Shown: positions 1 through 64,000 of the stretch, in pieces | How positions within the stretch are numbered: the stretch's first letter is position 1 | Layout of the letters: every line of letters begins with the position of its first letter | Origin: Acidimicrobiia bacterium | GTDB taxonomy: Bacteria; Actinomycetota; Acidimicrobiia; Acidimicrobiales; Poriferisodalaceae | DNA: 64,000 nucleotides | Assembly (NCBI GenBank): GCA_022822525.1 | Contig: JAJEBN010000100.1 | Coordinates: forward strand, 1 to 64,000 | Direction: 5' to 3' | Notes under the pieces: model-generated | Database searches by the model: none | What the model was told of the DNA's origin: nothing | What the model saw: the letters and a program-made list of their open reading frames with translations, nothing else | Position numbers and translations under genes: made by a program

Positions 1-2
1 GC

Positions 3-38
3 CTGCACCACAACGGCACCAACTGGGCCACCGCCTGA
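3..38 (+). CDS. 3' end of a truncated ORF (…LHHNGTNWATA*), possibly the tail of an HNH/DUF222-type protein
   Basis: Open frame from the window edge to TGA at 36-38; the LHHNG tail resembles the C-termini of HNH proteins. Confidence 0.3.
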   Translation: MHHNGTNWATA

Positions 39-321
39 CCCCCCCACGCCGCCGACTCCCGCACCAGCCGTCAAACCCGCCAACCGCGTCACAACACCAA
101 ACCGACGCCCACAGCACTCAATTGCTCAGCAGTCTCCTAGCGGGATGCCCGCGGGTCCTGCGGCCAAGCCGATCAGGCCGCCGACGATGGCAATGACAGC
201 CGGGAGCACCCGATGAGCCTCAGCTACCTCGAAGCGCGAGACACACCGGCGGCACGGCCTGAACGACAACACCCCGCGACGCCGCATCGGACCCGCAGCG
301 AGGGCTTGGGCTGTCGCTCAT

Positions 322-343
322 TTCACAAATCTTTCACAAATCT
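322..343. repeat. 11-bp direct repeat ttcacaaatct x2
   Basis: Exact duplicate at 322-332 and 333-343. Confidence 0.8.
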
Positions 344-417
344 ATGGGCAGAACCAGTGATCAGGTGTCTGAGCGCCGCCCAATCTCACACCGCTGTCAC
401 GTCAGCCCGGTTCGAGT

Positions 418-440
418 TTTGTAGACATTTTGTAGACATT
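418..440. promoter_or_regulatory. 11-bp direct repeat (tttgtagacatt) with TGTnnACA dyads upstream of the antitoxin; candidate autoregulatory operator
   Basis: tttgtagacat repeats with an exact 11-bp period, ~30 bp before the antitoxin ATG. Confidence 0.5.
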
Positions 441-469
441 CGCGCAGCCGGACGAGATAGCATCGTCCT

Positions 470-706
470 ATGGACACCACCACCATTCGCGTCGATCGGG
501 ACACACACGCCCGACTGGTCGAGATGAGCCGTTCGAGTGGTGACAGCCTCACCGACACAGTCCGGCAGGCTGCCGACGCCCTGCGCCGACTGAGGTTCGG
601 GCTGCGAGTGCAGGCGCAGTACGCCGACTTGCGCGACGACCCCGAAGCGTGGGCCGGCTACTTGGCAGAGGCCGAATCGACCCATGTGAGCGATGGCGTC
701 GATTGA
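470..706 (+). CDS. Ribbon-helix-helix antitoxin of a MazEF-like module
   Basis: MDTTTIRVDRDTHARLVEMS…; overlaps the downstream toxin by 14 nt. Confidence 0.7.
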   Translation: MDTTTIRVDRDTHARLVEMSRSSGDSLTDTVRQAADALRRLRFGLRVQAQYADLRDDPEAWAGYLAEAESTHVSDGVD

Positions 707-1034
707 CGAGATCTGGCTTACGGACTTCGGCGAGCCGTATCCGAACGAACCAGCCTCGACGCGGCCTGCGCTCGTGCTCGGACCGCCGGGCATCTTCGGT
801 TCCGACTTCCCGATCGCGATCGTGGCGCCGCTCACGACAACCCGTCGGGGGCTGGACCTCCACGTCGAGGTCCCCGCGAACGCTCGCACGGGCCTGGACC
901 AGACGAGCTTTGTGCAATGTGAACTGCTGCGGTCTGTCAACGCCAATCGCCTGGTCCACCGCCTCGGCGCCGTTGACGTCGACATCAGCTGGCACGTCAG
1001 CGAGATCGTCAGAACACTGCTGAATCACCCATGA
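693..1034 (+). CDS. MazF/PemK-family endoribonuclease toxin
   Basis: RPALVLGPPG…IAIVAPLTTTRRGLDLHVEV, PemK-like size and order. Confidence 0.75.
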   Translation: MASIDEIWLTDFGEPYPNEPASTRPALVLGPPGIFGSDFPIAIVAPLTTTRRGLDLHVEVPANARTGLDQTSFVQCELLRSVNANRLVHRLGAVDVDISWHVSEIVRTLLNHP

Positions 1035-1050
1035 CGTGCTGTGGCGAGAG

Positions 1051-2448
1051 TCAGAGAACGTCGAGTGCGAGCATGTCGTCGACGGTCTCGCGGCGGATGA
1101 CGAGCCGGGCGTCGCCGCCGGCTGCGAACACGACAGCGGGGCGGCCGATGCGGTTGTACGGGGCGCCCATCGAGTAGCCGTAGGCCCCGGTCACCGGCGT
1201 GGCGACGAGGTCGCCTGCGGCGAGACCCGCTGGCATCGGCGCAGAGCGCACGATCACGTCGCCCGACTCGCAGTGCTTGCCCACCAGCCGCACCCGATCG
1301 GGACGGGGCTCGCCGGCACGGGCGGGCATGAACGCCGTGTAGTCGCTGCCGTACAGCATCGGGCGCGGGTTGTCGCCGTAGCCGCCGTCGACGGCTGCGT
1401 ACGTGCGCACGCCCGGCACCTCCTTGACGCTGCCCACTGTGTAGAGCGTCACTGCGGCCGCTGCCGCGATGGCACGCCCGGGCTCGGCCACCAGCCGAGC
1501 TTCAAAGCCGTAGCGCCTGCTGAGCGATTGCCAGCGTTCGCGCAGCGTGGCACCCCATTCGGTGATCGTGGGCGCCTGCTCCGATTCGACGTATGCGACG
1601 CCGAGTCCCCCGCCGATCGACAGCTCTTCGAGGCAGCCGGCCGCTGCACCATCGTCACCGAACAGCGGTGCGGCGAAGTCGGCGACGACATCCAGCGCCC
1701 TGGCCAGGCTCTCCACGCGGAACACCTGGCTGCCGATATGGCAGTGGATGCCCACGAGCTCGATCGACGACATCTCAGCTGCACGCTCTACGGCTGCAAT
1801 CGCCACGCCCTGACCGATGCCGAAGCCGAATTTGGAGTCGGCTTGCCCGGTCGAGATGTACTCGTGTGTCTCGGCCCGGACGCCCGGAGTCACCCGCAGC
1901 AGGACCCTCGGCACTGCCCCATCGGCACGATGCAGCTCGTCGAGACGGTCCAGCTCGGCGAACGAGTCGACCACGATGCGGCCCACGCCGGCTTCGCGGG
2001 CCGTCGCCAGTTCGGCGATCGACTTGTTGTTGCCGTGCAGCACGACGCGCTGCGCCACGTCGCCGTCAGCCGCGGCATCGTCGCCGCCGAAGGCTCGCAA
2101 GACCGTCTGCAGCTCGCCCCCGCTGGCTACATCGATGTCCATGCCCTCGGAGATCGCGAGCCGAGCCATGGCGGCGCACAGGAACGCCTTGGCGGCATAG
2201 GCCGCTCCCCCGTCGAAAGCCCTCACGGCCTCCTGGCAACGGGCGCGCAGGTGTGCTTCGTCGTACACGAACAGCGGCGTGCCGAACTCGGCGGCGAGGT
2301 CGGCGAGGTCGCAGCCACCGATGTGCAGGTGACCCTGCTCAGACACACGGGCGGTGTCGGGGAGCAGGCGCAATGGGATCGGTCCGCTGGGATCGTCGCC
2401 GGGCAGGCCGCCATCAGTCTCTGCGGTGTTGTGCGGTTCAGTTGTCAT
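1051..2448 (-). CDS. lysA: Diaminopimelate decarboxylase
   Basis: PLFVYDE…AAKAFLC, GIHCHIGSQ, SIGGGLGVAY, CESGDVI motifs. Confidence 0.97.
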   Translation of the reverse strand: MTTEPHNTAETDGGLPGDDPSGPIPLRLLPDTARVSEQGHLHIGGCDLADLAAEFGTPLFVYDEAHLRARCQEAVRAFDGGAAYAAKAFLCAAMARLAISEGMDIDVASGGELQTVLRAFGGDDAAADGDVAQRVVLHGNNKSIAELATAREAGVGRIVVDSFAELDRLDELHRADGAVPRVLLRVTPGVRAETHEYISTGQADSKFGFGIGQGVAIAAVERAAEMSSIELVGIHCHIGSQVFRVESLARALDVVADFAAPLFGDDGAAAGCLEELSIGGGLGVAYVESEQAPTITEWGATLRERWQSLSRRYGFEARLVAEPGRAIAAAAAVTLYTVGSVKEVPGVRTYAAVDGGYGDNPRPMLYGSDYTAFMPARAGEPRPDRVRLVGKHCESGDVIVRSAPMPAGLAAGDLVATPVTGAYGYSMGAPYNRIGRPAVVFAAGGDARLVIRRETVDDMLALDVL

Positions 2449-2469
2449 TGTCCAGCCGTCGCTTGCCGC

Positions 2470-4251
2470 TCACATTGCCTCGGGCGCATCCACGCCGAGC
2501 AGGTCGAGACCGATCGCCAAGCCGATGCGAGTGCCCTCGGTAAGGCACAGCCGGGCGTCCCGCACCTCCGGCGGCACGTCGCTGTGCAGGATCGGGCAGT
2601 CGTGGTAGAAGCCGTGGAACGCGGCGGCCAGGTCGCGCACCCAGGTCGTCACCTTGTGCGGCGCCCTCTCCCGCAGCGCGATCTCCACCACCGACGGCAG
2701 CACTTCGAGCGCTCGCAAGAGCGCCAGCTCCCGATCACCGGTGAGCGGTGAGAGATCGGTGCCTCGCGGCGGCACGGGAGCGACGCCATCGGATTCAGCG
2801 CGGCGGGCGACCGACGCGATGCGGGCGTGCGCGTATTGCACGTAGAACACCGGGTTCTCCGCAGCCTGTGCCGAGAGCAGGTCGATGTCGATGGTCTGGC
2901 GCGAGTCGATCGACTGCAGCAGGAAGGCGAATCGCGCCACGTCGGGGCCCACCGCATCGACGAGCTCGCGGACCTCGACCATGGTGCCGGTGCGCTTGGA
3001 CAGCTCGATGACCTTGCCGTCACGCATCAGCGTCACGTTCTGGCCGACGATGGCCTCGTAGGACTCGGCGGGATGCCCGAGCATCTGCATGGCCGCCGAG
3101 ATACGCGGCACGTACCCATGGTGATCGGCACCCAGCACGTCGATCACCAGATCCAGCTCACCGGACGGGTCGGAATGCGCGGCATCGCCCGCGACGCCGC
3201 CGTGTTGCTGCAGTCGGCGGAAGCGGTCGAGACTGAACTTGGCGTCGTGGTACGCGATGTCAGGCAGGAAGTACGTGGGTTCGCCGTTGCTTCGGTACAG
3301 CACCCGATCTTTGTCGTCGCCGTACTCGCTGGTGCACAGCCACTCCGCATCCGCTTCGGAACGGGTCTTGTTGTCGGCACGAAGCCGGCCGAACACGTCG
3401 TCCATGGCGCCGGACGCGGCCAGTTCCGACTCGTGCTGCCAGTGGGCGAAGGACACGTTCATCGATTCGAGCGTCTCGCGGACGTCGCGCAGCGCCCGCT
3501 CGATACCCCACGCAGCCGCAAAGCGAACCTCAGGGGGCGTTCCGACAGGAATGGGCGCGTGCCCCGCTTCACGCGCAGCGTCTCGCAGTCGTTGCGCGAG
3601 GTCGTCCTCGTCGCCCGCGCCTGAGCGCAGTTCGCCAGCGAGCTCGCTCGCCCAGTCAGCCACGTACTCGCCGTGGTAGCCGTCATCGGGCACGGGATCG
3701 CCGATCATGCGCGCCACGAGCGACTGCCCGAACAACAGCACCTGCGCACCGAGGTCGTTGACGTAGTACTCGGTGATCGTGGCGTAGCCGCAGCGGCGGA
3801 ACAGGCGGGCCAGGCTGTCGCCGAAGGCGCCCCAGCGGCCGCCGCCCGCATGCAGCGGACCCGTGGGGTTGGCCGACACGAATTCGAGGCTCACGATCTG
3901 CCCCGCACCGAGGTCATGGCGGGCGTAGCGCTCGGTCCCCCCCTCCATCACCGCTTCGAGCACCTCGTGCAGCCACGACGGCGCCAAGTGCAAGTTCACG
4001 AACCCGGGCCCGGCCACGTCGGTGCGGTCGAGGTGGCGCACGCCGGCAGTCGCCAGCTCATCAGCAAGACGCTGGGCGAGATCGCGAGGAGCCTGTCTGG
4101 CAGCTTTGGCATTCACCAACGCGACATTCGAGGACCAGTCCCCGTGATCGGTACGAGCGGGGCGTTCGAGGCCGATGCGCGACGAGTCGACGTGCACGCC
4201 GAGGCGCTCGAGTGCACCCGAGATCGCACGAGTCAACTCAGCTTCCATCAT
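2470..4251 (-). CDS. argS: Arginyl-tRNA synthetase
   Basis: SANPTGPLHAGGGRWGAFGDSLARL (HIGH-like), YVNDLGAQ, DVLGADHHGYVPR; start chosen at MMEAELTRAI. Confidence 0.96.
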   Translation of the reverse strand: MMEAELTRAISGALERLGVHVDSSRIGLERPARTDHGDWSSNVALVNAKAARQAPRDLAQRLADELATAGVRHLDRTDVAGPGFVNLHLAPSWLHEVLEAVMEGGTERYARHDLGAGQIVSLEFVSANPTGPLHAGGGRWGAFGDSLARLFRRCGYATITEYYVNDLGAQVLLFGQSLVARMIGDPVPDDGYHGEYVADWASELAGELRSGAGDEDDLAQRLRDAAREAGHAPIPVGTPPEVRFAAAWGIERALRDVRETLESMNVSFAHWQHESELAASGAMDDVFGRLRADNKTRSEADAEWLCTSEYGDDKDRVLYRSNGEPTYFLPDIAYHDAKFSLDRFRRLQQHGGVAGDAAHSDPSGELDLVIDVLGADHHGYVPRISAAMQMLGHPAESYEAIVGQNVTLMRDGKVIELSKRTGTMVEVRELVDAVGPDVARFAFLLQSIDSRQTIDIDLLSAQAAENPVFYVQYAHARIASVARRAESDGVAPVPPRGTDLSPLTGDRELALLRALEVLPSVVEIALRERAPHKVTTWVRDLAAAFHGFYHDCPILHSDVPPEVRDARLCLTEGTRIGLAIGLDLLGVDAPEAM

Positions 4252-4335
4252 CGAAGCGACGCTACCCCTGCACGCCTTGGCAGCAAGAGCCATTTCTGCA
4301 TCGTGGAGTGCACTGGAGCGTGACAGTCTCGGGGC

Positions 4336-5223
4336 GTGGAACTGGACTTGGGCTGGCTCAACGTGGGGGCCAGCCTCACGCTCGTCGCCGCGGTGGTGCT
4401 GCTGTCCGTCTGGCTTCGTCTCGGCGTTGCCCGGGGCGTCGTGATTGCAGCTGCGCGGGCGACGGCACAGCTCGCCGTCGTGGGCGGTGTGCTCATTGTC
4501 GTACTGCAGCCCGAGGCGGCGCTGGCTTGGTCATGGTTGTGGGTGGTCGCCATGGTGGGGTTGGCGACTGGCGTGGTGCGGCGGCGAACGCAACGCCTCG
4601 GGCCGTTCCGGCCGTCAATCGCCTCGATCGCATTCGCCGTTGTCGTGCCGTTGGCCATCTGCCTCGCAGTGACCTTCGGCCTCGGCGTCTTCGACCTGGC
4701 GCCGACAGCGCTTGTGCCGGTCGCCGGCATCCTGCTCGGCAACTCGCTGCCCACGGCGGTCGCCGCGGCCTCACGCATCGAGGAGTTGCTGGCTGACGAG
4801 CGCGGACAGATCGACGCCATGCTCGCACTGGGCTTCGATGGCAGTTCGGCGATTCGACCACAGGTCCGAAAGGCGATCCGGGCAGCATTGATCCCGCAAG
4901 TGGAGCGCACGAGCGTGGTCGGATTGGTGGCGCTGCCGGGGGCCATGACGGGCATGATCCTCGCTGGCGCCGATCCGCTCGATGCCGTCCTGGCACAGCT
5001 GATCGTGATGTTCCTGATCCTGGGCGGCGTCGCGTTCACGGTCACCGTGGTGGTGCTGGGGACCGCGCATCGTGCGACGACAACCGACGGACGCGTTGCC
5101 CGACCATTGCATGCACCGCCACCTGACAGCCCGTTCTCGCGGCCGCGCGTCAGACAATTCGGGAGAGTGAGGCGCTGGCGGCGATCAGCCACCGCCGGAG
5201 CGGGGCGTAACGGCGGTCGGTAG
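4336..5223 (+). CDS. UPF0014/FetB-family ABC transporter permease
   Basis: ATAQLAVVGG, LVPVAGILLGNSLPT, GLVALPGAMTGMILAGADPL. Confidence 0.85.
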   Translation: MELDLGWLNVGASLTLVAAVVLLSVWLRLGVARGVVIAAARATAQLAVVGGVLIVVLQPEAALAWSWLWVVAMVGLATGVVRRRTQRLGPFRPSIASIAFAVVVPLAICLAVTFGLGVFDLAPTALVPVAGILLGNSLPTAVAAASRIEELLADERGQIDAMLALGFDGSSAIRPQVRKAIRAALIPQVERTSVVGLVALPGAMTGMILAGADPLDAVLAQLIVMFLILGGVAFTVTVVVLGTAHRATTTDGRVARPLHAPPPDSPFSRPRVRQFGRVRRWRRSATAGAGRNGGR

Positions 5224-5264
5224 CTTGACCGGGCGTTGCATCCAGACAGCAGTCCGGGCGCGTA

Positions 5265-5336
5265 GCCCTCGTAGCTCAGGGGATAGAGCAGTGGCCTCCG
5301 GAGCCATGTGCGCAGGTTCGAATCCTGCCGAGGGCG
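5265..5336 (+). tRNA. tRNA-Arg (anticodon CCG)
   Basis: Acceptor GCCCTCG/CGAGGGC, anticodon arm GTGGC-CTCCGGA-GCCAT, T-arm GCAGG-TTCGAAT-CCTGC. Confidence 0.95.
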
Positions 5337-5342
5337 CTCGCC

Positions 5343-5397
5343 GCCGTGCTGGCCGCGCCGGCACCGTGCCGCCGTGATGCCGCGCCGGCACCGTGCC
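5343..5397. repeat. ~28-bp tandem duplication downstream of the tRNA, containing a GGCACCGTGCC dyad
   Basis: gccgtgctggccgcgccggcaccgtgcc / gccgtgatgccgcgccggcaccgtgcc. Confidence 0.85.
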
Positions 5398-5408
5398 GGC
5401 TGTGGCAC

Positions 5409-5825
5409 TCAAGCCGTGGCGGACCAGCCGGTCAGCTCGGTGCGCTGGATGACGATGGCGGCGCCCACCGGCGGCTCGGCGGCGTACTGCGGGTAGCGCT
5501 TGCACAACAGCTCGATTGCGTGCCGGTGCTGGGCGCCTTCGGTGTGCACGACGGCGCGGCCACGCAGGCGCACCCACCACAGGCGCTCCCAGTTCGAGTC
5601 GTCGTAGTGCTCGATGAGCATGGTGACCTCGGGAAAGCGCCGGACATTGTCGAGCCGCTTGAGGTCCATGGTCGTCTTGGGCTTGTGGTCGACGGCCGTC
5701 ACCACCACGTCGTCCTCGAACGCATAGGTGCATGGCACCAGATCGACGCGCCCGTCAGACCGGATCGTCGCGAGGGTTGCCACCCGTCCCTGCTCGAGCA
5801 TCTCCAGCAGTTGAGCCTCTGTCAC
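5409..5825 (-). CDS. PPOX-class, probably F420-dependent, oxidoreductase (Rv0121-like)
   Basis: ATLATIRSDGRVDLVPCTYAF…NWERLWWVRLRGRA; GTG start at VTEAQLLEML. Confidence 0.8.
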   Translation of the reverse strand: MTEAQLLEMLEQGRVATLATIRSDGRVDLVPCTYAFEDDVVVTAVDHKPKTTMDLKRLDNVRRFPEVTMLIEHYDDSNWERLWWVRLRGRAVVHTEGAQHRHAIELLCKRYPQYAAEPPVGAAIVIQRTELTGWSATA

Positions 5826-6067
5826 GGCGCGCCACCCTAGAGCCCTGAGCAGCGGTTTCAGCGCTCGGAACGCAGATTCCCAATGCTCGGGGAAATTCGC
5901 TCTCGGTACCGGACGGGCACCCAATTGGTTCGCGAAAGGGCCAGCCCCCGAGTCATCTCGAAAGAGCCTTCAACCGGAACTCGGGGTGCTGGCCTCTGCC
6001 CCATACGGTACCACGACCCGGTGCCGGGCAATCGACCCGTAGCGCTGCGGGGCACCTGACGTAGCCT

Positions 6068-7246
6068 GTGGCCATGACCATGACCGAGTCACCGCCGACT
6101 CCCAACGGGGCGCCGCAGCGCTGGACCTTCCAGTGGAAGGAGCTGTACGACGAGGTCATCACCACCGGGCTGTGCACCGGATGCGCCGGCTGCGTGATCT
6201 CGTGCCCGCACGACGTCATCGGCTACGAGCACGTACAGGGCGGCTTCACGCCTTACCACCTCGAAGAGGAGCTCGGGCTCGACGACTGCGGCCACGGCCA
6301 GAAGGGCTGCACGAGCTGCACCCGTGCCTGCCCTCGCTTCCGCACGTGGGAAGACGAAGCCGACGACTTCATGTTCGGCCGCCACCGCACCGGCGACGAG
6401 CCGTCGGGTGTGTTCAAGGACATCATCCTCACCAGGGCGTCTGACGACTTCGTCCACGAGATCGGCCAGGACGGCGGGCTGGTGTCGGCAATCCTGATCT
6501 GGGCGCTCGACCATGGCTACATCGACGCCGCCCTGACGTCCTACGTCGGCGAGGGCGAGGGCAACCAGTGGACCGCCTCGCCGGGTGTGGCCTTCAACCG
6601 CGACGACGTGCTGCGCGGTGCGGGCAGCCGCTACACGTACTCGGCCAACACGCTCGCCTACGACGAGGCGATGGAAGCCGGGGCACAGAAGATTGCTCTG
6701 GTCGGCATGAGCTGCCAGAGCTCGATCGTGCCGGTCGCCAAGTCGCGCAAGGTCGGCAAGGTCGGCAACCGGTTCGTGCTGAACATCGGGCTGCTGTGCT
6801 CGAAATCGTTCGACGAAGCCATCTTCGAGGAACTCTTCGAGCAGAAGTACGGGCTCGACCGCCGCCGGATACGCAAGACCAACATCAAGGGCGTCTTCCA
6901 GATCTGGACCCATGACGGCGGCTATTACGAGATCAACCTCAAGGAATGCCACGCCTGGACCCGCGAAGGCTGCAACCACTGCCCCGACTTCGCCGCCGAG
7001 CACGCCGACATCTCCACCGGCGGCATCGGCAAGTACAGCGACTGGACCCTCACGATCGTCCGCACCGACATCGGGCGCGAGATCATCATGAAGATGCTCG
7101 CCGACGGCTCGCTGATCGGGCGCCCCGGCGACGAGGACCCGGGCGCCATCGCGCTCATGCACAAGCTGAGCGAGAAGTCGCGGGTGCGCTGGCCGAAGTT
7201 CGCGTGGGACAAGCCGGCGCTGCTGCCCGAGCCCACCAAGAAATAG
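6068..7246 (+). CDS. Coenzyme F420 hydrogenase/dehydrogenase beta-subunit (FrhB) family protein
   Basis: CTGCAGCVISCP and CTSCTRACPRF ferredoxin-like clusters; EIGQDGGLVSAIL; SCQSSIVPVAK. Confidence 0.9.
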   Translation: MAMTMTESPPTPNGAPQRWTFQWKELYDEVITTGLCTGCAGCVISCPHDVIGYEHVQGGFTPYHLEEELGLDDCGHGQKGCTSCTRACPRFRTWEDEADDFMFGRHRTGDEPSGVFKDIILTRASDDFVHEIGQDGGLVSAILIWALDHGYIDAALTSYVGEGEGNQWTASPGVAFNRDDVLRGAGSRYTYSANTLAYDEAMEAGAQKIALVGMSCQSSIVPVAKSRKVGKVGNRFVLNIGLLCSKSFDEAIFEELFEQKYGLDRRRIRKTNIKGVFQIWTHDGGYYEINLKECHAWTREGCNHCPDFAAEHADISTGGIGKYSDWTLTIVRTDIGREIIMKMLADGSLIGRPGDEDPGAIALMHKLSEKSRVRWPKFAWDKPALLPEPTKK

Positions 7247-7281
7247 CGGCCGGGGAGGCAGCGGCCGGGCGGCGCGACCGC

Positions 7282-7863
7282 TCAGATGCAGAGGTTGATG
7301 AAGTCGACGATGTCGGGCTGAACCTCGGTGCTCGCGAGGAAGTCCCCCAGCCGATGCGCCGGCACGACGTCGGAAGCACGCGCCAGCGAGCAAGCGCACG
7401 CGCTCTTCAGGCGATCCGAACCGGCTGAGCACTCGTCGAGATAGCGCTGCTGCTGGGCTGGGGACCAGGCTCCGGGAGGCGCAGCGTCACGGCAGTCGAC
7501 GAGCACCGAAGCGAGCTCGGGTGAGAACTCCAGCGCGCCCGTCATGCGATCCTCGAACACCACGAGGTCGATGGCCGTCAGGCTGCGTTCCATCCGTCCG
7601 GCGGCGCAATGGCAGGGCCCGATCAGCCCGGCGTCGGTGACGCACGCATCCATGAAGGCCGTCAGCGGTTCGATCGCGAGCAGCTCCGACCCGGCGGCTG
7701 GCTGCGTCGGCGGCGCAAGCGTGCCCGGATTGCCCAGCGGCACACCCGCGCCCGATGCGCCGGCGACGCTGGTGGCGGGTTCCACCTCGACCACGGTTGC
7801 CGTGCAGGCGGCGACGCCGAGCAGGATCAGGACCGACGCGGCCCAGTGCACAACCGTTCGCAC
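7282..7863 (-). CDS. Putative lipoprotein with duplicated cysteine motif
   Basis: LILLGVAAC lipobox; two copies of [FY]-[ML]-D-x-C-…-CxC-…-C. Confidence 0.7.
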   Translation of the reverse strand: MRTVVHWAASVLILLGVAACTATVVEVEPATSVAGASGAGVPLGNPGTLAPPTQPAAGSELLAIEPLTAFMDACVTDAGLIGPCHCAAGRMERSLTAIDLVVFEDRMTGALEFSPELASVLVDCRDAAPPGAWSPAQQQRYLDECSAGSDRLKSACACSLARASDVVPAHRLGDFLASTEVQPDIVDFINLCI

Positions 7864-7888
7864 CGCAGGTCGGCGCGGCCGTGCAGGC

Positions 7889-8629
7889 TCAGTGACTGAG
7901 CGGCAGGTTGGCCAGCCGGCGGGCATCGCGCAGCACCGTATCTGTCATCTCGGCGGTGAGGCGGCCGGTGAACGTGTTCTGCTGGCTCGGATGGAACGAG
8001 CACACGATGTGCGAGATGCTGCCCATGCTGCCCGTCCGCGCGGCGGGCACAGCAACCGTGACGCCGTGGCCGAAGCGAGGCCGCGGCCGGATCGCGGCCA
8101 TGGTGCACAGCACCACGTACGCGAACGCGCCGAGAGCGACGGCGACGCGGGCACCTCGCAGCAGCGCCAACTCGCGTTCGAGATAGGGCCGGCAGGCATC
8201 CCGTTCATCGGGGGTGGGCTTGTTGGCAGGCGGAGCGCAGCGCACCGCAGCGGTGATGTAGGCATCCCGCAGCTCGAGCCCGTCATCGACGCTCGTCGAC
8301 GTGGGCTGGTTGGCGAATCCGCAGCGGTGCAGGGCCGCATAGAGGAAATCGCCGGAGCGGTCGCCGGTGAACATGCGCCCGGTGCGGTTGGCGCCGTGTG
8401 CCGCCGGTGCCAGCCCCACCAAGACGACCGCAGCCGCCGGGTCGCCGAATCCCGGCACACCGCAACCCCAGTACTCCTCGTCGGCGAACGCAGCCCGTTT
8501 GTCGGCGGCGGTCTGCTCGCGCCATGCCACCAGCCGATCGCATCTCCTGCATGCCACGACCTCGTCGTTCAGCACATGCAGCGCTGCGACATGTGATGCG
8601 TCGCCGGCTGGGCTCGGTGGGGCGCTCAT
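7889..8629 (-). CDS. Uracil-DNA glycosylase (family 5/UdgB-like)
   Basis: CRRCDRLVAWRE, VLVGLAPAAHGANRTGRMFTGDRSGD, AVRCAPPANKPTPDE. Confidence 0.85.
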   Translation of the reverse strand: MSAPPSPAGDASHVAALHVLNDEVVACRRCDRLVAWREQTAADKRAAFADEEYWGCGVPGFGDPAAAVVLVGLAPAAHGANRTGRMFTGDRSGDFLYAALHRCGFANQPTSTSVDDGLELRDAYITAAVRCAPPANKPTPDERDACRPYLERELALLRGARVAVALGAFAYVVLCTMAAIRPRPRFGHGVTVAVPAARTGSMGSISHIVCSFHPSQQNTFTGRLTAEMTDTVLRDARRLANLPLSH

Positions 8630-8764
8630 CGCCGCGAGTGTGCCAGCAGCCGCCGCGCTCGTTCAGGCTGCCGCAGTCGCGCTGCCGCCACCGCCGTCGA
8701 CCAGCGGCCCACGCTCGGGCCGCCGCACACGAACACAGCGAATGCCCGCAGTAGCGTCACCCCG

Positions 8765-9403
8765 GTGCCGAACCGACCCCGTCCCACGTTGCTGCTGTTC
8801 GTGCGCCACGGTCTGACCCCCACGACAGGCGTCGAGCTGTACGGCAGGCGGCCGGGCGTGCATCTCTCCGAGGCGGGCGCCCAGCAAGCCCAGCGAGCTG
8901 CCGAGCGGATCGCTGCGCTGCGCAAACGGGTGGCGGCGGTGTACGCCAGCCCGCTGGAGCGGGCGCAGGAGACCGCAGCCCCCATCGCTGCTGCGGTCGG
9001 CCGCACCGTGCGGACGCACGAGGGCCTCAACGAGGCGGACATGGGCCGCTGGACGGGCCGCAAGCTCAGCCAGCTCCGCAAGCTGGCCGCCTGGTCGCAG
9101 GTGCAGCGCTACCCCAGCGGCTTCGGCTTCCCCGACGGCGAGACCTTCCGCCAGATGCAGGGGCGCATCAGCGCGACGGCGAGCGAGCTGGCGAGTCGGC
9201 ACCGCGGATCAACCGTGGTCGCGGTCAGCCATGCCGACCCCATCAGGGCGCTCGTCGCAGACGCGATGGGAACACATCTCGACCTGTTCCAGCGGGTCGT
9301 GGTGTCGCCGTGCTCGGTAACTGCGATCCTGTACACCCATGACGGCCCCGTGGTGCTGGCCACCAACAGCACGTCGGACCTCACAGCACTCTCCCCGGCA
9401 TGA
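8765..9403 (+). CDS. Histidine phosphatase/phosphoglycerate mutase-like protein (MSMEG_4193-type)
   Basis: LLFVRHGLTPTTG; SPLERAQETA; SHADPIRALV. Confidence 0.88.
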   Translation: MPNRPRPTLLLFVRHGLTPTTGVELYGRRPGVHLSEAGAQQAQRAAERIAALRKRVAAVYASPLERAQETAAPIAAAVGRTVRTHEGLNEADMGRWTGRKLSQLRKLAAWSQVQRYPSGFGFPDGETFRQMQGRISATASELASRHRGSTVVAVSHADPIRALVADAMGTHLDLFQRVVVSPCSVTAILYTHDGPVVLATNSTSDLTALSPA

Positions 9404-9912
9404 CTGACGACTTCGACCTGCGCAATCCGGATTCCTTCGTGGCGGGCACGGTCGGTCCGCCCGGTCAGCGGATCTTCTTCCTGCAGGCAACCGAGGCCGG
9501 TCATGTCGTCTCGCTGAAGCTGGAGAAGGGACAGGTCTGGGCGCTGGCGAACCTGCTCAGCGAGTTGCTCGAGGGCGAGAGCTACGAGGGGCCCGCGGCG
9601 GCCTTCGGCGAGCTGGTCGAACCGGTGACCGCCGCATGGACTGTCGGCCGTCTCGCCACGGGCATGGACACCGAGGGCAAGGTCATCGTGGTCATTGCCG
9701 ACGAGATCGATGACGATGACGACGACCCCGAAGCCGACACGGGTGCTGCGGGAGAGATGCCGGATCCCGACGACGACGAGCGCACCGGCGGTCGAGCCCG
9801 CATCCATCTCGACTACGCGGCGGCACTCGGATTCGCTCAGCAGGCGCTGCTGCTCGTCGAAGAGGGCCGCGACTTCGGCATGCGCAACGGGCACCGTCCG
9901 CCCAAGACATGA
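9400..9912 (+). CDS. DUF3090 family protein
   Basis: FVAGTVGPPGQRIFFLQATE…VSLKLEKGQV; ATGA overlap with upstream gene. Confidence 0.85.
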   Translation: MTDDFDLRNPDSFVAGTVGPPGQRIFFLQATEAGHVVSLKLEKGQVWALANLLSELLEGESYEGPAAAFGELVEPVTAAWTVGRLATGMDTEGKVIVVIADEIDDDDDDPEADTGAAGEMPDPDDDERTGGRARIHLDYAAALGFAQQALLLVEEGRDFGMRNGHRPPKT

Positions 9913-9970
9913 ACAGTGCGGTTCGTGTCCGGCCCCAATCGCACTGTCTCTCCATGAATGAGGGCGGCGC

Positions 9971-10744
9971 GTGAACGCACCCTCCCCACACCACCTGATG
10001 CCGACCGACGAGGACGGCGAGCAGCTGAAGCTGCCGGTGATCCGAGATGCGCCGGTGGCAGACGTGCTCGAGGTGCTGCAGCAGGGCGACATCTCGATCC
10101 TGGGACGGATGCCGTACAGCAGCAATGCCACCTTCTTGGTGCGGATCGACCACGCCACCACACCGACGGCCGCGATCTACAAGCCCGAGCGGGGAGAACG
10201 GCCGCTGTGGGACTTTCCGTCTGGCCTGTACCGGCGCGAGATCGCTGCCTTCGAGCTGTCTGAGGCTTTGGGATGGCACGTCATCCCGCCGACAGTTGAG
10301 CGCGACGGCCCGCTCGGGGTGGGGTCGGTTCAGCTGTTCATCGACGCGGACTTCACCGAGCACTACTTCACGCTGGTTGCCGAGGACCGGCACCATGGCG
10401 ACCTGCGGCGGATCTGCGCATTCGATCTCATCGCCAACAACACCGACCGCAAGTCGGGTCACTGCTTGGCGTCGCGCTGGGGGCCGATCTACGGCATCGA
10501 CCAAGGCCTGTGCTTCGCCAGCGACTTCAAGCTGCGGACGGTCATCTGGGACTTCGGCGGAGAACCGTTCGGCGACGAGTTAGGCACCGCCATCGGCTCG
10601 GCCGCCGATCCGCCTGCCGAGCTGGCGCAATGGCTGCGGCCCGACGAGCTCAGCGCGCTGGCTGAACGCGCCGAATGGCTCGCCGACTTCGGCCGGTTCC
10701 CCGATGATGACGGCGGCCGCCGCTGGCCCTGGCCGCTGGTCTAA
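9971..10744 (+). CDS. SCO1664-family conserved actinobacterial protein (kinase-like fold)
   Basis: YSSNATFLVRIDHA…IYKPERGERPLWDFPSGLYRREIAAFELSEALGW; conserved three-gene neighbourhood. Confidence 0.8.
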   Translation: MNAPSPHHLMPTDEDGEQLKLPVIRDAPVADVLEVLQQGDISILGRMPYSSNATFLVRIDHATTPTAAIYKPERGERPLWDFPSGLYRREIAAFELSEALGWHVIPPTVERDGPLGVGSVQLFIDADFTEHYFTLVAEDRHHGDLRRICAFDLIANNTDRKSGHCLASRWGPIYGIDQGLCFASDFKLRTVIWDFGGEPFGDELGTAIGSAADPPAELAQWLRPDELSALAERAEWLADFGRFPDDDGGRRWPWPLV

Positions 10745-10775
10745 CCAGCGGGAAATGTGACAGCCGCTGGTCTGA

Positions 10776-11738
10776 CTAACGCGACTTGAGTGCTTCGATC
10801 AGCGCCGGCATCACCTTGTGCACGTCGCCGACGATGCCCAGGTCGGCGACGCCGAAGATCGGCGCTTCGGGGTCCTTGTTGATGGCCACGATGTTCTTGG
10901 AGCCCTTCATGCCCACCAAGTGCTGGGTGGCGCCGGAGATGCCGCACGCGATGTAGACGTTGGGCTTCACCACCTTGCCGGTCTGGCCCACCTGCTTGGC
11001 GTAGGGAACCCAGCCGGCATCCACGATGGCGCGCGAAGCACCAGACGCGGCCCCCAGCAGGCCCGCCAGCTCGTCGACCATCGAATACGCCTCGGGCTGG
11101 CCCAGCCCGCGACCGCCCGACACCACCACTGCGGCGTCGTCGAGCTGCGGGCCCGAGCGCTCCTCGGCATGGCGGCCCGTCACCTTCGCACGCCCCGCCT
11201 CGCCGGCGTCGACTGCAGCCACGCTTTCCACGGCAGCGGCCCCGCCGCCGCTGGGCTCGGCCTCGAAGCTCTTCGGGCGGAACATCGCAAGCGCCGGCGC
11301 TGGCGCCCGGTACGCGGTGAAGATGTTCTGCGTGCCGCCGAAGATGGGCTCCTCGGTGACGAGGCCACCGTCGACGATCTCGGCGCCCACGTTGTTGGTG
11401 GACACGGGACGGTCCGCCAGCACCGCCAGGCGGGCGGCGGTGTCGCGCCCGTCGGTGGTCTGGCCGAAGAACACGGCATCGGGCGAGGTGGCGTCGATGT
11501 GCCCGGCGAGCGCTGCGGCAGCGTGCACGCCGACCAGCCCGTCTCCGAGCCCTTCGAGTGCGTACACGGTCGACACGCCATGCGCGCCCAGCTCGGCAGC
11601 CATGGCTTCGCCGTGTGCCGGCGCGAAGGCGGTGACGGTGTCGGCCAACGTGCGGGCCTTGGTGGCCAGTTCCAGCGTGAGGCCGGAGGGGCCGTCGGCG
11701 TCGCCTTCAGCGAAGAGCAGAATCTGTGCAAGCGTCAT
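10776..11738 (-). CDS. etfA: Electron transfer flavoprotein alpha subunit
   Basis: [54 protein letters not shown]. Confidence 0.96.
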
Positions 11739-11810
11739 TGCGGGTGGTTCCAGTCGGGATCGTGGGTGAGTGGATCAGAAAGCTGAGTCAGCCGGTCACT
11801 GGCGGACGGG

Positions 11811-12590
11811 TCAGATGACTTTGAGCTCGGTCAGGAACTCGACGATGTTGGCGTGCGCATCGCCCTCGTCGGTGATGATCTCGCCGGCCTCTCGCTCGGG
11901 CGCATCGGTCACCTCGACCGTCTCCTGGCGTGCCCCGGCCACACCGACTGCGGCTGCATCGATGCCGAGGGCTGCGAGATCCTTCGAGTCGACCGGCTTC
12001 TTCTTGGCCGCCATGATCCCCTTGAACGAGGGATAGCGCGGCTCGACCACACCCGCGGTCACCGAGACCACGGCCGGAAGCGCGCACTCCACCTGGTCGT
12101 AGCCCGCCTCGGTCTGCCGCTGGACGTTGGCGACACCGTCGGCGATCTCGATCTGCTTGGCAAAAGTGATCGACGGCAGCCCCATCACGCCGGCGATCAT
12201 CTCGGGAACAGTGCCGGTGTACCCGTCGCTGGACTCGACGCCCGCGAGCACGAGGTCGGCTTCGAGCTCGGCGATCGCAGCGCCCAGCACCTTGGCGGTG
12301 CCGAGCGCGTCGCTGCCTGCCAGCGCATCGTCGCTGATCAGCACAGCATCGTCGGCACCCATGGCCAGCGCGGTCCGCAGCCCGCTCGTCTCCGAGCGCG
12401 GTGCCATCGATACCAGCGACACCTCGCCCCCGCCAGCGGCCTCGACGAGCTGCAGTGCCATCTCGACGCCGTACGAGTCGGACTCGTCCAGAATCAGCTT
12501 GTCATCCCTCGCGAGGGTGTTCGTTTCAGGATTCAGCTCGCCCGGGATCGCCGGATCTGGAATCTGCTTGACGCACACAACGACCTTCAT
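11811..12590 (-). CDS. etfB: Electron transfer flavoprotein beta subunit
   Basis: MKVVVCVKQIPDPA…LDESDSYGVEMALQL; ORF track start is over-extended. Confidence 0.95.
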   Translation of the reverse strand: MKVVVCVKQIPDPAIPGELNPETNTLARDDKLILDESDSYGVEMALQLVEAAGGGEVSLVSMAPRSETSGLRTALAMGADDAVLISDDALAGSDALGTAKVLGAAIAELEADLVLAGVESSDGYTGTVPEMIAGVMGLPSITFAKQIEIADGVANVQRQTEAGYDQVECALPAVVSVTAGVVEPRYPSFKGIMAAKKKPVDSKDLAALGIDAAAVGVAGARQETVEVTDAPEREAGEIITDEGDAHANIVEFLTELKVI

Positions 12591-12639
12591 GGCCGGGCAG
12601 TCTGCCGACTCACAGCTTCGTTGCCACACCCACCGCCTC

Positions 12640-12720
12640 ATGGCGCTAGCAGGCTCGCTGTGTCCGATGGCGCTCGCGGGCTCGCTGTGTCCGATGGCGC
12701 TCGCAGGCTCGCTGTGGGGC
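12640..12720. repeat. 27-bp tandem repeat x3 between etfB and the kinase gene; each unit has an ATG in frame with the kinase
   Basis: atggcgct(a/c)gc(a/g)ggctcgctgtgtccg x3, reads (MALAGSLCP)n. Confidence 0.95.
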
Positions 12721-12732
12721 GAGACTTGCGCG

Positions 12733-13671
12733 GTGCGCGTTCTGCTGCTGGTCAACGACTCCGCGTCGTCGACCACTGCGCGTACTCGTGTGCTGATCCA
12801 CACCGCACTGTCCGAACGGCACGACACCGAGGTGGCGTTCACCAATCGTCGAGGCCACGCAGCACGTCTGGCACGCGGCGCCGCGACCACCGGCACCGAT
12901 GCGGTTGTCGTGCTGGGCGGGGACGGCACGCTGAACGAGGCGGCAAATGGCATCGCCGGCACCGACTGCGTGCTGGCTGCGCTGCCCGGCGGTTCAACCA
13001 ACGTGTTCGCGAGAACGATCGGCACGCCCGACGACCCGCTCGATGCCACCGCTGCGGTGCTCGATGCCCTGGACGCTGCCAACATCACCACCGCGGGTCT
13101 GGGCTACACCAGCGGGCGCTACTTCTTGTTCCACTGCGGGATGGGACTTGACGCTGCCATCGTCGAGCAGGTCGAGCGCCATCCGACGCTCAAGCGCTAC
13201 CTGGGCCATCCCCTGTTCCTGCTCGCAGGCATCGACACGCTGGTACGGCGCTACGACCGGCGCGCAGGAACGTTGACCGTGCAAGCGACCTCTCCGATGT
13301 CGCGCGAGCTGGACGGCTGCTTCGTTGTCGTGGCGGCAAACACCGACCCGTACACGTTCCTCGGCAGCCGCCCGGTGCACATCGCTCCGGCGGCGACGCT
13401 CGGCAACGGGCTGTCCGTCGTCGGTCTGCGGTCGTTGCGCTTCGCGGACGCGCTCGACGTGATTCGAGCCGTCTTCGGCGCCAAGGGCAGCCTCAGCGAT
13501 GTCGACCCGAGCGTGGTGCAGCGCATCGACGACGTGCGCGAACTCAGCGTGACAGGTGTGCGTCCATTCGACCACCAGATTGACGGCGACCACCTCGGCC
13601 CCGTCGACAAGCTCAGGCTCACATGGGTTCCCGACATCCTGCGGCTCGCCATTCCGGCCGTAGCCGACTGA
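12733..13671 (+). CDS. Diacylglycerol/lipid kinase family protein
   Basis: VRVLLLVNDSA…VVLGGDGTLNEAANGIAGTDCVLAALPGGSTNVFART; GTG start preferred. Confidence 0.9.
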   Translation: MRVLLLVNDSASSTTARTRVLIHTALSERHDTEVAFTNRRGHAARLARGAATTGTDAVVVLGGDGTLNEAANGIAGTDCVLAALPGGSTNVFARTIGTPDDPLDATAAVLDALDAANITTAGLGYTSGRYFLFHCGMGLDAAIVEQVERHPTLKRYLGHPLFLLAGIDTLVRRYDRRAGTLTVQATSPMSRELDGCFVVVAANTDPYTFLGSRPVHIAPAATLGNGLSVVGLRSLRFADALDVIRAVFGAKGSLSDVDPSVVQRIDDVRELSVTGVRPFDHQIDGDHLGPVDKLRLTWVPDILRLAIPAVAD

Positions 13672-13742
13672 GTCAGGCGACCTGCTGGCACCGCAGCCGC
13701 GGGAGCCGGTTGCAGTAGACCCCACCGGTAGCCTGCGGGGCC

Positions 13743-13973
13743 ATGGACATCCGGATCGGCATCACGCACGGCGGTCGCGAACTCAGCGTCGAGATCGACG
13801 ACGAAGCCGCTGATGACGCCGCAGCCGCACTCGAAGGCGCGCTGGGAGGCGATGCGACAGTGCTGTGGCTGACTGACCGCACCGGCCGCCGTGTCGGAGT
13901 GCCCATCGACAAGCTGGCCTTCCTCGAGCTGGGTCCGGCCGGGGATCGGCGAATCGGCTTCGCCGCGGACTGA
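13743..13973 (+). CDS. DUF3107 family small protein
   Basis: MDIRIGITHGGRELSVEID…VPIDKLAFLELG. Confidence 0.85.
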   Translation: MDIRIGITHGGRELSVEIDDEAADDAAAALEGALGGDATVLWLTDRTGRRVGVPIDKLAFLELGPAGDRRIGFAAD

Positions 13974-13980
13974 GGCAACG

Positions 13981-15579
13981 ATGCGGGTGCCCGCCGATCG
14001 GCCCCGGCCCGCACCGCATGTGCACGACAGCCCACGCGAACACCTGCGCCGCCTCATGGCGTGGTGGTCGTTGCTGGCAGACCTGTCGTTCTCGGACCTG
14101 CTGCTGTTCGTGCCCGGGAAGCTGAACTCGCTCGACGAGATCTCCGATGAGCGTGCGCGCCCGACCCCGCACGGCGACAGCCGCAGGGCCGGTCCGACGC
14201 GCAAGCTCGGCTCCGATGCACAGATCACCGTCATCGGCCAGATCCGGCCCACGACCGGCCGCACCCTGTACCGGGACGACCATGTCGGGCTGTGCGTCAC
14301 CGCGTCGGAGCGCCCGCTCGTCTCGGAGGCATTCGCCCGCGGTGTCATCGTCACCGGCGAGGGACTGAGGGTGCCCGGAGACAGGCGAGCGCGCATCACC
14401 GCAGTGCCGGTCACCTACGACGGCGAGACGATCGCTGTCATGAGCAGCGAGGTCACGCCGCGCTTCACCGACATCCGCGACCCGGGCGAGCTGGAGCGCA
14501 CCTACATCGCCACGTTCGGGCGGCTGGCGCGCATGGTCGCCGCGGGTTCGTTTCCCTACCGCGGGGTCGACATCGCCGGCGAGGGGACGCCCCGGGTCGG
14601 TGACGGCCTGTTCTTGACCGACGAGACAACACGCATCGGCTTTGCGTCGCCGAACGCCGTGAGCGCGTTGCACCGCATCGGCGTCGGCGGCAACGTGCAG
14701 GGACGGCGTGTGCGCGACCTCGATCTGGGCCCCGATGTGGTGGGACGCGCCATGAGCGGCGGCATCCCCGCAGTCGGCGAAGTCGAGCACCGTTCGGTGA
14801 CGGTGCAACTGCAGGCACTGCCGCTGACCGACGCCCCGGTGCGCAACGCGCTGGTGCTGCTGCGCGACGTCACCGAGCTGCGTCGCCGCGATCGGCTGCT
14901 CATCTCCAAGGACGCCACCATCCGCGAGATCCACCACCGGGTGACCAACAACCTGCAGACGGTCTCCTCGCTGCTGCGAATCCAGGCACGCCGGCTGGAG
15001 TCACGCGAGGCCAACCGGGCGCTCGAAGAAGCGGTCCGCCGCATCCGTGCCATCGCGCTGGTTCACCAGACGCTCTCGAGCGAGACCACCGACGACGTGG
15101 ACTTCTGCGACGTTGCCGAGACGCTGACCGAGACGATGCGCCAGAGCATCACGTTCCCGGAACGGCCGATCGAGTTCACCGTCAACTGCGAGGCAGGGAT
15201 GCTGCGGTCCCAGACTGCGACGGCGTTGGCGGTGGTGCTCAATGAGCTGCTCCAGAACGCGGTCGATCATGCCTTCCCCCGGCTGTGGGAGATCGAGGAC
15301 GAAGCGCTCGCAGCCGCGCCGAGCCTCGATGAGAGCCCCATCGGCCGTGTCGACGTCGAGATCACGCAGCCCTCGGCGGACGTGCTGTCGATGGTCGTGC
15401 GCGACGACGGCGTCGGCATCCCGCCCGGCTACGACACTCAGCGTTCGGGCGGGCTGGGCACCTCGATCGTGCGGGCGCTGTGCGGTGCAGACCTCGGCGG
15501 CACCTTTGAGGTGCGCCGCCGCACGCCGCCGCCGGGCTCGGAGGCCATGGTGCAGATCCCGCTGCGCACGATCGCCTGA
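13981..15579 (+). CDS. pdtaS: PdtaS-like sensor histidine kinase (GAF/PAS, HisKA_2, HATPase)
   Basis: IREIHHRVTNNLQTVSSLLRIQARR; VLNELLQNAVDHAF; GLGTSIVRALCG. Confidence 0.9.
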   Translation: MRVPADRPRPAPHVHDSPREHLRRLMAWWSLLADLSFSDLLLFVPGKLNSLDEISDERARPTPHGDSRRAGPTRKLGSDAQITVIGQIRPTTGRTLYRDDHVGLCVTASERPLVSEAFARGVIVTGEGLRVPGDRRARITAVPVTYDGETIAVMSSEVTPRFTDIRDPGELERTYIATFGRLARMVAAGSFPYRGVDIAGEGTPRVGDGLFLTDETTRIGFASPNAVSALHRIGVGGNVQGRRVRDLDLGPDVVGRAMSGGIPAVGEVEHRSVTVQLQALPLTDAPVRNALVLLRDVTELRRRDRLLISKDATIREIHHRVTNNLQTVSSLLRIQARRLESREANRALEEAVRRIRAIALVHQTLSSETTDDVDFCDVAETLTETMRQSITFPERPIEFTVNCEAGMLRSQTATALAVVLNELLQNAVDHAFPRLWEIEDEALAAAPSLDESPIGRVDVEITQPSADVLSMVVRDDGVGIPPGYDTQRSGGLGTSIVRALCGADLGGTFEVRRRTPPPGSEAMVQIPLRTIA

Positions 15580-15616
15580 CGGCCGGCCAAGCGGTCGGCT
15601 GTGTGCCCGCTCGCAC

Positions 15617-15763
15617 ACTGACGATGTCGTCGACGCTTCGGCAGCGGTCGCCGCCGCGCAGCACTCTCATCACCACCGCACCGTTGTCGCGACATCCGAC
15701 CCCAACGAGATCAACGCACTGACGGCGACACTCTCCGATCAAATTGTCGTGGTGACCGTGTAG
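15617..15763 (+). pseudogene. Remnant C-terminus of a PIN/VapC-like toxin
   Basis: TDDVVDASAAVAAAQ…RTVVATSDPNEINALTATLSDQIVVVTV* resembles PIN C-termini (DxxDA…VVTSDPxDI.AL); no N-terminal part. Confidence 0.5.
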
Positions 15764-15862
15764 ACGACGGCTGGGCCGTATGCCAACCCTCGACGCCCCA
15801 CGGCATGCGCGAGCCGGCGGCAGCAGTCGTGCAACGCCGAGGATTCGCCTGGCAGTGAGGCT

Positions 15863-17524
15863 CTAGGAGCTGCAGGAGAGCTGGCTGCACCCGACCCGGG
15901 TGCGGGCCCAGTCGGGGCGCAGTGCCGCGTAGGACTCCCGTTCGGGTTGTTCGTCGTAGGGGCGGCGCATGACGTCGAGCAGCTCGCCGATGGCCTCGGG
16001 CCGGCCCCCGGTGGCGGAGTCAATGGCGAGCTGCGCCAGGTAGTTGCGCAGCACGAACTTCGGATTGACGCCGTTCATGGCCTCGGCTCGGGCCTCGTCG
16101 GAGATGCCCAGGCTCCGCAGCCGGGCCGCGTAGCGCTCGACGAACTCGCTGGTTGCCGAGCGGTGCTCGTCGGTGACCTCGTCGGGCCGGTAGTACGCGT
16201 CGGCGAGCGGGGCGATGCGCCCGGCAGGATCGATGCCCTCGGCCGTCTCGACGGAGGCCAGCCGGCGCCAGAACACTGCCATGTCGGTCTCGACCAGCCG
16301 CAGCACACCCAGCGCGCCGGTGGCCAGCTCGCTGTCGCCATCGCCGTCCAGCCGCGGCAAGCCGAGCTTGGCAGCCATCATCGCCGACCACTTCTGCTCG
16401 AAGTAGGGCACATAGCCGTCGAGCGCCGCCTGCAGTCCCTCCGCCTCGCCGATCAGCGGGTACAGCGCGTTCGCGAGCTGCATCAGGTTCCACTGGGCGA
16501 TGTGCGGCTGGGTGCCGAAGCGGTAGCGCCGGTGCGCGGCATCGGTGGTGTTGGGAGTCCAGTCGGGGTCGTAGTCGTCGAGCCAGCCGTAGGGGCCGTA
16601 GTCGATGGTGAGCCCGAGGATCGACATGTTGTCGGTGTTCATCACTCCGTGGACGAAACCGACTCGCATCCATTCGCAGACCATGTCGGCGGTGCGCTGG
16701 ACCACCTCGTCGAAGAACCGCACGTACCGGTCGGGTGCCGCCAGGTCTGCGAGGTGCGGGAAGTCGGCGTCGATGACGAAGTCGGCCAGCGTGCGCAACG
16801 TGTCGTGGTCGCCGCGCGAAGCGAAGATCTCGAAGTTGCCGAAACGCACGAACGACGGCGCCACCCGGCAGACCACAGCGCCGGGCTCGAGCTCGGCGTT
16901 GCCGTCATAGAGCATGTCGCGCATCACCATGCCGCCCGTCGCCACCAAGCTGAGCGCTCTGGTCGTCGGCACGCCGAGATGCGCCATGGCCTCGCTGCAC
17001 AGGAACTCGCGCACCGAGCTGCGCAGCACGGCCAAGCCGTCGGCGGTGCGCGAGTACGGCGTGGGGCCGGCGCCCTTGAGCTGCAGGGTCTGGTGCTGGC
17101 CGCTGCGGTCCACCACTTCGCCGAGCGCGATCGCACGCCCATCGCCGAGCTGGCCGGCCCAGTTGCCGAACTGGTGGCCGCCGTAGCAGTGGGCATGGGG
17201 ATCCATGCCGTCAAGCAGCGTGCTGCCGCCGAACACGGCGGCGAACTGCGGATCGCTCGCCAGCTCCGCGTCGAAGCCCAGCAGGTCGAACGTCTCCGCG
17301 CTGTGCGCCAGCAGGCGCGGTGCCGGCACCGGTGTCGGCTCAACCCTTGAATAGCACGCGCCCATCACCTGCCGGCGGGCGTTGGCGGCGTCGGGGTCGG
17401 CCGGCAGCGCGGCGGTGAAACGGTTGTCGAAACGGATCTCGTCGAGCGAGGCGATCGGCTTCGCCACTGCGTCATTCATCGGCTTCGCCGCTGCGTCATT
17501 CATCGGCTTCGCCGCTGTGCTCAC
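15863..17524 (-). CDS. selO: SelO/YdiU (UPF0061) family protein adenylyltransferase
   Basis: GGHQFGNWAGQLGDGRA; LQLKGAGPTPYSRTADG; MNTDNMSILGLTIDYGP; C-terminal CSS. Confidence 0.95.
   Translation of the reverse strand: MSTAAKPMNDAAAKPMNDAVAKPIASLDEIRFDNRFTAALPADPDAANARRQVMGACYSRVEPTPVPAPRLLAHSAETFDLLGFDAELASDPQFAAVFGGSTLLDGMDPHAHCYGGHQFGNWAGQLGDGRAIALGEVVDRSGQHQTLQLKGAGPTPYSRTADGLAVLRSSVREFLCSEAMAHLGVPTTRALSLVATGGMVMRDMLYDGNAELEPGAVVCRVAPSFVRFGNFEIFASRGDHDTLRTLADFVIDADFPHLADLAAPDRYVRFFDEVVQRTADMVCEWMRVGFVHGVMNTDNMSILGLTIDYGPYGWLDDYDPDWTPNTTDAAHRRYRFGTQPHIAQWNLMQLANALYPLIGEAEGLQAALDGYVPYFEQKWSAMMAAKLGLPRLDGDGDSELATGALGVLRLVETDMAVFWRRLASVETAEGIDPAGRIAPLADAYYRPDEVTDEHRSATSEFVERYAARLRSLGISDEARAEAMNGVNPKFVLRNYLAQLAIDSATGGRPEAIGELLDVMRRPYDEQPERESYAALRPDWARTRVGCSQLSCSS
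17454..17520. repeat. 24-bp tandem repeat (~2.8 copies) in the 5' end of selO
   Basis: atcggcttcgcc(a/g)ctgcgtcattc units at 17454, 17478, 17502; codes (MNDA[AV]AKP)n on the minus strand. Confidence 0.95.
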
Positions 17525-18705
17525 AGCAGCTTCAACCCCTCGTTGTAGCGACGGGTTGGCAGGTGCTCCTCACAGAGCAGGCGCGCCATGTGCTGGAACA
17601 CACCGGCCGCCTCGCTGTCGGGATCTACTGCGGCGATCGGCAAGCCCTCGTCGCCGCCGGCGCGCAGCTGCGGCACCAGCGGCACCTGGCCCAGCAGCGG
17701 AACCTCCAGCTCGTCGGCGAGCGCCTGGCCGCCTCCGGAGCCGAAGAGCTCATAGCGCTTGCCGTCGTCACCGGTGAACCAGCTCATGTTCTCGATCACC
17801 GCCCGCACCTGCAGATTGACTCGCCCCGCCATCTGGGCGGCGCGCTGGGCCACCTTCTGCGCGGCGGGCTGCGGCGTGGTCACCACCAGCATCTCCGAGC
17901 GGGGCAGGAACTGCGCCAGCGACAGCGAGATGTCGCCCGTGCCGGGCGGCAGATCAATGAGCAGATGATCCGGTTCGTCCCAGAAGACATCGGTGAGAAA
18001 CTGCTCGAGCGCCTTGTGCAGCATCGGGCCGCGCCAGATCACCGGCTGGTCCTCGCGTGCGAAGAAGCCCATCGACATGCAGCGCACGCCGTGCGCCTCG
18101 GTGGGCACCACCATCTGGTCGATCACGGTAGGGGGGCGGGCGACCCCGAGCATCCGGGGAATGGAGAAGCCCCACACATCGGCGTCGATGACAGCCGTGC
18201 GCGTGCCGCGCTGGGCGAGCGCTATCGCGAGGTTGACCGTCACGCTGGACTTGCCGACGCCGCCCTTGCCGCTGGCCACCAGCAGCACGCGTGTCTTGTT
18301 GCCAGGGTGGGCGAACGGCACTTCACGGCCTTCGGCGTGGCCATGCCCGGCCTGGGTGCCCGCGGTGGCGGCCGGGTCGCCGATCAGCTGGGCCCGCAGC
18401 GTCGACTGCTCGGCTTCGTCCATGACGGTGAATTCCACGACCACGTCGTCGATGCCGTCGAGGGCGCGTCCCGCCTCGCTCACGGCGTGCGAGACGTGGC
18501 CAGCAGCCGGCCAGTCATTCGACGGCAAGGCGACCAGCACTTGTGCCGCACGTCCGGCGACGGCCGCGGCCCTCAGCATGCCCATCTGGCCGATGGGCCG
18601 GCGCAGCTCGGGATCGATCACCTCAGCCACCGCAGCGGCCAACTGCTGATCGGTGACGCTGGCTGGTCCGCCGTTGGCGGATGACCCTCGACGCTTGCCC
18701 TTCAC
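17521..18705 (-). CDS. Mrp/ApbC-family Fe-S cluster carrier ATPase
   Basis: VASGKGGVGKSSVTVNLA; IDLPPGTGD; N-terminal MIP18-like domain; GTG start. Confidence 0.93.
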   Translation of the reverse strand: MKGKRRGSSANGGPASVTDQQLAAAVAEVIDPELRRPIGQMGMLRAAAVAGRAAQVLVALPSNDWPAAGHVSHAVSEAGRALDGIDDVVVEFTVMDEAEQSTLRAQLIGDPAATAGTQAGHGHAEGREVPFAHPGNKTRVLLVASGKGGVGKSSVTVNLAIALAQRGTRTAVIDADVWGFSIPRMLGVARPPTVIDQMVVPTEAHGVRCMSMGFFAREDQPVIWRGPMLHKALEQFLTDVFWDEPDHLLIDLPPGTGDISLSLAQFLPRSEMLVVTTPQPAAQKVAQRAAQMAGRVNLQVRAVIENMSWFTGDDGKRYELFGSGGGQALADELEVPLLGQVPLVPQLRAGGDEGLPIAAVDPDSEAAGVFQHMARLLCEEHLPTRRYNEGLKLL

Positions 18706-18834
18706 TGGGTGCCCCTGACCGGTTGCGATCGACTGCCTCGTGGTGACTGCAACGGCACTCCAGCCGCATCTGCTGTTCTCAAAGCACGCTACTGCCGCAA
18801 CCATCGTCGCCCGCAGCGCACCGCACCACCTCGA

Positions 18835-18865
18835 CCGAGCGCGCTAGCGGCCGCACTGCGCTCGG
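18835..18865. other. Stem-loop after ccmHI (8-bp perfect arms ccgagcgc/gcgctcgg, no U-tract)
   Basis: Perfect inverted repeat at the gene end. Confidence 0.45.
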
Positions 18866-20134
18866 CTATTCGAGTTCGGCTTGCATTTCCGCGATAGCGG
18901 TTTCGAGGGCGGCGGCCATGGCGGGGGGCGGGTTGCGTTGCAGCGCAGCGCCGTAGTAGCCGATGGCGGCGTCGAGGTCGCGCTCGATGAAGCGGGCTGT
19001 GTAGCCACGGAAGACCCAGGGATCGAATTCGCCGGGGTCGAGCGCCACGGCGGCGTCCAGCGATGCGATGCCGGCGACGATGAGCTCGCGATCGGGGACG
19101 CGCACCAGCAGCCAGCCGCGCAATGCCAGTGCCTCGATGTCGCTGGGGTCGTCAGCCAACACGCGGTCCAGATCCACGAGGGCCGACTGCAGATCGCAGC
19201 CGGCCGCGGGAGCATTGGCTGTCTCGCCCGCACCGGAGGGATCTTGCGATGACACCGATTCACAGTGACGCAGGTGCAGGCGGGCTGACAGTACGAGCGC
19301 TCCGCGCAGGTCGGGATCGAGCCGGAAGATCTCCTCCAGCGTGGCGCGGGACTCGTCGAGTTGATTCGCCGCGAACTGGCGCTGTGCGTCGACGAGCAAT
19401 GAACGTGCCGAGCGGTCGATGTCGCCCGTCAGGGTCTCACCCGACAGGCGCAACCCTGCCGAGCGCGCCACCAGCACACCTGCCAGGGCCCCGACGAGCA
19501 CCAGCGCGCTGACGGTGACAACCGTGGCGCTGCGCCAGCCGCTTCTGCGAGCACTCCTGCCCGGCGGGTCTGGGTCAGCTGCTGCGGTGGATCTATCCCC
19601 GGGGGCCGTGGTTCCGCCCGTGCCGACTGCTGCCGCGGCGCTGTCGCCGTCAAGCCGATCGTCGTCGCTCTCAAGAGCGCCGGCGCGAGCCTTCCAGCGG
19701 CGGGTTGCAGCCCACAGTCCGGCTGCTGCCGCGGCGAAAGCAGCCACTGGCAGGGCCCACACCAGCGTTCCCACGCCCTCCCCCGGCGGCAGCGCGTTCA
19801 CGTCGTCGCCGTAGGCGGCGGCAAGATCGGCCCTGATCTCGGTATCGCTGCGGCCGGCATCCACCCACATATCGATCTGCCGGCGCATGGCCGCCGCCGC
19901 TGGAGCATTCGACTCAAGCACGCTCTGGCCGTCGCAGACCGGACAGAGCGTCGCTTGCTTGAGCTCATATGCGCGCTCGGCCTCTGTCGCCGGCGGGCGC
20001 GTCGCCGTCGCGGCGAGCACTGCAGCGACGACGGCCACAGCGGTCACGGCCAGCCAGCCGATGCGTCGCAGTCGTGCACCGTCGGGGGTCGGCACCGTCG
20101 GCTGCGCCGACGAGGTGGCACCCGCGTCGCTCAT
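18866..20134 (-). CDS. ccmH: CcmH-CcmI-like cytochrome c biogenesis protein with TPR region
   Basis: LKQATLCPVCDGQSVLESNAP…MRRQIDMWVDAG; C-terminal TPR-like segment. Confidence 0.88.
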   Translation of the reverse strand: MSDAGATSSAQPTVPTPDGARLRRIGWLAVTAVAVVAAVLAATATRPPATEAERAYELKQATLCPVCDGQSVLESNAPAAAAMRRQIDMWVDAGRSDTEIRADLAAAYGDDVNALPPGEGVGTLVWALPVAAFAAAAAGLWAATRRWKARAGALESDDDRLDGDSAAAAVGTGGTTAPGDRSTAAADPDPPGRSARRSGWRSATVVTVSALVLVGALAGVLVARSAGLRLSGETLTGDIDRSARSLLVDAQRQFAANQLDESRATLEEIFRLDPDLRGALVLSARLHLRHCESVSSQDPSGAGETANAPAAGCDLQSALVDLDRVLADDPSDIEALALRGWLLVRVPDRELIVAGIASLDAAVALDPGEFDPWVFRGYTARFIERDLDAAIGYYGAALQRNPPPAMAAALETAIAEMQAELE

Positions 20135-20955
20135 GAGGGGCCTTCAAGCTGAGCCGGACGGCGAAGCGGTGGCCCGGGCGGCCCGTGAGCCCCTGTCCAT
20201 ACAGAATTGGAAACGAGATTGGAAACGAGAGCCGGAGATGATGTCGCCGCGCCGTCATTCGCGGCGCCGAGCAACAGATCGATGACCGCGTCGGGATCGT
20301 CTGCGCTGATCTGACCCTGCCAGCGTGCCGCCACGATGCCGTCAGGTGTGATCAGAAACGACTCGGGCGGCCGCAGCACGCCAAACTCCACCGCCCAGCG
20401 GGAATCGGGATCGTCGACGACCGACCAGTCGCCTCCGAGACGTTCGTAGAACGCAATCGCGTCGGTCGTGCGGTCGCCGAACGGCACGGCCACCAGGACA
20501 CCGTCGCGGGAATGGCGTGCCGCCCACGTCGCGAGCGCAGGATGCTCACGCTCGCACGGCACACACCATGACGCAAAGAAGTTGACGAGCGCCCACCGCG
20601 GATTCGACGACAGCGAACCCACAGCGTCGATGTCGAAACGCGCCACGTCGTCGGGGCCGATCCGCACCCCCGGCAAGGCCTGCGCGCCGCCCGCATCGAG
20701 GAACGATTCGGGCGGCCAGATGAGCTCGCCTCGCAAGGGCGGGACCAACTCGCCGATGAGCGGGCTCGCGGCACGAATGCTGCCGCCATCGGAATCCCTC
20801 GTCGCCAGCAGCGCGATCAGCCCGGCGGCCACCAAGCCCACGAGCACTGCAGCAACCCGCACCCACGAGCGGCTCCGTCGCCTTTCAGCGTCGCTGCTGT
20901 TGCCCGATGGAACCTGCGGCTCAACGCTCGACGGTTCATTGGACGGCACAGTCAC
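20131..20955 (-). CDS. ccmG: CcmG/DsbE-like thioredoxin-fold protein
   Basis: NFFASWCVPCEREHP; GPDDV…; position between ccmF and ccmH; GTGA overlap with ccmF stop. Confidence 0.9.
   Translation of the reverse strand: MTVPSNEPSSVEPQVPSGNSSDAERRRSRSWVRVAAVLVGLVAAGLIALLATRDSDGGSIRAASPLIGELVPPLRGELIWPPESFLDAGGAQALPGVRIGPDDVARFDIDAVGSLSSNPRWALVNFFASWCVPCEREHPALATWAARHSRDGVLVAVPFGDRTTDAIAFYERLGGDWSVVDDPDSRWAVEFGVLRPPESFLITPDGIVAARWQGQISADDPDAVIDLLLGAANDGAATSSPALVSNLVSNSVWTGAHGPPGPPLRRPAQLEGPS
20206..20229. repeat. 12-bp tandem duplication (attggaaacgag x2) in the 3' end of ccmG
   Basis: Exact duplicate, encodes LVSN-LVSN. Confidence 0.9.
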
Positions 20956-22919
20956 GACTCGCGCGCCCCGACGGCACCCGCGGTTAAGGCAGTGCTGCGG
21001 CGCGGAACGCGGTCGCGTGCCCCGATGCGGGTCGGCACCAGGGCAGCTGCAATGCCCAGCACGAGCACTGCGCCGCCCAGCCACATCCATGCAACGAGCG
21101 GTTTGATGAGCACGCGCAGCGCTACCTCGCTGTCTCCCTCGTCGGGGATGGTCGCCAGCGACAGATACACATCGTCGATCAGGCTCGTGGCCACCGACGG
21201 CGTCGAGATGGGCTGGCCGAATTCGGCGAAGCGTGTCACGGCCGGCTCAAAGATGCCCCGGTCCTCGATGTCCACCCGTACCCGCACGACCCGGTTGCCG
21301 TTCTCGATCGCATCGGTGAGCCCCAGGTAGGTGACCTGGTGGCCGGCGACCACGCCGGACTCCCCCGGCGAGAGCGTGAACTCTCCTTCAGACCCATACG
21401 CACTCGACGCGATGAACCCGAAGGCGATCACGGCGATGCCGATGTGGGCGATCATGCCGCCGCCAGTGCGTCCCAGCAGGCCGCGCCAGCCATTGCGCCG
21501 CACGCCCAGCCACAGCAGCCGCGCAGCGCTGCCCATGACGAAGGCGCCCAAGCCCAGCGCCAGCACCTGCCAAAAACCGTGCGCTCCCGCCCACACCGAC
21601 AGCACCATGGTCAGTGCCCCTGCCGCTGCAGGCCACACGAGCCGCTTCGAGCGAAGCTCAGCCGGGGTGTCGCGCCAATTCAGTGCCGGCGACAGCGCCA
21701 TGAGCCCGAGCAGTGCGATGCCGACCGGGGCGAGCATCCGGTCGAAATACGGCCGCCCGACCGCCAGGCGCTCGGACGCGACCGCCTCAGCCAGCAGCGG
21801 GAAGACCGTGCCGAGCATCACCACGAATGCTGCGACTGCGAAGAGCAGGTTGTTGCCGAGAAACGACCCTTCCCGGGACCAGATCGATCCCAGGCTGGCC
21901 GGGTTTCGCAGCGCCTCGCCGCGCCACGCCACCAGCACCACGCCGCTCACCACGATCACCGCGAAGAACGCCAACAGGATCGGCCCCAGCGAAGACTCGC
22001 TGAACTCGTGCACCGATTCGAGCACTCCCGAGCGCGTGAGGAACGTGCCGAAGATGGTCAACGCGAACGTCATGATGAGCAGCGACAGATTCCACACGCG
22101 AAGCATCTGGCGGCGCTGCTGGGTGATCAGCGAATGCACGAAGGCGGTGGCGGTCAGCCACGGCAGCAGCGATGCGTTCTCGACGGGATCCCACGCCCAG
22201 TACCCGCCCCAGCCCAGGACCTCGTAGGACCACCAGGCGCCCAGCATGATCCCCGCGCCCAGGCTGCCCCAGGCGACCAGCGTCCAGCGGCGGGTGTCAG
22301 CCAGCCAGCGGCTGTCGAACTGGCGCGTGATGAGCGCAGCCACCGCGAACCCGAATGGCACGGTGAAGCCGACGTACCCCAGGTACAGCATCACGGGATG
22401 AATCGCCATCAGCGGATGGTTGCGCAGCAGCGGATTCAAGCCGCCGCCGTCCGCTGGCGGATCGGCGAGCGTGCCGAACGGGTTCGCCGGGCCGGCAAGG
22501 AGTGCGAAGAAGAAGATGCACACGCCCAGCATCACCGCGAGCGCCCAGGCAACCGTCGGTTCTGATGTCCGGGCACGGAAGCGCCATGCCGCGGCGCCCA
22601 CATAGCCGCACAGCACCAGCGCCCACAGCAGGATGGATCCTTCGAGCGCGCCCCACAGCGTGGCGACCTTGTAGATGAGCGGCGTGGCGATGGTGGAGTT
22701 GCGCGCCACGTACGCCAGCGAGAAGTCGTCGCTGAGCAGGGCGAACTCCATCGCTGCGGTGGCCAGTACGCAGCCGCCGGCCATGGCAGCGATCCATGCC
22801 AGCGCCTGGCGGCACCGCTCGGGCTGCGACAGCGCTCTGGCTGCAATCAGCGTCCCGGCACCGCCGAGCGCGCTGACGAGGCCGACGGCCACGCCGAGCG
22901 TGCCCAGCACGGCGATCAC
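20952..22919 (-). CDS. ccmF: Cytochrome c heme lyase CcmF
   Basis: WGGYWAWDPVENASLLPWLTATAFVHS; GTFLTRSGVLESVHEFSES. Confidence 0.97.
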   Translation of the reverse strand: MIAVLGTLGVAVGLVSALGGAGTLIAARALSQPERCRQALAWIAAMAGGCVLATAAMEFALLSDDFSLAYVARNSTIATPLIYKVATLWGALEGSILLWALVLCGYVGAAAWRFRARTSEPTVAWALAVMLGVCIFFFALLAGPANPFGTLADPPADGGGLNPLLRNHPLMAIHPVMLYLGYVGFTVPFGFAVAALITRQFDSRWLADTRRWTLVAWGSLGAGIMLGAWWSYEVLGWGGYWAWDPVENASLLPWLTATAFVHSLITQQRRQMLRVWNLSLLIMTFALTIFGTFLTRSGVLESVHEFSESSLGPILLAFFAVIVVSGVVLVAWRGEALRNPASLGSIWSREGSFLGNNLLFAVAAFVVMLGTVFPLLAEAVASERLAVGRPYFDRMLAPVGIALLGLMALSPALNWRDTPAELRSKRLVWPAAAGALTMVLSVWAGAHGFWQVLALGLGAFVMGSAARLLWLGVRRNGWRGLLGRTGGGMIAHIGIAVIAFGFIASSAYGSEGEFTLSPGESGVVAGHQVTYLGLTDAIENGNRVVRVRVDIEDRGIFEPAVTRFAEFGQPISTPSVATSLIDDVYLSLATIPDEGDSEVALRVLIKPLVAWMWLGGAVLVLGIAAALVPTRIGARDRVPRRSTALTAGAVGARES

Positions 22920-23479
22920 AGCCGGGGCACCTCGAATGGGCAGTCGTCGAGAAATCCCTCGGGCGGCTCGTCGAGATCACCGATGCGATCAGCGTTGGCA
23001 GCGGCGTACTCGTTGGTGTGCTTCACGAGCATGTTGTCGCTCGAGAAGAAGTGCGTGTCGCGGCCGGCGACCGTCACGACATCTCCGGGCGCCCAGCGCC
23101 CCTCGAGCACGACGGGGATCCACGGCGATTCGAACAGATCCGGCGGGTCGACGCTGTGGCGCACCGACACCGAGGCGCAGTTGTGAATGACCTCGAACGT
23201 GGTCACACCGCCGTCGACAGCCACCGACGCCGGCACCACCCGCCCCTGCAGTCGGAACCTGCGGTCGCCGAGATCGGCACGCTCGGCGATGGCCTCGTCC
23301 GCATTGCGGAAGAACAGGGTGGCATTGCGCAGACCCGCGACGGCGGCCGCTCCGCCTGCGATCAGCAGCAGCACGACGAAGATGCCGATCAAGGTCGTGC
23401 GGCGGCGCCCGAGCAGCCGGCGTGCCTCGGCCCGGTCTCGGGGGGCGTCGACCGGATGCCGGGGACTGAGGTCGCTCAC
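22916..23479 (-). CDS. ccmE: Heme chaperone CcmE
   Basis: RRRTTLIGIFVVLLLIAGG; FRLQGRVVPASV; DNMLVKHTNEYAAAN. Confidence 0.88.
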   Translation of the reverse strand: MSDLSPRHPVDAPRDRAEARRLLGRRRTTLIGIFVVLLLIAGGAAAVAGLRNATLFFRNADEAIAERADLGDRRFRLQGRVVPASVAVDGGVTTFEVIHNCASVSVRHSVDPPDLFESPWIPVVLEGRWAPGDVVTVAGRDTHFFSSDNMLVKHTNEYAAANADRIGDLDEPPEGFLDDCPFEVPRL

Positions 23480-23646
23480 TGTCCGGTACCCGGATCCGAC
23501 CGGCTCGAGCTCGGGCTCGCTGCGGTGGCGCCGATGCCGACATCACGGCCGAGCGCGCGGCCCCGGCGGATCACCCAGGCGGCGTAGGCGACGATCGCCA
23601 GCGCGGTCAACGCGTAACCCCCGAACACGCTGGCTGCGTAGGTCAT
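23476..23646 (-). CDS. ccmD: CcmD-like small membrane protein
   Basis: MTYAASVFGGYALTALAIVAYAAWVIRRGRALGR between ccmC and ccmE. Confidence 0.75.
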   Translation of the reverse strand: MTYAASVFGGYALTALAIVAYAAWVIRRGRALGRDVGIGATAASPSSSRSDPGTGQ

Positions 23647-24476
23647 CGGTCGGATTCCGATGGTTCGCTGCTGTGCTCGCCGCGTCGCACCGACAGCAGT
23701 TCTTCGAGCGCTGCCTCCTCGGCGAGCTCTTCGAGTCGCAGCACCCGGTAGCGGTGCATGCCGATCCACAGCGCCACGACCGTGAAGGTGGCCCACGAAT
23801 ACAGGAGGGTCCAGTACATCTCTCCGGTGTAGTTGCGGTCGCCGCCGGGTCCGAGGCTCAAGCTGGCCTCTTGATGCAGCGTGCGCCACCAGTCCACCGA
23901 GTAGTGGACGATCGGCAGGTTGACCACTGCAATGAGCGCCATCACCGCCGAGCGTCGGGCGCGGGCTCGCGACTCGGTGGGGAGCCGCCGCAACGCCAGA
24001 TACCCGAGATAGGTCACGAAGAGCAGGACGGTGGTGGTCAGCCGGGCGTCCCACTGCCAGTAGGAGCCCCAGGTCACCTTGCCCCACAGCGAGCCGGTCA
24101 CCAGGGTGAGCGCGGTGAACATCACGCCGAGTTCAGCCGCGGCACCGGCCACGCGATCCCAATGTCGGGCCTGGCGGTCCGCGATGACGCCCTCAGTACC
24201 CCCAATACCGCCGCGCGTCCGCCACAGCACGCGCATGCTGGCGAATGCGGTCAGCGCGAAACCGCCGTAGGCGACCCAGATCGAAGGCACGTGCACGTAC
24301 ATCAGCCGGACCGCGTCGCCCTGCACCGCATCGGCAGGCGAGATCCACAGCGCCAGGATCGCCATCACCGCCGCGGCGGCCAGACCGATCGACCCGAGCA
24401 CCCTGGTCGCGACGCTGCCGGTCATCGAGGGAGGCTGCGCCTGCCGGCGAAGGTCGGGCTCAGGGGTCTCGATCAT
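23643..24476 (-). CDS. ccmC: Heme exporter CcmC
   Basis: VHVPSIWVAYGGFALTA; LWGKVTWGSYWQWDARLTTTVLLFVTYLGYLALR. Confidence 0.95.
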   Translation of the reverse strand: MIETPEPDLRRQAQPPSMTGSVATRVLGSIGLAAAAVMAILALWISPADAVQGDAVRLMYVHVPSIWVAYGGFALTAFASMRVLWRTRGGIGGTEGVIADRQARHWDRVAGAAAELGVMFTALTLVTGSLWGKVTWGSYWQWDARLTTTVLLFVTYLGYLALRRLPTESRARARRSAVMALIAVVNLPIVHYSVDWWRTLHQEASLSLGPGGDRNYTGEMYWTLLYSWATFTVVALWIGMHRYRVLRLEELAEEAALEELLSVRRGEHSSEPSESDR

Positions 24477-24484
24477 CAGGTGAT

Positions 24485-25153
24485 TCAGGCGTCTTCCAGC
24501 AGCGGGCCGGCCGCCGCCCAGCCCACCGCGACATAAGTGACGAGCACCACTGCAAGCAGCGCTGTCCAGCTCCAGCCTTGGTCGGCGCTGGTCCCCAGCG
24601 CTACGTCGAACGCTCGGGTTCCGGCCAAGAGCACCGGTGCTGCCACCGGAATCAGCAGCAGCGGAAGCAGGGTATCGGCGGACCGCAGCCCTACCGTCAT
24701 CGCCCCGTACAGGCACCCGCAGATCGAGAAGGCGGCCGTGCCGCACACAGCCGCGGTGACGAGCAGGAGCCAGTCGCTGACCGTGACCGAGAACAGCACC
24801 ACGAGGCCCGCCGCCGTACACAGCGCGACCGCCGCCATCTGGATGGCCAGCGCAGCGGCCTTGCCCCACAGGATCGCCGCCGGGGAGAGTCCTCCGAGCC
24901 TGAGCGCGTCCAGGTTCCCTCCCTCGGCTTCGATGTCAAAGCTGCGCTTGGCGCCGAGCACTGTCCCGAAGAGAACAGCCACCCAGAACAGCCCGCCTGC
25001 TCCTGCGCCCAGCAGCGACGGATTCGCGTCGAACGCGAAGGCGAAGACCACGAGAATGAGGAGCACGGTGGGCACGATCTGGATCAGCGTGACTCGGGCA
25101 CGCCGCTCGACGGTCAGGTCCTTGCGGCAGATCAGCCAGATCTCACGCCACAT
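24485..25153 (-). CDS. ccmB: Heme exporter permease CcmB
   Basis: ICRKDLTVERRAR; membrane protein between ccmA and ccmC. Confidence 0.88.
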   Translation of the reverse strand: MWREIWLICRKDLTVERRARVTLIQIVPTVLLILVVFAFAFDANPSLLGAGAGGLFWVAVLFGTVLGAKRSFDIEAEGGNLDALRLGGLSPAAILWGKAAALAIQMAAVALCTAAGLVVLFSVTVSDWLLLVTAAVCGTAAFSICGCLYGAMTVGLRSADTLLPLLLIPVAAPVLLAGTRAFDVALGTSADQGWSWTALLAVVLVTYVAVGWAAAGPLLEDA

Positions 25154-25814
25154 CGTCTGAACTGCCCACGCCGGGGTCCGCCGAGACTCGGCCGCCGGCG
25201 AGCGTCACCTGCCGGGCAGCCGCCACACGGGCTCGGCCCGTCTCGTGGGTGGCGAACATGACCGTCGCCCCGGCCGCGACGGCATCGCCCAGCAGATCGT
25301 CGAGCGCGTCCCGGCTGGCGCAGTCGAGTCCGGCGTGAGGTTCGTCCAGCAGCCAGAGCTGTGGGCGTGCGATGGTCAGGCAGGCCAGCGCCACCCGCCG
25401 CTGCTGGCCCTCGGAGAGCCTCCGGATTGCCACCTCCATCAGGCGGCCATCGAGGGAGAACCGTTCGGCCGCCGTCGATGCTTCGGCATCTGAGGCGCGG
25501 TGCAGCGCAGCGCAGTGACGCAGCTGGTCGTCGACCCGCAGGTCGCGGTACAGGGGCGCTCGATGCCCCAGCATCCCGATATGGCGGCGAACCGAGCGCC
25601 GATCAGCGACGACGTCGTAGCCCAGCACCTCGGCCCGCGAACCGCGCACCGGGACAAGACCGGCGCACGCCCGCAGCAGCGTGGTCTTGCCGGCCCCGTT
25701 GGGGCCTCGCAGGCAGACCATCTCGCCGCTCTCCACGCTGAGGTCCACGCCCGCCAGCGCGGGAAAGCGGTCCAACAGGGCCACGACGCCCTCGAAGGCA
25801 ACGGCAGCTCCCAC
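25143..25814 (-). CDS. ccmA: Heme exporter ATP-binding protein CcmA
   Basis: LRGPNGAGKTTLLRACAGL; LSEGQQRRVALACL; LWLLDEPHAGLD. Confidence 0.93.
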   Translation of the reverse strand: MGAAVAFEGVVALLDRFPALAGVDLSVESGEMVCLRGPNGAGKTTLLRACAGLVPVRGSRAEVLGYDVVADRRSVRRHIGMLGHRAPLYRDLRVDDQLRHCAALHRASDAEASTAAERFSLDGRLMEVAIRRLSEGQQRRVALACLTIARPQLWLLDEPHAGLDCASRDALDDLLGDAVAAGATVMFATHETGRARVAAARQVTLAGGRVSADPGVGSSDDVA

Positions 25815-25876
25815 GGAGTGCCAAGGCTACGGGTGGCTTCGCCCGCGTCCTGTCCCCGACGATCTGCGGCGCGTGC

Positions 25877-26095
25877 TCAAGCAGTCGCCACCACGGCGAG
25901 CACGTCGCCTTCGGCGACCGAGTCGCCTTCAGCCACGTGCAGCTCCGCCAAGGTGCCGCCCTCGGGAGCGGTCACCGGGATCTCCATCTTCATGGACTCG
26001 AGGATGAGCAGCTCGTCGCCGACGGCCACCGCGGATCCCACCTCGGCGACCACCTTCCATACCGTTGCGGTCAACTCTGCTCGAACGTCCAACAC
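25877..26095 (-). CDS. Biotin/lipoyl-attachment (BCCP-like) small protein
   Basis: LLILESMKMEIPVTAPEGG; GTG start. Confidence 0.92.
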   Translation of the reverse strand: MLDVRAELTATVWKVVAEVGSAVAVGDELLILESMKMEIPVTAPEGGTLAELHVAEGDSVAEGDVLAVVATA

Positions 26096-26260
26096 GAAGT
26101 TTCTCCTGCGGCTGCGGGGAGCGAATGGCGGGCGCCAAGCTAACCGCGGCAGCGGACCAGCGCCCGGGCCGGACTGCCCGCATCGGGCTGCGCGCATCGT
26201 CGTGCAGGGGTCGCGACCATCCCCGAGCCCGCGCGGACCGCTCGGTACTGTCAGTGCGCG

Positions 26261-27142
26261 GTGTTCTTCATTGTGCTCGTGACTGCCGCAGGTTTGGGTA
26301 TCGGCTTTGCCGTCGCATTGCTGAGGGGCATCGCCCCACGCGACGTCTTTGTGCGACTGCGTGTGCTGCAGATCAACCACTGGTCAGTGCTCGTGCTCGG
26401 TGCGGTCCTGTCACTTGCCGTCGCACTGGACACCAACATGCTCGCCGGCCGTTATGCGCTCGGCGTGTCGCTGGCCCTGCTGCTCGCGGGCTGCCTGCTC
26501 AACCGGCACATCACCGGCGTGCTGATCGCCGCCATCGGGATCGCTCTCAACCTCACAGTTCTGCTGCTCAACGGCTACCTGCCAGTCAGCGAGAGCGCGG
26601 TCGTCGCTGCCGGCATCATCGACTTCGACGGACTCGACCGGGTGCTGCTGGGCACGGCCCGCCGCTGGGCAGGCGACACGACGATCGCCGCGTGGCTGGG
26701 AGGCGCGATTCCGCTCGCACTTCTGCGAGACGTGATCACCCTCGGCGACATGGTGACCGCCGCCGGCTTGGCCAACGTCGGATTCCGTCTCATGTGGCCC
26801 GCTGCCGCGACAGCTCGCCGACTCGCGGCAGTCCCCCAAGGCGGCGATGACTACTTCGACGACGAGTCGGTCGTGCTCAGGCCGACCGCGCAGCCCACCA
26901 CCCTGGAGAACCCCTCGCTGGTCGGCGCGGCGGCGGCCTCGCGGCCAGCCGGCTATCCCCCCGCAGCCACGCCAGCGGCACCGTCTGCCGAGCCTGCGCC
27001 CAGAGAGCCCGCCTGGGCGTCACGCGTCGAGCCCGCGCCTTGGCCAGCCCCGGCACCCTGGCCCTACGAGTCGGCGGATGCCGGCAGCGACATATCAGGC
27101 GAACCCACCGAGACGCACGATCCGCAGCTCTTCGGAGCCTGA
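26261..27142 (+). CDS. DUF5317-like integral membrane protein with Pro/Ala-rich C-tail
   Basis: Hydrophobic repeats with NGYLPVS; GTG start. Confidence 0.7.
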   Translation: MFFIVLVTAAGLGIGFAVALLRGIAPRDVFVRLRVLQINHWSVLVLGAVLSLAVALDTNMLAGRYALGVSLALLLAGCLLNRHITGVLIAAIGIALNLTVLLLNGYLPVSESAVVAAGIIDFDGLDRVLLGTARRWAGDTTIAAWLGGAIPLALLRDVITLGDMVTAAGLANVGFRLMWPAAATARRLAAVPQGGDDYFDDESVVLRPTAQPTTLENPSLVGAAAASRPAGYPPAATPAAPSAEPAPREPAWASRVEPAPWPAPAPWPYESADAGSDISGEPTETHDPQLFGA

Positions 27143-27171
27143 GCGGCGCCGCGTCCCGAGATAATGGAGCG

Positions 27172-27510
27172 GTGGCTGACACCGGGAAGACGCGAGACCC
27201 CGGGCCCGACGGCAGTCAGGGCACTGCGCCGCCGACAGATCATGGATTCGACGATGTCCTTGCCCGGCGGGCGCGGCTGAAGCGGATCACCAGCCTCGGC
27301 CAGCGCACCGGTTACGGCCTGTATCTCATGTCGCTGGTGCTGGGTGCGGTGGGCATCCGCTGGGGCTACACACCCCTGCTGAGCACGCTGATCGCCGTGG
27401 CGCTCGTGGTGGGCTCGATGCTGCTCGCGCCCACCATCATCATGAGCCACGGCATCAAGGCCGCCGAGCGCGAGGAGCGCCGGGCCGCCGCAGCCGCATC
27501 GACCGAATAG
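27172..27510 (+). CDS. Small two-TM hypothetical membrane protein
   Basis: LYLMSLVLGAVGIRWG…LIAVALVVGSMLLAPTIIMSHGIKAAEREE; GTG start. Confidence 0.65.
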   Translation: MADTGKTRDPGPDGSQGTAPPTDHGFDDVLARRARLKRITSLGQRTGYGLYLMSLVLGAVGIRWGYTPLLSTLIAVALVVGSMLLAPTIIMSHGIKAAEREERRAAAAASTE

Positions 27511-27521
27511 GCGGGGACGTC

Positions 27522-28757
27522 ATGGCAGGAACTCTGAGCGCAGCCGCGGCTGGCAACGAAGCGGCAGGCGCCCTCGACGGCGTACGGGTCGTGGATCTCA
27601 CGACGGTGCTCATGGGCCCGCTCGCCTGCCGGATGCTGGGCGATCACGGCGCCGATGTGATCAGGGTGGAATCGCTGGACGGCGATTCCACGCGCAACGG
27701 CCTTCCTGCCCGGACCGCCGGCATGTCCGGCTTCAGCCTCAACATCCAGCGCAACAAGCGCTCACTGGCACTCGACCTCAAGTCCGATGCCGGACGTGCA
27801 GCCATGCAGCGACTGCTCGCGAGCTCAGACGTGCTGGTCACCAACATGCGGGCCGCGGCACTCCGACGTCTCGGCCTCGATGCCGACGCTCTGGCGGCGC
27901 AGCACCCGCAGCTTATCTGCTGCCGGGCAAACGGCTATGGCAGCGGCGGACCGTACCGAGACAAGGCGGCGTACGACGACGCCATCCAAGCCGCCTCGGG
28001 CCTGTCGGACCTGATCGGCCGCATCTCCGGCGAGCCGGGGTTCGTGCCGTCTGTGATCGCGGACAAGGTCAGCGGGCTGCATGTCGTAGAGGCTGTGCTC
28101 GCGGCCCTGTTCCATCGAGAACGGACTGGTGTGGCACAGATCATCGAAGTGCCCATGTTCGAGACGATGGTGGCGTTCAACCTCGTGGAGCACTACCGCG
28201 GCGCGGTGTTCGAGCCGCCCGAGGGTCCATTCGGCTACGACCGGCTCCTCACCCCGCACCGGCGTCCCTACCCCACGGCCGACGGCTGGGTCTGCCTGCT
28301 GCCGTACAACGATGCGCAGTACCGCGCCTTCTTCGCGTTCGTCGAACGACCCGAGTTGGCCGACGATCCGCGCTTCGCCGACCACAACGCGCGGATCGCG
28401 CACATCGACGAGCTGTACTCCCTGTTCGGGGAGCTCTCGGTGCGCCGCACGACCGATGAGTGGATCAGCTACTGCGACACCCACTCGATCCCGGCCGCGA
28501 GAGTCATGGACTTGGCAGACCTCGACGCGGATCCCCAGCTCGCCGCCGTGGGCCTCGTGAGCATCTCGGAGCACCCCACCGAAGGGGCGTACCGCTATGT
28601 GGCCGATCCGGTGGTCTACTCCGCGACACCGACACGGCTGCGCCGCCATGCACCGCGTCTGGGCGAGCACGCTGTCGAGATCCTCAGCGAGCTGGGGTAC
28701 GACGCGAGCGACATCGACCGCCTGGCGGCCGAGGGCGTCATCGTCGTCGCTCGCTGA
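27522..28757 (+). CDS. CaiB/BaiF-family CoA-transferase
   Basis: GVRVVDLTTVLMGPLACRMLGDHGADVIRVE; NMRAAALRRLGLD; HRRPYPTADGWV. Confidence 0.95.
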   Translation: MAGTLSAAAAGNEAAGALDGVRVVDLTTVLMGPLACRMLGDHGADVIRVESLDGDSTRNGLPARTAGMSGFSLNIQRNKRSLALDLKSDAGRAAMQRLLASSDVLVTNMRAAALRRLGLDADALAAQHPQLICCRANGYGSGGPYRDKAAYDDAIQAASGLSDLIGRISGEPGFVPSVIADKVSGLHVVEAVLAALFHRERTGVAQIIEVPMFETMVAFNLVEHYRGAVFEPPEGPFGYDRLLTPHRRPYPTADGWVCLLPYNDAQYRAFFAFVERPELADDPRFADHNARIAHIDELYSLFGELSVRRTTDEWISYCDTHSIPAARVMDLADLDADPQLAAVGLVSISEHPTEGAYRYVADPVVYSATPTRLRRHAPRLGEHAVEILSELGYDASDIDRLAAEGVIVVAR

Positions 28758-28776
28758 CGGGCTGCCGCAACGAACG

Positions 28777-28832
28777 GGGCACCCCGCGAGCGGGGTGACG
28801 AAACGCCAAGGGCACCCCGCAAGCGGGGTGCC
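28777..28832. repeat. Two 33-bp-period hairpin repeats (caccccgc/gcggggtg) after the CoA-transferase gene; possible terminators
   Basis: caccccgcgagcggggtg at 28780-28797 and ggcaccccgcaagcggggtgcc at 28811-28832. Confidence 0.85.
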
Positions 28833-28890
28833 CCAACGTCGGCTTCTTGCCGATGGCACGGCGCCTCAGCAGCACCGCACGTGACGCTGG

Positions 28891-29232
28891 TCAGTCGCCG
28901 CGTCCGCCAATGCCCTGCTTCAAGGCGCTGATTGCAGCGTCTCGAACCGGGATGAATGCAACGAGAACGATGGCGGTTGCCACGTCCATGCCGAATCGAC
29001 CCAGTGACAGCACTTCCAAGCTGGCTGCGTAACCGAACATGCCCCCGCCGTCATTGACTTGCGAGATAAGTACGAACAGGTACGCCCAGATCAGATTGAG
29101 ATTGCTGCCCACGATCGGAATCGCCTTCAGCGTGTCATTCACCTTGACTGCGTCAAGGACACTGTCCACGACAACCATCGCACCCTGGAACACCATGCCC
29201 AGGATGATCAGCGTCAGGATTGTCGCCATCAT
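28891..29232 (-). CDS. Small hydrophobic membrane protein, unknown family
   Basis: MMATILTLIILGMVFQGAMVVVDSVLDAVKVND…; three hydrophobic segments. Confidence 0.6.
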   Translation of the reverse strand: MMATILTLIILGMVFQGAMVVVDSVLDAVKVNDTLKAIPIVGSNLNLIWAYLFVLISQVNDGGGMFGYAASLEVLSLGRFGMDVATAIVLVAFIPVRDAAISALKQGIGGRGD

Positions 29233-29434
29233 GCCAATCGACCCCCTTTGGTCGGCAGTACTGGCTGAAATTGCCTTCCGCCCCCGCAGTCGGCAATCAC
29301 CGCACACACTAGTCCATGTTGTTGCACTTATGTAACAATCCTGTGACAACCTGGCGGGCACTCGGCACCGATCGGATGACACCGGCCAGCCCAGCCTCGG
29401 TCGCCCCCAAGGCGCGCCGGTAGCTTTGCCGCAC

Positions 29435-32080
29435 ATGACCCAGGTGCCCGACAAGCCCACCGTCGACGGGCTCGAGGCGAAGTGGTCCCAGCGCTGGGAA
29501 ACGGATGGCGTGTACCGGTTCGACCGCACCGCCACACGTGCTCAGGTGTTCAGCATCGACACGCCGCCGCCGACGGTCAGCGGCTCGCTGCACATGGGCC
29601 ACGTGTTCAGCTACACCCACACCGACAACATCGCTCGCTACCGGCGCATGAAGGGTGACCACGTCTTCTACCCGATGGGCTGGGACGACAACGGCCTGCC
29701 CACCGAGCGGCGCGTGCAGAACTACTTCGGGGTGCGCTGCGACCCCACGCTCCCCTACGACGAGCATTTCGAACCGCCCGCCGACGGCGGCGATCCCAAG
29801 GCGGTGGAGGCCCGCGGCGAGCTGGCGATCTCACGGCGGAACTTCATCGAGCTGTGCCATGTCCTGACAGCGCAAGACGAGCGCGCCTTCGAAGAACTCT
29901 GGAGGCAGCTCGGCCTCAGCGTGGACTGGTCGATGACCTACGCCACGATCGACGAGCGCTGCCAGCGGGTCGCGCAGCGCGCATTCCTGGGCAACCTCGA
30001 ACGCGGCGAGGCGTACCAGATCGAGGCGCCCTCGCTGTGGGATGTCACCTTCGGCACGGCGGTCGCGCAAGCAGAACTCGAAGACCGGGAGCGGCCGGGC
30101 GCCTACCACCGCATCTCGTTCAATCGAGACGGAGCATCCGGCCCCGGCGACGCCACCGTCGAGATCGAGACCACCCGACCTGAACTCCTGCCGGCTTGCG
30201 TGGCTCTGGTGGCACACCCCGACGACGAGCGCTACCAGCCCCTCTTCGGCACGACGGTCACGACGCCGTTGTTCGGCGTGGAAGTTCCGGTCGTGGCCCA
30301 CAAGCTGGCCGAGCCCGACAAGGGCACCGGCATCGCCATGATCTGCACCTTCGGCGACACCACCGACGTGACATGGTGGCGCGAGCTGGACCTGCCAGTG
30401 CGGGCGATCGTGGACCGCCGGGGCCGCATCACCCCCGACCCCCCGCACGGCATCGACTCCCCCGCGGGGCGGGCGGCCTACGAGCGCTTGGCAGGCCGAG
30501 CCATGGGAGGAGCGCGGAACGCAACTGTGGAGCTGCTGCGAGAGTCGGGCGATCTCATCGGCGAGCCCCGCCCGATCACCCATGCCGTGAAGTTCTTCGA
30601 GAAGGGCGACCGGCCGCTGGAGATCGTGACGAGCCGCCAGTGGTACATCCGCAACGGCGGGCGCGACGCGGAGCTGCGGGACGCGCTCATCGCCCGCGGC
30701 TCGCAGATGACCTGGCACCCGCCCTACATGCAGGGTCGCTACACGAACTGGATCGAGGGCCTGAGCGGCGACTGGCTGATCAGCCGCCAGCGCTACTTCG
30801 GGGTGCCGATCCCGCTGTGGTACCCGCTCGACGGTGCCGGCGAGCCGGTCTGGGAACAGCCGCTGGTGCCCGACGACGGCGCACTGCCGGTCGATCCTTC
30901 CAGCGATGTCCCAGCCGGCTACGACGAGTCGCAGCGGGGACAGCCCGGCGGCTTCATCGGCGATCACGACGTGATGGACACCTGGGCCACGTCGTCGCTG
31001 ACACCGCAGATCGCGTGCGGCTGGAGCGAGGACCCCGACTTGTGGGAGCGCACCTACCCGATGGACATGCGCCCGCAGGGACACGACATCATCCGGACCT
31101 GGCTGTTCTCGACCGCAGTCCGCAGCCACCTCGGCCACGACTGCGCGCCGTGGCGCCACTGCGCGCTCTCGGGCTGGATCCTCGATCCGGACCGCAAGAA
31201 GATGTCCAAGTCCAAGGGCAACGTCGTGACCCCGGTGGACCTGCTCGACACCTACGGCGCCGACGCGGTGCGCTACTGGGCAGCCAACGGGCGGCCCGGC
31301 ACCGACACCGCCTTCGACGAAGGCCAGATGAAGATCGGCCGCCGGCTGGCAATCAAGCTGCTGAACGCAGCCAAGTTCGCGCTGATGATGACCGGCAGCG
31401 CAACGCCCGATCCGGCAGTGACCCACGATGGGAGTCACCTCGTCGATCGAGCCGGTCACACAGGACCGGTCCGCAACGCATTGGACGCAGCGCTGCTGGC
31501 GGAGCTCGCTAGTCTGGTGCGCGCCGCAGGCGGCGCTTTCGAGAACTTCGACTACGCCCGCGCGCTCGAGCGGTCCGAGCAGTTCTTCTGGCGCTTCACC
31601 GACGACTACGTGGAGCTGGCCAAGGGTCGGGCCTACGGCGGGCAGGGCGACAAGGCGGCTGCGGACGCGCATCTCACCTTGACGACGGCGCTGGATGTGC
31701 TGCTGCGGCTGTTCGCGCCGTTCCTGCCGTTTGTCACCGAGGAGATCTGGTCGTGGTGGCGGGAAGGCTCTGTGCACCGGGCGACGTGGCCCGACGCGGC
31801 AGCGATCGACACGCTCGTTCCCGACCATCCGGCTGGGGCGTTCGAGCTCACGGCATCGGTGCTCAGCGAGGTTCGCCGTGCCAAGACCGAGGCCAGACGC
31901 AGCCTCCGGGTACCGGCAGAGCAGGTGACGGTCAACGCGTCGAACGCACACATCGCCGTGCTGGAGCAGACACGCGCCGACCTGATCGACGCCGGGCGCA
32001 TCGAGCGCCTGTCATTCGTCGCCGATGACGCGCTCGCCCATCCCGCGGTCAGCGTGGTGCTGGCACCTGCTGACACCTAG
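29435..32080 (+). CDS. valS: Valyl-tRNA synthetase
   Basis: PPPTVSGSLHMGHVFSYTHTDNIARYRRMKG; KKMSKSKGNVVTP. Confidence 0.96.
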   Translation: MTQVPDKPTVDGLEAKWSQRWETDGVYRFDRTATRAQVFSIDTPPPTVSGSLHMGHVFSYTHTDNIARYRRMKGDHVFYPMGWDDNGLPTERRVQNYFGVRCDPTLPYDEHFEPPADGGDPKAVEARGELAISRRNFIELCHVLTAQDERAFEELWRQLGLSVDWSMTYATIDERCQRVAQRAFLGNLERGEAYQIEAPSLWDVTFGTAVAQAELEDRERPGAYHRISFNRDGASGPGDATVEIETTRPELLPACVALVAHPDDERYQPLFGTTVTTPLFGVEVPVVAHKLAEPDKGTGIAMICTFGDTTDVTWWRELDLPVRAIVDRRGRITPDPPHGIDSPAGRAAYERLAGRAMGGARNATVELLRESGDLIGEPRPITHAVKFFEKGDRPLEIVTSRQWYIRNGGRDAELRDALIARGSQMTWHPPYMQGRYTNWIEGLSGDWLISRQRYFGVPIPLWYPLDGAGEPVWEQPLVPDDGALPVDPSSDVPAGYDESQRGQPGGFIGDHDVMDTWATSSLTPQIACGWSEDPDLWERTYPMDMRPQGHDIIRTWLFSTAVRSHLGHDCAPWRHCALSGWILDPDRKKMSKSKGNVVTPVDLLDTYGADAVRYWAANGRPGTDTAFDEGQMKIGRRLAIKLLNAAKFALMMTGSATPDPAVTHDGSHLVDRAGHTGPVRNALDAALLAELASLVRAAGGAFENFDYARALERSEQFFWRFTDDYVELAKGRAYGGQGDKAAADAHLTLTTALDVLLRLFAPFLPFVTEEIWSWWREGSVHRATWPDAAAIDTLVPDHPAGAFELTASVLSEVRRAKTEARRSLRVPAEQVTVNASNAHIAVLEQTRADLIDAGRIERLSFVADDALAHPAVSVVLAPADT

Positions 32081-32103
32081 GCCGCGAGCCACCGCTGGCT
32101 CGC

Positions 32104-33270
32104 TCAGAGATCGCTGTCGGCCCCGTCGCTGTCTCCGCCGTCGGTCTCAGTCGGCGCATCTGCGGTCTGGAAGGCGCCCACCGCCGGCTTGGCATCGGAT
32201 CCTGCGACCTCGCCGTTGCGCACCCACACCGTGCGCTGGGGGAACGGGATCTCGATGCCGGCCTCGTCGAAGGCGTCCTTGATCCGCTTGCGCAGCAGGC
32301 GTGCGGTGGCCCACTGCTCGGAGGGCTCGGTCTTGACCATGACGCGGATCGTGACCGCGTCGGCGCCGAATGCCTGCACGCCCACGACGCTCGGCTCTTC
32401 CAGCACGGTGGTGCTCTCGCCCTGCTCGTGCCACACGTCGTCCGCGACCCGCTTGATGATCGCCATGGCTTCGTCGAGGTCGGTGTCGTAGGCCACGTCG
32501 AGATCGAGCGGCACGCGGGCCCACAGCTGGGACATGTTGCCCACCCGGGCGATCGCGCCGTTGGGCACATGCCACACCGTGCCCGAGATGTCCCTGAGCC
32601 GCGTGGTTCGCAGCCCGACCGACTCGACCGTTCCGACGGCATCTCCGAGGTCGACCACGTCACCGACGCCGTACTGATCTTCGATCAGCATGAACACGCC
32701 GGTCAGCAAGTCCCGCACGAGCGACTGCGCGCCGAAGCCGACGGCGACACCGATGATGCCGGCGCCTGCGATGAGCGGACCGAGGTTCACGTCGAATTCC
32801 GCCAGCAGCATCATGAGTGCGACGGCCCAGATGATGGTGGAGGCAACGCTCTTGAACAGCGTGGCGAGCGTCTTCGCGCGCTGGCTGGCACGCTCGGTGC
32901 GCTCGCGCAGCTGTCTCATCTTCTCCGCGAGGCGCTCGGGATCCCAGTTGCGCCCCTCCTCGGCAGTGCGCTCTGCCGCGTCTTTTTCCTCGTGCTTCTT
33001 GTCTTCGCCGATGCGTTCCACCATGTGGTCGATAGCCCGGCGCACGATCCGGCGGGAGATGATGGCCAGCAGCAGGATGACCAGCACCGTGAGCGGCTTG
33101 TCCACGATCCAGACTGAGGCCGAGGCGAAACCCGCACTGCCGGTCCAATCAAAGATGCGCTCGCAGATCCAGCTGGGTTCCGTGCCGCACACCTCGGTGC
33201 TCTTGCTGATCTCCAGGAGCGCGTCGACCGCGTCGGTGGCCGATTCGGCCTGCGCAAGAAGTCCGGTCAT
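32104..33270 (-). CDS. MscS-family mechanosensitive channel
   Basis: AGAGIIGVAVGFGAQSLVRDLLTGVFMLIEDQYGVGDVVDLG; GTVWHVPNGAI. Confidence 0.94.
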   Translation of the reverse strand: MTGLLAQAESATDAVDALLEISKSTEVCGTEPSWICERIFDWTGSAGFASASVWIVDKPLTVLVILLLAIISRRIVRRAIDHMVERIGEDKKHEEKDAAERTAEEGRNWDPERLAEKMRQLRERTERASQRAKTLATLFKSVASTIIWAVALMMLLAEFDVNLGPLIAGAGIIGVAVGFGAQSLVRDLLTGVFMLIEDQYGVGDVVDLGDAVGTVESVGLRTTRLRDISGTVWHVPNGAIARVGNMSQLWARVPLDLDVAYDTDLDEAMAIIKRVADDVWHEQGESTTVLEEPSVVGVQAFGADAVTIRVMVKTEPSEQWATARLLRKRIKDAFDEAGIEIPFPQRTVWVRNGEVAGSDAKPAVGAFQTADAPTETDGGDSDGADSDL

Positions 33271-33335
33271 CTGCGGGAGCCTAGGAGTCGGCCCGAGCCC
33301 TGTGTGCCGCCCATCAGGTGCCTAGCATCGCTGCG

Positions 33336-34163
33336 ATGTCAGAAGATCTCCCCGGCGAAGGCGCCGACGACCGCACACCTGGCGACGACCCCGATGCCGC
33401 AGTGCTGTACGAAGTGGCCGGCGGGGTCGCCACGATCACGCTGAACCGTCCCGACTACCGCAATGCGCTCAGCGTCGAGATCGTCAACGGCATCGGCGAT
33501 CACTTCGAGGCTGCTCTTGCCGACCCCGATGTGCGTGCCGTGCTGTTCACCCATACCGGCAACACGTTCTGTGCCGGCGCAGACCTGCGCGCCGCCCAAC
33601 CCGGGGTACCCCAGCCGACGCTGCGCCACGACTTCGTGGAGATCCTCGAGACGATCATGACGTGCGGCAAGCCCGTGGTGGGCCGGTTGGCAGGTCATGT
33701 CACCGCCGGCGGTGTGGGGCTGGCGGCTGCGATGGACATCTCGATCGCCGCCGACGATGCCATCATCGGTTTCACCGAGGTGCGCATCGGTGTGGCGCCC
33801 GCGGTGATCTCGGTGGTCTGCCTGCCGAAGCTGCGCCGCGCCGACGCCAGCGAGCTGTTTCTCGAGGGCGAGCGGGTGCCTGCGCCCCGCGCCGCGCAGG
33901 CGGGGCTGATCAACCGCGCCGTGCCGCGCGACCAGCTCGACGACGAGGTCGCCGAGACGCTGCGCCGCCTGGTGCGCGGCGGCCCGAACGCCCTGGCCAA
34001 CACCAAGCAGCTGGTCACCCGGGTTCCGTCGATGCCCCGAGACGAAGCCTGGAAATGGACCGCCGAGCTCAGCCAGCGGCTGTTCGGCGGCGAGGAGGCG
34101 GCCGAAGGCATCGCCGCCTTCCGCGAGCGCCGCGACGCCGCCTGGGTGCCGCCCGAGGGCTGA
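33336..34163 (+). CDS. Enoyl-CoA hydratase/isomerase family protein
   Basis: ITLNRPDYRNALS; NTFCAGADLR; AGGVGLAAAMDISIAADDAIIGFTEVRIGVAP. Confidence 0.93.
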   Translation: MSEDLPGEGADDRTPGDDPDAAVLYEVAGGVATITLNRPDYRNALSVEIVNGIGDHFEAALADPDVRAVLFTHTGNTFCAGADLRAAQPGVPQPTLRHDFVEILETIMTCGKPVVGRLAGHVTAGGVGLAAAMDISIAADDAIIGFTEVRIGVAPAVISVVCLPKLRRADASELFLEGERVPAPRAAQAGLINRAVPRDQLDDEVAETLRRLVRGGPNALANTKQLVTRVPSMPRDEAWKWTAELSQRLFGGEEAAEGIAAFRERRDAAWVPPEG

Positions 34164-34203
34164 TCTCGCCCTCGACGCTGGACGGACGGTAGCGTCAGCC
34201 GCC

Positions 34204-34989
34204 GTGAGCGGGCAGGTGCATCTCGAACGCGACGGCCACGTCGGTCGCATCATCTTGGACCATCCGGAGCGGCACAACGCGATCAGCGCGCAAATGTGGA
34301 ACGGCATCACCGCTGCGGCCACCGAGCTGGAAGCCGACCACGAGATCCGGGTAGTGGTGATCCGCGGCGCCGGAGAGCGGGCGTTCGCCGCGGGCGCCGA
34401 CATCAGCCAGTTCGGCGAGCAGCGCTCGGATGCGAGCGGCAACCGCAGCTACGACGACACCACCTCTCGTGCGCACGCGGCGTTGCTGGGACTGTCCAAG
34501 CCGCTCATCGCGGCGGTTCACGGCTACTGCATCGGCGGGGGCCTGGCGGTGGCGCTGACCGCAGACCTGCGGGTCGTCGCGGAGGACGCCCAATTCACGA
34601 TTCCCGCTGCTCGGCTCGGCCTCGGCTATGGCGCCGCCGGGATCGGCACGCTCATGCGCCTGGTCGGTCCTTCGGCGGCGAAGCGCATCTTCTTCCTGGC
34701 CGATCGCTTCGGCGCCCAGGAAGCACTGCAGATGGGACTCGTCAACCGGGTGGTGCCCAAGGCGCACCTCGAGGCGTCGGTGGACGAATGGACCGAGCTC
34801 ATCTGCCAGAACGCCCCGTTGACCATCGCTGCGGCGAAGGCTGCATTGACGCAATGGCAGAAGCCGGAGTCTGACCGCGATTTCGGCGAGGTCGAGGCGA
34901 TGATCCGGGCGTGCTTCGACAGCGAGGACTACCAAGAGGGCGTGGACGCGTTCATGAACAAGCGTCGGCCCGAGTTCAAGGGCCGCTGA
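34204..34989 (+). CDS. Enoyl-CoA hydratase/isomerase family protein
   Basis: IILDHPERHNAISAQMW; ERAFAAGADISQF; GYCIGGGLAVALTADLRV. Confidence 0.94.
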   Translation: MSGQVHLERDGHVGRIILDHPERHNAISAQMWNGITAAATELEADHEIRVVVIRGAGERAFAAGADISQFGEQRSDASGNRSYDDTTSRAHAALLGLSKPLIAAVHGYCIGGGLAVALTADLRVVAEDAQFTIPAARLGLGYGAAGIGTLMRLVGPSAAKRIFFLADRFGAQEALQMGLVNRVVPKAHLEASVDEWTELICQNAPLTIAAAKAALTQWQKPESDRDFGEVEAMIRACFDSEDYQEGVDAFMNKRRPEFKGR

Positions 34990-35022
34990 TTTCGGAGCTC
35001 AGCGCCGCATAGGCGTCGCGCC

Positions 35023-36165
35023 TCAGCGCGGGCTGCTCTGGTCGCCGAATCGATCCCCCGCCATGTCTGCGAGGAGCTCGAGGTAGGTGCTGAGGCGCTC
35101 CGCGGGCAGTTCTCCCGCCTCGATGGCGTCCTTGACGGCGCAATCCGGCTCGACTGTGTGCGTGCAGTCGGCGAAGCGGCACTGCTGAGCGAGCGCAGCT
35201 ATCTCTCCGAACGTCAGCGTGAGGCCATCGAGCACGGCCGCACCTGCGGGCAGGCCCAGGTCGCCGCTCCAGGGGATCAGATCCTGGAGGCCTGGGGTAT
35301 CCACGACGGTCCCGCCGAGCGGGTGCTCGCGAGACCCGCCGACCGGGACGAGCTGGCGACGCACTGTCGTGTGCCGACCGCGGCCGTCCGGGCTCAACGG
35401 GGCCACCGGCACAACTTCGGCCCCTGCGAGCCGATTGACCAGCGATGACTTGCCGACACCGGACGGGCCGCTGAGTGCGACCGTCGCGCCGTCGGCCGCC
35501 AGAGCGCCCAGATCGTCGAGACCACGGCCGTCGACAGCGCTTGTCGTCAGGATGGGCACCTCGTGCGCCGCTGCGCCCAGCCGGTGCCGCAGCGCGTCGA
35601 CGGTGGCCTCGCGTTCTGAGCCAGACACCGTGTCGATCTTGTTCACCACGATTACTGGTCGAGCGCCGCCGTTGAACGCTGCGGTGAGGTACCACTCCAT
35701 CCGGTGCCCGACGCCGACGCCCGATGTCGCCGATCTGTCGGCCTGCGCGGGAGCAGCATCGCTGGCAGCCGCGGGCGTCGTCACCACCGCGAGCACGTCG
35801 GCATTCGCTGCCACCAGTTGCGGTCGCGCGCGCGGTCCCGCCGCGCGTCGGCACAGCAGCGAACTGCGGTCCAGCACGCTGGTGATCGCCACACGGCGGT
35901 CGTGGCGCACTTCGAGCGTTCGGACGACCCAGTCGCCGACCGTCGGAAAGTCGAATGGCGTGCGGGCCCCGCGGCGCATGGCCGTATCGAGTGCGCCGAT
36001 CACCTCGCCGGTGTCGTCGACGAGTTCGTAGGCACCGCGATGCTCGACCGCGACGCGGCTCACGCGATGACCCGACCGGACCTGCGGCGCAGCGGCTCGG
36101 CGATGCCAACCGAGCTGCGCAGAGCTCAACGGCGGCAACTCCGCAGGCATCCCCTCAGTCATCAC
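35023..36165 (-). CDS. rsgA: Ribosome small-subunit-dependent GTPase A
   Basis: VVNKIDT; LSGPSGVGKSSLVNRL; VVDTPGLQDL; C-terminal CRFADCTHTVEPDCAV Zn motif. Confidence 0.94.
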   Translation of the reverse strand: MMTEGMPAELPPLSSAQLGWHRRAAAPQVRSGHRVSRVAVEHRGAYELVDDTGEVIGALDTAMRRGARTPFDFPTVGDWVVRTLEVRHDRRVAITSVLDRSSLLCRRAAGPRARPQLVAANADVLAVVTTPAAASDAAPAQADRSATSGVGVGHRMEWYLTAAFNGGARPVIVVNKIDTVSGSEREATVDALRHRLGAAAHEVPILTTSAVDGRGLDDLGALAADGATVALSGPSGVGKSSLVNRLAGAEVVPVAPLSPDGRGRHTTVRRQLVPVGGSREHPLGGTVVDTPGLQDLIPWSGDLGLPAGAAVLDGLTLTFGEIAALAQQCRFADCTHTVEPDCAVKDAIEAGELPAERLSTYLELLADMAGDRFGDQSSPR

Positions 36166-36226
36166 CGGTCACCTTCGCTGCGGCTGCCACAGCCAGCCCG
36201 CCGGCCGTGTCCGGGGTGCGGCGCTG

Positions 36227-38062
36227 TCACTCACGTCGCAGCCACACCTCGTCATAGCGGCTCATGCCGAGCCGCTGGCCCTCGACGATGCCGCCGTCGG
36301 GCAGCGTCAGGGCGCCGAGACCGCCGACAGCCGGGGATGCAGCGAGGACGCTCGACGCGTAGCCCAAGTACACCCAGGGGGCCTCGTTGGCGAGCTCCGC
36401 GGAGAACTGAGCCACGGCTTGGCGCCGCTCTTGGAGGTCATCTGTGGACTTGATCAAGCTTGCCAGCGCGGCCAGGTGCTCGCCGGTGAAGTTGGCGGCG
36501 TTCAGCGGCGTGGTCCTCACCGGCCCGACGGCCACCGAGGCCAGCACCGCCGGGTCCGACTCGCCCCCGACGCGCCAGCATGCGGCACTGAAATCGCCCG
36601 AGAACGAGGGACTCTGGACCACCGAGCCCATGACTCGGCTGATGAGGCCGGTGCGGGCGAGCGTCTCGACTTCGACGTCGACGAGCCCGGTGAGCTCCCA
36701 CTGGCGTTCGAGCACCGTCGTCATCCGGGCGAGCGCAGCATCGTCGGTGCACAGCACCCTTACCCGCACCGGCTCGCCGGGGTCCCGGTCGTCGGAGCGC
36801 TCGGGATCCTCGGTGTAGTCGCGCAGCAGCGATCGGGCCCGATCGAGATCGTGGCCGGGCCATGCCAGCGCCACATCCGCGGCGTACCAGATGCTGCCTG
36901 GCGCCCACCATTGCGTTGCGGCCATCGAGTCCACGTCGGGTCCGAGGGCCCGGACGAGCACGTCCTGGTCGGCGGCTGCGATGAGCGCTCGCCGCACCCG
37001 GATGTCGTCGAGCGGGGCGCGCAGCAGGTTGAACAGGACGACGCCGGCGTTGTCGTCGAAGCGACGGATCACGCTGAGCGGCTGACCGGCGCCGTCCGTC
37101 GTGGTGCTGAGGGCAGTTGCGAGCTCCGCCGACCGTGACATCAGCACGTCCCCGCGGCCTTCGACGAGCGCTGCGAGGCGATCTCGCTCGCCCGGAACTT
37201 CGGTGAAGCGGATCTCGTCCACCCACGGCAGCGGTGAGCCGTCCGCGGCGGTTCGCCAGTACTCCGGATTGGCCTCGAGGACAGCTGGCTCGCCCGGCGC
37301 CCAGCTGCCGAAGGTGAACGGCCCGGTGCCCACCGGCGCTCTGGCAAAGGCGTCTGGGTCTGCCGCGGCAGCCTCAATGGAGAAGACACGTCCCACGGGT
37401 CCTGCCAGCGCGGCCGGCAGCCCCGCATTGGGTTCGCTGAGCTCGATGACCAGCCTGAGCTCGTCCAGCACGATGACCGACGTGATGCGGGCGTCGCGCA
37501 GGTGGCCGCCGCTGGCGCGCCCCGACCGGAGGTAGTCGTCGATGCCGGTCTTGACCGTCAGCGCATTCAGCGGCTCGCCGTCGGTGAAGCTGATGTCAGG
37601 CCGCAGGCGAACGGTCCAGCGCTGGAGCGAATCGTCGGCTGACACCGACTCCGCCAGCCAGGGAGCGACCGAGCCGTCCGCAAGCACGACAGTGAGCGTC
37701 TCGAGCACATGGTCCACGACGCTGCGGCACGACCACGCGCATACCTGATCCCATGGCGTCCAGCCGGTGACGGGTGTGGGGTCTGCCGCCAGCAGCACCC
37801 GCAGCGTGCCGCCTCGTTGTGGCGCGGCGCCCTCTGCCACCCGATCGTCAGATGCGTCCTGGGGCGGCGGTTGGGTGGGGGCGGCTGGCAGCTGTGCGAG
37901 CGTGCCGGTCGGATCGCCGGCTACGTCGGACGCGTCGGTCGAGTCAGCCTGCTCGGCGGTGATGGAGCTGCACGCGCCCGCCAGCAGCAGGACCGTCGCG
38001 AGCGCCGCCGAACGGGTGCGCCAGGGTCTCAACAGCCGCGGACGTTGCTGCTCGTGAACCAT
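36227..38062 (-). CDS. ABC transporter substrate-binding lipoprotein (family 5)
   Basis: LLLAGACSS lipobox; VVDHVLETLTVVLADGSVAPWLAESV; start chosen at MVHEQQRP. Confidence 0.87.
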   Translation of the reverse strand: MVHEQQRPRLLRPWRTRSAALATVLLLAGACSSITAEQADSTDASDVAGDPTGTLAQLPAAPTQPPPQDASDDRVAEGAAPQRGGTLRVLLAADPTPVTGWTPWDQVCAWSCRSVVDHVLETLTVVLADGSVAPWLAESVSADDSLQRWTVRLRPDISFTDGEPLNALTVKTGIDDYLRSGRASGGHLRDARITSVIVLDELRLVIELSEPNAGLPAALAGPVGRVFSIEAAAADPDAFARAPVGTGPFTFGSWAPGEPAVLEANPEYWRTAADGSPLPWVDEIRFTEVPGERDRLAALVEGRGDVLMSRSAELATALSTTTDGAGQPLSVIRRFDDNAGVVLFNLLRAPLDDIRVRRALIAAADQDVLVRALGPDVDSMAATQWWAPGSIWYAADVALAWPGHDLDRARSLLRDYTEDPERSDDRDPGEPVRVRVLCTDDAALARMTTVLERQWELTGLVDVEVETLARTGLISRVMGSVVQSPSFSGDFSAACWRVGGESDPAVLASVAVGPVRTTPLNAANFTGEHLAALASLIKSTDDLQERRQAVAQFSAELANEAPWVYLGYASSVLAASPAVGGLGALTLPDGGIVEGQRLGMSRYDEVWLRRE

Positions 38063-38208
38063 TCGGGCCCGTGTGTGGTCACGCTGTGCACCGAGGCCGA
38101 CGCTAGTGGTGCGTCCGTCGCAGCCGACTCCGAGCCCCGCACTCCACACTGGCGTCGTCCCGGCAGCCCGAGCGCCCGTCCGATATCGCTGGCATTCCAC
38201 AGCTGGCC

Positions 38209-38553
38209 GTGGCGCGTTGCGAGCCGGCCTCCCCCGCGACCCCCACCCAGCCGGCAACCACGACATCCGCGCCAACGACAACCGCTCCGCCTGAACCAGC
38301 CGCGACGACAAGCCAGTCCAGCCATACGACAGCACCGGTGACCACTCCGACCACGAGTCCGGCGACAACCCTGCCTGCAACCCAGGATCCCGAGGACGGT
38401 CAGGAGGCCGGCACCGAAGGCGAAACCGAGCAAGAAACGGTCGACGATCCCGAAGATGCTCGCACCTACGAGCCAATGAGGTCTGATTTCTTGGGGTGCG
38501 AGTTCGAGAACAGCAGACGATCGTGCAAGGGTAAGGGACGGCGTGAATCGTGA
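38209..38553 (+). pseudogene. Thr/Pro-rich then acidic ORF, possible remnant of a secreted-protein linker
   Basis: ATTTSAPTTTAPPEP…TTPTTSPATTLPATQDPEDGQEAGTEGETEQE; no convincing start or domain. Confidence 0.3.
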
Positions 38554-38688
38554 GCTATAGAGAGCAAACTGGCCTGCCCGGAAGGTTGGTTCATAGGTAG
38601 TAGACGGCCAGAAAACAGCTGCACATACCTGTGTTACCACCCTGATTGCCTGTCGCCAGCCTGATTTCCCTGACGACGCTCCCGACTT

Positions 38689-38725
38689 GCCGCCCTCCCT
38701 CGCGTCATTTGAGAAGGAGGGCGGC
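38689..38725. terminator. 10-bp perfect inverted repeat (gccgccctcc…ggagggcggc), terminator-like, no U-tract
   Basis: Perfect arms in a comparatively AT-rich intergenic region. Confidence 0.45.
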
Positions 38726-38739
38726 GGTCTGAGCCATTG

Positions 38740-38756
38740 TTGAGCAACGTGCTCAA
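38740..38756. other. 7-bp perfect inverted repeat ttgagca-acg-tgctcaa upstream of the HNH gene
   Basis: Seen directly. Confidence 0.55.
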
Positions 38757-38921
38757 ACCTTGGATGTGCGGAGTCAGTTGTTGATCAATTCCTTCTTGTG
38801 GGATCGACCGCTATTGGCATTGTTTCTTCAGCAGGAGTCCTGCCATGACAGTCTGATACTTAACAGAAAACCTAGCGATCTTGAGGTTGTGTTTGTGGGC
38901 ATACGTTTGTATGCTATTCGT

Positions 38922-40658
38922 ATGTTCGCTGAGCTCATCCGGGACCAGCAAGACACCGACAGCGACGCTGCGGACTCGTCGCATTTCCCTGTTGGGGGCG
39001 GGTCGGCTTGGCCGTCGGATGCGGCGGTGTGGAAGGCCGGCGACTTCGACAGCGCCGCCAGCGCAGATGCTGGCGACCGGGTCCCCGACGGGAACTGCAT
39101 GCTGCAGGGCGCTGCGGGCGCACACTCGGCGCCTGCGCCCGGCGCCGATCCGAGCTGCGAGCAACCCGGGCTGGGGGCGTTGAGCTATTCGGCGCTCGAG
39201 GATCGTTTGGTCGAGCTGGTGGCTGAGCGGAACCGCGTCGAGGGCGAGTACTTGGAGGTGTTGGGCGAACTCACGTCTCGGCATGGCACGCAGGCGGCGG
39301 CCTATGTGCTGCGCGACCAGACCCGCATGAACGGCGCCCAGGCACGCTCGGAGTCTCGGTTGGCTGACAGCCTGCGCGAGCACGACTTGGCGGGCACGCT
39401 CGACGCGATGCGCTCAGGCGAGATCCACATGGCTCACGCCAAGGTGATCGCCCGCGAGTCGCCCAAGAAGCACCGCCGCAGCGAAGCGAGCTTCTTGGGG
39501 CTTGCCCGGGCCTATCCGTCGGACACTCTCGCCCGGCACACGCTCGCCTATGAGTCCCAGCAGGTGTACGCCGATCTCGCTGCGGAGGCCGCTGCGGGAA
39601 ATCTCGACCCGGTCGACGCCGAGCTGGCGTTGCAGCGGCACCAGCGGCGGGCGTCGCTGCGCTGCGGCGACGACGGCATGTGGGACCTGCGAGGCCGCTT
39701 CGACTTCCTCACCGGACGCCAGCTCAGCATTACCCTGCAAGCAGCCGTGCGCGCAGCGCGCCGCAACACCGACAGCGCCGCCGCAGCGCGAAGCAGCCGC
39801 ACAGCCGACGACCCCGCAGCCGGCGATGCTGCTGCGGGCGACACCGCTGGCGGCGGCCCTGCTTCGGGCGGCGACGTCGACGACCAGGTGCCCGCGCCGA
39901 CCACCGCGCAGCTCACCGCAGACGCGCTCGCCGGCCTGATCTGCGGCACCCAAAGCTCCCGCCGCTCCAACGCGGGGCTCGTGATCGTCGCGGACTATGA
40001 CATCGCCAACGACCGGCTTGCCAACCCCCGCCTCGACGACGGCACCCCCATCTCCCCGAACATCCTCGCCGACCTCACCCTCGAACCCCTCCCCAGCAGC
40101 GCTCGAAACGGCAGGCTCGACTGCCCCGCGACGCCCCAACCGCACACTGCGCAACAGACCGCCACCTACGCCGTAGCCGCCAAGGTGCTGCCAGCAGTGT
40201 TCTCCGCCGACTGGTCACAGCTCGCCCTCGGAACCGCCCGCAACGCCAACGACGCCCAACGGCTCATCCTGGCCCTGCGCGACGGGGGCTGCATCAGCTG
40301 CGAACTCACTCCTGAGCACACCGAGGCACACCACATCGACCATCACGAACACGGCGGCCCCACCGAGGTACCCAACCTCGCGTCGCTGTGCAGACCCTGC
40401 CACAACAGCTTGCACAAGCGCCAACGTCAGATCGACATCCCACCCGACGGTCGGCCCCGCCTGCGACCGCCCCAACCCACCGGCACCGGCCCGCCCGAAC
40501 CGAGCGGCCACGCCCCACCCACACCGGACAGCACCGACCCGCCTACGGCCAGCGGCACGCTTTCACCTGAACCTGCCCGGACGAACCCGTCTGCGGCGAA
40601 CGACGCCGACCCTTCCAGTGAGTCAAGCCAGCGGCGGGAAAGCGCCCGCAGCCCGTAA
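38922..40658 (+). CDS. DUF222/HNH endonuclease (13E12-repeat family)
   Basis: CISCELTPEHTEAHHIDHHEHGGPTEVPNLASLCRPCHNSLHK; internal ATG after an AT-rich leader. Confidence 0.9.
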   Translation: MFAELIRDQQDTDSDAADSSHFPVGGGSAWPSDAAVWKAGDFDSAASADAGDRVPDGNCMLQGAAGAHSAPAPGADPSCEQPGLGALSYSALEDRLVELVAERNRVEGEYLEVLGELTSRHGTQAAAYVLRDQTRMNGAQARSESRLADSLREHDLAGTLDAMRSGEIHMAHAKVIARESPKKHRRSEASFLGLARAYPSDTLARHTLAYESQQVYADLAAEAAAGNLDPVDAELALQRHQRRASLRCGDDGMWDLRGRFDFLTGRQLSITLQAAVRAARRNTDSAAAARSSRTADDPAAGDAAAGDTAGGGPASGGDVDDQVPAPTTAQLTADALAGLICGTQSSRRSNAGLVIVADYDIANDRLANPRLDDGTPISPNILADLTLEPLPSSARNGRLDCPATPQPHTAQQTATYAVAAKVLPAVFSADWSQLALGTARNANDAQRLILALRDGGCISCELTPEHTEAHHIDHHEHGGPTEVPNLASLCRPCHNSLHKRQRQIDIPPDGRPRLRPPQPTGTGPPEPSGHAPPTPDSTDPPTASGTLSPEPARTNPSAANDADPSSESSQRRESARSP

Positions 40659-40812
40659 CCCACACCGCCGGCCGCTTGATCTCAGCGGACGACTCGCGGA
40701 CGTTCGTATCGCACCGACGTGTCACACGCTCTCGCTAGACAATGGGCAACACCATCTGGCTCGGCGCGTTCGGAGGAATCGCCCGGCCCATCGTCATCGA
40801 GGAGTCAGCCCT

Positions 40813-42216
40813 ATGTCCACCGGTCTCGCCGTCGTGCTCGGCCTCCTGGCGGGTCTCGCCGTGGGCGTCGGCACCGCTTGGGCACTGCTGTCTCGAAAGC
40901 TCGCCCGCGCCGGCCAGGAACGAGACTCGCACGCTCTGCGCAACGCCGAGGTAACTGCTGAGCTGACCGCAGAGCGCGACGCGGCGCGTACCGAGGCCGA
41001 GCTTCGAAGCCAGCGCACTGCCGAGCTGATGGCTGAGCGCGACGCGGCGCGCTCTGAGACGCAAGAACAGCGAGAGCTTGCCGCTGGGCTGCGGGCGAAG
41101 CTGGCGACTGCGGTTGCGGATCGTGACGCTCGGGTCGAGGAGATGACCAAGAAGCAGGCCGAGATCGAGACGCGATTCACCGAGATCGCCGCTCAGGTCA
41201 GCCAATCCACCCGCGAGACCTTCATGAAGGAGTTCCGCGACCTGACCGCAGAGCAGACCAAGACGGCGGGCAAGACCGTCTCCGAACTCGTCGAACCGAT
41301 GCGCGAGCGGCTGAAGGAACTGCACGAGCACGTCAGCAAGGCCGACACGTCCCGGGCCGAGGACACCGCCAAGGTGTCCCAGAGTGTCGAGCAGCTTGTC
41401 TCCGAGACGAGCGGGCTGCGCCAGATCCTGCGCGACTCCAAGATGCGCGGCGCCTGGGGCGAGCAGCACCTGCGCAATGTCATCGAGGCCGCCGGCATGA
41501 GCCGCCACATCGACTACGTCGAGCAGGCCACCGTGGCCGACCCCGCCGGCGAAAGTCGCGCACGGCCCGATGTCGTGGTGAAGGTCCCGGGCGGCACCAG
41601 CGTGGTGATCGATGCCAAGACGCCGTTTGCCGCCTACGACCGCGCAGTGAACTCGAGTGACGAGGCCGAGCAGCGAGAGGCGCTGGCCGAGCACGCTGCT
41701 GCGCTCAGCGAGCGGGCGCGCGAACTCGGCAATCGCGACTACGGCCGCTGGGTGCCGGGCTCGCCCGACTTCGTGCTCATGTACGTCCCGACCGATCCGA
41801 TGCTCGACGTGGCCATGGACGCCGACGGCGAGGTCTGGCAGAACGCCTGGCAGCGTCACCGGGTGCTGATCGCCACACCCGGACTGCTCATCGCGTTCCT
41901 GCGGACGGTCGCCCTGGCCTGGCAGCGGCACGACATCGCCCGCAACGCCGAAGAGGTGGCCAAGCTCGGCAACGACCTGTATTCCCGGCTCTCGAAGTAC
42001 CTCGAGCACATCGACAAGATGGGGCGCGGCCTGCGCAGCGCGGTCGATGCCTACAACGGCAGCATCGGCTCGTTCGAGCGCATGGTGCTGCCCGGCGCCC
42101 GCCGCTTCCGCGAGCTGGGCTCGGTGACCGGCAGCGACGAACTCGACGGTGCAAACCCGATCGAGCTCGACGTCCGTGCCGTTACCGCCCCCGAGCTGGA
42201 ACCCGGCGAGGGCTAG
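40813..42216 (+). CDS. rmuC: DNA recombination protein RmuC homologue
   Basis: Coiled-coil N-term; MRGAWGEQHLRNVIEAAGM; PDVVVKVPGGTSVVIDAKTPFAAY. Confidence 0.93.
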   Translation: MSTGLAVVLGLLAGLAVGVGTAWALLSRKLARAGQERDSHALRNAEVTAELTAERDAARTEAELRSQRTAELMAERDAARSETQEQRELAAGLRAKLATAVADRDARVEEMTKKQAEIETRFTEIAAQVSQSTRETFMKEFRDLTAEQTKTAGKTVSELVEPMRERLKELHEHVSKADTSRAEDTAKVSQSVEQLVSETSGLRQILRDSKMRGAWGEQHLRNVIEAAGMSRHIDYVEQATVADPAGESRARPDVVVKVPGGTSVVIDAKTPFAAYDRAVNSSDEAEQREALAEHAAALSERARELGNRDYGRWVPGSPDFVLMYVPTDPMLDVAMDADGEVWQNAWQRHRVLIATPGLLIAFLRTVALAWQRHDIARNAEEVAKLGNDLYSRLSKYLEHIDKMGRGLRSAVDAYNGSIGSFERMVLPGARRFRELGSVTGSDELDGANPIELDVRAVTAPELEPGEG

Positions 42217-42229
42217 CCGCGATCAGGGT

Positions 42230-44530
42230 TCAGAATACGCCTGCGGTGGCATCGTTGATGGCTTGCCAGACGCGTTGCGGGGTGAGCGGCATGTCGAGGT
42301 GGCGGATGCCGAGGTGCGCGACTGCGTCGATGACTGCGTTCTGGACGGCCGGCGTGCTGCCGACGGAGCCGGCTTCGCCGAGACCCTTCGCTCCCAGCGG
42401 ATTGACGTGTGTCGGCGTCTCGTGGATGACCCGCTCGAAGAAGGGCATCTCAGCGGCCGAGACAATCGGGTAATCGGCGAAGTTCGCGGTGAGCGGGTTG
42501 CCGTCGTCGTCGTAGACGAACTCCTCGTACAGCGCTTGGGCTGCACCATGGGCCAGGCCGCCGTGCACCTGTCCCTCCGCGAGCAGTGGATTGACGATGA
42601 CACCGGCGTCGTCGCAGGCCACCAGCCGCTGCAGTTCCACCTCGCCGGTGTGACGGTCGACTTCGACGACGGCGATGTGGGTGCCGAAGGGAAACGTCGG
42701 CGACTCTGATTCGAACGTCTCCTCGGCATGCAGCAGGCGCGAGCCCCCGGCGCCATTGGTCGCCGCGAGATGCTCGGCCACAGCAGCCCAGTCCACCGAG
42801 ACCGCCGGGGTGCCGACCACGTGAAAGGCGCCCGCACCGCTGTCGAGGGTGACATCGGCAGGGTCTGCCTCGAGCAGCGTGGCGGCCACCGTGCGCGCCT
42901 GGTCCACGAGTCCGCCTGATGCCTCCCAGATGGAGGTGCCTGCAAGCTGCACCGACCGTGAACCGCCGGTGATCTGGCCTTGGGGGACCTCGTCGGTGTC
43001 GCCGTGAACGATGTCGATGCGATCCATCGGCACGCCGGTGCGGTCGGAGATCAGCATCGCCCACGACGTGTGATGGCCCTGCCCGTACGGCGAGGACCCG
43101 GTGCGGCCCACGATCCGCCCGCCCTCGACCAGCTCGACAGCGCCGTACTCGGACCGCCCGAGGCCTGCGGTGCGCTCGACGTAGGTGGCGATGCCGATGC
43201 CGAGCAGCTTGGCGTCGCTGTCGGCGCGCCGGCGGGCCTGCTCTGCGCGCAACTCGGCGTAGCCGGCGGCCTCGAGAGCAGCATCCATGCCGGCTTCGTA
43301 GGCACCGGTGTCGTAACGCATGCCGGTCTGGGTCTCGAACGGGAACTGCTCGGGTGCCAGGAAGTTCTTGCGTCGCACCTCGACGGGGTCCATCCCGATC
43401 TCCGCTGCGAACACATCGACGGCACGCTCGATGGCCGCAGCCGCCTCGGGCCGGCCGGCGCCCCGAAACGGGCCGAGTGGAGTGGTGTTGGTCAGCACCG
43501 ACACCGAGCTGAACCCGAGCTTGGCTATGTCATAGCAGCCGGTCAGCATCGCCTGGATGTTGCTGGGCAGCGCCGCTCCCGTATTGCCGTACGCGCCGGA
43601 ATCTTGGACCACCCGCACCTCGAACGCAGTGATGCGGCCGTCCCGGGTCCCCCCGATGCGGCAGTACTGGATCTGCCCGCGCCCATGCACCAGGCCGACC
43701 ATGTCGTCGCTGCGGGAGGGGACCCACATCACCGGTCGGCCGAGCCGGTCCGACAGCCATCCCAGCAAGGTCTCCTCGGGATGGGGGCGGGCCTTCGCGC
43801 CGAAACTGCCGCCGACGTCGCGGGAGAACACGCGCATCTGGTCGCGTTCGAGGCCGAGCATCTTGGCCAGGGCGGCGCGCACCGGGTGGGGTCCCTGGCC
43901 CGCGTTCATGTGGTGCAAGCGACCGTCATCGGCCCAGCGGCTCGCCGCCACCCGGGGCTCCAGCGGGCACGGGGCGATGCGGTTGTTCACCGTGCGCACC
44001 TCCGCCACCGCCTCGCACGCATCGAAGTCGACCTGCTCGCCGTCGAGCGACATGCGCAGCACGACGTTCGGCTCCGCCATGCCCTCGAACAGCGCGGGGG
44101 CTTCGAGGGCAGCCTCGGGATCGGTGAGGGCCGGCAGCGGCTCATAGTCGACAACGACGAGCTCGGCCGCATCGATCGCCGCCGCAGCGGTCTCCGCCAC
44201 CACGACCGCGATGGGCTCGCCCACGAACCGAACGCGGTCGCTGGCCAGCATGGGTCGCACGATGGCGGCATCGAATGCCGGGCTGGGGGCCGGGTAGGGG
44301 GCAAGGTCCAGGTCCGCCGCGGTGACCACGTCGATGACTCCTGGGGCATGGCGCGCCTCGCCCACGTCGAGCCCCGTTATCACGGCGTGCGCAACGGTCG
44401 ACGTCACGTAGCACGCATGCGCCAGGCCATCCCACTCGGGGTCTGCGGCGACATTGGCGACGAACTGCCCCCGGCCGCGCAGCAGCGGCTCGTCCTCGCG
44501 CCGTACAACCGATGTTCCTCGTAGTGCCAT
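42230..44530 (-). CDS. Xanthine dehydrogenase/CoxL-like molybdopterin-binding large subunit
   Basis: GRGQFVANV; MRVFSRDVGGSFGAKA; PLGPFRGAGRPEA; GAKGLGEAGSVGSTPAVQNAV. Confidence 0.93.
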   Translation of the reverse strand: MALRGTSVVRREDEPLLRGRGQFVANVAADPEWDGLAHACYVTSTVAHAVITGLDVGEARHAPGVIDVVTAADLDLAPYPAPSPAFDAAIVRPMLASDRVRFVGEPIAVVVAETAAAAIDAAELVVVDYEPLPALTDPEAALEAPALFEGMAEPNVVLRMSLDGEQVDFDACEAVAEVRTVNNRIAPCPLEPRVAASRWADDGRLHHMNAGQGPHPVRAALAKMLGLERDQMRVFSRDVGGSFGAKARPHPEETLLGWLSDRLGRPVMWVPSRSDDMVGLVHGRGQIQYCRIGGTRDGRITAFEVRVVQDSGAYGNTGAALPSNIQAMLTGCYDIAKLGFSSVSVLTNTTPLGPFRGAGRPEAAAAIERAVDVFAAEIGMDPVEVRRKNFLAPEQFPFETQTGMRYDTGAYEAGMDAALEAAGYAELRAEQARRRADSDAKLLGIGIATYVERTAGLGRSEYGAVELVEGGRIVGRTGSSPYGQGHHTSWAMLISDRTGVPMDRIDIVHGDTDEVPQGQITGGSRSVQLAGTSIWEASGGLVDQARTVAATLLEADPADVTLDSGAGAFHVVGTPAVSVDWAAVAEHLAATNGAGGSRLLHAEETFESESPTFPFGTHIAVVEVDRHTGEVELQRLVACDDAGVIVNPLLAEGQVHGGLAHGAAQALYEEFVYDDDGNPLTANFADYPIVSAAEMPFFERVIHETPTHVNPLGAKGLGEAGSVGSTPAVQNAVIDAVAHLGIRHLDMPLTPQRVWQAINDATAGVF

Positions 44531-44579
44531 GGGTAGACCCTGCCTCGCCGTTCAGCCGACGGCGATTGTGGCAGAGGCG

Positions 44580-45392
44580 CTACCAGCGCGCCGTGGGATC
44601 GATCGAGAGCACCTCCACCATCTCCGCGTGCAGCGCCGCGAAGTGCGGTGAGCGCTGGCCGGCGCGTCCGCCCGACGGCGCCGCCTTGGGGCCGGCCACG
44701 GGCCACTGCGGCTGATACGCCACTGGCGCGAGCGCATCGTCGACGATGCTCTGCCATCGGGCGAGCTGCTCGCCGAGCTCGCACGTCATGACGCCTGCAG
44801 CAACGAGCCCCGCCTCCGAGCAGCCCGCCGGAGCGTCGAAGAGCTCGCTGGCCATCGGCGCGAGCTGGTCGAACAGCGGCAGCAGGTGAGCGATGCCTGC
44901 GTCGGTTCGCAGCAGCCGGTCGAGCAGTCCGGTGGCGTGGCGCAGGTGCGACCGCTCCTCGGCGAGCGCGCGACGGGCGACCGCTCCGAGCGACGCCCAC
45001 GACGAGTCCGCCAACGCGCTCCAGCGCACCGTCTCTGCGGTGTCATACAAGAAGTGGCGCACCAGCGTCTCGGCCCAGTCGTGGCAGGGCAGCTCGGTGA
45101 TGTGAGCGCAGAGGTACTCGTGCGACTCGCGCCCGTATGCCATCGCGTCGATGTCGTCGCCCAGCAGCCCGTACAGCGCGCGGGCGTGGCCCAGCTCGTC
45201 CTGGCTGATCGACGTCAGCGCCAAGTCCTCTTCGAGGAACGGCCCCACAGCGATCCACCATCCCAGGTTCTGCCCGATGCACAGCTCGTCGTCGGCGAGC
45301 GCCAGCACGAGGTCGCGGGCACCCGGGACGTCCGCAGGATCGCCGGTCGGTTCGATTGCGGCGACGCGTTCGGGTTCGCCCATGTCGTTCAT
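44580..45392 (-). CDS. paaC: 1,2-phenylacetyl-CoA epoxidase subunit PaaC
   Basis: ALADDELCIGQNLGWWIAVGPFLEEDLALTSISQDELGHAR. Confidence 0.93.
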   Translation of the reverse strand: MNDMGEPERVAAIEPTGDPADVPGARDLVLALADDELCIGQNLGWWIAVGPFLEEDLALTSISQDELGHARALYGLLGDDIDAMAYGRESHEYLCAHITELPCHDWAETLVRHFLYDTAETVRWSALADSSWASLGAVARRALAEERSHLRHATGLLDRLLRTDAGIAHLLPLFDQLAPMASELFDAPAGCSEAGLVAAGVMTCELGEQLARWQSIVDDALAPVAYQPQWPVAGPKAAPSGGRAGQRSPHFAALHAEMVEVLSIDPTARW

Positions 45393-45661
45393 GCCGGCTC
45401 GGCGTTGCCGGCCTGGCGCAGATCTCGCAGGAACGTGCCGTCATTGTGACGGTGGGCACGATCGGCCATCTGCAGTTCGGTGGGATCGGCGACCAGCAGG
45501 TCCTCGCGGGCCACGACCCACATCTGCTCCCCCTCGGACCTGCGTGCGTAGCAGTCGCGGGCGAAGCTCAGCGCCAAGTCGTCGTCGGGAGCTTCGAGTG
45601 CGCCGACATGGGTGAAGGGATCCTTGCCTGCGCGCTTGAGGAACACCTCGTAGGTCTTCAT
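45389..45661 (-). CDS. paaB: 1,2-phenylacetyl-CoA epoxidase subunit PaaB
   Basis: MKTYEVFLKRAGKDPFTHVGALEAPDDDLALSFARDCYARRSEG. Confidence 0.93.
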   Translation of the reverse strand: MKTYEVFLKRAGKDPFTHVGALEAPDDDLALSFARDCYARRSEGEQMWVVAREDLLVADPTELQMADRAHRHNDGTFLRDLRQAGNAEPA

Positions 45662-46173
45662 GCAGGAATCCTGCTCGTCGGGCTGTCGACCCTGCCGACG
45701 ACTTCCACGGGATTGCGGCACTGCGGGCACCACTCGACGCTGCGGCAGGGCGTCGGACCGAAGTCCGAACGGTGCTCCAGGACGGCGCTGCCGCAGATGG
45801 GGCAGCTCGCATCCGCGGACCGGCTTCGCACCGCCACGGAATACTCGCGAGCCAGAAAGCTCACTGCAGATGGTGCGATCCGATCCGCTGTCCACACGGG
45901 ATCGTCGATGAAGGCCACCTCGATCGAGACGTCAGCACCGGCGCACGCTGCACGCGCGGCGTCGGTGACATCGCGAGCGATGACGTCGAGCGCGGGGCAG
46001 CCGAGCATGGTCGGCACGAGCTCGATGCGCACCGCCGAGCCGTCGCCGGCTGCGCTGACCCGTTCGAGGATGCCCAGCTCGGAGATGGTGACCTCGGGAT
46101 ATTCCGGGTCGCACACCATCGATACCGATCGGCGGATGGCCGCGACGAGACCAGCGGGAGCATCTGCGCTCAT
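45658..46173 (-). CDS. paaD: Phenylacetate oxygenase maturation protein PaaD (MIP18 family)
   Basis: VCDPEYPEVTISELGILERV; CPICGS…CPQCRNP. Confidence 0.9.
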   Translation of the reverse strand: MSADAPAGLVAAIRRSVSMVCDPEYPEVTISELGILERVSAAGDGSAVRIELVPTMLGCPALDVIARDVTDAARAACAGADVSIEVAFIDDPVWTADRIAPSAVSFLAREYSVAVRSRSADASCPICGSAVLEHRSDFGPTPCRSVEWCPQCRNPVEVVGRVDSPTSRIPA

Positions 46174-47090
46174 GCGGGCACCGCAGCCGCTTCGTCCAGC
46201 GCGTCGCGCACCCAGGCGGCGCCGTCCCACGCGTTGCGGGCATCGCGCAGGCGCCGCTCGCTGTCGGGTCCCCGGCCGGCGATGGCCGCCTTCAGCGCAT
46301 CCCAGTCGATCTCACCGCTGACCCAGCGCCCCGTGTCGGGGTCCTGGTGCAGGTCGGGGTCGGGAATGGTGAAGCCGGCAGCGGTCAGCTGCGGCACCAT
46401 CTTCTGCACGAACCGGTCGCGCAGCACCTCGTTGCGCTCGGACTTGATGTGCCAGCGCAGCAGCACATCGTTCGGCGACGAGTCGGGGCCGAACAGCTGC
46501 ACTGCCGGCCACCACCAGCGGTCGAGGCCTTCCTGCATCAGGTCGTGCTGCTGGGAGGTGCCCTTGGCCATCTTCAGCAGCAGCTCCTCGCCGTTGCGCA
46601 TGTGAAAGCCCTCTTCGGCGATGATCCGCCGCAGGATGCGCTTGTAGGGGCCGTAGCTGCAGTTCTTGAAGACGGCCTGCTGGCTGGCGAGCGCCGCCGC
46701 GTCGACCAGGTACGCGATCGCGATCTGGTCGCCCCACGAGTGCGCCCGGTAGTGGAACACGTTGTGGAACGTGGTGCGCCCCGCCAGCAGGTCGGCGGTC
46801 ATCTCGTCGCGGGTCTTGACGCCCATGTCGGCCGCCACCATGTACAGCAGGTGCGCGTGGCCGATCTCGTCCTGGGTCTTGGCCAGCGCCGTCAGCTTGT
46901 TCGCCAGCCCCGGCGCCTTGGCGATCCAGTCACGCTCGGTCAGCCCGCCCATGTACTCGCTGTTGGCGTGCAGCTCGATGAACCGGAACACTGCCTCGCG
47001 GTACGCGTCGGGCATGTCGTCGTCGGGCTCCACCAGCCCGCCGTCGTCGAGGAAGGCCTCGAAGTCCTCCATGGAGTCCCAGCTGCGCAT
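46170..47090 (-). CDS. paaA: 1,2-phenylacetyl-CoA epoxidase subunit PaaA
   Basis: ALAKTQDEIGHAHLLYMVAADMG; AEEGFHMRNGEELLLKMAKG. Confidence 0.95.
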   Translation of the reverse strand: MRSWDSMEDFEAFLDDGGLVEPDDDMPDAYREAVFRFIELHANSEYMGGLTERDWIAKAPGLANKLTALAKTQDEIGHAHLLYMVAADMGVKTRDEMTADLLAGRTTFHNVFHYRAHSWGDQIAIAYLVDAAALASQQAVFKNCSYGPYKRILRRIIAEEGFHMRNGEELLLKMAKGTSQQHDLMQEGLDRWWWPAVQLFGPDSSPNDVLLRWHIKSERNEVLRDRFVQKMVPQLTAAGFTIPDPDLHQDPDTGRWVSGEIDWDALKAAIAGRGPDSERRLRDARNAWDGAAWVRDALDEAAAVPA

Positions 47091-47186
47091 AGGCACCTCC
47101 CGGTCAGGGCAACGATCCGAATGCTACGCCTGCGCTGTGCAGGGTTGACCGCACCGTTGCCACGGCGGCTCCCACGCCGGTCGGCT

Positions 47187-48551
47187 TCACACCGGCGGGG
47201 CGTGGGTGTGATGATCGGTCGCGCGCTGGAACGCCTCGCCCACTGCAGCAAGGGTCCGCTCGGCGAACGGTCGGCCGATGAGCTGGAAGCCGATCGGCAG
47301 ACCATCGGGAGCGAAACCGCCGGGCAGCGCGATGGCCGGCAGCCCGGCCCCGTTGACCGGGAAGGTGAACTGGGTCGTCGCGGGAATGAGCGGCACCCCG
47401 TCGAGCTCGACCGCACCGTGGGGCAGCACCTGGTTGGGGTTGACCGGGGCGACGATCAGGTCGACGCCCTGATCGTCGAACACCTCCATGCACGCCCGCT
47501 CGAACGCCACCCGCTGTGCCTGGGCTGACGCGAACTCCGTCCCGGAGACCGCAGCGCCCGCTTCGAGAATGCCGCCGACCTCCTCGCCGAGCAAGTCGGG
47601 GTGGTCGGTGCGCAGCCCTTCGAGCAGCGCTGCCGACTCGGCGAACACGATCGTGACGCCCGCCGGGGTGTGCTCGGCGCTGTTGGGCACCTGCACCGGG
47701 TTCACGCCGGCCACGATCGTGCGGAGCACCTCGACGGCTGCGTCCATCACCGCGCCGACGTGCGGATCGACGTCGATCCCCTCGAAGAAGCTGTCGCCTG
47801 GCACCCCGAGGGTGAGTTCGCCCGGGTCCGCGGCGTCGCTCAGCGGCGTCGCCGACGAGAACGGGTCGTCGGGTGACTGGCCCGCGATGACCTCCAGCAG
47901 GATCCGGCAGTCCTCGGCCGTGCGCGCCATCGGGCCGACGGTGTCGTAGGTCCACGAGATCAGGTGCACGCCGTGGCGGGGCACCGCGCCGCGTGTCGTC
48001 TTGATCCCCGTTGTGCCGCAGCAGTTCGACGGGATGCGGACCGACCCGCCCGTATCGGTGCCGAGCGCCCCGAACAGCTGCCGTGCGGCGAGGGCGGCCG
48101 CACTGCCTCCCGAGGAACCGCCGGTCGAGCGCTGCGGGTTCCACGGGTTGTGCGACGCCGGGCACGAGACACCGAACGCCAGCTCGTGCGTATTCGTCTT
48201 GCCGACGATCACCGCCCCGGCCTGGCGCAGGCGCTGCACGACGGTCGCGTCGTGGTCGGGCACGAACCCCCGCAGGGCGTCGCAATTCGCCTCGGTCGCG
48301 ACGCCTTCGGTGAAGAAGAGGTCCTTGAGGGCGATGGGCACGCCGTGCAGCGGGCCGGCGATCCCTCCTCCGTCGAGCTGTTGGGCGACCGCACGAGCCG
48401 CGTCAGCCCCGATCGAGGCAAATGCGCTCACCGTGGGCTCCGTCCGCTCGATGCTGGCGAGGCAGGCGTCGAGCAACTCGACCGCACTCAGATCTCGGGC
48501 TCTGATGGCCTGCGCTGCCGCGGCGAGGCTCATCTGGGTCGGTTCGGTCAT
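47187..48551 (-). CDS. Amidase-signature family amidase
   Basis: GPLHGVPIALKDLFF; PQRSTGGSSGGSAAALAARQ; GTDTGGSVRIPSNCCGTTGIK. Confidence 0.95.
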   Translation of the reverse strand: MTEPTQMSLAAAAQAIRARDLSAVELLDACLASIERTEPTVSAFASIGADAARAVAQQLDGGGIAGPLHGVPIALKDLFFTEGVATEANCDALRGFVPDHDATVVQRLRQAGAVIVGKTNTHELAFGVSCPASHNPWNPQRSTGGSSGGSAAALAARQLFGALGTDTGGSVRIPSNCCGTTGIKTTRGAVPRHGVHLISWTYDTVGPMARTAEDCRILLEVIAGQSPDDPFSSATPLSDAADPGELTLGVPGDSFFEGIDVDPHVGAVMDAAVEVLRTIVAGVNPVQVPNSAEHTPAGVTIVFAESAALLEGLRTDHPDLLGEEVGGILEAGAAVSGTEFASAQAQRVAFERACMEVFDDQGVDLIVAPVNPNQVLPHGAVELDGVPLIPATTQFTFPVNGAGLPAIALPGGFAPDGLPIGFQLIGRPFAERTLAAVGEAFQRATDHHTHAPPV

Positions 48552-48625
48552 GGTTGCGGTCCTTTGTACTTGGTCGTCTGTTGTCGCATGACTGATGTGT
48601 TTGAGCTGGTCAGGCTGGTTTGGGT

Positions 48626-49312
48626 TCACAGGGCGAGGCGTCCCGACAGCCGGTCCCCCAGACCGGCCTCGCCGGCAGTGCCTGTGTCGACGATCTCGCC
48701 CTTCTCGAGCACGACGAAGCGGTCGGCGAGCCGCAGCGCCAGCGCCAGGTGCTGCTCCACCAGCAGCACCCCGCGGCCCTGCTGCCTCGCCAGCGCTAGG
48801 GCGTCGCCGAGCAGCCCGACATTCGAGGGCTGCAAGCCCTCAGTCGGCTCGTCCATCAACAGGATGGACGCGGTCGATGCCAGCGCCGACGCAGCCGCGA
48901 GCATCTTCTGCTCGCCGCCCGAGAGGGTGCCCGCTCGCTGAGCCTCACGACCCGCCAACGACTCGCCGAACATGCCCAGCACGCGGCCGTGCTCGGCCGG
49001 CGGATGCCCGCTCAGCCGCAAGTTGTCGCCGACCGAGAACTGGCTGAACAGCGACCGCTCCTGGAAGGCAGCTCGCAGTCCGGCTCGAACACGGCGAGAG
49101 GGCGGCACCCGCGTGATGTCGGCGCCGCCGAGCCTGAGCTGCCCGCCGGTCGCCCTCAGCAAGCCGATCATCGTCCGCACCAGAGTGGTCTTGCCGGCGC
49201 CGTTGCGTCCGACCAGCGCCACGATCTCGCCTTGGGCGACGCAGAAGCTGACGCCGTGCAGCACCGGCACGCTGCCGTAGCCCGAGCGCAGCCCGTGTGC
49301 TTCGAACCGCAT
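48626..49312 (-). CDS. Branched-chain/amide-type ABC transporter ATP-binding protein (LivF-like)
   Basis: LVGRNGAGKTTLVRTMIGLL; LSGGEQKML; LLMDEPTEGL. Confidence 0.93.
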   Translation of the reverse strand: MRFEAHGLRSGYGSVPVLHGVSFCVAQGEIVALVGRNGAGKTTLVRTMIGLLRATGGQLRLGGADITRVPPSRRVRAGLRAAFQERSLFSQFSVGDNLRLSGHPPAEHGRVLGMFGESLAGREAQRAGTLSGGEQKMLAAASALASTASILLMDEPTEGLQPSNVGLLGDALALARQQGRGVLLVEQHLALALRLADRFVVLEKGEIVDTGTAGEAGLGDRLSGRLAL

Positions 49313-51084
49313 CAGCTGTCGACCCCCGCGTAGATCGCCTGCACATCGGGGTCGCTCTCGACCTCGGCAACAGTGCCGTCGGCAATGACCTCACCACGCG
49401 CGAGCACGGTGACGCGATCGGCCACGGCGCGGATGAACGCCATGTCGTGCTCGACGATCACGATCGGAAGGCGATGGGAGCGGTGAAGCTCACGCAGCAG
49501 CGCAGCCGCTTCGAGGCTCTCGGCGACTGTCATGCCTGCGGTCGGTTCGTCGAGCAGCAGCAGCCGGCAGCGCCCTGCCAGCGCCATCGCGATCTCCAGC
49601 CACTGCTTGTCACCGTGGGAGAGATCGCCCGCCCGCATGTCGAGGCGCTCGCTGAGCTGCGTCCGTTCGAGCACCTCCAGCGCCGGCCGCGGCACCGCCG
49701 TACTCCAAGAGCGACGGACGAGTGCCCACGGCGACGAACGAGTCCCCCAGGCTGCGATGGCCACGTTGGCGGCCACGGACAGGTCGTCGATGAGCTGGGG
49801 CGATTGGAACTTGCGACTCACGCCGTGTCTGGCGAATTCCCAGGCGTGACGGCCCGTGTGCTCGGCGCCGAACACCAGCACCCTCCCGGACTGGCAGCCC
49901 TGCTGGCCCGAGAGGATGTCGAGCAGTGTGGACTTGCCGGCGCCGTTCGGCCCGATGAGGCAACGGAGCTCTGCGTCCTCCATGGTGAGCGTGACGCCAT
50001 CGAGCAACCGGAAGAAGCCGAAGCTCTTGTGCACATCCCGGGCTTCGAAGACTGCCGCAGCGTCAGCCGACGGCGCCTCGGCGCCTGCACCTGGGCCCGA
50101 CGGCGCGTCAGCGTCGGTGGCAGCGGGCCGCAGATTCGGCTGCTGGCGGCGGGCCGGCCGACCAGCCAACCGCTGGGCGCTGGGGACCAGCCCATGGGGC
50201 ATCACCACCACGACGGCCACGAAGATCAGGCCGGTGGCGAGCGTCCAGTACTGCAGCCAGACGTCGGCCAGCGTCGCGGAAGCGAAGTTGATCGCCATCG
50301 CACCGATGACCGGGCCCACGATGGTTCCCCGCCCGCCGACCAGCGTCCACAGCACCACGCTGGTGGCCAGCGAGAACCCGAAGATCTGCGGCGACACGAA
50401 GCTCGTGCGGTGCACGTACAGCGCACCGGCGAAACCGGCGAGTGCGCCACCCACGGTGAACGCCCAGATCTTGATCTGGACCGTCTTGTAGCCCAACGCC
50501 TCCATGCGACGCTCGTTGGAACGGATGCCGATCAGCACCGCACCGATCGGGCGCGTGACCAGCGTGCCGACCACGGTGATCGCAACGATGGCCAGCACGC
50601 TGACTGCGACGTCCTGCGCGGCATCGGAGAGCTCGATCCCGAGGGCGCCGAGTCGCGGGACGCCGGTCAGCCCGTTGAAGCCTCCCGTGACGTCTCGCCA
50701 CTGCTCGGCGAGCTGCTCCAAGGTGAGTGACAGCACCAGCGTGAGCAGGCCCACCACGACTGCGGACGGTCGGCGCCGCAGTATCGCGACGCCGAGGGCT
50801 GCGGCGACACCAGCGCCCACCGCAGCGGAGCCGACGAGCATCGGCAGGCTCAGCGACGGCGCGGCGGTGGCGACCTTCGCCGACGTGTACGCAGCGATGC
50901 CGAAGGGCAGCAGCTGGCCCAGCGAGAGGATGCCGGAGTATCCCCACACGAAATCGAGGCTCACGGCGAGCGCGGCGAACACCAGGAACAGCGAGAGCTG
51001 TCCCGAGCGGTAGCCGCCGAACGCGCCGCTGAACACCACGGCCGCAAGTGCGCAGGCTGCGCCGGTGGCGAGTGCGCGCCTCAT
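49312..51084 (-). CDS. Fused LivM-like permease and LivG-like ATPase
   Basis: One uninterrupted frame: permease (MRRALATGAACALAAVV…LIFVAVVVVMPHGLVPS) then ATPase (LIGPNGAGKSTLLDILSG…LLLLDEPTAGM). Confidence 0.92.
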   Translation of the reverse strand: MRRALATGAACALAAVVFSGAFGGYRSGQLSLFLVFAALAVSLDFVWGYSGILSLGQLLPFGIAAYTSAKVATAAPSLSLPMLVGSAAVGAGVAAALGVAILRRRPSAVVVGLLTLVLSLTLEQLAEQWRDVTGGFNGLTGVPRLGALGIELSDAAQDVAVSVLAIVAITVVGTLVTRPIGAVLIGIRSNERRMEALGYKTVQIKIWAFTVGGALAGFAGALYVHRTSFVSPQIFGFSLATSVVLWTLVGGRGTIVGPVIGAMAINFASATLADVWLQYWTLATGLIFVAVVVVMPHGLVPSAQRLAGRPARRQQPNLRPAATDADAPSGPGAGAEAPSADAAAVFEARDVHKSFGFFRLLDGVTLTMEDAELRCLIGPNGAGKSTLLDILSGQQGCQSGRVLVFGAEHTGRHAWEFARHGVSRKFQSPQLIDDLSVAANVAIAAWGTRSSPWALVRRSWSTAVPRPALEVLERTQLSERLDMRAGDLSHGDKQWLEIAMALAGRCRLLLLDEPTAGMTVAESLEAAALLRELHRSHRLPIVIVEHDMAFIRAVADRVTVLARGEVIADGTVAEVESDPDVQAIYAGVDS

Positions 51085-51935
51085 GGGTTGGCTGCCTCGA
51101 CGGGCACCCGGCGCAACTGCAGCATCAGCACCGCAAGGGCCAGCGAGGCGATCTGCGCCCAGACCGCGTCGTAGAAGTGGATGACCCCGGTCTGCACGGC
51201 TGCTACCACCAGCGCTCCTGCGATCACGCCCCACAACCGGTTGAAGCCGCCGACGATCACCACCAGGAACGCTCCGGGCAGGTAGGCGAGCCCGGCCTGG
51301 GGTTCGATGGCTCCCAGCGGAGCGACCAGCGCGCCTGCGATCCCGGCGGTTGCAGCGCCGATGCCGAACGCACAGAAGTTGGCGATGCCGGTGCGCACGC
51401 CGCAGGCATCGGCGAGGTCCCGGTCGGCGACGATCGCCCGCACGGTCAGCCCGAAGCGTGACCGGGTGAATGCGAGCAGCGTCACCACCACCACTACGAC
51501 GGCGATGCCGATGAGCACATAGCGGTAGGTGGGGAACAGCACCCCGAGTGCCCGCGTCGCTCCCGGCACCGGATTGGGAACACCACGAAAGTCCTTGGTG
51601 AAGATCAGCTCGACGGCCTGCCGCAGGCAGATCGACAGACCGAACGTGGCCAGGATCGTCACCTCCGGCCGGCGATGGATGCGACGGATCAGCCCGACCT
51701 CGATGCATGCACCCAGCACGAACAGCACGACGGCGGCCAACGGCAGCGACAGCCAGTGGCTGAGCCCGTTGGCGTGGGTGACGTAGGCGACGTACGCCCC
51801 GATCATCACGAACTCGCCGTGCGCGAGGTTGATGATCCCCATCAGCCCGAACACGATGCCGAGACCCAGCGCGACGATCGCAAGCGTCGCGAACAGGCTC
51901 AGACCGTTGAGCAGTTCGAGCGTCAGCGCATCCAA
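51081..51935 (-). CDS. Branched-chain/urea-type ABC permease (LivH-like)
   Basis: GLGIVFGLMGIINLAHGEFVMIGAYVAY. Confidence 0.94.
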   Translation of the reverse strand: MDALTLELLNGLSLFATLAIVALGLGIVFGLMGIINLAHGEFVMIGAYVAYVTHANGLSHWLSLPLAAVVLFVLGACIEVGLIRRIHRRPEVTILATFGLSICLRQAVELIFTKDFRGVPNPVPGATRALGVLFPTYRYVLIGIAVVVVVVTLLAFTRSRFGLTVRAIVADRDLADACGVRTGIANFCAFGIGAATAGIAGALVAPLGAIEPQAGLAYLPGAFLVVIVGGFNRLWGVIAGALVVAAVQTGVIHFYDAVWAQIASLALAVLMLQLRRVPVEAANP

Positions 51936-51960
51936 GGGACTGAGCTACGAAGCCGAGTTG

Positions 51961-53301
51961 CTAGGGACTGCAGGTCTCGTCGGGCTCCACCGCCGGAAAT
52001 GACTGGACGATGAGCTGCGAGCCGTCGGACTGGATCTCCGCCACATAGATCGGCTGCGCGAGATGACGGCTGCCGGTGATGGAGATGTCTCCCGTCGGCG
52101 TCGAGAGCGACAGGCCTTCGAGAGCCGCTGCCACAGCCGCCGTGTCGGTAGTGCCGGCTGCGTTCGCCGCTGCGGCGTAGAGCAATGCAGCGTCGTAGAT
52201 GTGCGAGCTGAAGGTCATGTGCGGCGGCGCGTCAGCCCCGAATTGCTCGAAGTAGCGAGCCACGAATGCGTTGTTGGCAGGGTTGTCGACTTCCTTGAAG
52301 TAACCCAAGGTGACCCGCATGCCGGCGGTGACCGACGGCCCCATCACTCCGAGCACGTTCTCCTCATAGATGTTCGCCAGCCGCGGAATGGCGCTCTGGC
52401 CGATGCCGAAGTCGACCGCCTGGGTCTCGAAGGCGATGGCGTCGCCGCCGACGAGCGCCGGGAAGATCAGGTCTGCGCCCGAGCCCGCGATCTGCTGGGC
52501 GACCGAGGAGAAGTCCTGGGTGCCGAGGGGGACGTATTCCTCACCCACCACTTCGCCTCCTGCGGCCTCGATGTACTGGCGGGCGAGCTCGAAGCTTCGC
52601 CGCGGCCACACGTAGTCGTTGCCGAGCAGGAACCACGTGCTTCCGCCGGTCTCGTCCATCATCCACGGGATGACCGGCGCGAGCTGCTGGCTGGGCACCT
52701 CGCCCGTGTTGAACATCACCGGCGAGCACTCGCCGCCCTCGTAGAGGGCCGCGTAGATGTACAGCACGCCGGCATCTTCAGCGAGCGGCTCGGCGGCTTC
52801 GCGCGTCGCGCTGGAGTGGGTGCCGAGCACGACGTCGACCCCGTCCGATTCGATGAGCTGTTCCATGGCCTGGCGCCCGACGGCGGGATCGGTGGCGTCG
52901 TCGGCGAGGTACGTCTCGACCGGGCGGCCGTTGATGCCGCCGGCGGCGTTGATGTCCTCTTCGATGAACTCTGCGATATTGGCCGTGGGCTGGCCGAAGA
53001 TGCCGGCGGGACCGCTGTTGGAGAACAGGATCCCGATGCGCACCGGCTCCCCCGACGGCTCGGCGGGCTCATCCGCTGCGGTGGTCGCAGGTGCTTCGGT
53101 GGGCTCTGGTGCGGCATCGCCGTCGTCCGTCGGCTCATCGACGGGGGCCGGCGCCGCCTCGGCCTCGGTCGCCGCCGGTTCTGCGACTGCGGGTTCATCG
53201 TCGCTCGTCGCGCACGCCGCTGCCATCCCGAGCAGCAGCGCCATCATGATTGCTGCGGTTCGACAACGGGACCGCGCCCGTGGTTTCTGTGTGCACCCCA
53301 C
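51961..53301 (-). CDS. UrtA/AmiC-family substrate-binding lipoprotein (urea/short-chain amide type)
   Basis: ALLLGMAAACATS lipobox; RIGILFSNSGPAGIFGQPTANIAEFIEEDINAAGGINGR; GGGGGAGG SD 8 nt before the GTG start. Confidence 0.88.
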   Translation of the reverse strand: MGCTQKPRARSRCRTAAIMMALLLGMAAACATSDDEPAVAEPAATEAEAAPAPVDEPTDDGDAAPEPTEAPATTAADEPAEPSGEPVRIGILFSNSGPAGIFGQPTANIAEFIEEDINAAGGINGRPVETYLADDATDPAVGRQAMEQLIESDGVDVVLGTHSSATREAAEPLAEDAGVLYIYAALYEGGECSPVMFNTGEVPSQQLAPVIPWMMDETGGSTWFLLGNDYVWPRRSFELARQYIEAAGGEVVGEEYVPLGTQDFSSVAQQIAGSGADLIFPALVGGDAIAFETQAVDFGIGQSAIPRLANIYEENVLGVMGPSVTAGMRVTLGYFKEVDNPANNAFVARYFEQFGADAPPHMTFSSHIYDAALLYAAAANAAGTTDTAAVAAALEGLSLSTPTGDISITGSRHLAQPIYVAEIQSDGSQLIVQSFPAVEPDETCSP

Positions 53302-53321
53302 GGCGTCAACCTCCCCCAATA

Positions 53322-53341
53322 TGTGAGTAGATGTTGACATA
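53322..53341 (-). promoter_or_regulatory. Copy B of a shared 20-mer (tatgtcaacatctactcaca on the minus strand), 5' of the SBP gene
   Basis: 17/20 identical to copy A at 55269-55288. Confidence 0.5.
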
Positions 53342-53354
53342 TTGTCCTGTCAAC
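53333..53354. promoter_or_regulatory. Inverted repeat gttgaca-N8-tgtcaac upstream of the SBP gene
   Basis: Perfect 7-bp arms. Confidence 0.55.
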
Positions 53355-53430
53355 GGGGCCGGGTCAAGCGCGTAAGGCGCGAGCAAGGACCCTGACGCCG
53401 GCGCGGCGGGCTCAGCCAGTCGCGTGCGGA

Positions 53431-54867
53431 TCAGGCGGGCGCTGCGACGGGAAGCTCGTCGATCACCCGGACCCCCGCCGGTGTCGCCTCTCCCAGCAGC
53501 AGCGACTCCAGCGAGCCGCCCGTGCCGCAGCGGCGCGGACCGCGGTAGCTGCTGGTGCGCAAGCCGTTCAACAGCGACGAGGGATCGGTGCCCCCGCCCG
53601 ACCTGCACGCGGCCGCCCAGGTGTGCACCGCCTCGTACACACCTTCCGCGGCTGCGGACACCGGAGGAGCGCACTCGCCGAAGCGATCGGCATAGCGCCG
53701 CAGGAATTCACGGTTCTCTGCGGAATCCATGCCGACGAAATAGCCGAGCGCATTCCAGATGCCCGCAGCCGAATCTCCGAGATGCTCCACCACGGCATCG
53801 TCCATGAGCGGCGCGAACGTACGAGTGGTCGAGCGAAGCCCCGACAACGAGAACTCGCTCTCGAAGCGGACGTGGTCCTGCCCGACAAAGCTCGACACGA
53901 CGTGGTCGGTGCCGTGTTCGCCGATGGCCGAGATCACCGGCGTGAAGTCCTCGGTTCCCAGCGGCACGTAGCCCTCGCCGCTGACGGTGCCGCCCATGCG
54001 CTCGATGACCTCCCGCGCGGCCGTGCCCACCGCCCGTGGCCACGAGTAGTCGTTGCCGGCCAGGAACCAGCGGCTCCCGCCGGTCGCCTCGGCCAGCAGC
54101 GGGAGGGCCCGGTGCAACTGGTCGAGCGGCCGCTCGCCGAAGTGGATCAGCAACGGATGGGTGGGAACCACCTCGCTGGTGGGCGTGTAGAGGTACGGGA
54201 TGCCCTGGGCAACGGCGATCGGTGAGGTGGCCGAGTAGGTCGCCGAGGAATGCATGCCCACCACGGCGGCTATGCCCGATACGCCACAGAGACGGCGCAT
54301 CGCGACCACGCCGGTGCCGGGATCGGTGGCGTCGTCGGCCACCAGCAGACGAACGTCGCGACCTGCCACGCCGCCGTCGGCGTTGATCTCCTCGGCGGCG
54401 AGCTGCGCGCAGTTGACCGTGGAGCGGCCCAGGATCCCGGCACTGCCCGACAGCGACGTGAGCAGTCCGAGCGGAACCTCCCAGCCCTCGGCGTCGACGC
54501 CACCGAGGAGTCCCAGGTCGGCACCGAGGCGCATGAACTCGCGATCGTCGATGCTGACCCGGATGCGCAGCCGGGTGCCGCCGCTGCGCAGCGGATCGAG
54601 GTGGCATGCCACATGCCCGAACCAGGGCGACTCGTGCACAAGGTCGATCCGCCGAACCGGTTTGCAGCTCAGCACCCGTGCCGTTCCGTGAACCCGCGAC
54701 CCCTCGCCGATGGGTAGGGCGAGCCGCACCAGCGCGCCGGGCGCCAGCGCCTCGGCCTCGGAGCCGAACAGCCAGCCCAGCGACGGATCGCCGGATCCGA
54801 ACAGCGCAAACAACTCGCTCGCGTCTGCCGCTAGCCGCACCTCGCTGCTGAGAACGAGTTCAGCCAT
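53431..54867 (-). CDS. N-terminal SRPBCC (AHSA1-like) domain fused to an AmiC/UrtA-like periplasmic-binding fold, no signal peptide
   Basis: SRPBCC-like: HGTARVLSCKPVRRIDLVHESPWFGHVACHLDPLRSGGTRLRIRVSID; binding fold: PLGLLTSLSGSAGILGRSTVNCAQLAAEEINADGGVAGRDVRLLVADDATDP. Confidence 0.82.
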   Translation of the reverse strand: MAELVLSSEVRLAADASELFALFGSGDPSLGWLFGSEAEALAPGALVRLALPIGEGSRVHGTARVLSCKPVRRIDLVHESPWFGHVACHLDPLRSGGTRLRIRVSIDDREFMRLGADLGLLGGVDAEGWEVPLGLLTSLSGSAGILGRSTVNCAQLAAEEINADGGVAGRDVRLLVADDATDPGTGVVAMRRLCGVSGIAAVVGMHSSATYSATSPIAVAQGIPYLYTPTSEVVPTHPLLIHFGERPLDQLHRALPLLAEATGGSRWFLAGNDYSWPRAVGTAAREVIERMGGTVSGEGYVPLGTEDFTPVISAIGEHGTDHVVSSFVGQDHVRFESEFSLSGLRSTTRTFAPLMDDAVVEHLGDSAAGIWNALGYFVGMDSAENREFLRRYADRFGECAPPVSAAAEGVYEAVHTWAAACRSGGGTDPSSLLNGLRTSSYRGPRRCGTGGSLESLLLGEATPAGVRVIDELPVAAPA

Positions 54868-54876
54868 CTCAAGCCC

Positions 54877-55251
54877 CTAGGCGCTCAGCTCGTCGTCTCG
54901 CTGACCAGGGTCGCCATGTCTGCTGCCGGCGCCGGCGACCGCTTCGTTCATGGCGTCCGCGAGCTGCTCGAGGGAGTTCTGGTACACGGAGGCGAGAAAG
55001 GCAACCACCGTGTCTGCGGGCGTCGAGGTCAGCGAGTAGTGCCGGTAACGGCCGTCGCGACGCTCGGTGATCAGTCCCGCAAGTCGCAGGATGCGCAGAT
55101 GCGACGACACCGCCGTGCGGCCGACGCCGTCGAACCGGGAGGCGATCTCGCCCACCGTGAGCTCGCCGTGCTCGCCGATCAACCCCAAGATCGCCCGGCG
55201 CGTCTGGTCCGCCAAAGCAGAGAACGTGGCATCGCTCGTGGGGTCGGTCAT
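54877..55251 (-). CDS. ArsR-family winged-helix repressor
   Basis: ALADQTRRAILGLIGEHGELTVGEIASRFDGVGRTAVSSHLRILRLAGLITERRDGRYRHYSL. Confidence 0.93.
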   Translation of the reverse strand: MTDPTSDATFSALADQTRRAILGLIGEHGELTVGEIASRFDGVGRTAVSSHLRILRLAGLITERRDGRYRHYSLTSTPADTVVAFLASVYQNSLEQLADAMNEAVAGAGSRHGDPGQRDDELSA

Positions 55252-55268
55252 GTGCGCAGCCGTATCAG

Positions 55269-55288
55269 TACGTCAACAACTATTCACA
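55269..55288 (+). promoter_or_regulatory. Copy A of the shared 20-mer (tacgtcaacaactattcaca), overlapping ACTAT-N6-ATAGT (55279-55294), upstream of arsR
   Basis: 17/20 identical to copy B; located 18 bp upstream of the arsR start. Confidence 0.5.
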
Positions 55289-55387
55289 CATAGTGCCATA
55301 CGGGCCGAATGCTGCGCCTGCGCCTGGGGCCGCTGCGGCTTCGCGCATCGACCGAGGGGCGCGCCGTCACTGCGTCCGAGGCCGGCC

Positions 55388-56437
55388 TCAGGCAAGCACT
55401 GCCACCGGGGTGCCGATGGGTGCCCAGTCATAGAGCTGGAGTGCCTTGTCGTCACGCTGGCGGACGCAGCCCAAAGACAAGAACTGGCCGAGCTCGTCGT
55501 GGGTCTGTATCGGCGTGTCCCACCAAGTTCGGGGAATGGAATGGAAGCCGAGCCGGCCGCCTCCGATGCCCGTGGCAAACCGGACCATGTGCTCCATGGT
55601 GACGAGCCCGTTGTACGACATCGCCCACTCCGACTTCGAGTACACCTCCCACTGACCGGGCAGCGGCGAGTCCTCTCTCCCGCTCACGAGGTAGTTGTCG
55701 CGCACCGTCCCGTCGGACTCGACCAGCCAGACTCGCTGCGCTCCGCGCTCGTACACGATGTGCTTCTCGCCGGCGAGCCCGACATCGGGTGCTGGGACAC
55801 CGCCGAGCCAGAGCGCGCGTGCTCCGTCGCCATGTCGCACCGAGAAGCTGCCGTCGTCGTCGGGCTTCAGAAAGGCGCCATCGAAGCCGTCGGTGCCGGT
55901 GCTCCACACGGGTGCGGCCGGAGGTTCCGGCAGTGCCGGTGAGAAGTCCCGCACAGCAAGATTGCCGTCAGCTTGCATGATGAGCATGGCGTTCGAGCTC
56001 GTGCTGATGCCGGCGCGCCACACGACAGCGGACTCGCTGCCGAACGCGTCGAGCGTATGCACAACGACGTCACCATCGTGGGTCACGGTCAGTTGAAACC
56101 AACCGTTCCTCGACGTCAGCGCCTGCCCGACGCCAAGCCACTGGCCGGGCTGCAGCACACCGGCGGTGCGCAGCTCGGTGCCGACCGGCGCCGGGTCGCC
56201 GATGGCAGCAGGAACCTCGTCACCCGCATCAGGCTCGCCGGCAGCGAACGACGGCTCGGACGCACGATCGGACGGCGATCTGGTCCGTGCCCCGGCAGGG
56301 GCCAAGGGCGCCGCGAGCACCGCCAAGATCAGCACTGCGCTCAGCGTCAGGCGACCCCTGCGCCCAGGCCCTGCTACGCGCCAACACGCGGACCGGGGAC
56401 CCGAGCCTGCAAGATGCGCGAACCAGTGCCCCAGCAC
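55388..56437 (-). CDS. Secreted bulb-type-lectin-like domain + L,D-transpeptidase (YkuD) fusion
   Basis: LQPGQWLGVGQALTSRNGWFQLTVTHDGDVVVH…LIMQADGNLAVRD; catalytic SLGCVR. Confidence 0.83.
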   Translation of the reverse strand: MLGHWFAHLAGSGPRSACWRVAGPGRRGRLTLSAVLILAVLAAPLAPAGARTRSPSDRASEPSFAAGEPDAGDEVPAAIGDPAPVGTELRTAGVLQPGQWLGVGQALTSRNGWFQLTVTHDGDVVVHTLDAFGSESAVVWRAGISTSSNAMLIMQADGNLAVRDFSPALPEPPAAPVWSTGTDGFDGAFLKPDDDGSFSVRHGDGARALWLGGVPAPDVGLAGEKHIVYERGAQRVWLVESDGTVRDNYLVSGREDSPLPGQWEVYSKSEWAMSYNGLVTMEHMVRFATGIGGGRLGFHSIPRTWWDTPIQTHDELGQFLSLGCVRQRDDKALQLYDWAPIGTPVAVLA

Positions 56438-56460
56438 ATAATCGAAGAGTAGAACAGCGC

Positions 56461-56567
56461 GATGATCAGATCGACACCCTGGTTTTCGAGCACGTCCATG
56501 CATGCCCGCTCGAACGCCACCCGCTGCACCTGCGCCGACGCCAGTTCCGCCTCGGGGATCGCAGCGA
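56461..56567 (-). pseudogene. Fragment of an amidase gene
   Basis: ELASAQVQRVAFERACMDVLENQGVDLIIA versus intact EFASAQAQRVAFERACMEVFDDQGVDLIVA in the amidase at 47187-48551. Confidence 0.85.
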
Positions 56568-56643
56568 CCGGCGCGTCATCGAGGTGTCAGATCACCGGCA
56601 CTCCATGGCCCGCCGATGAACGGGGCATGTCCCGCGCGGCCCG

Positions 56644-59600
56644 TTAGGCCGAAGTGGGCCTTGACGTTGGCGTCGACGACCACGCACCCCATCCCTGAGC
56701 GTTCTGGGCCCTGACTCGAACCCTGTAGGTCTTGCCGTTTGTCAGCGACGAAAGCACCGTGCTCAAGTTGGTCAGGTCGGAGTGGGACACGGCCGTATTC
56801 GTCGCCCAGCCGGTGCCGACCGCGGAGCAGTCGTCGTCGGTGTCGTTGCAGTACGCCACTTCGTACTGGGTGATGTCCGAGTGGTTCTTGGCGGGTGCCG
56901 TCCACGTCACGGTGATCTGTGTGTTGCCAGCCGTCAGTCGAGGCGCCGACGGCGGATTCGGTGCCCCCGGTGTTGCAGTTTCTTGACTCGTCCAGGCACT
57001 CTCGCCATGACTCCTGCTGATGGTGCGCATCTCCACGAGGTGCGAGTTGCCGTTGGTGATCCCGGAGATCGTGTAGCGCGTCGAACTCGAGCCGATCCCG
57101 GTCCTGGTCGTCCAGTCGTTGTAGTCGCTGGTGCAGTCCGTCGTGGTGTCGGTGTCGTCGCAGTACCGCAGTTGGAAGCTCGTGATCGTCGACCCCCGGG
57201 CATTCGGCCTGGGCCACGTCACGATCAGCTGCCGGTTGCCCGATGCCAGCGTCAGCGTGGGCGCATCGGGCGCGCCTCTCGGCATGCCCATGGCAGAGGC
57301 TGACCACGGGCTCTCACGGTTGTCGTTGGTCTTCGCACGTACCCGCACTTGGTACGCGGTGCCATTGACGAGGCTCCCGATGGTCGTGCTAGTGCTGTCG
57401 TCCGAATGGGTGTGCGTCTCCCAGGTGGCGGCCCACGTCGGATTTGAAGCACAGGTGAGAACCGTGGTGTCGGAGTTGGTCGCGGTGCAGGCCCGGTAGC
57501 GCACGTCATAGCCGTTGATGGTCGAACCGTTGGATCTCGGCACGATCCAATTCACGGTCAACACGGTGTCGCCCGTGGTCAATCTCGGCGTGGTGGGTGC
57601 TGAGGGCGCGCCCACCGGCGTGCCGATCGCCGGCGTTTCGGACCACGGCCCCCAGCCCTTCTCGTTCTGGGCGCGCGCTCGCACCTGATAGGCGGTGCCA
57701 TTGGTCAGCCCGGTGATGATCCTCGACAGGCTCGCACCGGTGTCGCCGTGAACCCGCCAGTTCCCCCATGTCGGATTCGTGGCACAGGTCTTGACCGCGG
57801 TGTCGGAGTCGATCGCGGTGCAGGCCCGGTAGGCCACTTCGTAGTGCTCGATCGACGAGTCACGATTGTCTGGTTCTGTCCACTCGACGCGCAGCTGGCG
57901 GTCGTCCGCCTGCGGCGTATCGATGACCGGAGCAGCGGGTACCGCAGCCGGGATAGCCGACTTGATCGGCGTCCAGCCGCTGTTGCCGGTGCCACTCCGG
58001 GCTCGAACCTGCACTTGGTATGCGGTGTCGTTTGTCAGCGAGGAAATCGTGGTTGACGTGGTGCCGGCGGCGACAGTTGTCGACATCCATTGCTGGTTCC
58101 ACTGCGGACTCGACGTGCAGTCTTTCCGTGTCGCTGTGCAGTCGCGGTACTCCACTTCGTAGTTGTCGATGGTGGATCCGTGCGACTCCGGCTCGTTCCA
58201 CGACACCACGAGCTGCATGTGGCTTGGCTCCAAGGTCAGCCCGGTGGGTGTCGACGGAGCCGCCAGAGGGGTGGTGCCGACAACGGGCGACCAGGGCCCG
58301 AGGCCGTTGGCGTTGCGGGCTCTCACCCGCGCCTCGTACTTGGTGCCATTGGTCAGCCCTGTGATGGTCGCAGCGGTGCTGCTGGCCGCGTAGGTCCGCT
58401 CGGCCCAGTTCCCCCACGTCGGATTCGTGGCACAGGTCTTGACCGCGGTGTCGGAGTCGGTCGCGGTGCAGGCCCTGTATCCCACGATGTACTGGGTGAT
58501 CGCCAGCCCGTTGCTGCCTGGCTCGCTCCACGAGAGGCTGAACTTGCGGTCGCCCGGGTTGATGTTCGGAGCATCGGGAGCTTCGGGCCGCAGTGACGGC
58601 GTGCCCGTCGCGGACGACGACCACGGGCCCAAGCCCTGGCCTGCGCCGCCGACATCGTTGACGGCTCGGACGCGCACCCGGTAGGTGGTGCCGTTGTTCA
58701 ACGACGTGATCGTGTAGGTGGTCTCGGGCGGGTCTCCGCCGCTCCCCGTGACTGTGCCTGGCGATGACCAGTCGCCGTCGATGCTGCAATCCGCCGTGCT
58801 CACGCAGTGCGCGACGTCGTAGCGAACGATGGCCGAACCGTTGTCGGCCGGCGCCTTCCACGCCACCACCAGCGATTCGTTGCCCGGCGTCAGCGTGGGA
58901 GTCGCGGGCTTGGCCGGCTTGCCGAGCGGCGTCGATTCTTCCGATGCCGAGTACGGCCCGACGCCAGTGGCAATGCGGGCCCGCACTCGCACCTGGTACT
59001 TGGTGGCATTCGCAAGGTTCGTGATCGTCAACCGGAGGTCGGTGAGGTCGGTGTGGGTTCTTGTCTGCCAGCCGCCCCAACGCGGATTCGAGCTGCAATC
59101 CCTCGGCGTCGCGGTGCACGCCCGGAACTGGACGTTGTAGCCGTTGATCGTGGTGCCGTTATCCGTAGGCGCCGTCCACGAAGCGACGATCTGGCGGTCC
59201 CCGGCTACGAGCGTCGGCATTCCAGGGGCGTCGGGCAGGGCCCTCGGCGTACCCGTCCTGCTCGCCGACCACGGGCCAATGCCTTGGTCTGTGCCGCCGA
59301 GACTGTTGATGGCCCGGACGCGCACCTTGTAGGCCGTGTCATTGTTCAGCCCGGTGATTTCGTGCCTCGTGTCGGTGCCTGTGTCGAAGGCATCAAGCCA
59401 GTCTGTTGACGTGCTGGCACAGGTGCCGGTGCAGTACTCGACGTCATAGCCGGTGATGTCGAGACCGTTGTCGGCCGGCGCAACCCAGGTCACCACGAGC
59501 TTCTGGTTACCTGGCTCCGCGGTCGGGGTGCTCGGCCTCGCCGGCACCGAGACCGGTGTCGTCTTGCTGGCTGTCGACCACGGCCCCACGCCGTTGGCGT

Positions 59601-61485
59601 TGCGAGCCCGCACCTGCACCTCGTAGGCGGTGCCGTTGACCAGCCCAGTGATCGTCACGATCTTGCCGGTACCGGAATGGCTGCGCGCCCGCCAGCTGCC
59701 CCAGGTCACGTCGTCGTCATCGGACTCGCAGGTCAGCACCGTCGTGTCGCCATCGGTTGCGGTACACGCCCGGTACTGCACGTCGTAGTCGGTGATGGCC
59801 GACCCGGAGTATCCGGGCTCGTTCCATTGCACGAGGATCTGGCGGTCGCCCTCGGTCAAAGCAGGGGCGCGCTCGAAGCTCGGCAGCTCCTCAGGTGTTG
59901 CAGACTGAGTTGGCGACCAGTCGCTCTCGCTCCCGCCGCTGCGGGATCGCACCTGCACCTCGTGCTTGACGCCGTTGCTCAGCTTGGTGATCGTGGTGGT
60001 GGTGCCGGTGCCCGAATGGCTGTGGGGCGTCCAGCTGCCGCATGTCAGGCTCGAGCCGCACGTCCGGTATCGAAGGTCGTAGCCGTCAATGGTTCCGCCG
60101 CTCGGGGGCGTCGACGGCGCCCACGTCACCTTCAACTGCTCGTTCGCGGCTTCCACGGTCAGGCTGGCCGGAACCGAGGGCCGCCCTGTCTGCACTTCCG
60201 GTATGCCCGACACGATCTGCGACCATGAGCCGAGCCCGAAAATGTTGCGGGCCCGTACCCGCACTTGGTAGGCGGTCCCGTTGGCGAGGCCGGTGATGGT
60301 CGTGCTGGTGCCCGTGCCCGAGTGGGCATGTGCGGTCCAGCCGCCCCAGCTCGCGCCGGACGTGCAGGTGCTCGGCGTGGCCGTGCACGCGCGGTACTCC
60401 ACCACGTAGCCGGAGACCGCTGCACCGACTGCGCTGGTGGGCGCCCTCCACGACACTGCCAGACCGGCGTTCCGGGCAGACGCCGCGAGCGACGTCGGCG
60501 TGCTCGGCGGATCGGTGCCGATGGCCGTCAGCGTGCCTGCCGCGGCACGCGCCGCAGTATCGATGCGGTCCGATCCGCTGATCCTGTGCAGAGCCGCCGT
60601 CGGGGCGAGGGTGCGCAGGCGGGCATGCAAGCTGGTGTCGAGCGCCGCGCTCCCACCAACCAGCACGATCGCACGCGGCCGCAGCTCCTCGATGCGGCGC
60701 TCGGTGGGAGCGGTCAGCGCACTCGTCTGGGAGTACAGCACTGCTCCGCCGGTGGTGATGGCCGCGTAGGCAGCGGCAACTCCCATGTCTGCTGGGCTCC
60801 ACCCGTTCGCGACCACCACGGTGGTGGAGAGGTTGGGCGCCGCCGCCGCTGCGGTGTCGGTACGGGACGCACCGCTGTGGCGCGGCACGCTCTGCACCGA
60901 TGGCGCGAGCTCTCGGACTCGATCGGCGAGCGACGCTGCGAGCACCACCGTGCCTCCGACGAATTCGACCTGCAAAGGCTGCTGCTCGCGGATGATGCGT
61001 TCGGTCGGCGCCGTGAGGTCGTCGGCGTTGGCCAGCAGCACTGCTGCGTTGGGCCTTGTCGCCGCCAACGCAGCCGCCACGCCCGTGTCCGCGGCGCTGA
61101 AGCCGTTCGCCACAATGAATGTGGTGGCGTTCGACGGCACTGCCTTCGCAGCCGTGTCGAAGCGGTCGGCGCCCTCGATCCGCCGGACTGCGGCACCGCC
61201 AACCAGTGCGACCACCTCGTCTTGCACTGCGGTTGACAGCGCAGCCGTGCCGCCGACCAGGATCACCGCCGACGGCTGGCGGTCTCGGATGAAGCTTGCT
61301 GTACGGGCGGTGAGCTCTCTCGAGTTCGCATACAGCACCACTGCGTCGGATTGGCTGCCGCTCTCAAGGGCTGCGAGGGCCGATGCAACGGCTGAGTCGG
61401 CAGAACTCCAGCCGTTGGCGATGACCACGGTGCCGATGGACCGAGTCTGCGCCGACGCCGCGGGTGCCAGCACGGCTGCGATCAA
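56644..61485 (-). CDS. Large cell-wall-anchored surface protein: three CWB2 repeats then many FN3 modules
   Basis: GADRFDTAA / GASRTDTAA / GSDRIDTAA CWB2 motifs; repeated P.aP..P…V.W..P…I..Y.V.YR and ITGLTNGTAYQVRVRA. Confidence 0.93.
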   Translation of the reverse strand: MIAAVLAPAASAQTRSIGTVVIANGWSSADSAVASALAALESGSQSDAVVLYANSRELTARTASFIRDRQPSAVILVGGTAALSTAVQDEVVALVGGAAVRRIEGADRFDTAAKAVPSNATTFIVANGFSAADTGVAAALAATRPNAAVLLANADDLTAPTERIIREQQPLQVEFVGGTVVLAASLADRVRELAPSVQSVPRHSGASRTDTAAAAAPNLSTTVVVANGWSPADMGVAAAYAAITTGGAVLYSQTSALTAPTERRIEELRPRAIVLVGGSAALDTSLHARLRTLAPTAALHRISGSDRIDTAARAAAGTLTAIGTDPPSTPTSLAASARNAGLAVSWRAPTSAVGAAVSGYVVEYRACTATPSTCTSGASWGGWTAHAHSGTGTSTTITGLANGTAYQVRVRARNIFGLGSWSQIVSGIPEVQTGRPSVPASLTVEAANEQLKVTWAPSTPPSGGTIDGYDLRYRTCGSSLTCGSWTPHSHSGTGTTTTITKLSNGVKHEVQVRSRSGGSESDWSPTQSATPEELPSFERAPALTEGDRQILVQWNEPGYSGSAITDYDVQYRACTATDGDTTVLTCESDDDDVTWGSWRARSHSGTGKIVTITGLVNGTAYEVQVRARNANGVGPWSTASKTTPVSVPARPSTPTAEPGNQKLVVTWVAPADNGLDITGYDVEYCTGTCASTSTDWLDAFDTGTDTRHEITGLNNDTAYKVRVRAINSLGGTDQGIGPWSASRTGTPRALPDAPGMPTLVAGDRQIVASWTAPTDNGTTINGYNVQFRACTATPRDCSSNPRWGGWQTRTHTDLTDLRLTITNLANATKYQVRVRARIATGVGPYSASEESTPLGKPAKPATPTLTPGNESLVVAWKAPADNGSAIVRYDVAHCVSTADCSIDGDWSSPGTVTGSGGDPPETTYTITSLNNGTTYRVRVRAVNDVGGAGQGLGPWSSSATGTPSLRPEAPDAPNINPGDRKFSLSWSEPGSNGLAITQYIVGYRACTATDSDTAVKTCATNPTWGNWAERTYAASSTAATITGLTNGTKYEARVRARNANGLGPWSPVVGTTPLAAPSTPTGLTLEPSHMQLVVSWNEPESHGSTIDNYEVEYRDCTATRKDCTSSPQWNQQWMSTTVAAGTTSTTISSLTNDTAYQVQVRARSGTGNSGWTPIKSAIPAAVPAAPVIDTPQADDRQLRVEWTEPDNRDSSIEHYEVAYRACTAIDSDTAVKTCATNPTWGNWRVHGDTGASLSRIITGLTNGTAYQVRARAQNEKGWGPWSETPAIGTPVGAPSAPTTPRLTTGDTVLTVNWIVPRSNGSTINGYDVRYRACTATNSDTTVLTCASNPTWAATWETHTHSDDSTSTTIGSLVNGTAYQVRVRAKTNDNRESPWSASAMGMPRGAPDAPTLTLASGNRQLIVTWPRPNARGSTITSFQLRYCDDTDTTTDCTSDYNDWTTRTGIGSSSTRYTISGITNGNSHLVEMRTISRSHGESAWTSQETATPGAPNPPSAPRLTAGNTQITVTWTAPAKNHSDITQYEVAYCNDTDDDCSAVGTGWATNTAVSHSDLTNLSTVLSSLTNGKTYRVRVRAQNAQGWGAWSSTPTSRPTSA
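57757..57827. repeat. 71-bp intragenic repeat, copy 1 (partner at 58405-58475)
   Basis: 69/71 identical by eye. Confidence 0.9.
58405..58475. repeat. 71-bp intragenic repeat, copy 2
   Basis: 69/71 identical to 57757-57827. Confidence 0.9.
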
Positions 61486-61699
61486 CGCGAGGACTGCACA
61501 GGCGGCCCCGCCGCCGCGCAGTCCCCGACGCAGTCCGGACCGGGTGCTCAGCAGCCGTTCCCGAAGTGCGCGAGAGCCGCCCCAATATCGCCGGTGCAGC
61601 CCGCTGAGCGGTCCAAATTACGTCAATGCAGGCATTATGCCGGACTCTATTTCTCGCCACTCTGCGGGTAGGGGATGGCAGATTGGCGGCGGGCCGATG

Positions 61700-62479
61700 T
61701 CAGATCATCGACACCGTGCGGCCGAGCAGCCTGAACAGCGGTTCCTTGGTGGCTTCGAGCGCTTCGGAGACCTCTTCGTGGGAGATCTCGCCGTCGAACA
61801 TCCCGGCTGCCATGTTGGCTACGACGGCGATGCCGGCGTAAGGGATGCCGGCCTCACGGGCCAGCGCCACCTCGGGATAGCCGGTCATCCCGACGACGCT
61901 GCCGCCCATCTGGGCGTACATGCGGATCTCCGCCGGCGTCTCGAATCTGGGCCCGTTCGTGCAGACGTAGGTCGCCTTCTGCGCTATGTCGATGTGCTCG
62001 GCATCGGCGGCCACCGCCAGCACGGCGCGCAGCTTCGGGTCATAGGGCGTCGTCATGTCGGTGTGGACCACCTGGCCGGGCCGGTCGAAGAAGGTGGCGT
62101 CACGGCCCGTGGTGAACTCCAGGTAGTCGTCGAGCAGCAGGAACGCCCCGGTCCCCCGCTCGGGCACCATCGAGCCGACGACGCTCACGGCCAGGATGGC
62201 CGTGGCGCCCAGGTCCCCAATGGCGGCGATGTTGGCCCGGTAGTTGATCGCTGAGGGCGGGATCGAATGGTCGCCGCCGTGGCGCGGCACGAACACGATG
62301 CTCCGGCCATGCCAGCGGCCCGTCATGGCGTGAGCCTCGCCCCAGTCGGTCTGCACTTCATGGTGCTGGGCTCCGCTCAGGCCAGGCAGCTCGTAGAAGC
62401 CCGTCCCCGCGATGATCCCCACGGGGGCACGCCCGGGGTCTGCTCCGCCGGTCTCGCTCGCCTCGCTCATCTCACTCAC
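61700..62479 (-). CDS. mtnP: S-methyl-5'-thioadenosine phosphorylase
   Basis: GIIAGTGFYELPG; VFVPRHGGDHSIPPSAINYRANIAAIGDLGATAIL; TNGPRFETPAEIRMY. Confidence 0.93.
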   Translation of the reverse strand: MSEMSEASETGGADPGRAPVGIIAGTGFYELPGLSGAQHHEVQTDWGEAHAMTGRWHGRSIVFVPRHGGDHSIPPSAINYRANIAAIGDLGATAILAVSVVGSMVPERGTGAFLLLDDYLEFTTGRDATFFDRPGQVVHTDMTTPYDPKLRAVLAVAADAEHIDIAQKATYVCTNGPRFETPAEIRMYAQMGGSVVGMTGYPEVALAREAGIPYAGIAVVANMAAGMFDGEISHEEVSEALEATKEPLFRLLGRTVSMI

Positions 62480-63819
62480 GTCCCAGATTCCTGCGCCAAC
62501 CGTTGCGCTCGATGCTGCACCTCATAGCGGGCGCGCGCCTCGTCGACGGTGAGACAGACACGGTCCGCGACGACCCGCTCGCCTCCGACCCACACATCGG
62601 TGACGTGGCGGCTGCCGCCGGACCATGCCACATGAGCGATCAGTTCCTGCGGGGAGGTGACCGGCACGAACGCAACATCGTCGATGTCGAGGCGGATCAT
62701 GTCAGCCCAGCGACCCGCTTCCAGCACGCCGATGTCCAAGCCGAGCGCCTCGCCGCCGCTGCGAGTGGCCATCGAGATGACCTGCTGCGCGCTCATCACG
62801 GTGGGATCGAGCGCTGTCACCCGCGCCAGCAGCGAGGCAATCTTGATCTCCTCCCACAGGTCGAGGTCGTCGTTGGAGGCGGGGCCGTCGGTGGCCAGCG
62901 CGACCGTGATGCCCCGCTCGATCATCTCGGGCACCCGCGCCACGCCCGAACCCAGCTTCATGTTGCTGACCGGGCAGTGCGCCACGGCCACCCCCGCCGA
63001 GGCGTAGATGTCGAGGTCGGCGTCGTCGAGCCAGACGCTGTGCGCAGCCAGCACCCTGCCTTCCAGCGCTCCGGCATCAGCAAGGAGCCTCGGCACGCTG
63101 GCGCCGTCGTGCTTGTTGGCCAGCGCGTCGCCCTCATCGGCGGTCTCGGCGACGTGAATATGCAGCAGGGCGTCGCGCTCGCGGGCGGCGGCGGCAATCT
63201 CCGCGCACGGGCCCACGCCGAGGTCGTACGCCGAATGCGGCGCGAACCCGACGGTGACGCGGCCCGACGGGTCGTTCTGCTCGTCGTGTACCCGGGCGAT
63301 CTCAGCAACGCGGTCGGCGACGCTGCCGCCCTGGTCGAGGTGCGCCACCGACAGCACTCCCGGGCACATGACCTGCCGGATGCCGGCCTGGCGGCCCGCA
63401 TCGATCACCTCGTGCTCGAAGGCGTACATCTCGCAGGTGGTCGTCACACCCGAGCGCAGCATCTCGACCGAGCCCATCGTCATTCCCCACCACACATCGG
63501 ACGGTCGCAGGCGCCCCTCACGCGGCCACATCACCTCGGTGAGCCATGCCATCAGCGGCAGCCCGTCGCCTGCGCCGCGCACGAGCGTCATCGGCGTGTG
63601 TGCATGGGTGTTCACGAGTCCCGGCATCAGCAGGCCGCCCATGTCGATCACCGGCGCATCGGTGGCGGGCGCATCCGCTGCGGCACCCACCCAGGCAATC
63701 CGCCCGTCGGCCCCCACGTCGACGGCGCCCTGATCGAACACGGCAAACGGCTCATCACAGGTCAGGACCACATCGGCCAGGAATCGGGCGCCGTCCGCGC
63801 CAGGTGAAGAGTTCGCCAC
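62476..63819 (-). CDS. Amidohydrolase, MTA/SAH-deaminase-like
   Basis: MPGLVNTHAHTPMTLVRGAGDGLPLMAWL; HIHVAETADE; AHCPVSNMKLGSGVARVPEM; ATDGPASNDDLD. Confidence 0.9.
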   Translation of the reverse strand: MANSSPGADGARFLADVVLTCDEPFAVFDQGAVDVGADGRIAWVGAAADAPATDAPVIDMGGLLMPGLVNTHAHTPMTLVRGAGDGLPLMAWLTEVMWPREGRLRPSDVWWGMTMGSVEMLRSGVTTTCEMYAFEHEVIDAGRQAGIRQVMCPGVLSVAHLDQGGSVADRVAEIARVHDEQNDPSGRVTVGFAPHSAYDLGVGPCAEIAAAARERDALLHIHVAETADEGDALANKHDGASVPRLLADAGALEGRVLAAHSVWLDDADLDIYASAGVAVAHCPVSNMKLGSGVARVPEMIERGITVALATDGPASNDDLDLWEEIKIASLLARVTALDPTVMSAQQVISMATRSGGEALGLDIGVLEAGRWADMIRLDIDDVAFVPVTSPQELIAHVAWSGGSRHVTDVWVGGERVVADRVCLTVDEARARYEVQHRAQRLAQESGT

Positions 63820-63867
63820 AGCCTCATCTTCGCACCGGTCGGCTGCCGCGGGTCAACGCGTGGGCCC

Positions 63868-64000
63868 ATGCCACAATCTGCGGCCGTGGCCTTGTTCTTG
63901 CAGCGTGTCTTCGACGCGATGTCCAACGGCTCCGCCTACGCGGCGCTGGCTGTAGCGATCTCGATGGTGTTTCGCTCGACCGGCGTGCTGAACCTGGCCC
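63868..64000 (+). CDS. 5' part of a LivH-like branched-chain ABC permease, cut by the window end
   Basis: FLQRVFDAMSNGSAYAALAVAISMVFRSTGVLNLA. Confidence 0.8.
   Translation, partial: MPQSAAVALFLQRVFDAMSNGSAYAALAVAISMVFRSTGVLNLA

Follow-up and report, generated by a model that had tools for sequence, protein, structure and literature searches.

A predicted NhlD/NhlC-type ArsR and SRPBCC–AmiC/UrtA-fold sensor pair beside an ABC importer and amidase operon in Acidimicrobiia

In this study, a 64,000-nucleotide stretch of DNA from an Acidimicrobiia bacterium (the window) was investigated, and we observed that an arsR gene and the gene of a fusion between an SRPBCC domain and an AmiC/UrtA-type fold stand directly before an ABC importer and an amidase. 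We estimate a probability of about 75% that this pair is an NhlD/NhlC-type amide-responsive switch controlling the amide (or urea) importer and the amidase in Acidimicrobiia, with ArsR acting as the repressor and the ligand-bound sensor relieving the repression. The preliminary description of this DNA had put the pair forward as a new amide/urea-sensing system, which is not upheld, since the same pair, architecture and operator were found in nitrile hydratase (NHase) and amidase clusters of Rhodococcus (including strain BAA-870), Pseudonocardia, Streptomyces and others, making the system NhlD/NhlC-type and not categorically new. The pair is thus known in kind, while its target, the extra domain and the common DNA switch appear to be new. 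The regulatory reading of the pair is strong, because ArsR lies directly upstream in 60 of 61 full-length fusion homologues across Actinobacteria and a palindrome precedes both arsR and the importer, and it is plausible that the fusion senses an amide or urea and acts on ArsR. The locus lies on contig C70 of a 3.55-Mb genome; among its named relatives, metagenome assemblies of Acidimicrobiia come closest.

The arsR and fusion reading frames were recovered where the preliminary description had placed them, on the minus strand and separated by 9 nt, and the features of the locus are collected in Table 1.

Table 1. Features of the sensor–importer–amidase locus (positions in the window)
Feature	Position	Strand	Support
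Operator-like 24-bp palindrome upstream of arsR	55268..55291	.	Conserved upstream of arsR in relatives
ArsR-family repressor (predicted), 124 aa	54877..55251	-	Pfam HTH_20 2.8e-11, HTH_5 1.6e-8; NF033788
Whole fusion gene, 478 aa, NhlC-type sensor (predicted)	53431..54867	-	
SRPBCC domain, fusion residues 1 to about 120	54508..54867	-	PF10604/PF08327 in homologues, 3q6a profile match, model, Foldseek
UrtA/AmiC-type ligand-binding domain, residues 131-445	53533..54477	-	Peripla_BP_6 3.7e-73, Foldseek
Operator-like 24-bp palindrome upstream of importer operon	53319..53342	.	Conserved upstream of SBP in relatives
Lipoprotein SBP of importer	51961..53301	-	Peripla_BP_6 1.3e-97, Peripla_BP_5 4.3e-82, hydrophobic N-terminus
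LivH-type permease	51081..51935	-	BPD_transp_2 1.8e-36
Fused LivM permease and LivG ATPase, one 590-aa ORF	49312..51084	-	BPD_transp_2 3.7e-30, ABC_tran 5.3e-26
LivF-type ATPase	48626..49312	-	ABC_tran 6.5e-29
Amidase-signature amidase	47187..48629	-	PF01425 1.7e-95

Domain calls, AlphaFold and Foldseek agree with the earlier claim that the fusion joins an SRPBCC domain to a full UrtA/AmiC-type fold. The full-length model reached a pLDDT of 91.2 and a pTM of 0.91, with both folds matching PDB structures, and the SRPBCC domain modelled alone (pLDDT 89, pTM 0.78) was matched by Foldseek to SRPBCC/Bet v 1 structures, bearing out the SRPBCC fold expected from structure prediction. Pfam gave no match on residues 1-120 of the window fusion; among 30 homologous N-terminal domains, 16 matched Polyketide_cyc2 (best 1.2e-6) and 7 matched AHSA1, and a profile search with the N-terminal domain found 3q6a. 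With its helix-grip fold and this sequence support, the domain belongs to the SRPBCC superfamily, and its C-terminal helix is short (residues 108-117). For the binding domain, the best Foldseek match was the urea-binding protein 8tg1, followed by UrtA and by AmiC with amides bound, and the nearest solved structures are the urea-binding proteins 8tg1, 7s6e and 8hic and also AmiC. The structural matches of the fusion include 1qo0, which we take to be the complex of AmiC with AmiR. The protein had also been described as lacking a signal peptide, and this agrees with the hydropathy of its first 60 residues, where no signal-peptide-like stretch was detected and the maximum over 17 residues was 1.23, as compared with 2.09 for the neighbouring lipoprotein.

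Downstream of the fusion and on the same strand, Pfam confirmed the SBP, permeases, ATPases and amidase that had been reported there, the minus-strand order being arsR, fusion, lipoprotein SBP, LivH, LivM-LivG, LivF and amidase. The listed SBP start, ATG 53340 of the longest reading frame, falls within the operator-like palindrome, and by inspection the true start is probably GTG 53301, with the RBS-like GGGGGAGG upstream. After the amidase, PaaA and PaaC genes were noticed on the minus strand, flanking PaaD- and PaaB-like reading frames (44580-47096), and paaA is kept in this place only in the closest relatives (loci L001-L005); these Paa genes may hint at aryl-acetamide use. Elsewhere in the window (56644-61485, minus strand) lies the gene of a 1613-aa surface-type protein, in which a CWB2 cell-wall-binding domain and 11 fn3 stretches were recognised.

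A genome scan, together with a search across the order, recovered full-length relatives of the fusion from Acidimicrobiia, Pseudonocardia, Nonomuraea, Streptomyces, Amycolatopsis, Rhodococcus and others. The neighbourhood survey thus places the fusion in more than 60 homologous loci from many assemblies, which rules out an orphan gene or an assembly artefact. In many of the 61 loci the arsR stop and the fusion start overlap. No ArsR match was seen near the SBP-fold genes lacking SRPBCC (loci L059-L065, L067 and L069-L080), from which it follows that SRPBCC and an ArsR partner occur in company, and the domain is general to this family of sensors. In Acidimicrobiia the pair stands beside the ABC importer and amidase either codirectionally or divergently (divergent in L011 and L012), and in a maximum-likelihood tree these ABC-linked copies form one group, divided from all NHase-linked copies by a branch with 100/100 support. 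The ABC-linked copies are accordingly a sister clade of the NHase-linked pairs, which stands with the importer and amidase instead of with NHase.

The two palindromes of the locus follow the 24-bp consensus ATATGTCAACAATTGTTGACATAT. When the whole 3.55-Mb genome was searched with up to three mismatches, only two sites were obtained, both at the window locus, and the reversed control gave none. Again, with a weight matrix trained on the Acidimicrobiia sites alone, the highest-scoring site fell next to arsR or immediately behind the fusion gene in 35 of the 41 other loci, against about 4% expected by length, the 41 being an upper bound on the number of independent cases because the loci share ancestry. 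Within the order, each of the 12 ABC-linked fusion loci carries the palindrome, with best sites of 32-41 bits, and the 15 SBP-only loci, which reach no more than 6.4 bits, all lack it. The SBP-side copy has a TTGACC element on one side and the RBS on the other, and a simple scan for sigma-70 consensus promoters called no promoter at the proposed sites.

Concerning the ligand, the alignment showed that the AmiC positions S85, Y104, E109 and Y150 are kept in the fusion as S208, Y227, E232 and Y274. Additionally, H206, S207 and Y227 are common to the sensor and the neighbouring importer SBP in every ABC-linked locus, and the NHase-linked sensors mostly carry T, T and Q/H there; H and Y at these positions occur in unrelated SBPs too, so that the pocket argument is correlative. 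The pattern is consistent with the sensor and the importer SBP recognising the same compound, which is likely to be urea or a short amide. A phenylacetamide-like ligand is possible in the window genus, given the phenylacetate genes that come after the amidase.

The NHase-linked relatives provide the closest precedent for the pair. In Pseudonocardia, Rhodococcus and most other relatives the pair adjoins an amidase, an NHase alpha-subunit motif occurs near it in about 30 loci, and annotated NHase genes accompany it on the BAA-870 pNit, R. pyridinivorans pPE111 and P. aurescens pTC2 plasmids. The R. rhodochrous ATCC BAA-870 plasmid pNit carries arsR first, then the fusion, the NHase beta and alpha genes, an accessory protein gene, a cobalt transporter gene and an amidase gene, so placed that arsR and the fusion presumably stand where NhlD and NhlC would be expected in the L-NHase cluster. 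The window fusion shares 39% identity with the BAA-870 homologue over 449 columns (residues 1 to 445, E 2e-92), and the two ArsRs share 46% over 98 columns. We take the counterparts of the pair in R. rhodochrous J1 to be NhlD and NhlC; genetics in that strain reportedly showed nhlD to be an ArsR-like negative regulator and nhlC to be AmiC-like, required for amide-dependent expression. The study of NhlD/NhlC from the low-molecular-mass NHase cluster is referenced in PMC5391958 as Komeda et al. 1996, J Biol Chem 271:15796. According to the BAA-870 genome paper (PMC6941271), the plasmid carries a low-molecular-weight cobalt NHase cluster with its regulatory elements; arsR and the fusion gene look intact there (L112 5647-7416), although the same paper reports the NHase as constitutive. 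On plasmids of Rhodococcus sp. M8-35 and M8-20, an SBP-like gene near the NHase genes is interrupted by IS481 (L115 5947-8122). The genome under study has an NHase alpha gene of its own on another contig (C55:56826-57371), without operator or regulators, and regulation of this NHase by the window ArsR was ruled out, as the operator was not found there.

From these observations we infer a mechanism in which ArsR would bind both 24-bp palindromes, the one before its own operon and the one before the importer operon, and repress the two operons. A small amide or a urea-like compound, once imported, would occupy the AmiC/UrtA-type cleft of the cytosolic sensor. Ligand binding would alter the sensor–ArsR interaction, most likely by direct contact through the SRPBCC domain, ArsR would leave the DNA, and amide import and hydrolysis would be induced. 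Against this mechanism stand the reportedly constitutive NHase of BAA-870 and the sigma-70 scan that called no promoter. The direction of the effect could also be arranged otherwise, with the same parts but the opposite role for the ligand-free protein: the apo sensor would be a co-repressor keeping ArsR stably on its DNA, and the ligand would dissociate the complex, an AmiC-like sequestration in reverse. AmiC holds AmiR inactive until amide binds, and this, together with 1qo0 among the structural matches and a tight arsR–fusion translational coupling suggestive of fixed stoichiometry, speaks for such a co-repressor; however, NhlD is said to be a negative regulator in J1 that does not need NhlC as co-repressor, and we hold this arrangement to be rather unlikely, though worth keeping in mind.

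A sensor with two inputs seems improbable to us; in it, a small amide would go to the SBP domain, while the SRPBCC domain would take up a hydrophobic ligand of its own, e.g., an aromatic amide or acid. SRPBCC domains commonly bind hydrophobic ligands, and phenylacetate-degradation genes follow the amidase in the window genus, but the short C-terminal helix of the SRPBCC domain and the restriction of the paa genes to the closest relatives argue against a second ligand. Least credible of all is that ArsR is an ordinary metal sensor with which the fusion is merely co-transcribed. Though the window ArsR is called by NF033788, the NCBI 'metalloregulator' model, and cobalt-type NHases occur in many related clusters, it has no cysteine, hence neither a CxC motif nor a thiolate metal site of the metal-sensing ArsR/SmtB kind; cysteine was likewise absent from all 17 ABC-linked ArsR relatives counted, and other ArsRs have at most one or two. 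The near-constant co-occurrence with the fusion and the lack of metal genes in the window operon further disfavour metal sensing.

Returning to the amide-responsive switch, the odds seem to us even that the SRPBCC domain serves as an adapter letting an SBP-fold small-molecule receptor control a non-metal ArsR, and that the Acidimicrobiia branch re-uses this switch for amide/urea import. If the adapter reading is true, the joining of receptors to SRPBCC could put ArsR repressors under the control of arbitrary ligands. NHase clusters of this type belong to organisms used for acrylamide and nicotinamide production, and the family alignment, the domain boundary and the 24-bp operator together make the mechanism of amide induction directly testable and offer a ready amide-inducible switch for actinobacteria. 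Moreover, through the Acidimicrobiia branch the switch would be tied to the uptake of amides or urea in lineages that are uncultured and represented mostly by metagenomes.

In comparison with known systems, the fusion resembles AmiC of Pseudomonas aeruginosa as a cytosolic SBP-fold predicted amide sensor adjoining amidase genes; its fold and lack of a signal place it as a predicted receptor of the AmiC kind, AmiC is among its top structural matches, and the key pocket positions align. It differs in carrying an SRPBCC domain and in having as partner a DNA-binding ArsR in place of the ANTAR antiterminator AmiR, and the window has a candidate palindromic operator where AmiC/AmiR has a leader terminator. 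The suggestion that fusion and ArsR replace AmiC/AmiR therefore stands as an analogy and falls as a replacement, for the window locus has no ANTAR/AmiR-like gene, the sole ANTAR match of the genome being on contig C98, and nothing shows a former AmiC/AmiR; an AmiR-type partner at the locus was ruled out, the adjacent partner being ArsR. Among solved structures, UrtA and the other urea-binding proteins come closest to the binding domain, but UrtA-type proteins are exported transporter subunits, whereas the fusion has no export signal and is joined to SRPBCC, and it scored 138 bits with the UrtA NCBIfam model, far below the cut-off of 492.75. As in AHSA1/SRPBCC–ArsR pairs, an SRPBCC partner adjoins an ArsR repressor, and the modest support from ordinary AHSA1 loci of the relatives (ArsR nearby in 6 of 30) agrees with this, though the window SRPBCC domain is fused to an amide-binding-type fold. 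The likeness to NhlD/NhlC is the broadest, comprising an arsR gene directly upstream of a 470-480-aa AmiC-like protein, full-length homology to the sensor of the Rhodococcus L-NHase cluster with the SRPBCC-containing architecture seen in the BAA-870 homologue, a linked amidase, the palindrome that also precedes arsR in the homologous NHase cluster, and a common operator, as defined in this analysis, upstream of arsR and the regulated genes. No NHase gene lies in the window operon, and the pair is thus classed as a variant of the NhlD/NhlC type, forming a separate sister branch whose target is an ABC importer and amidase instead of nitrile hydratase.
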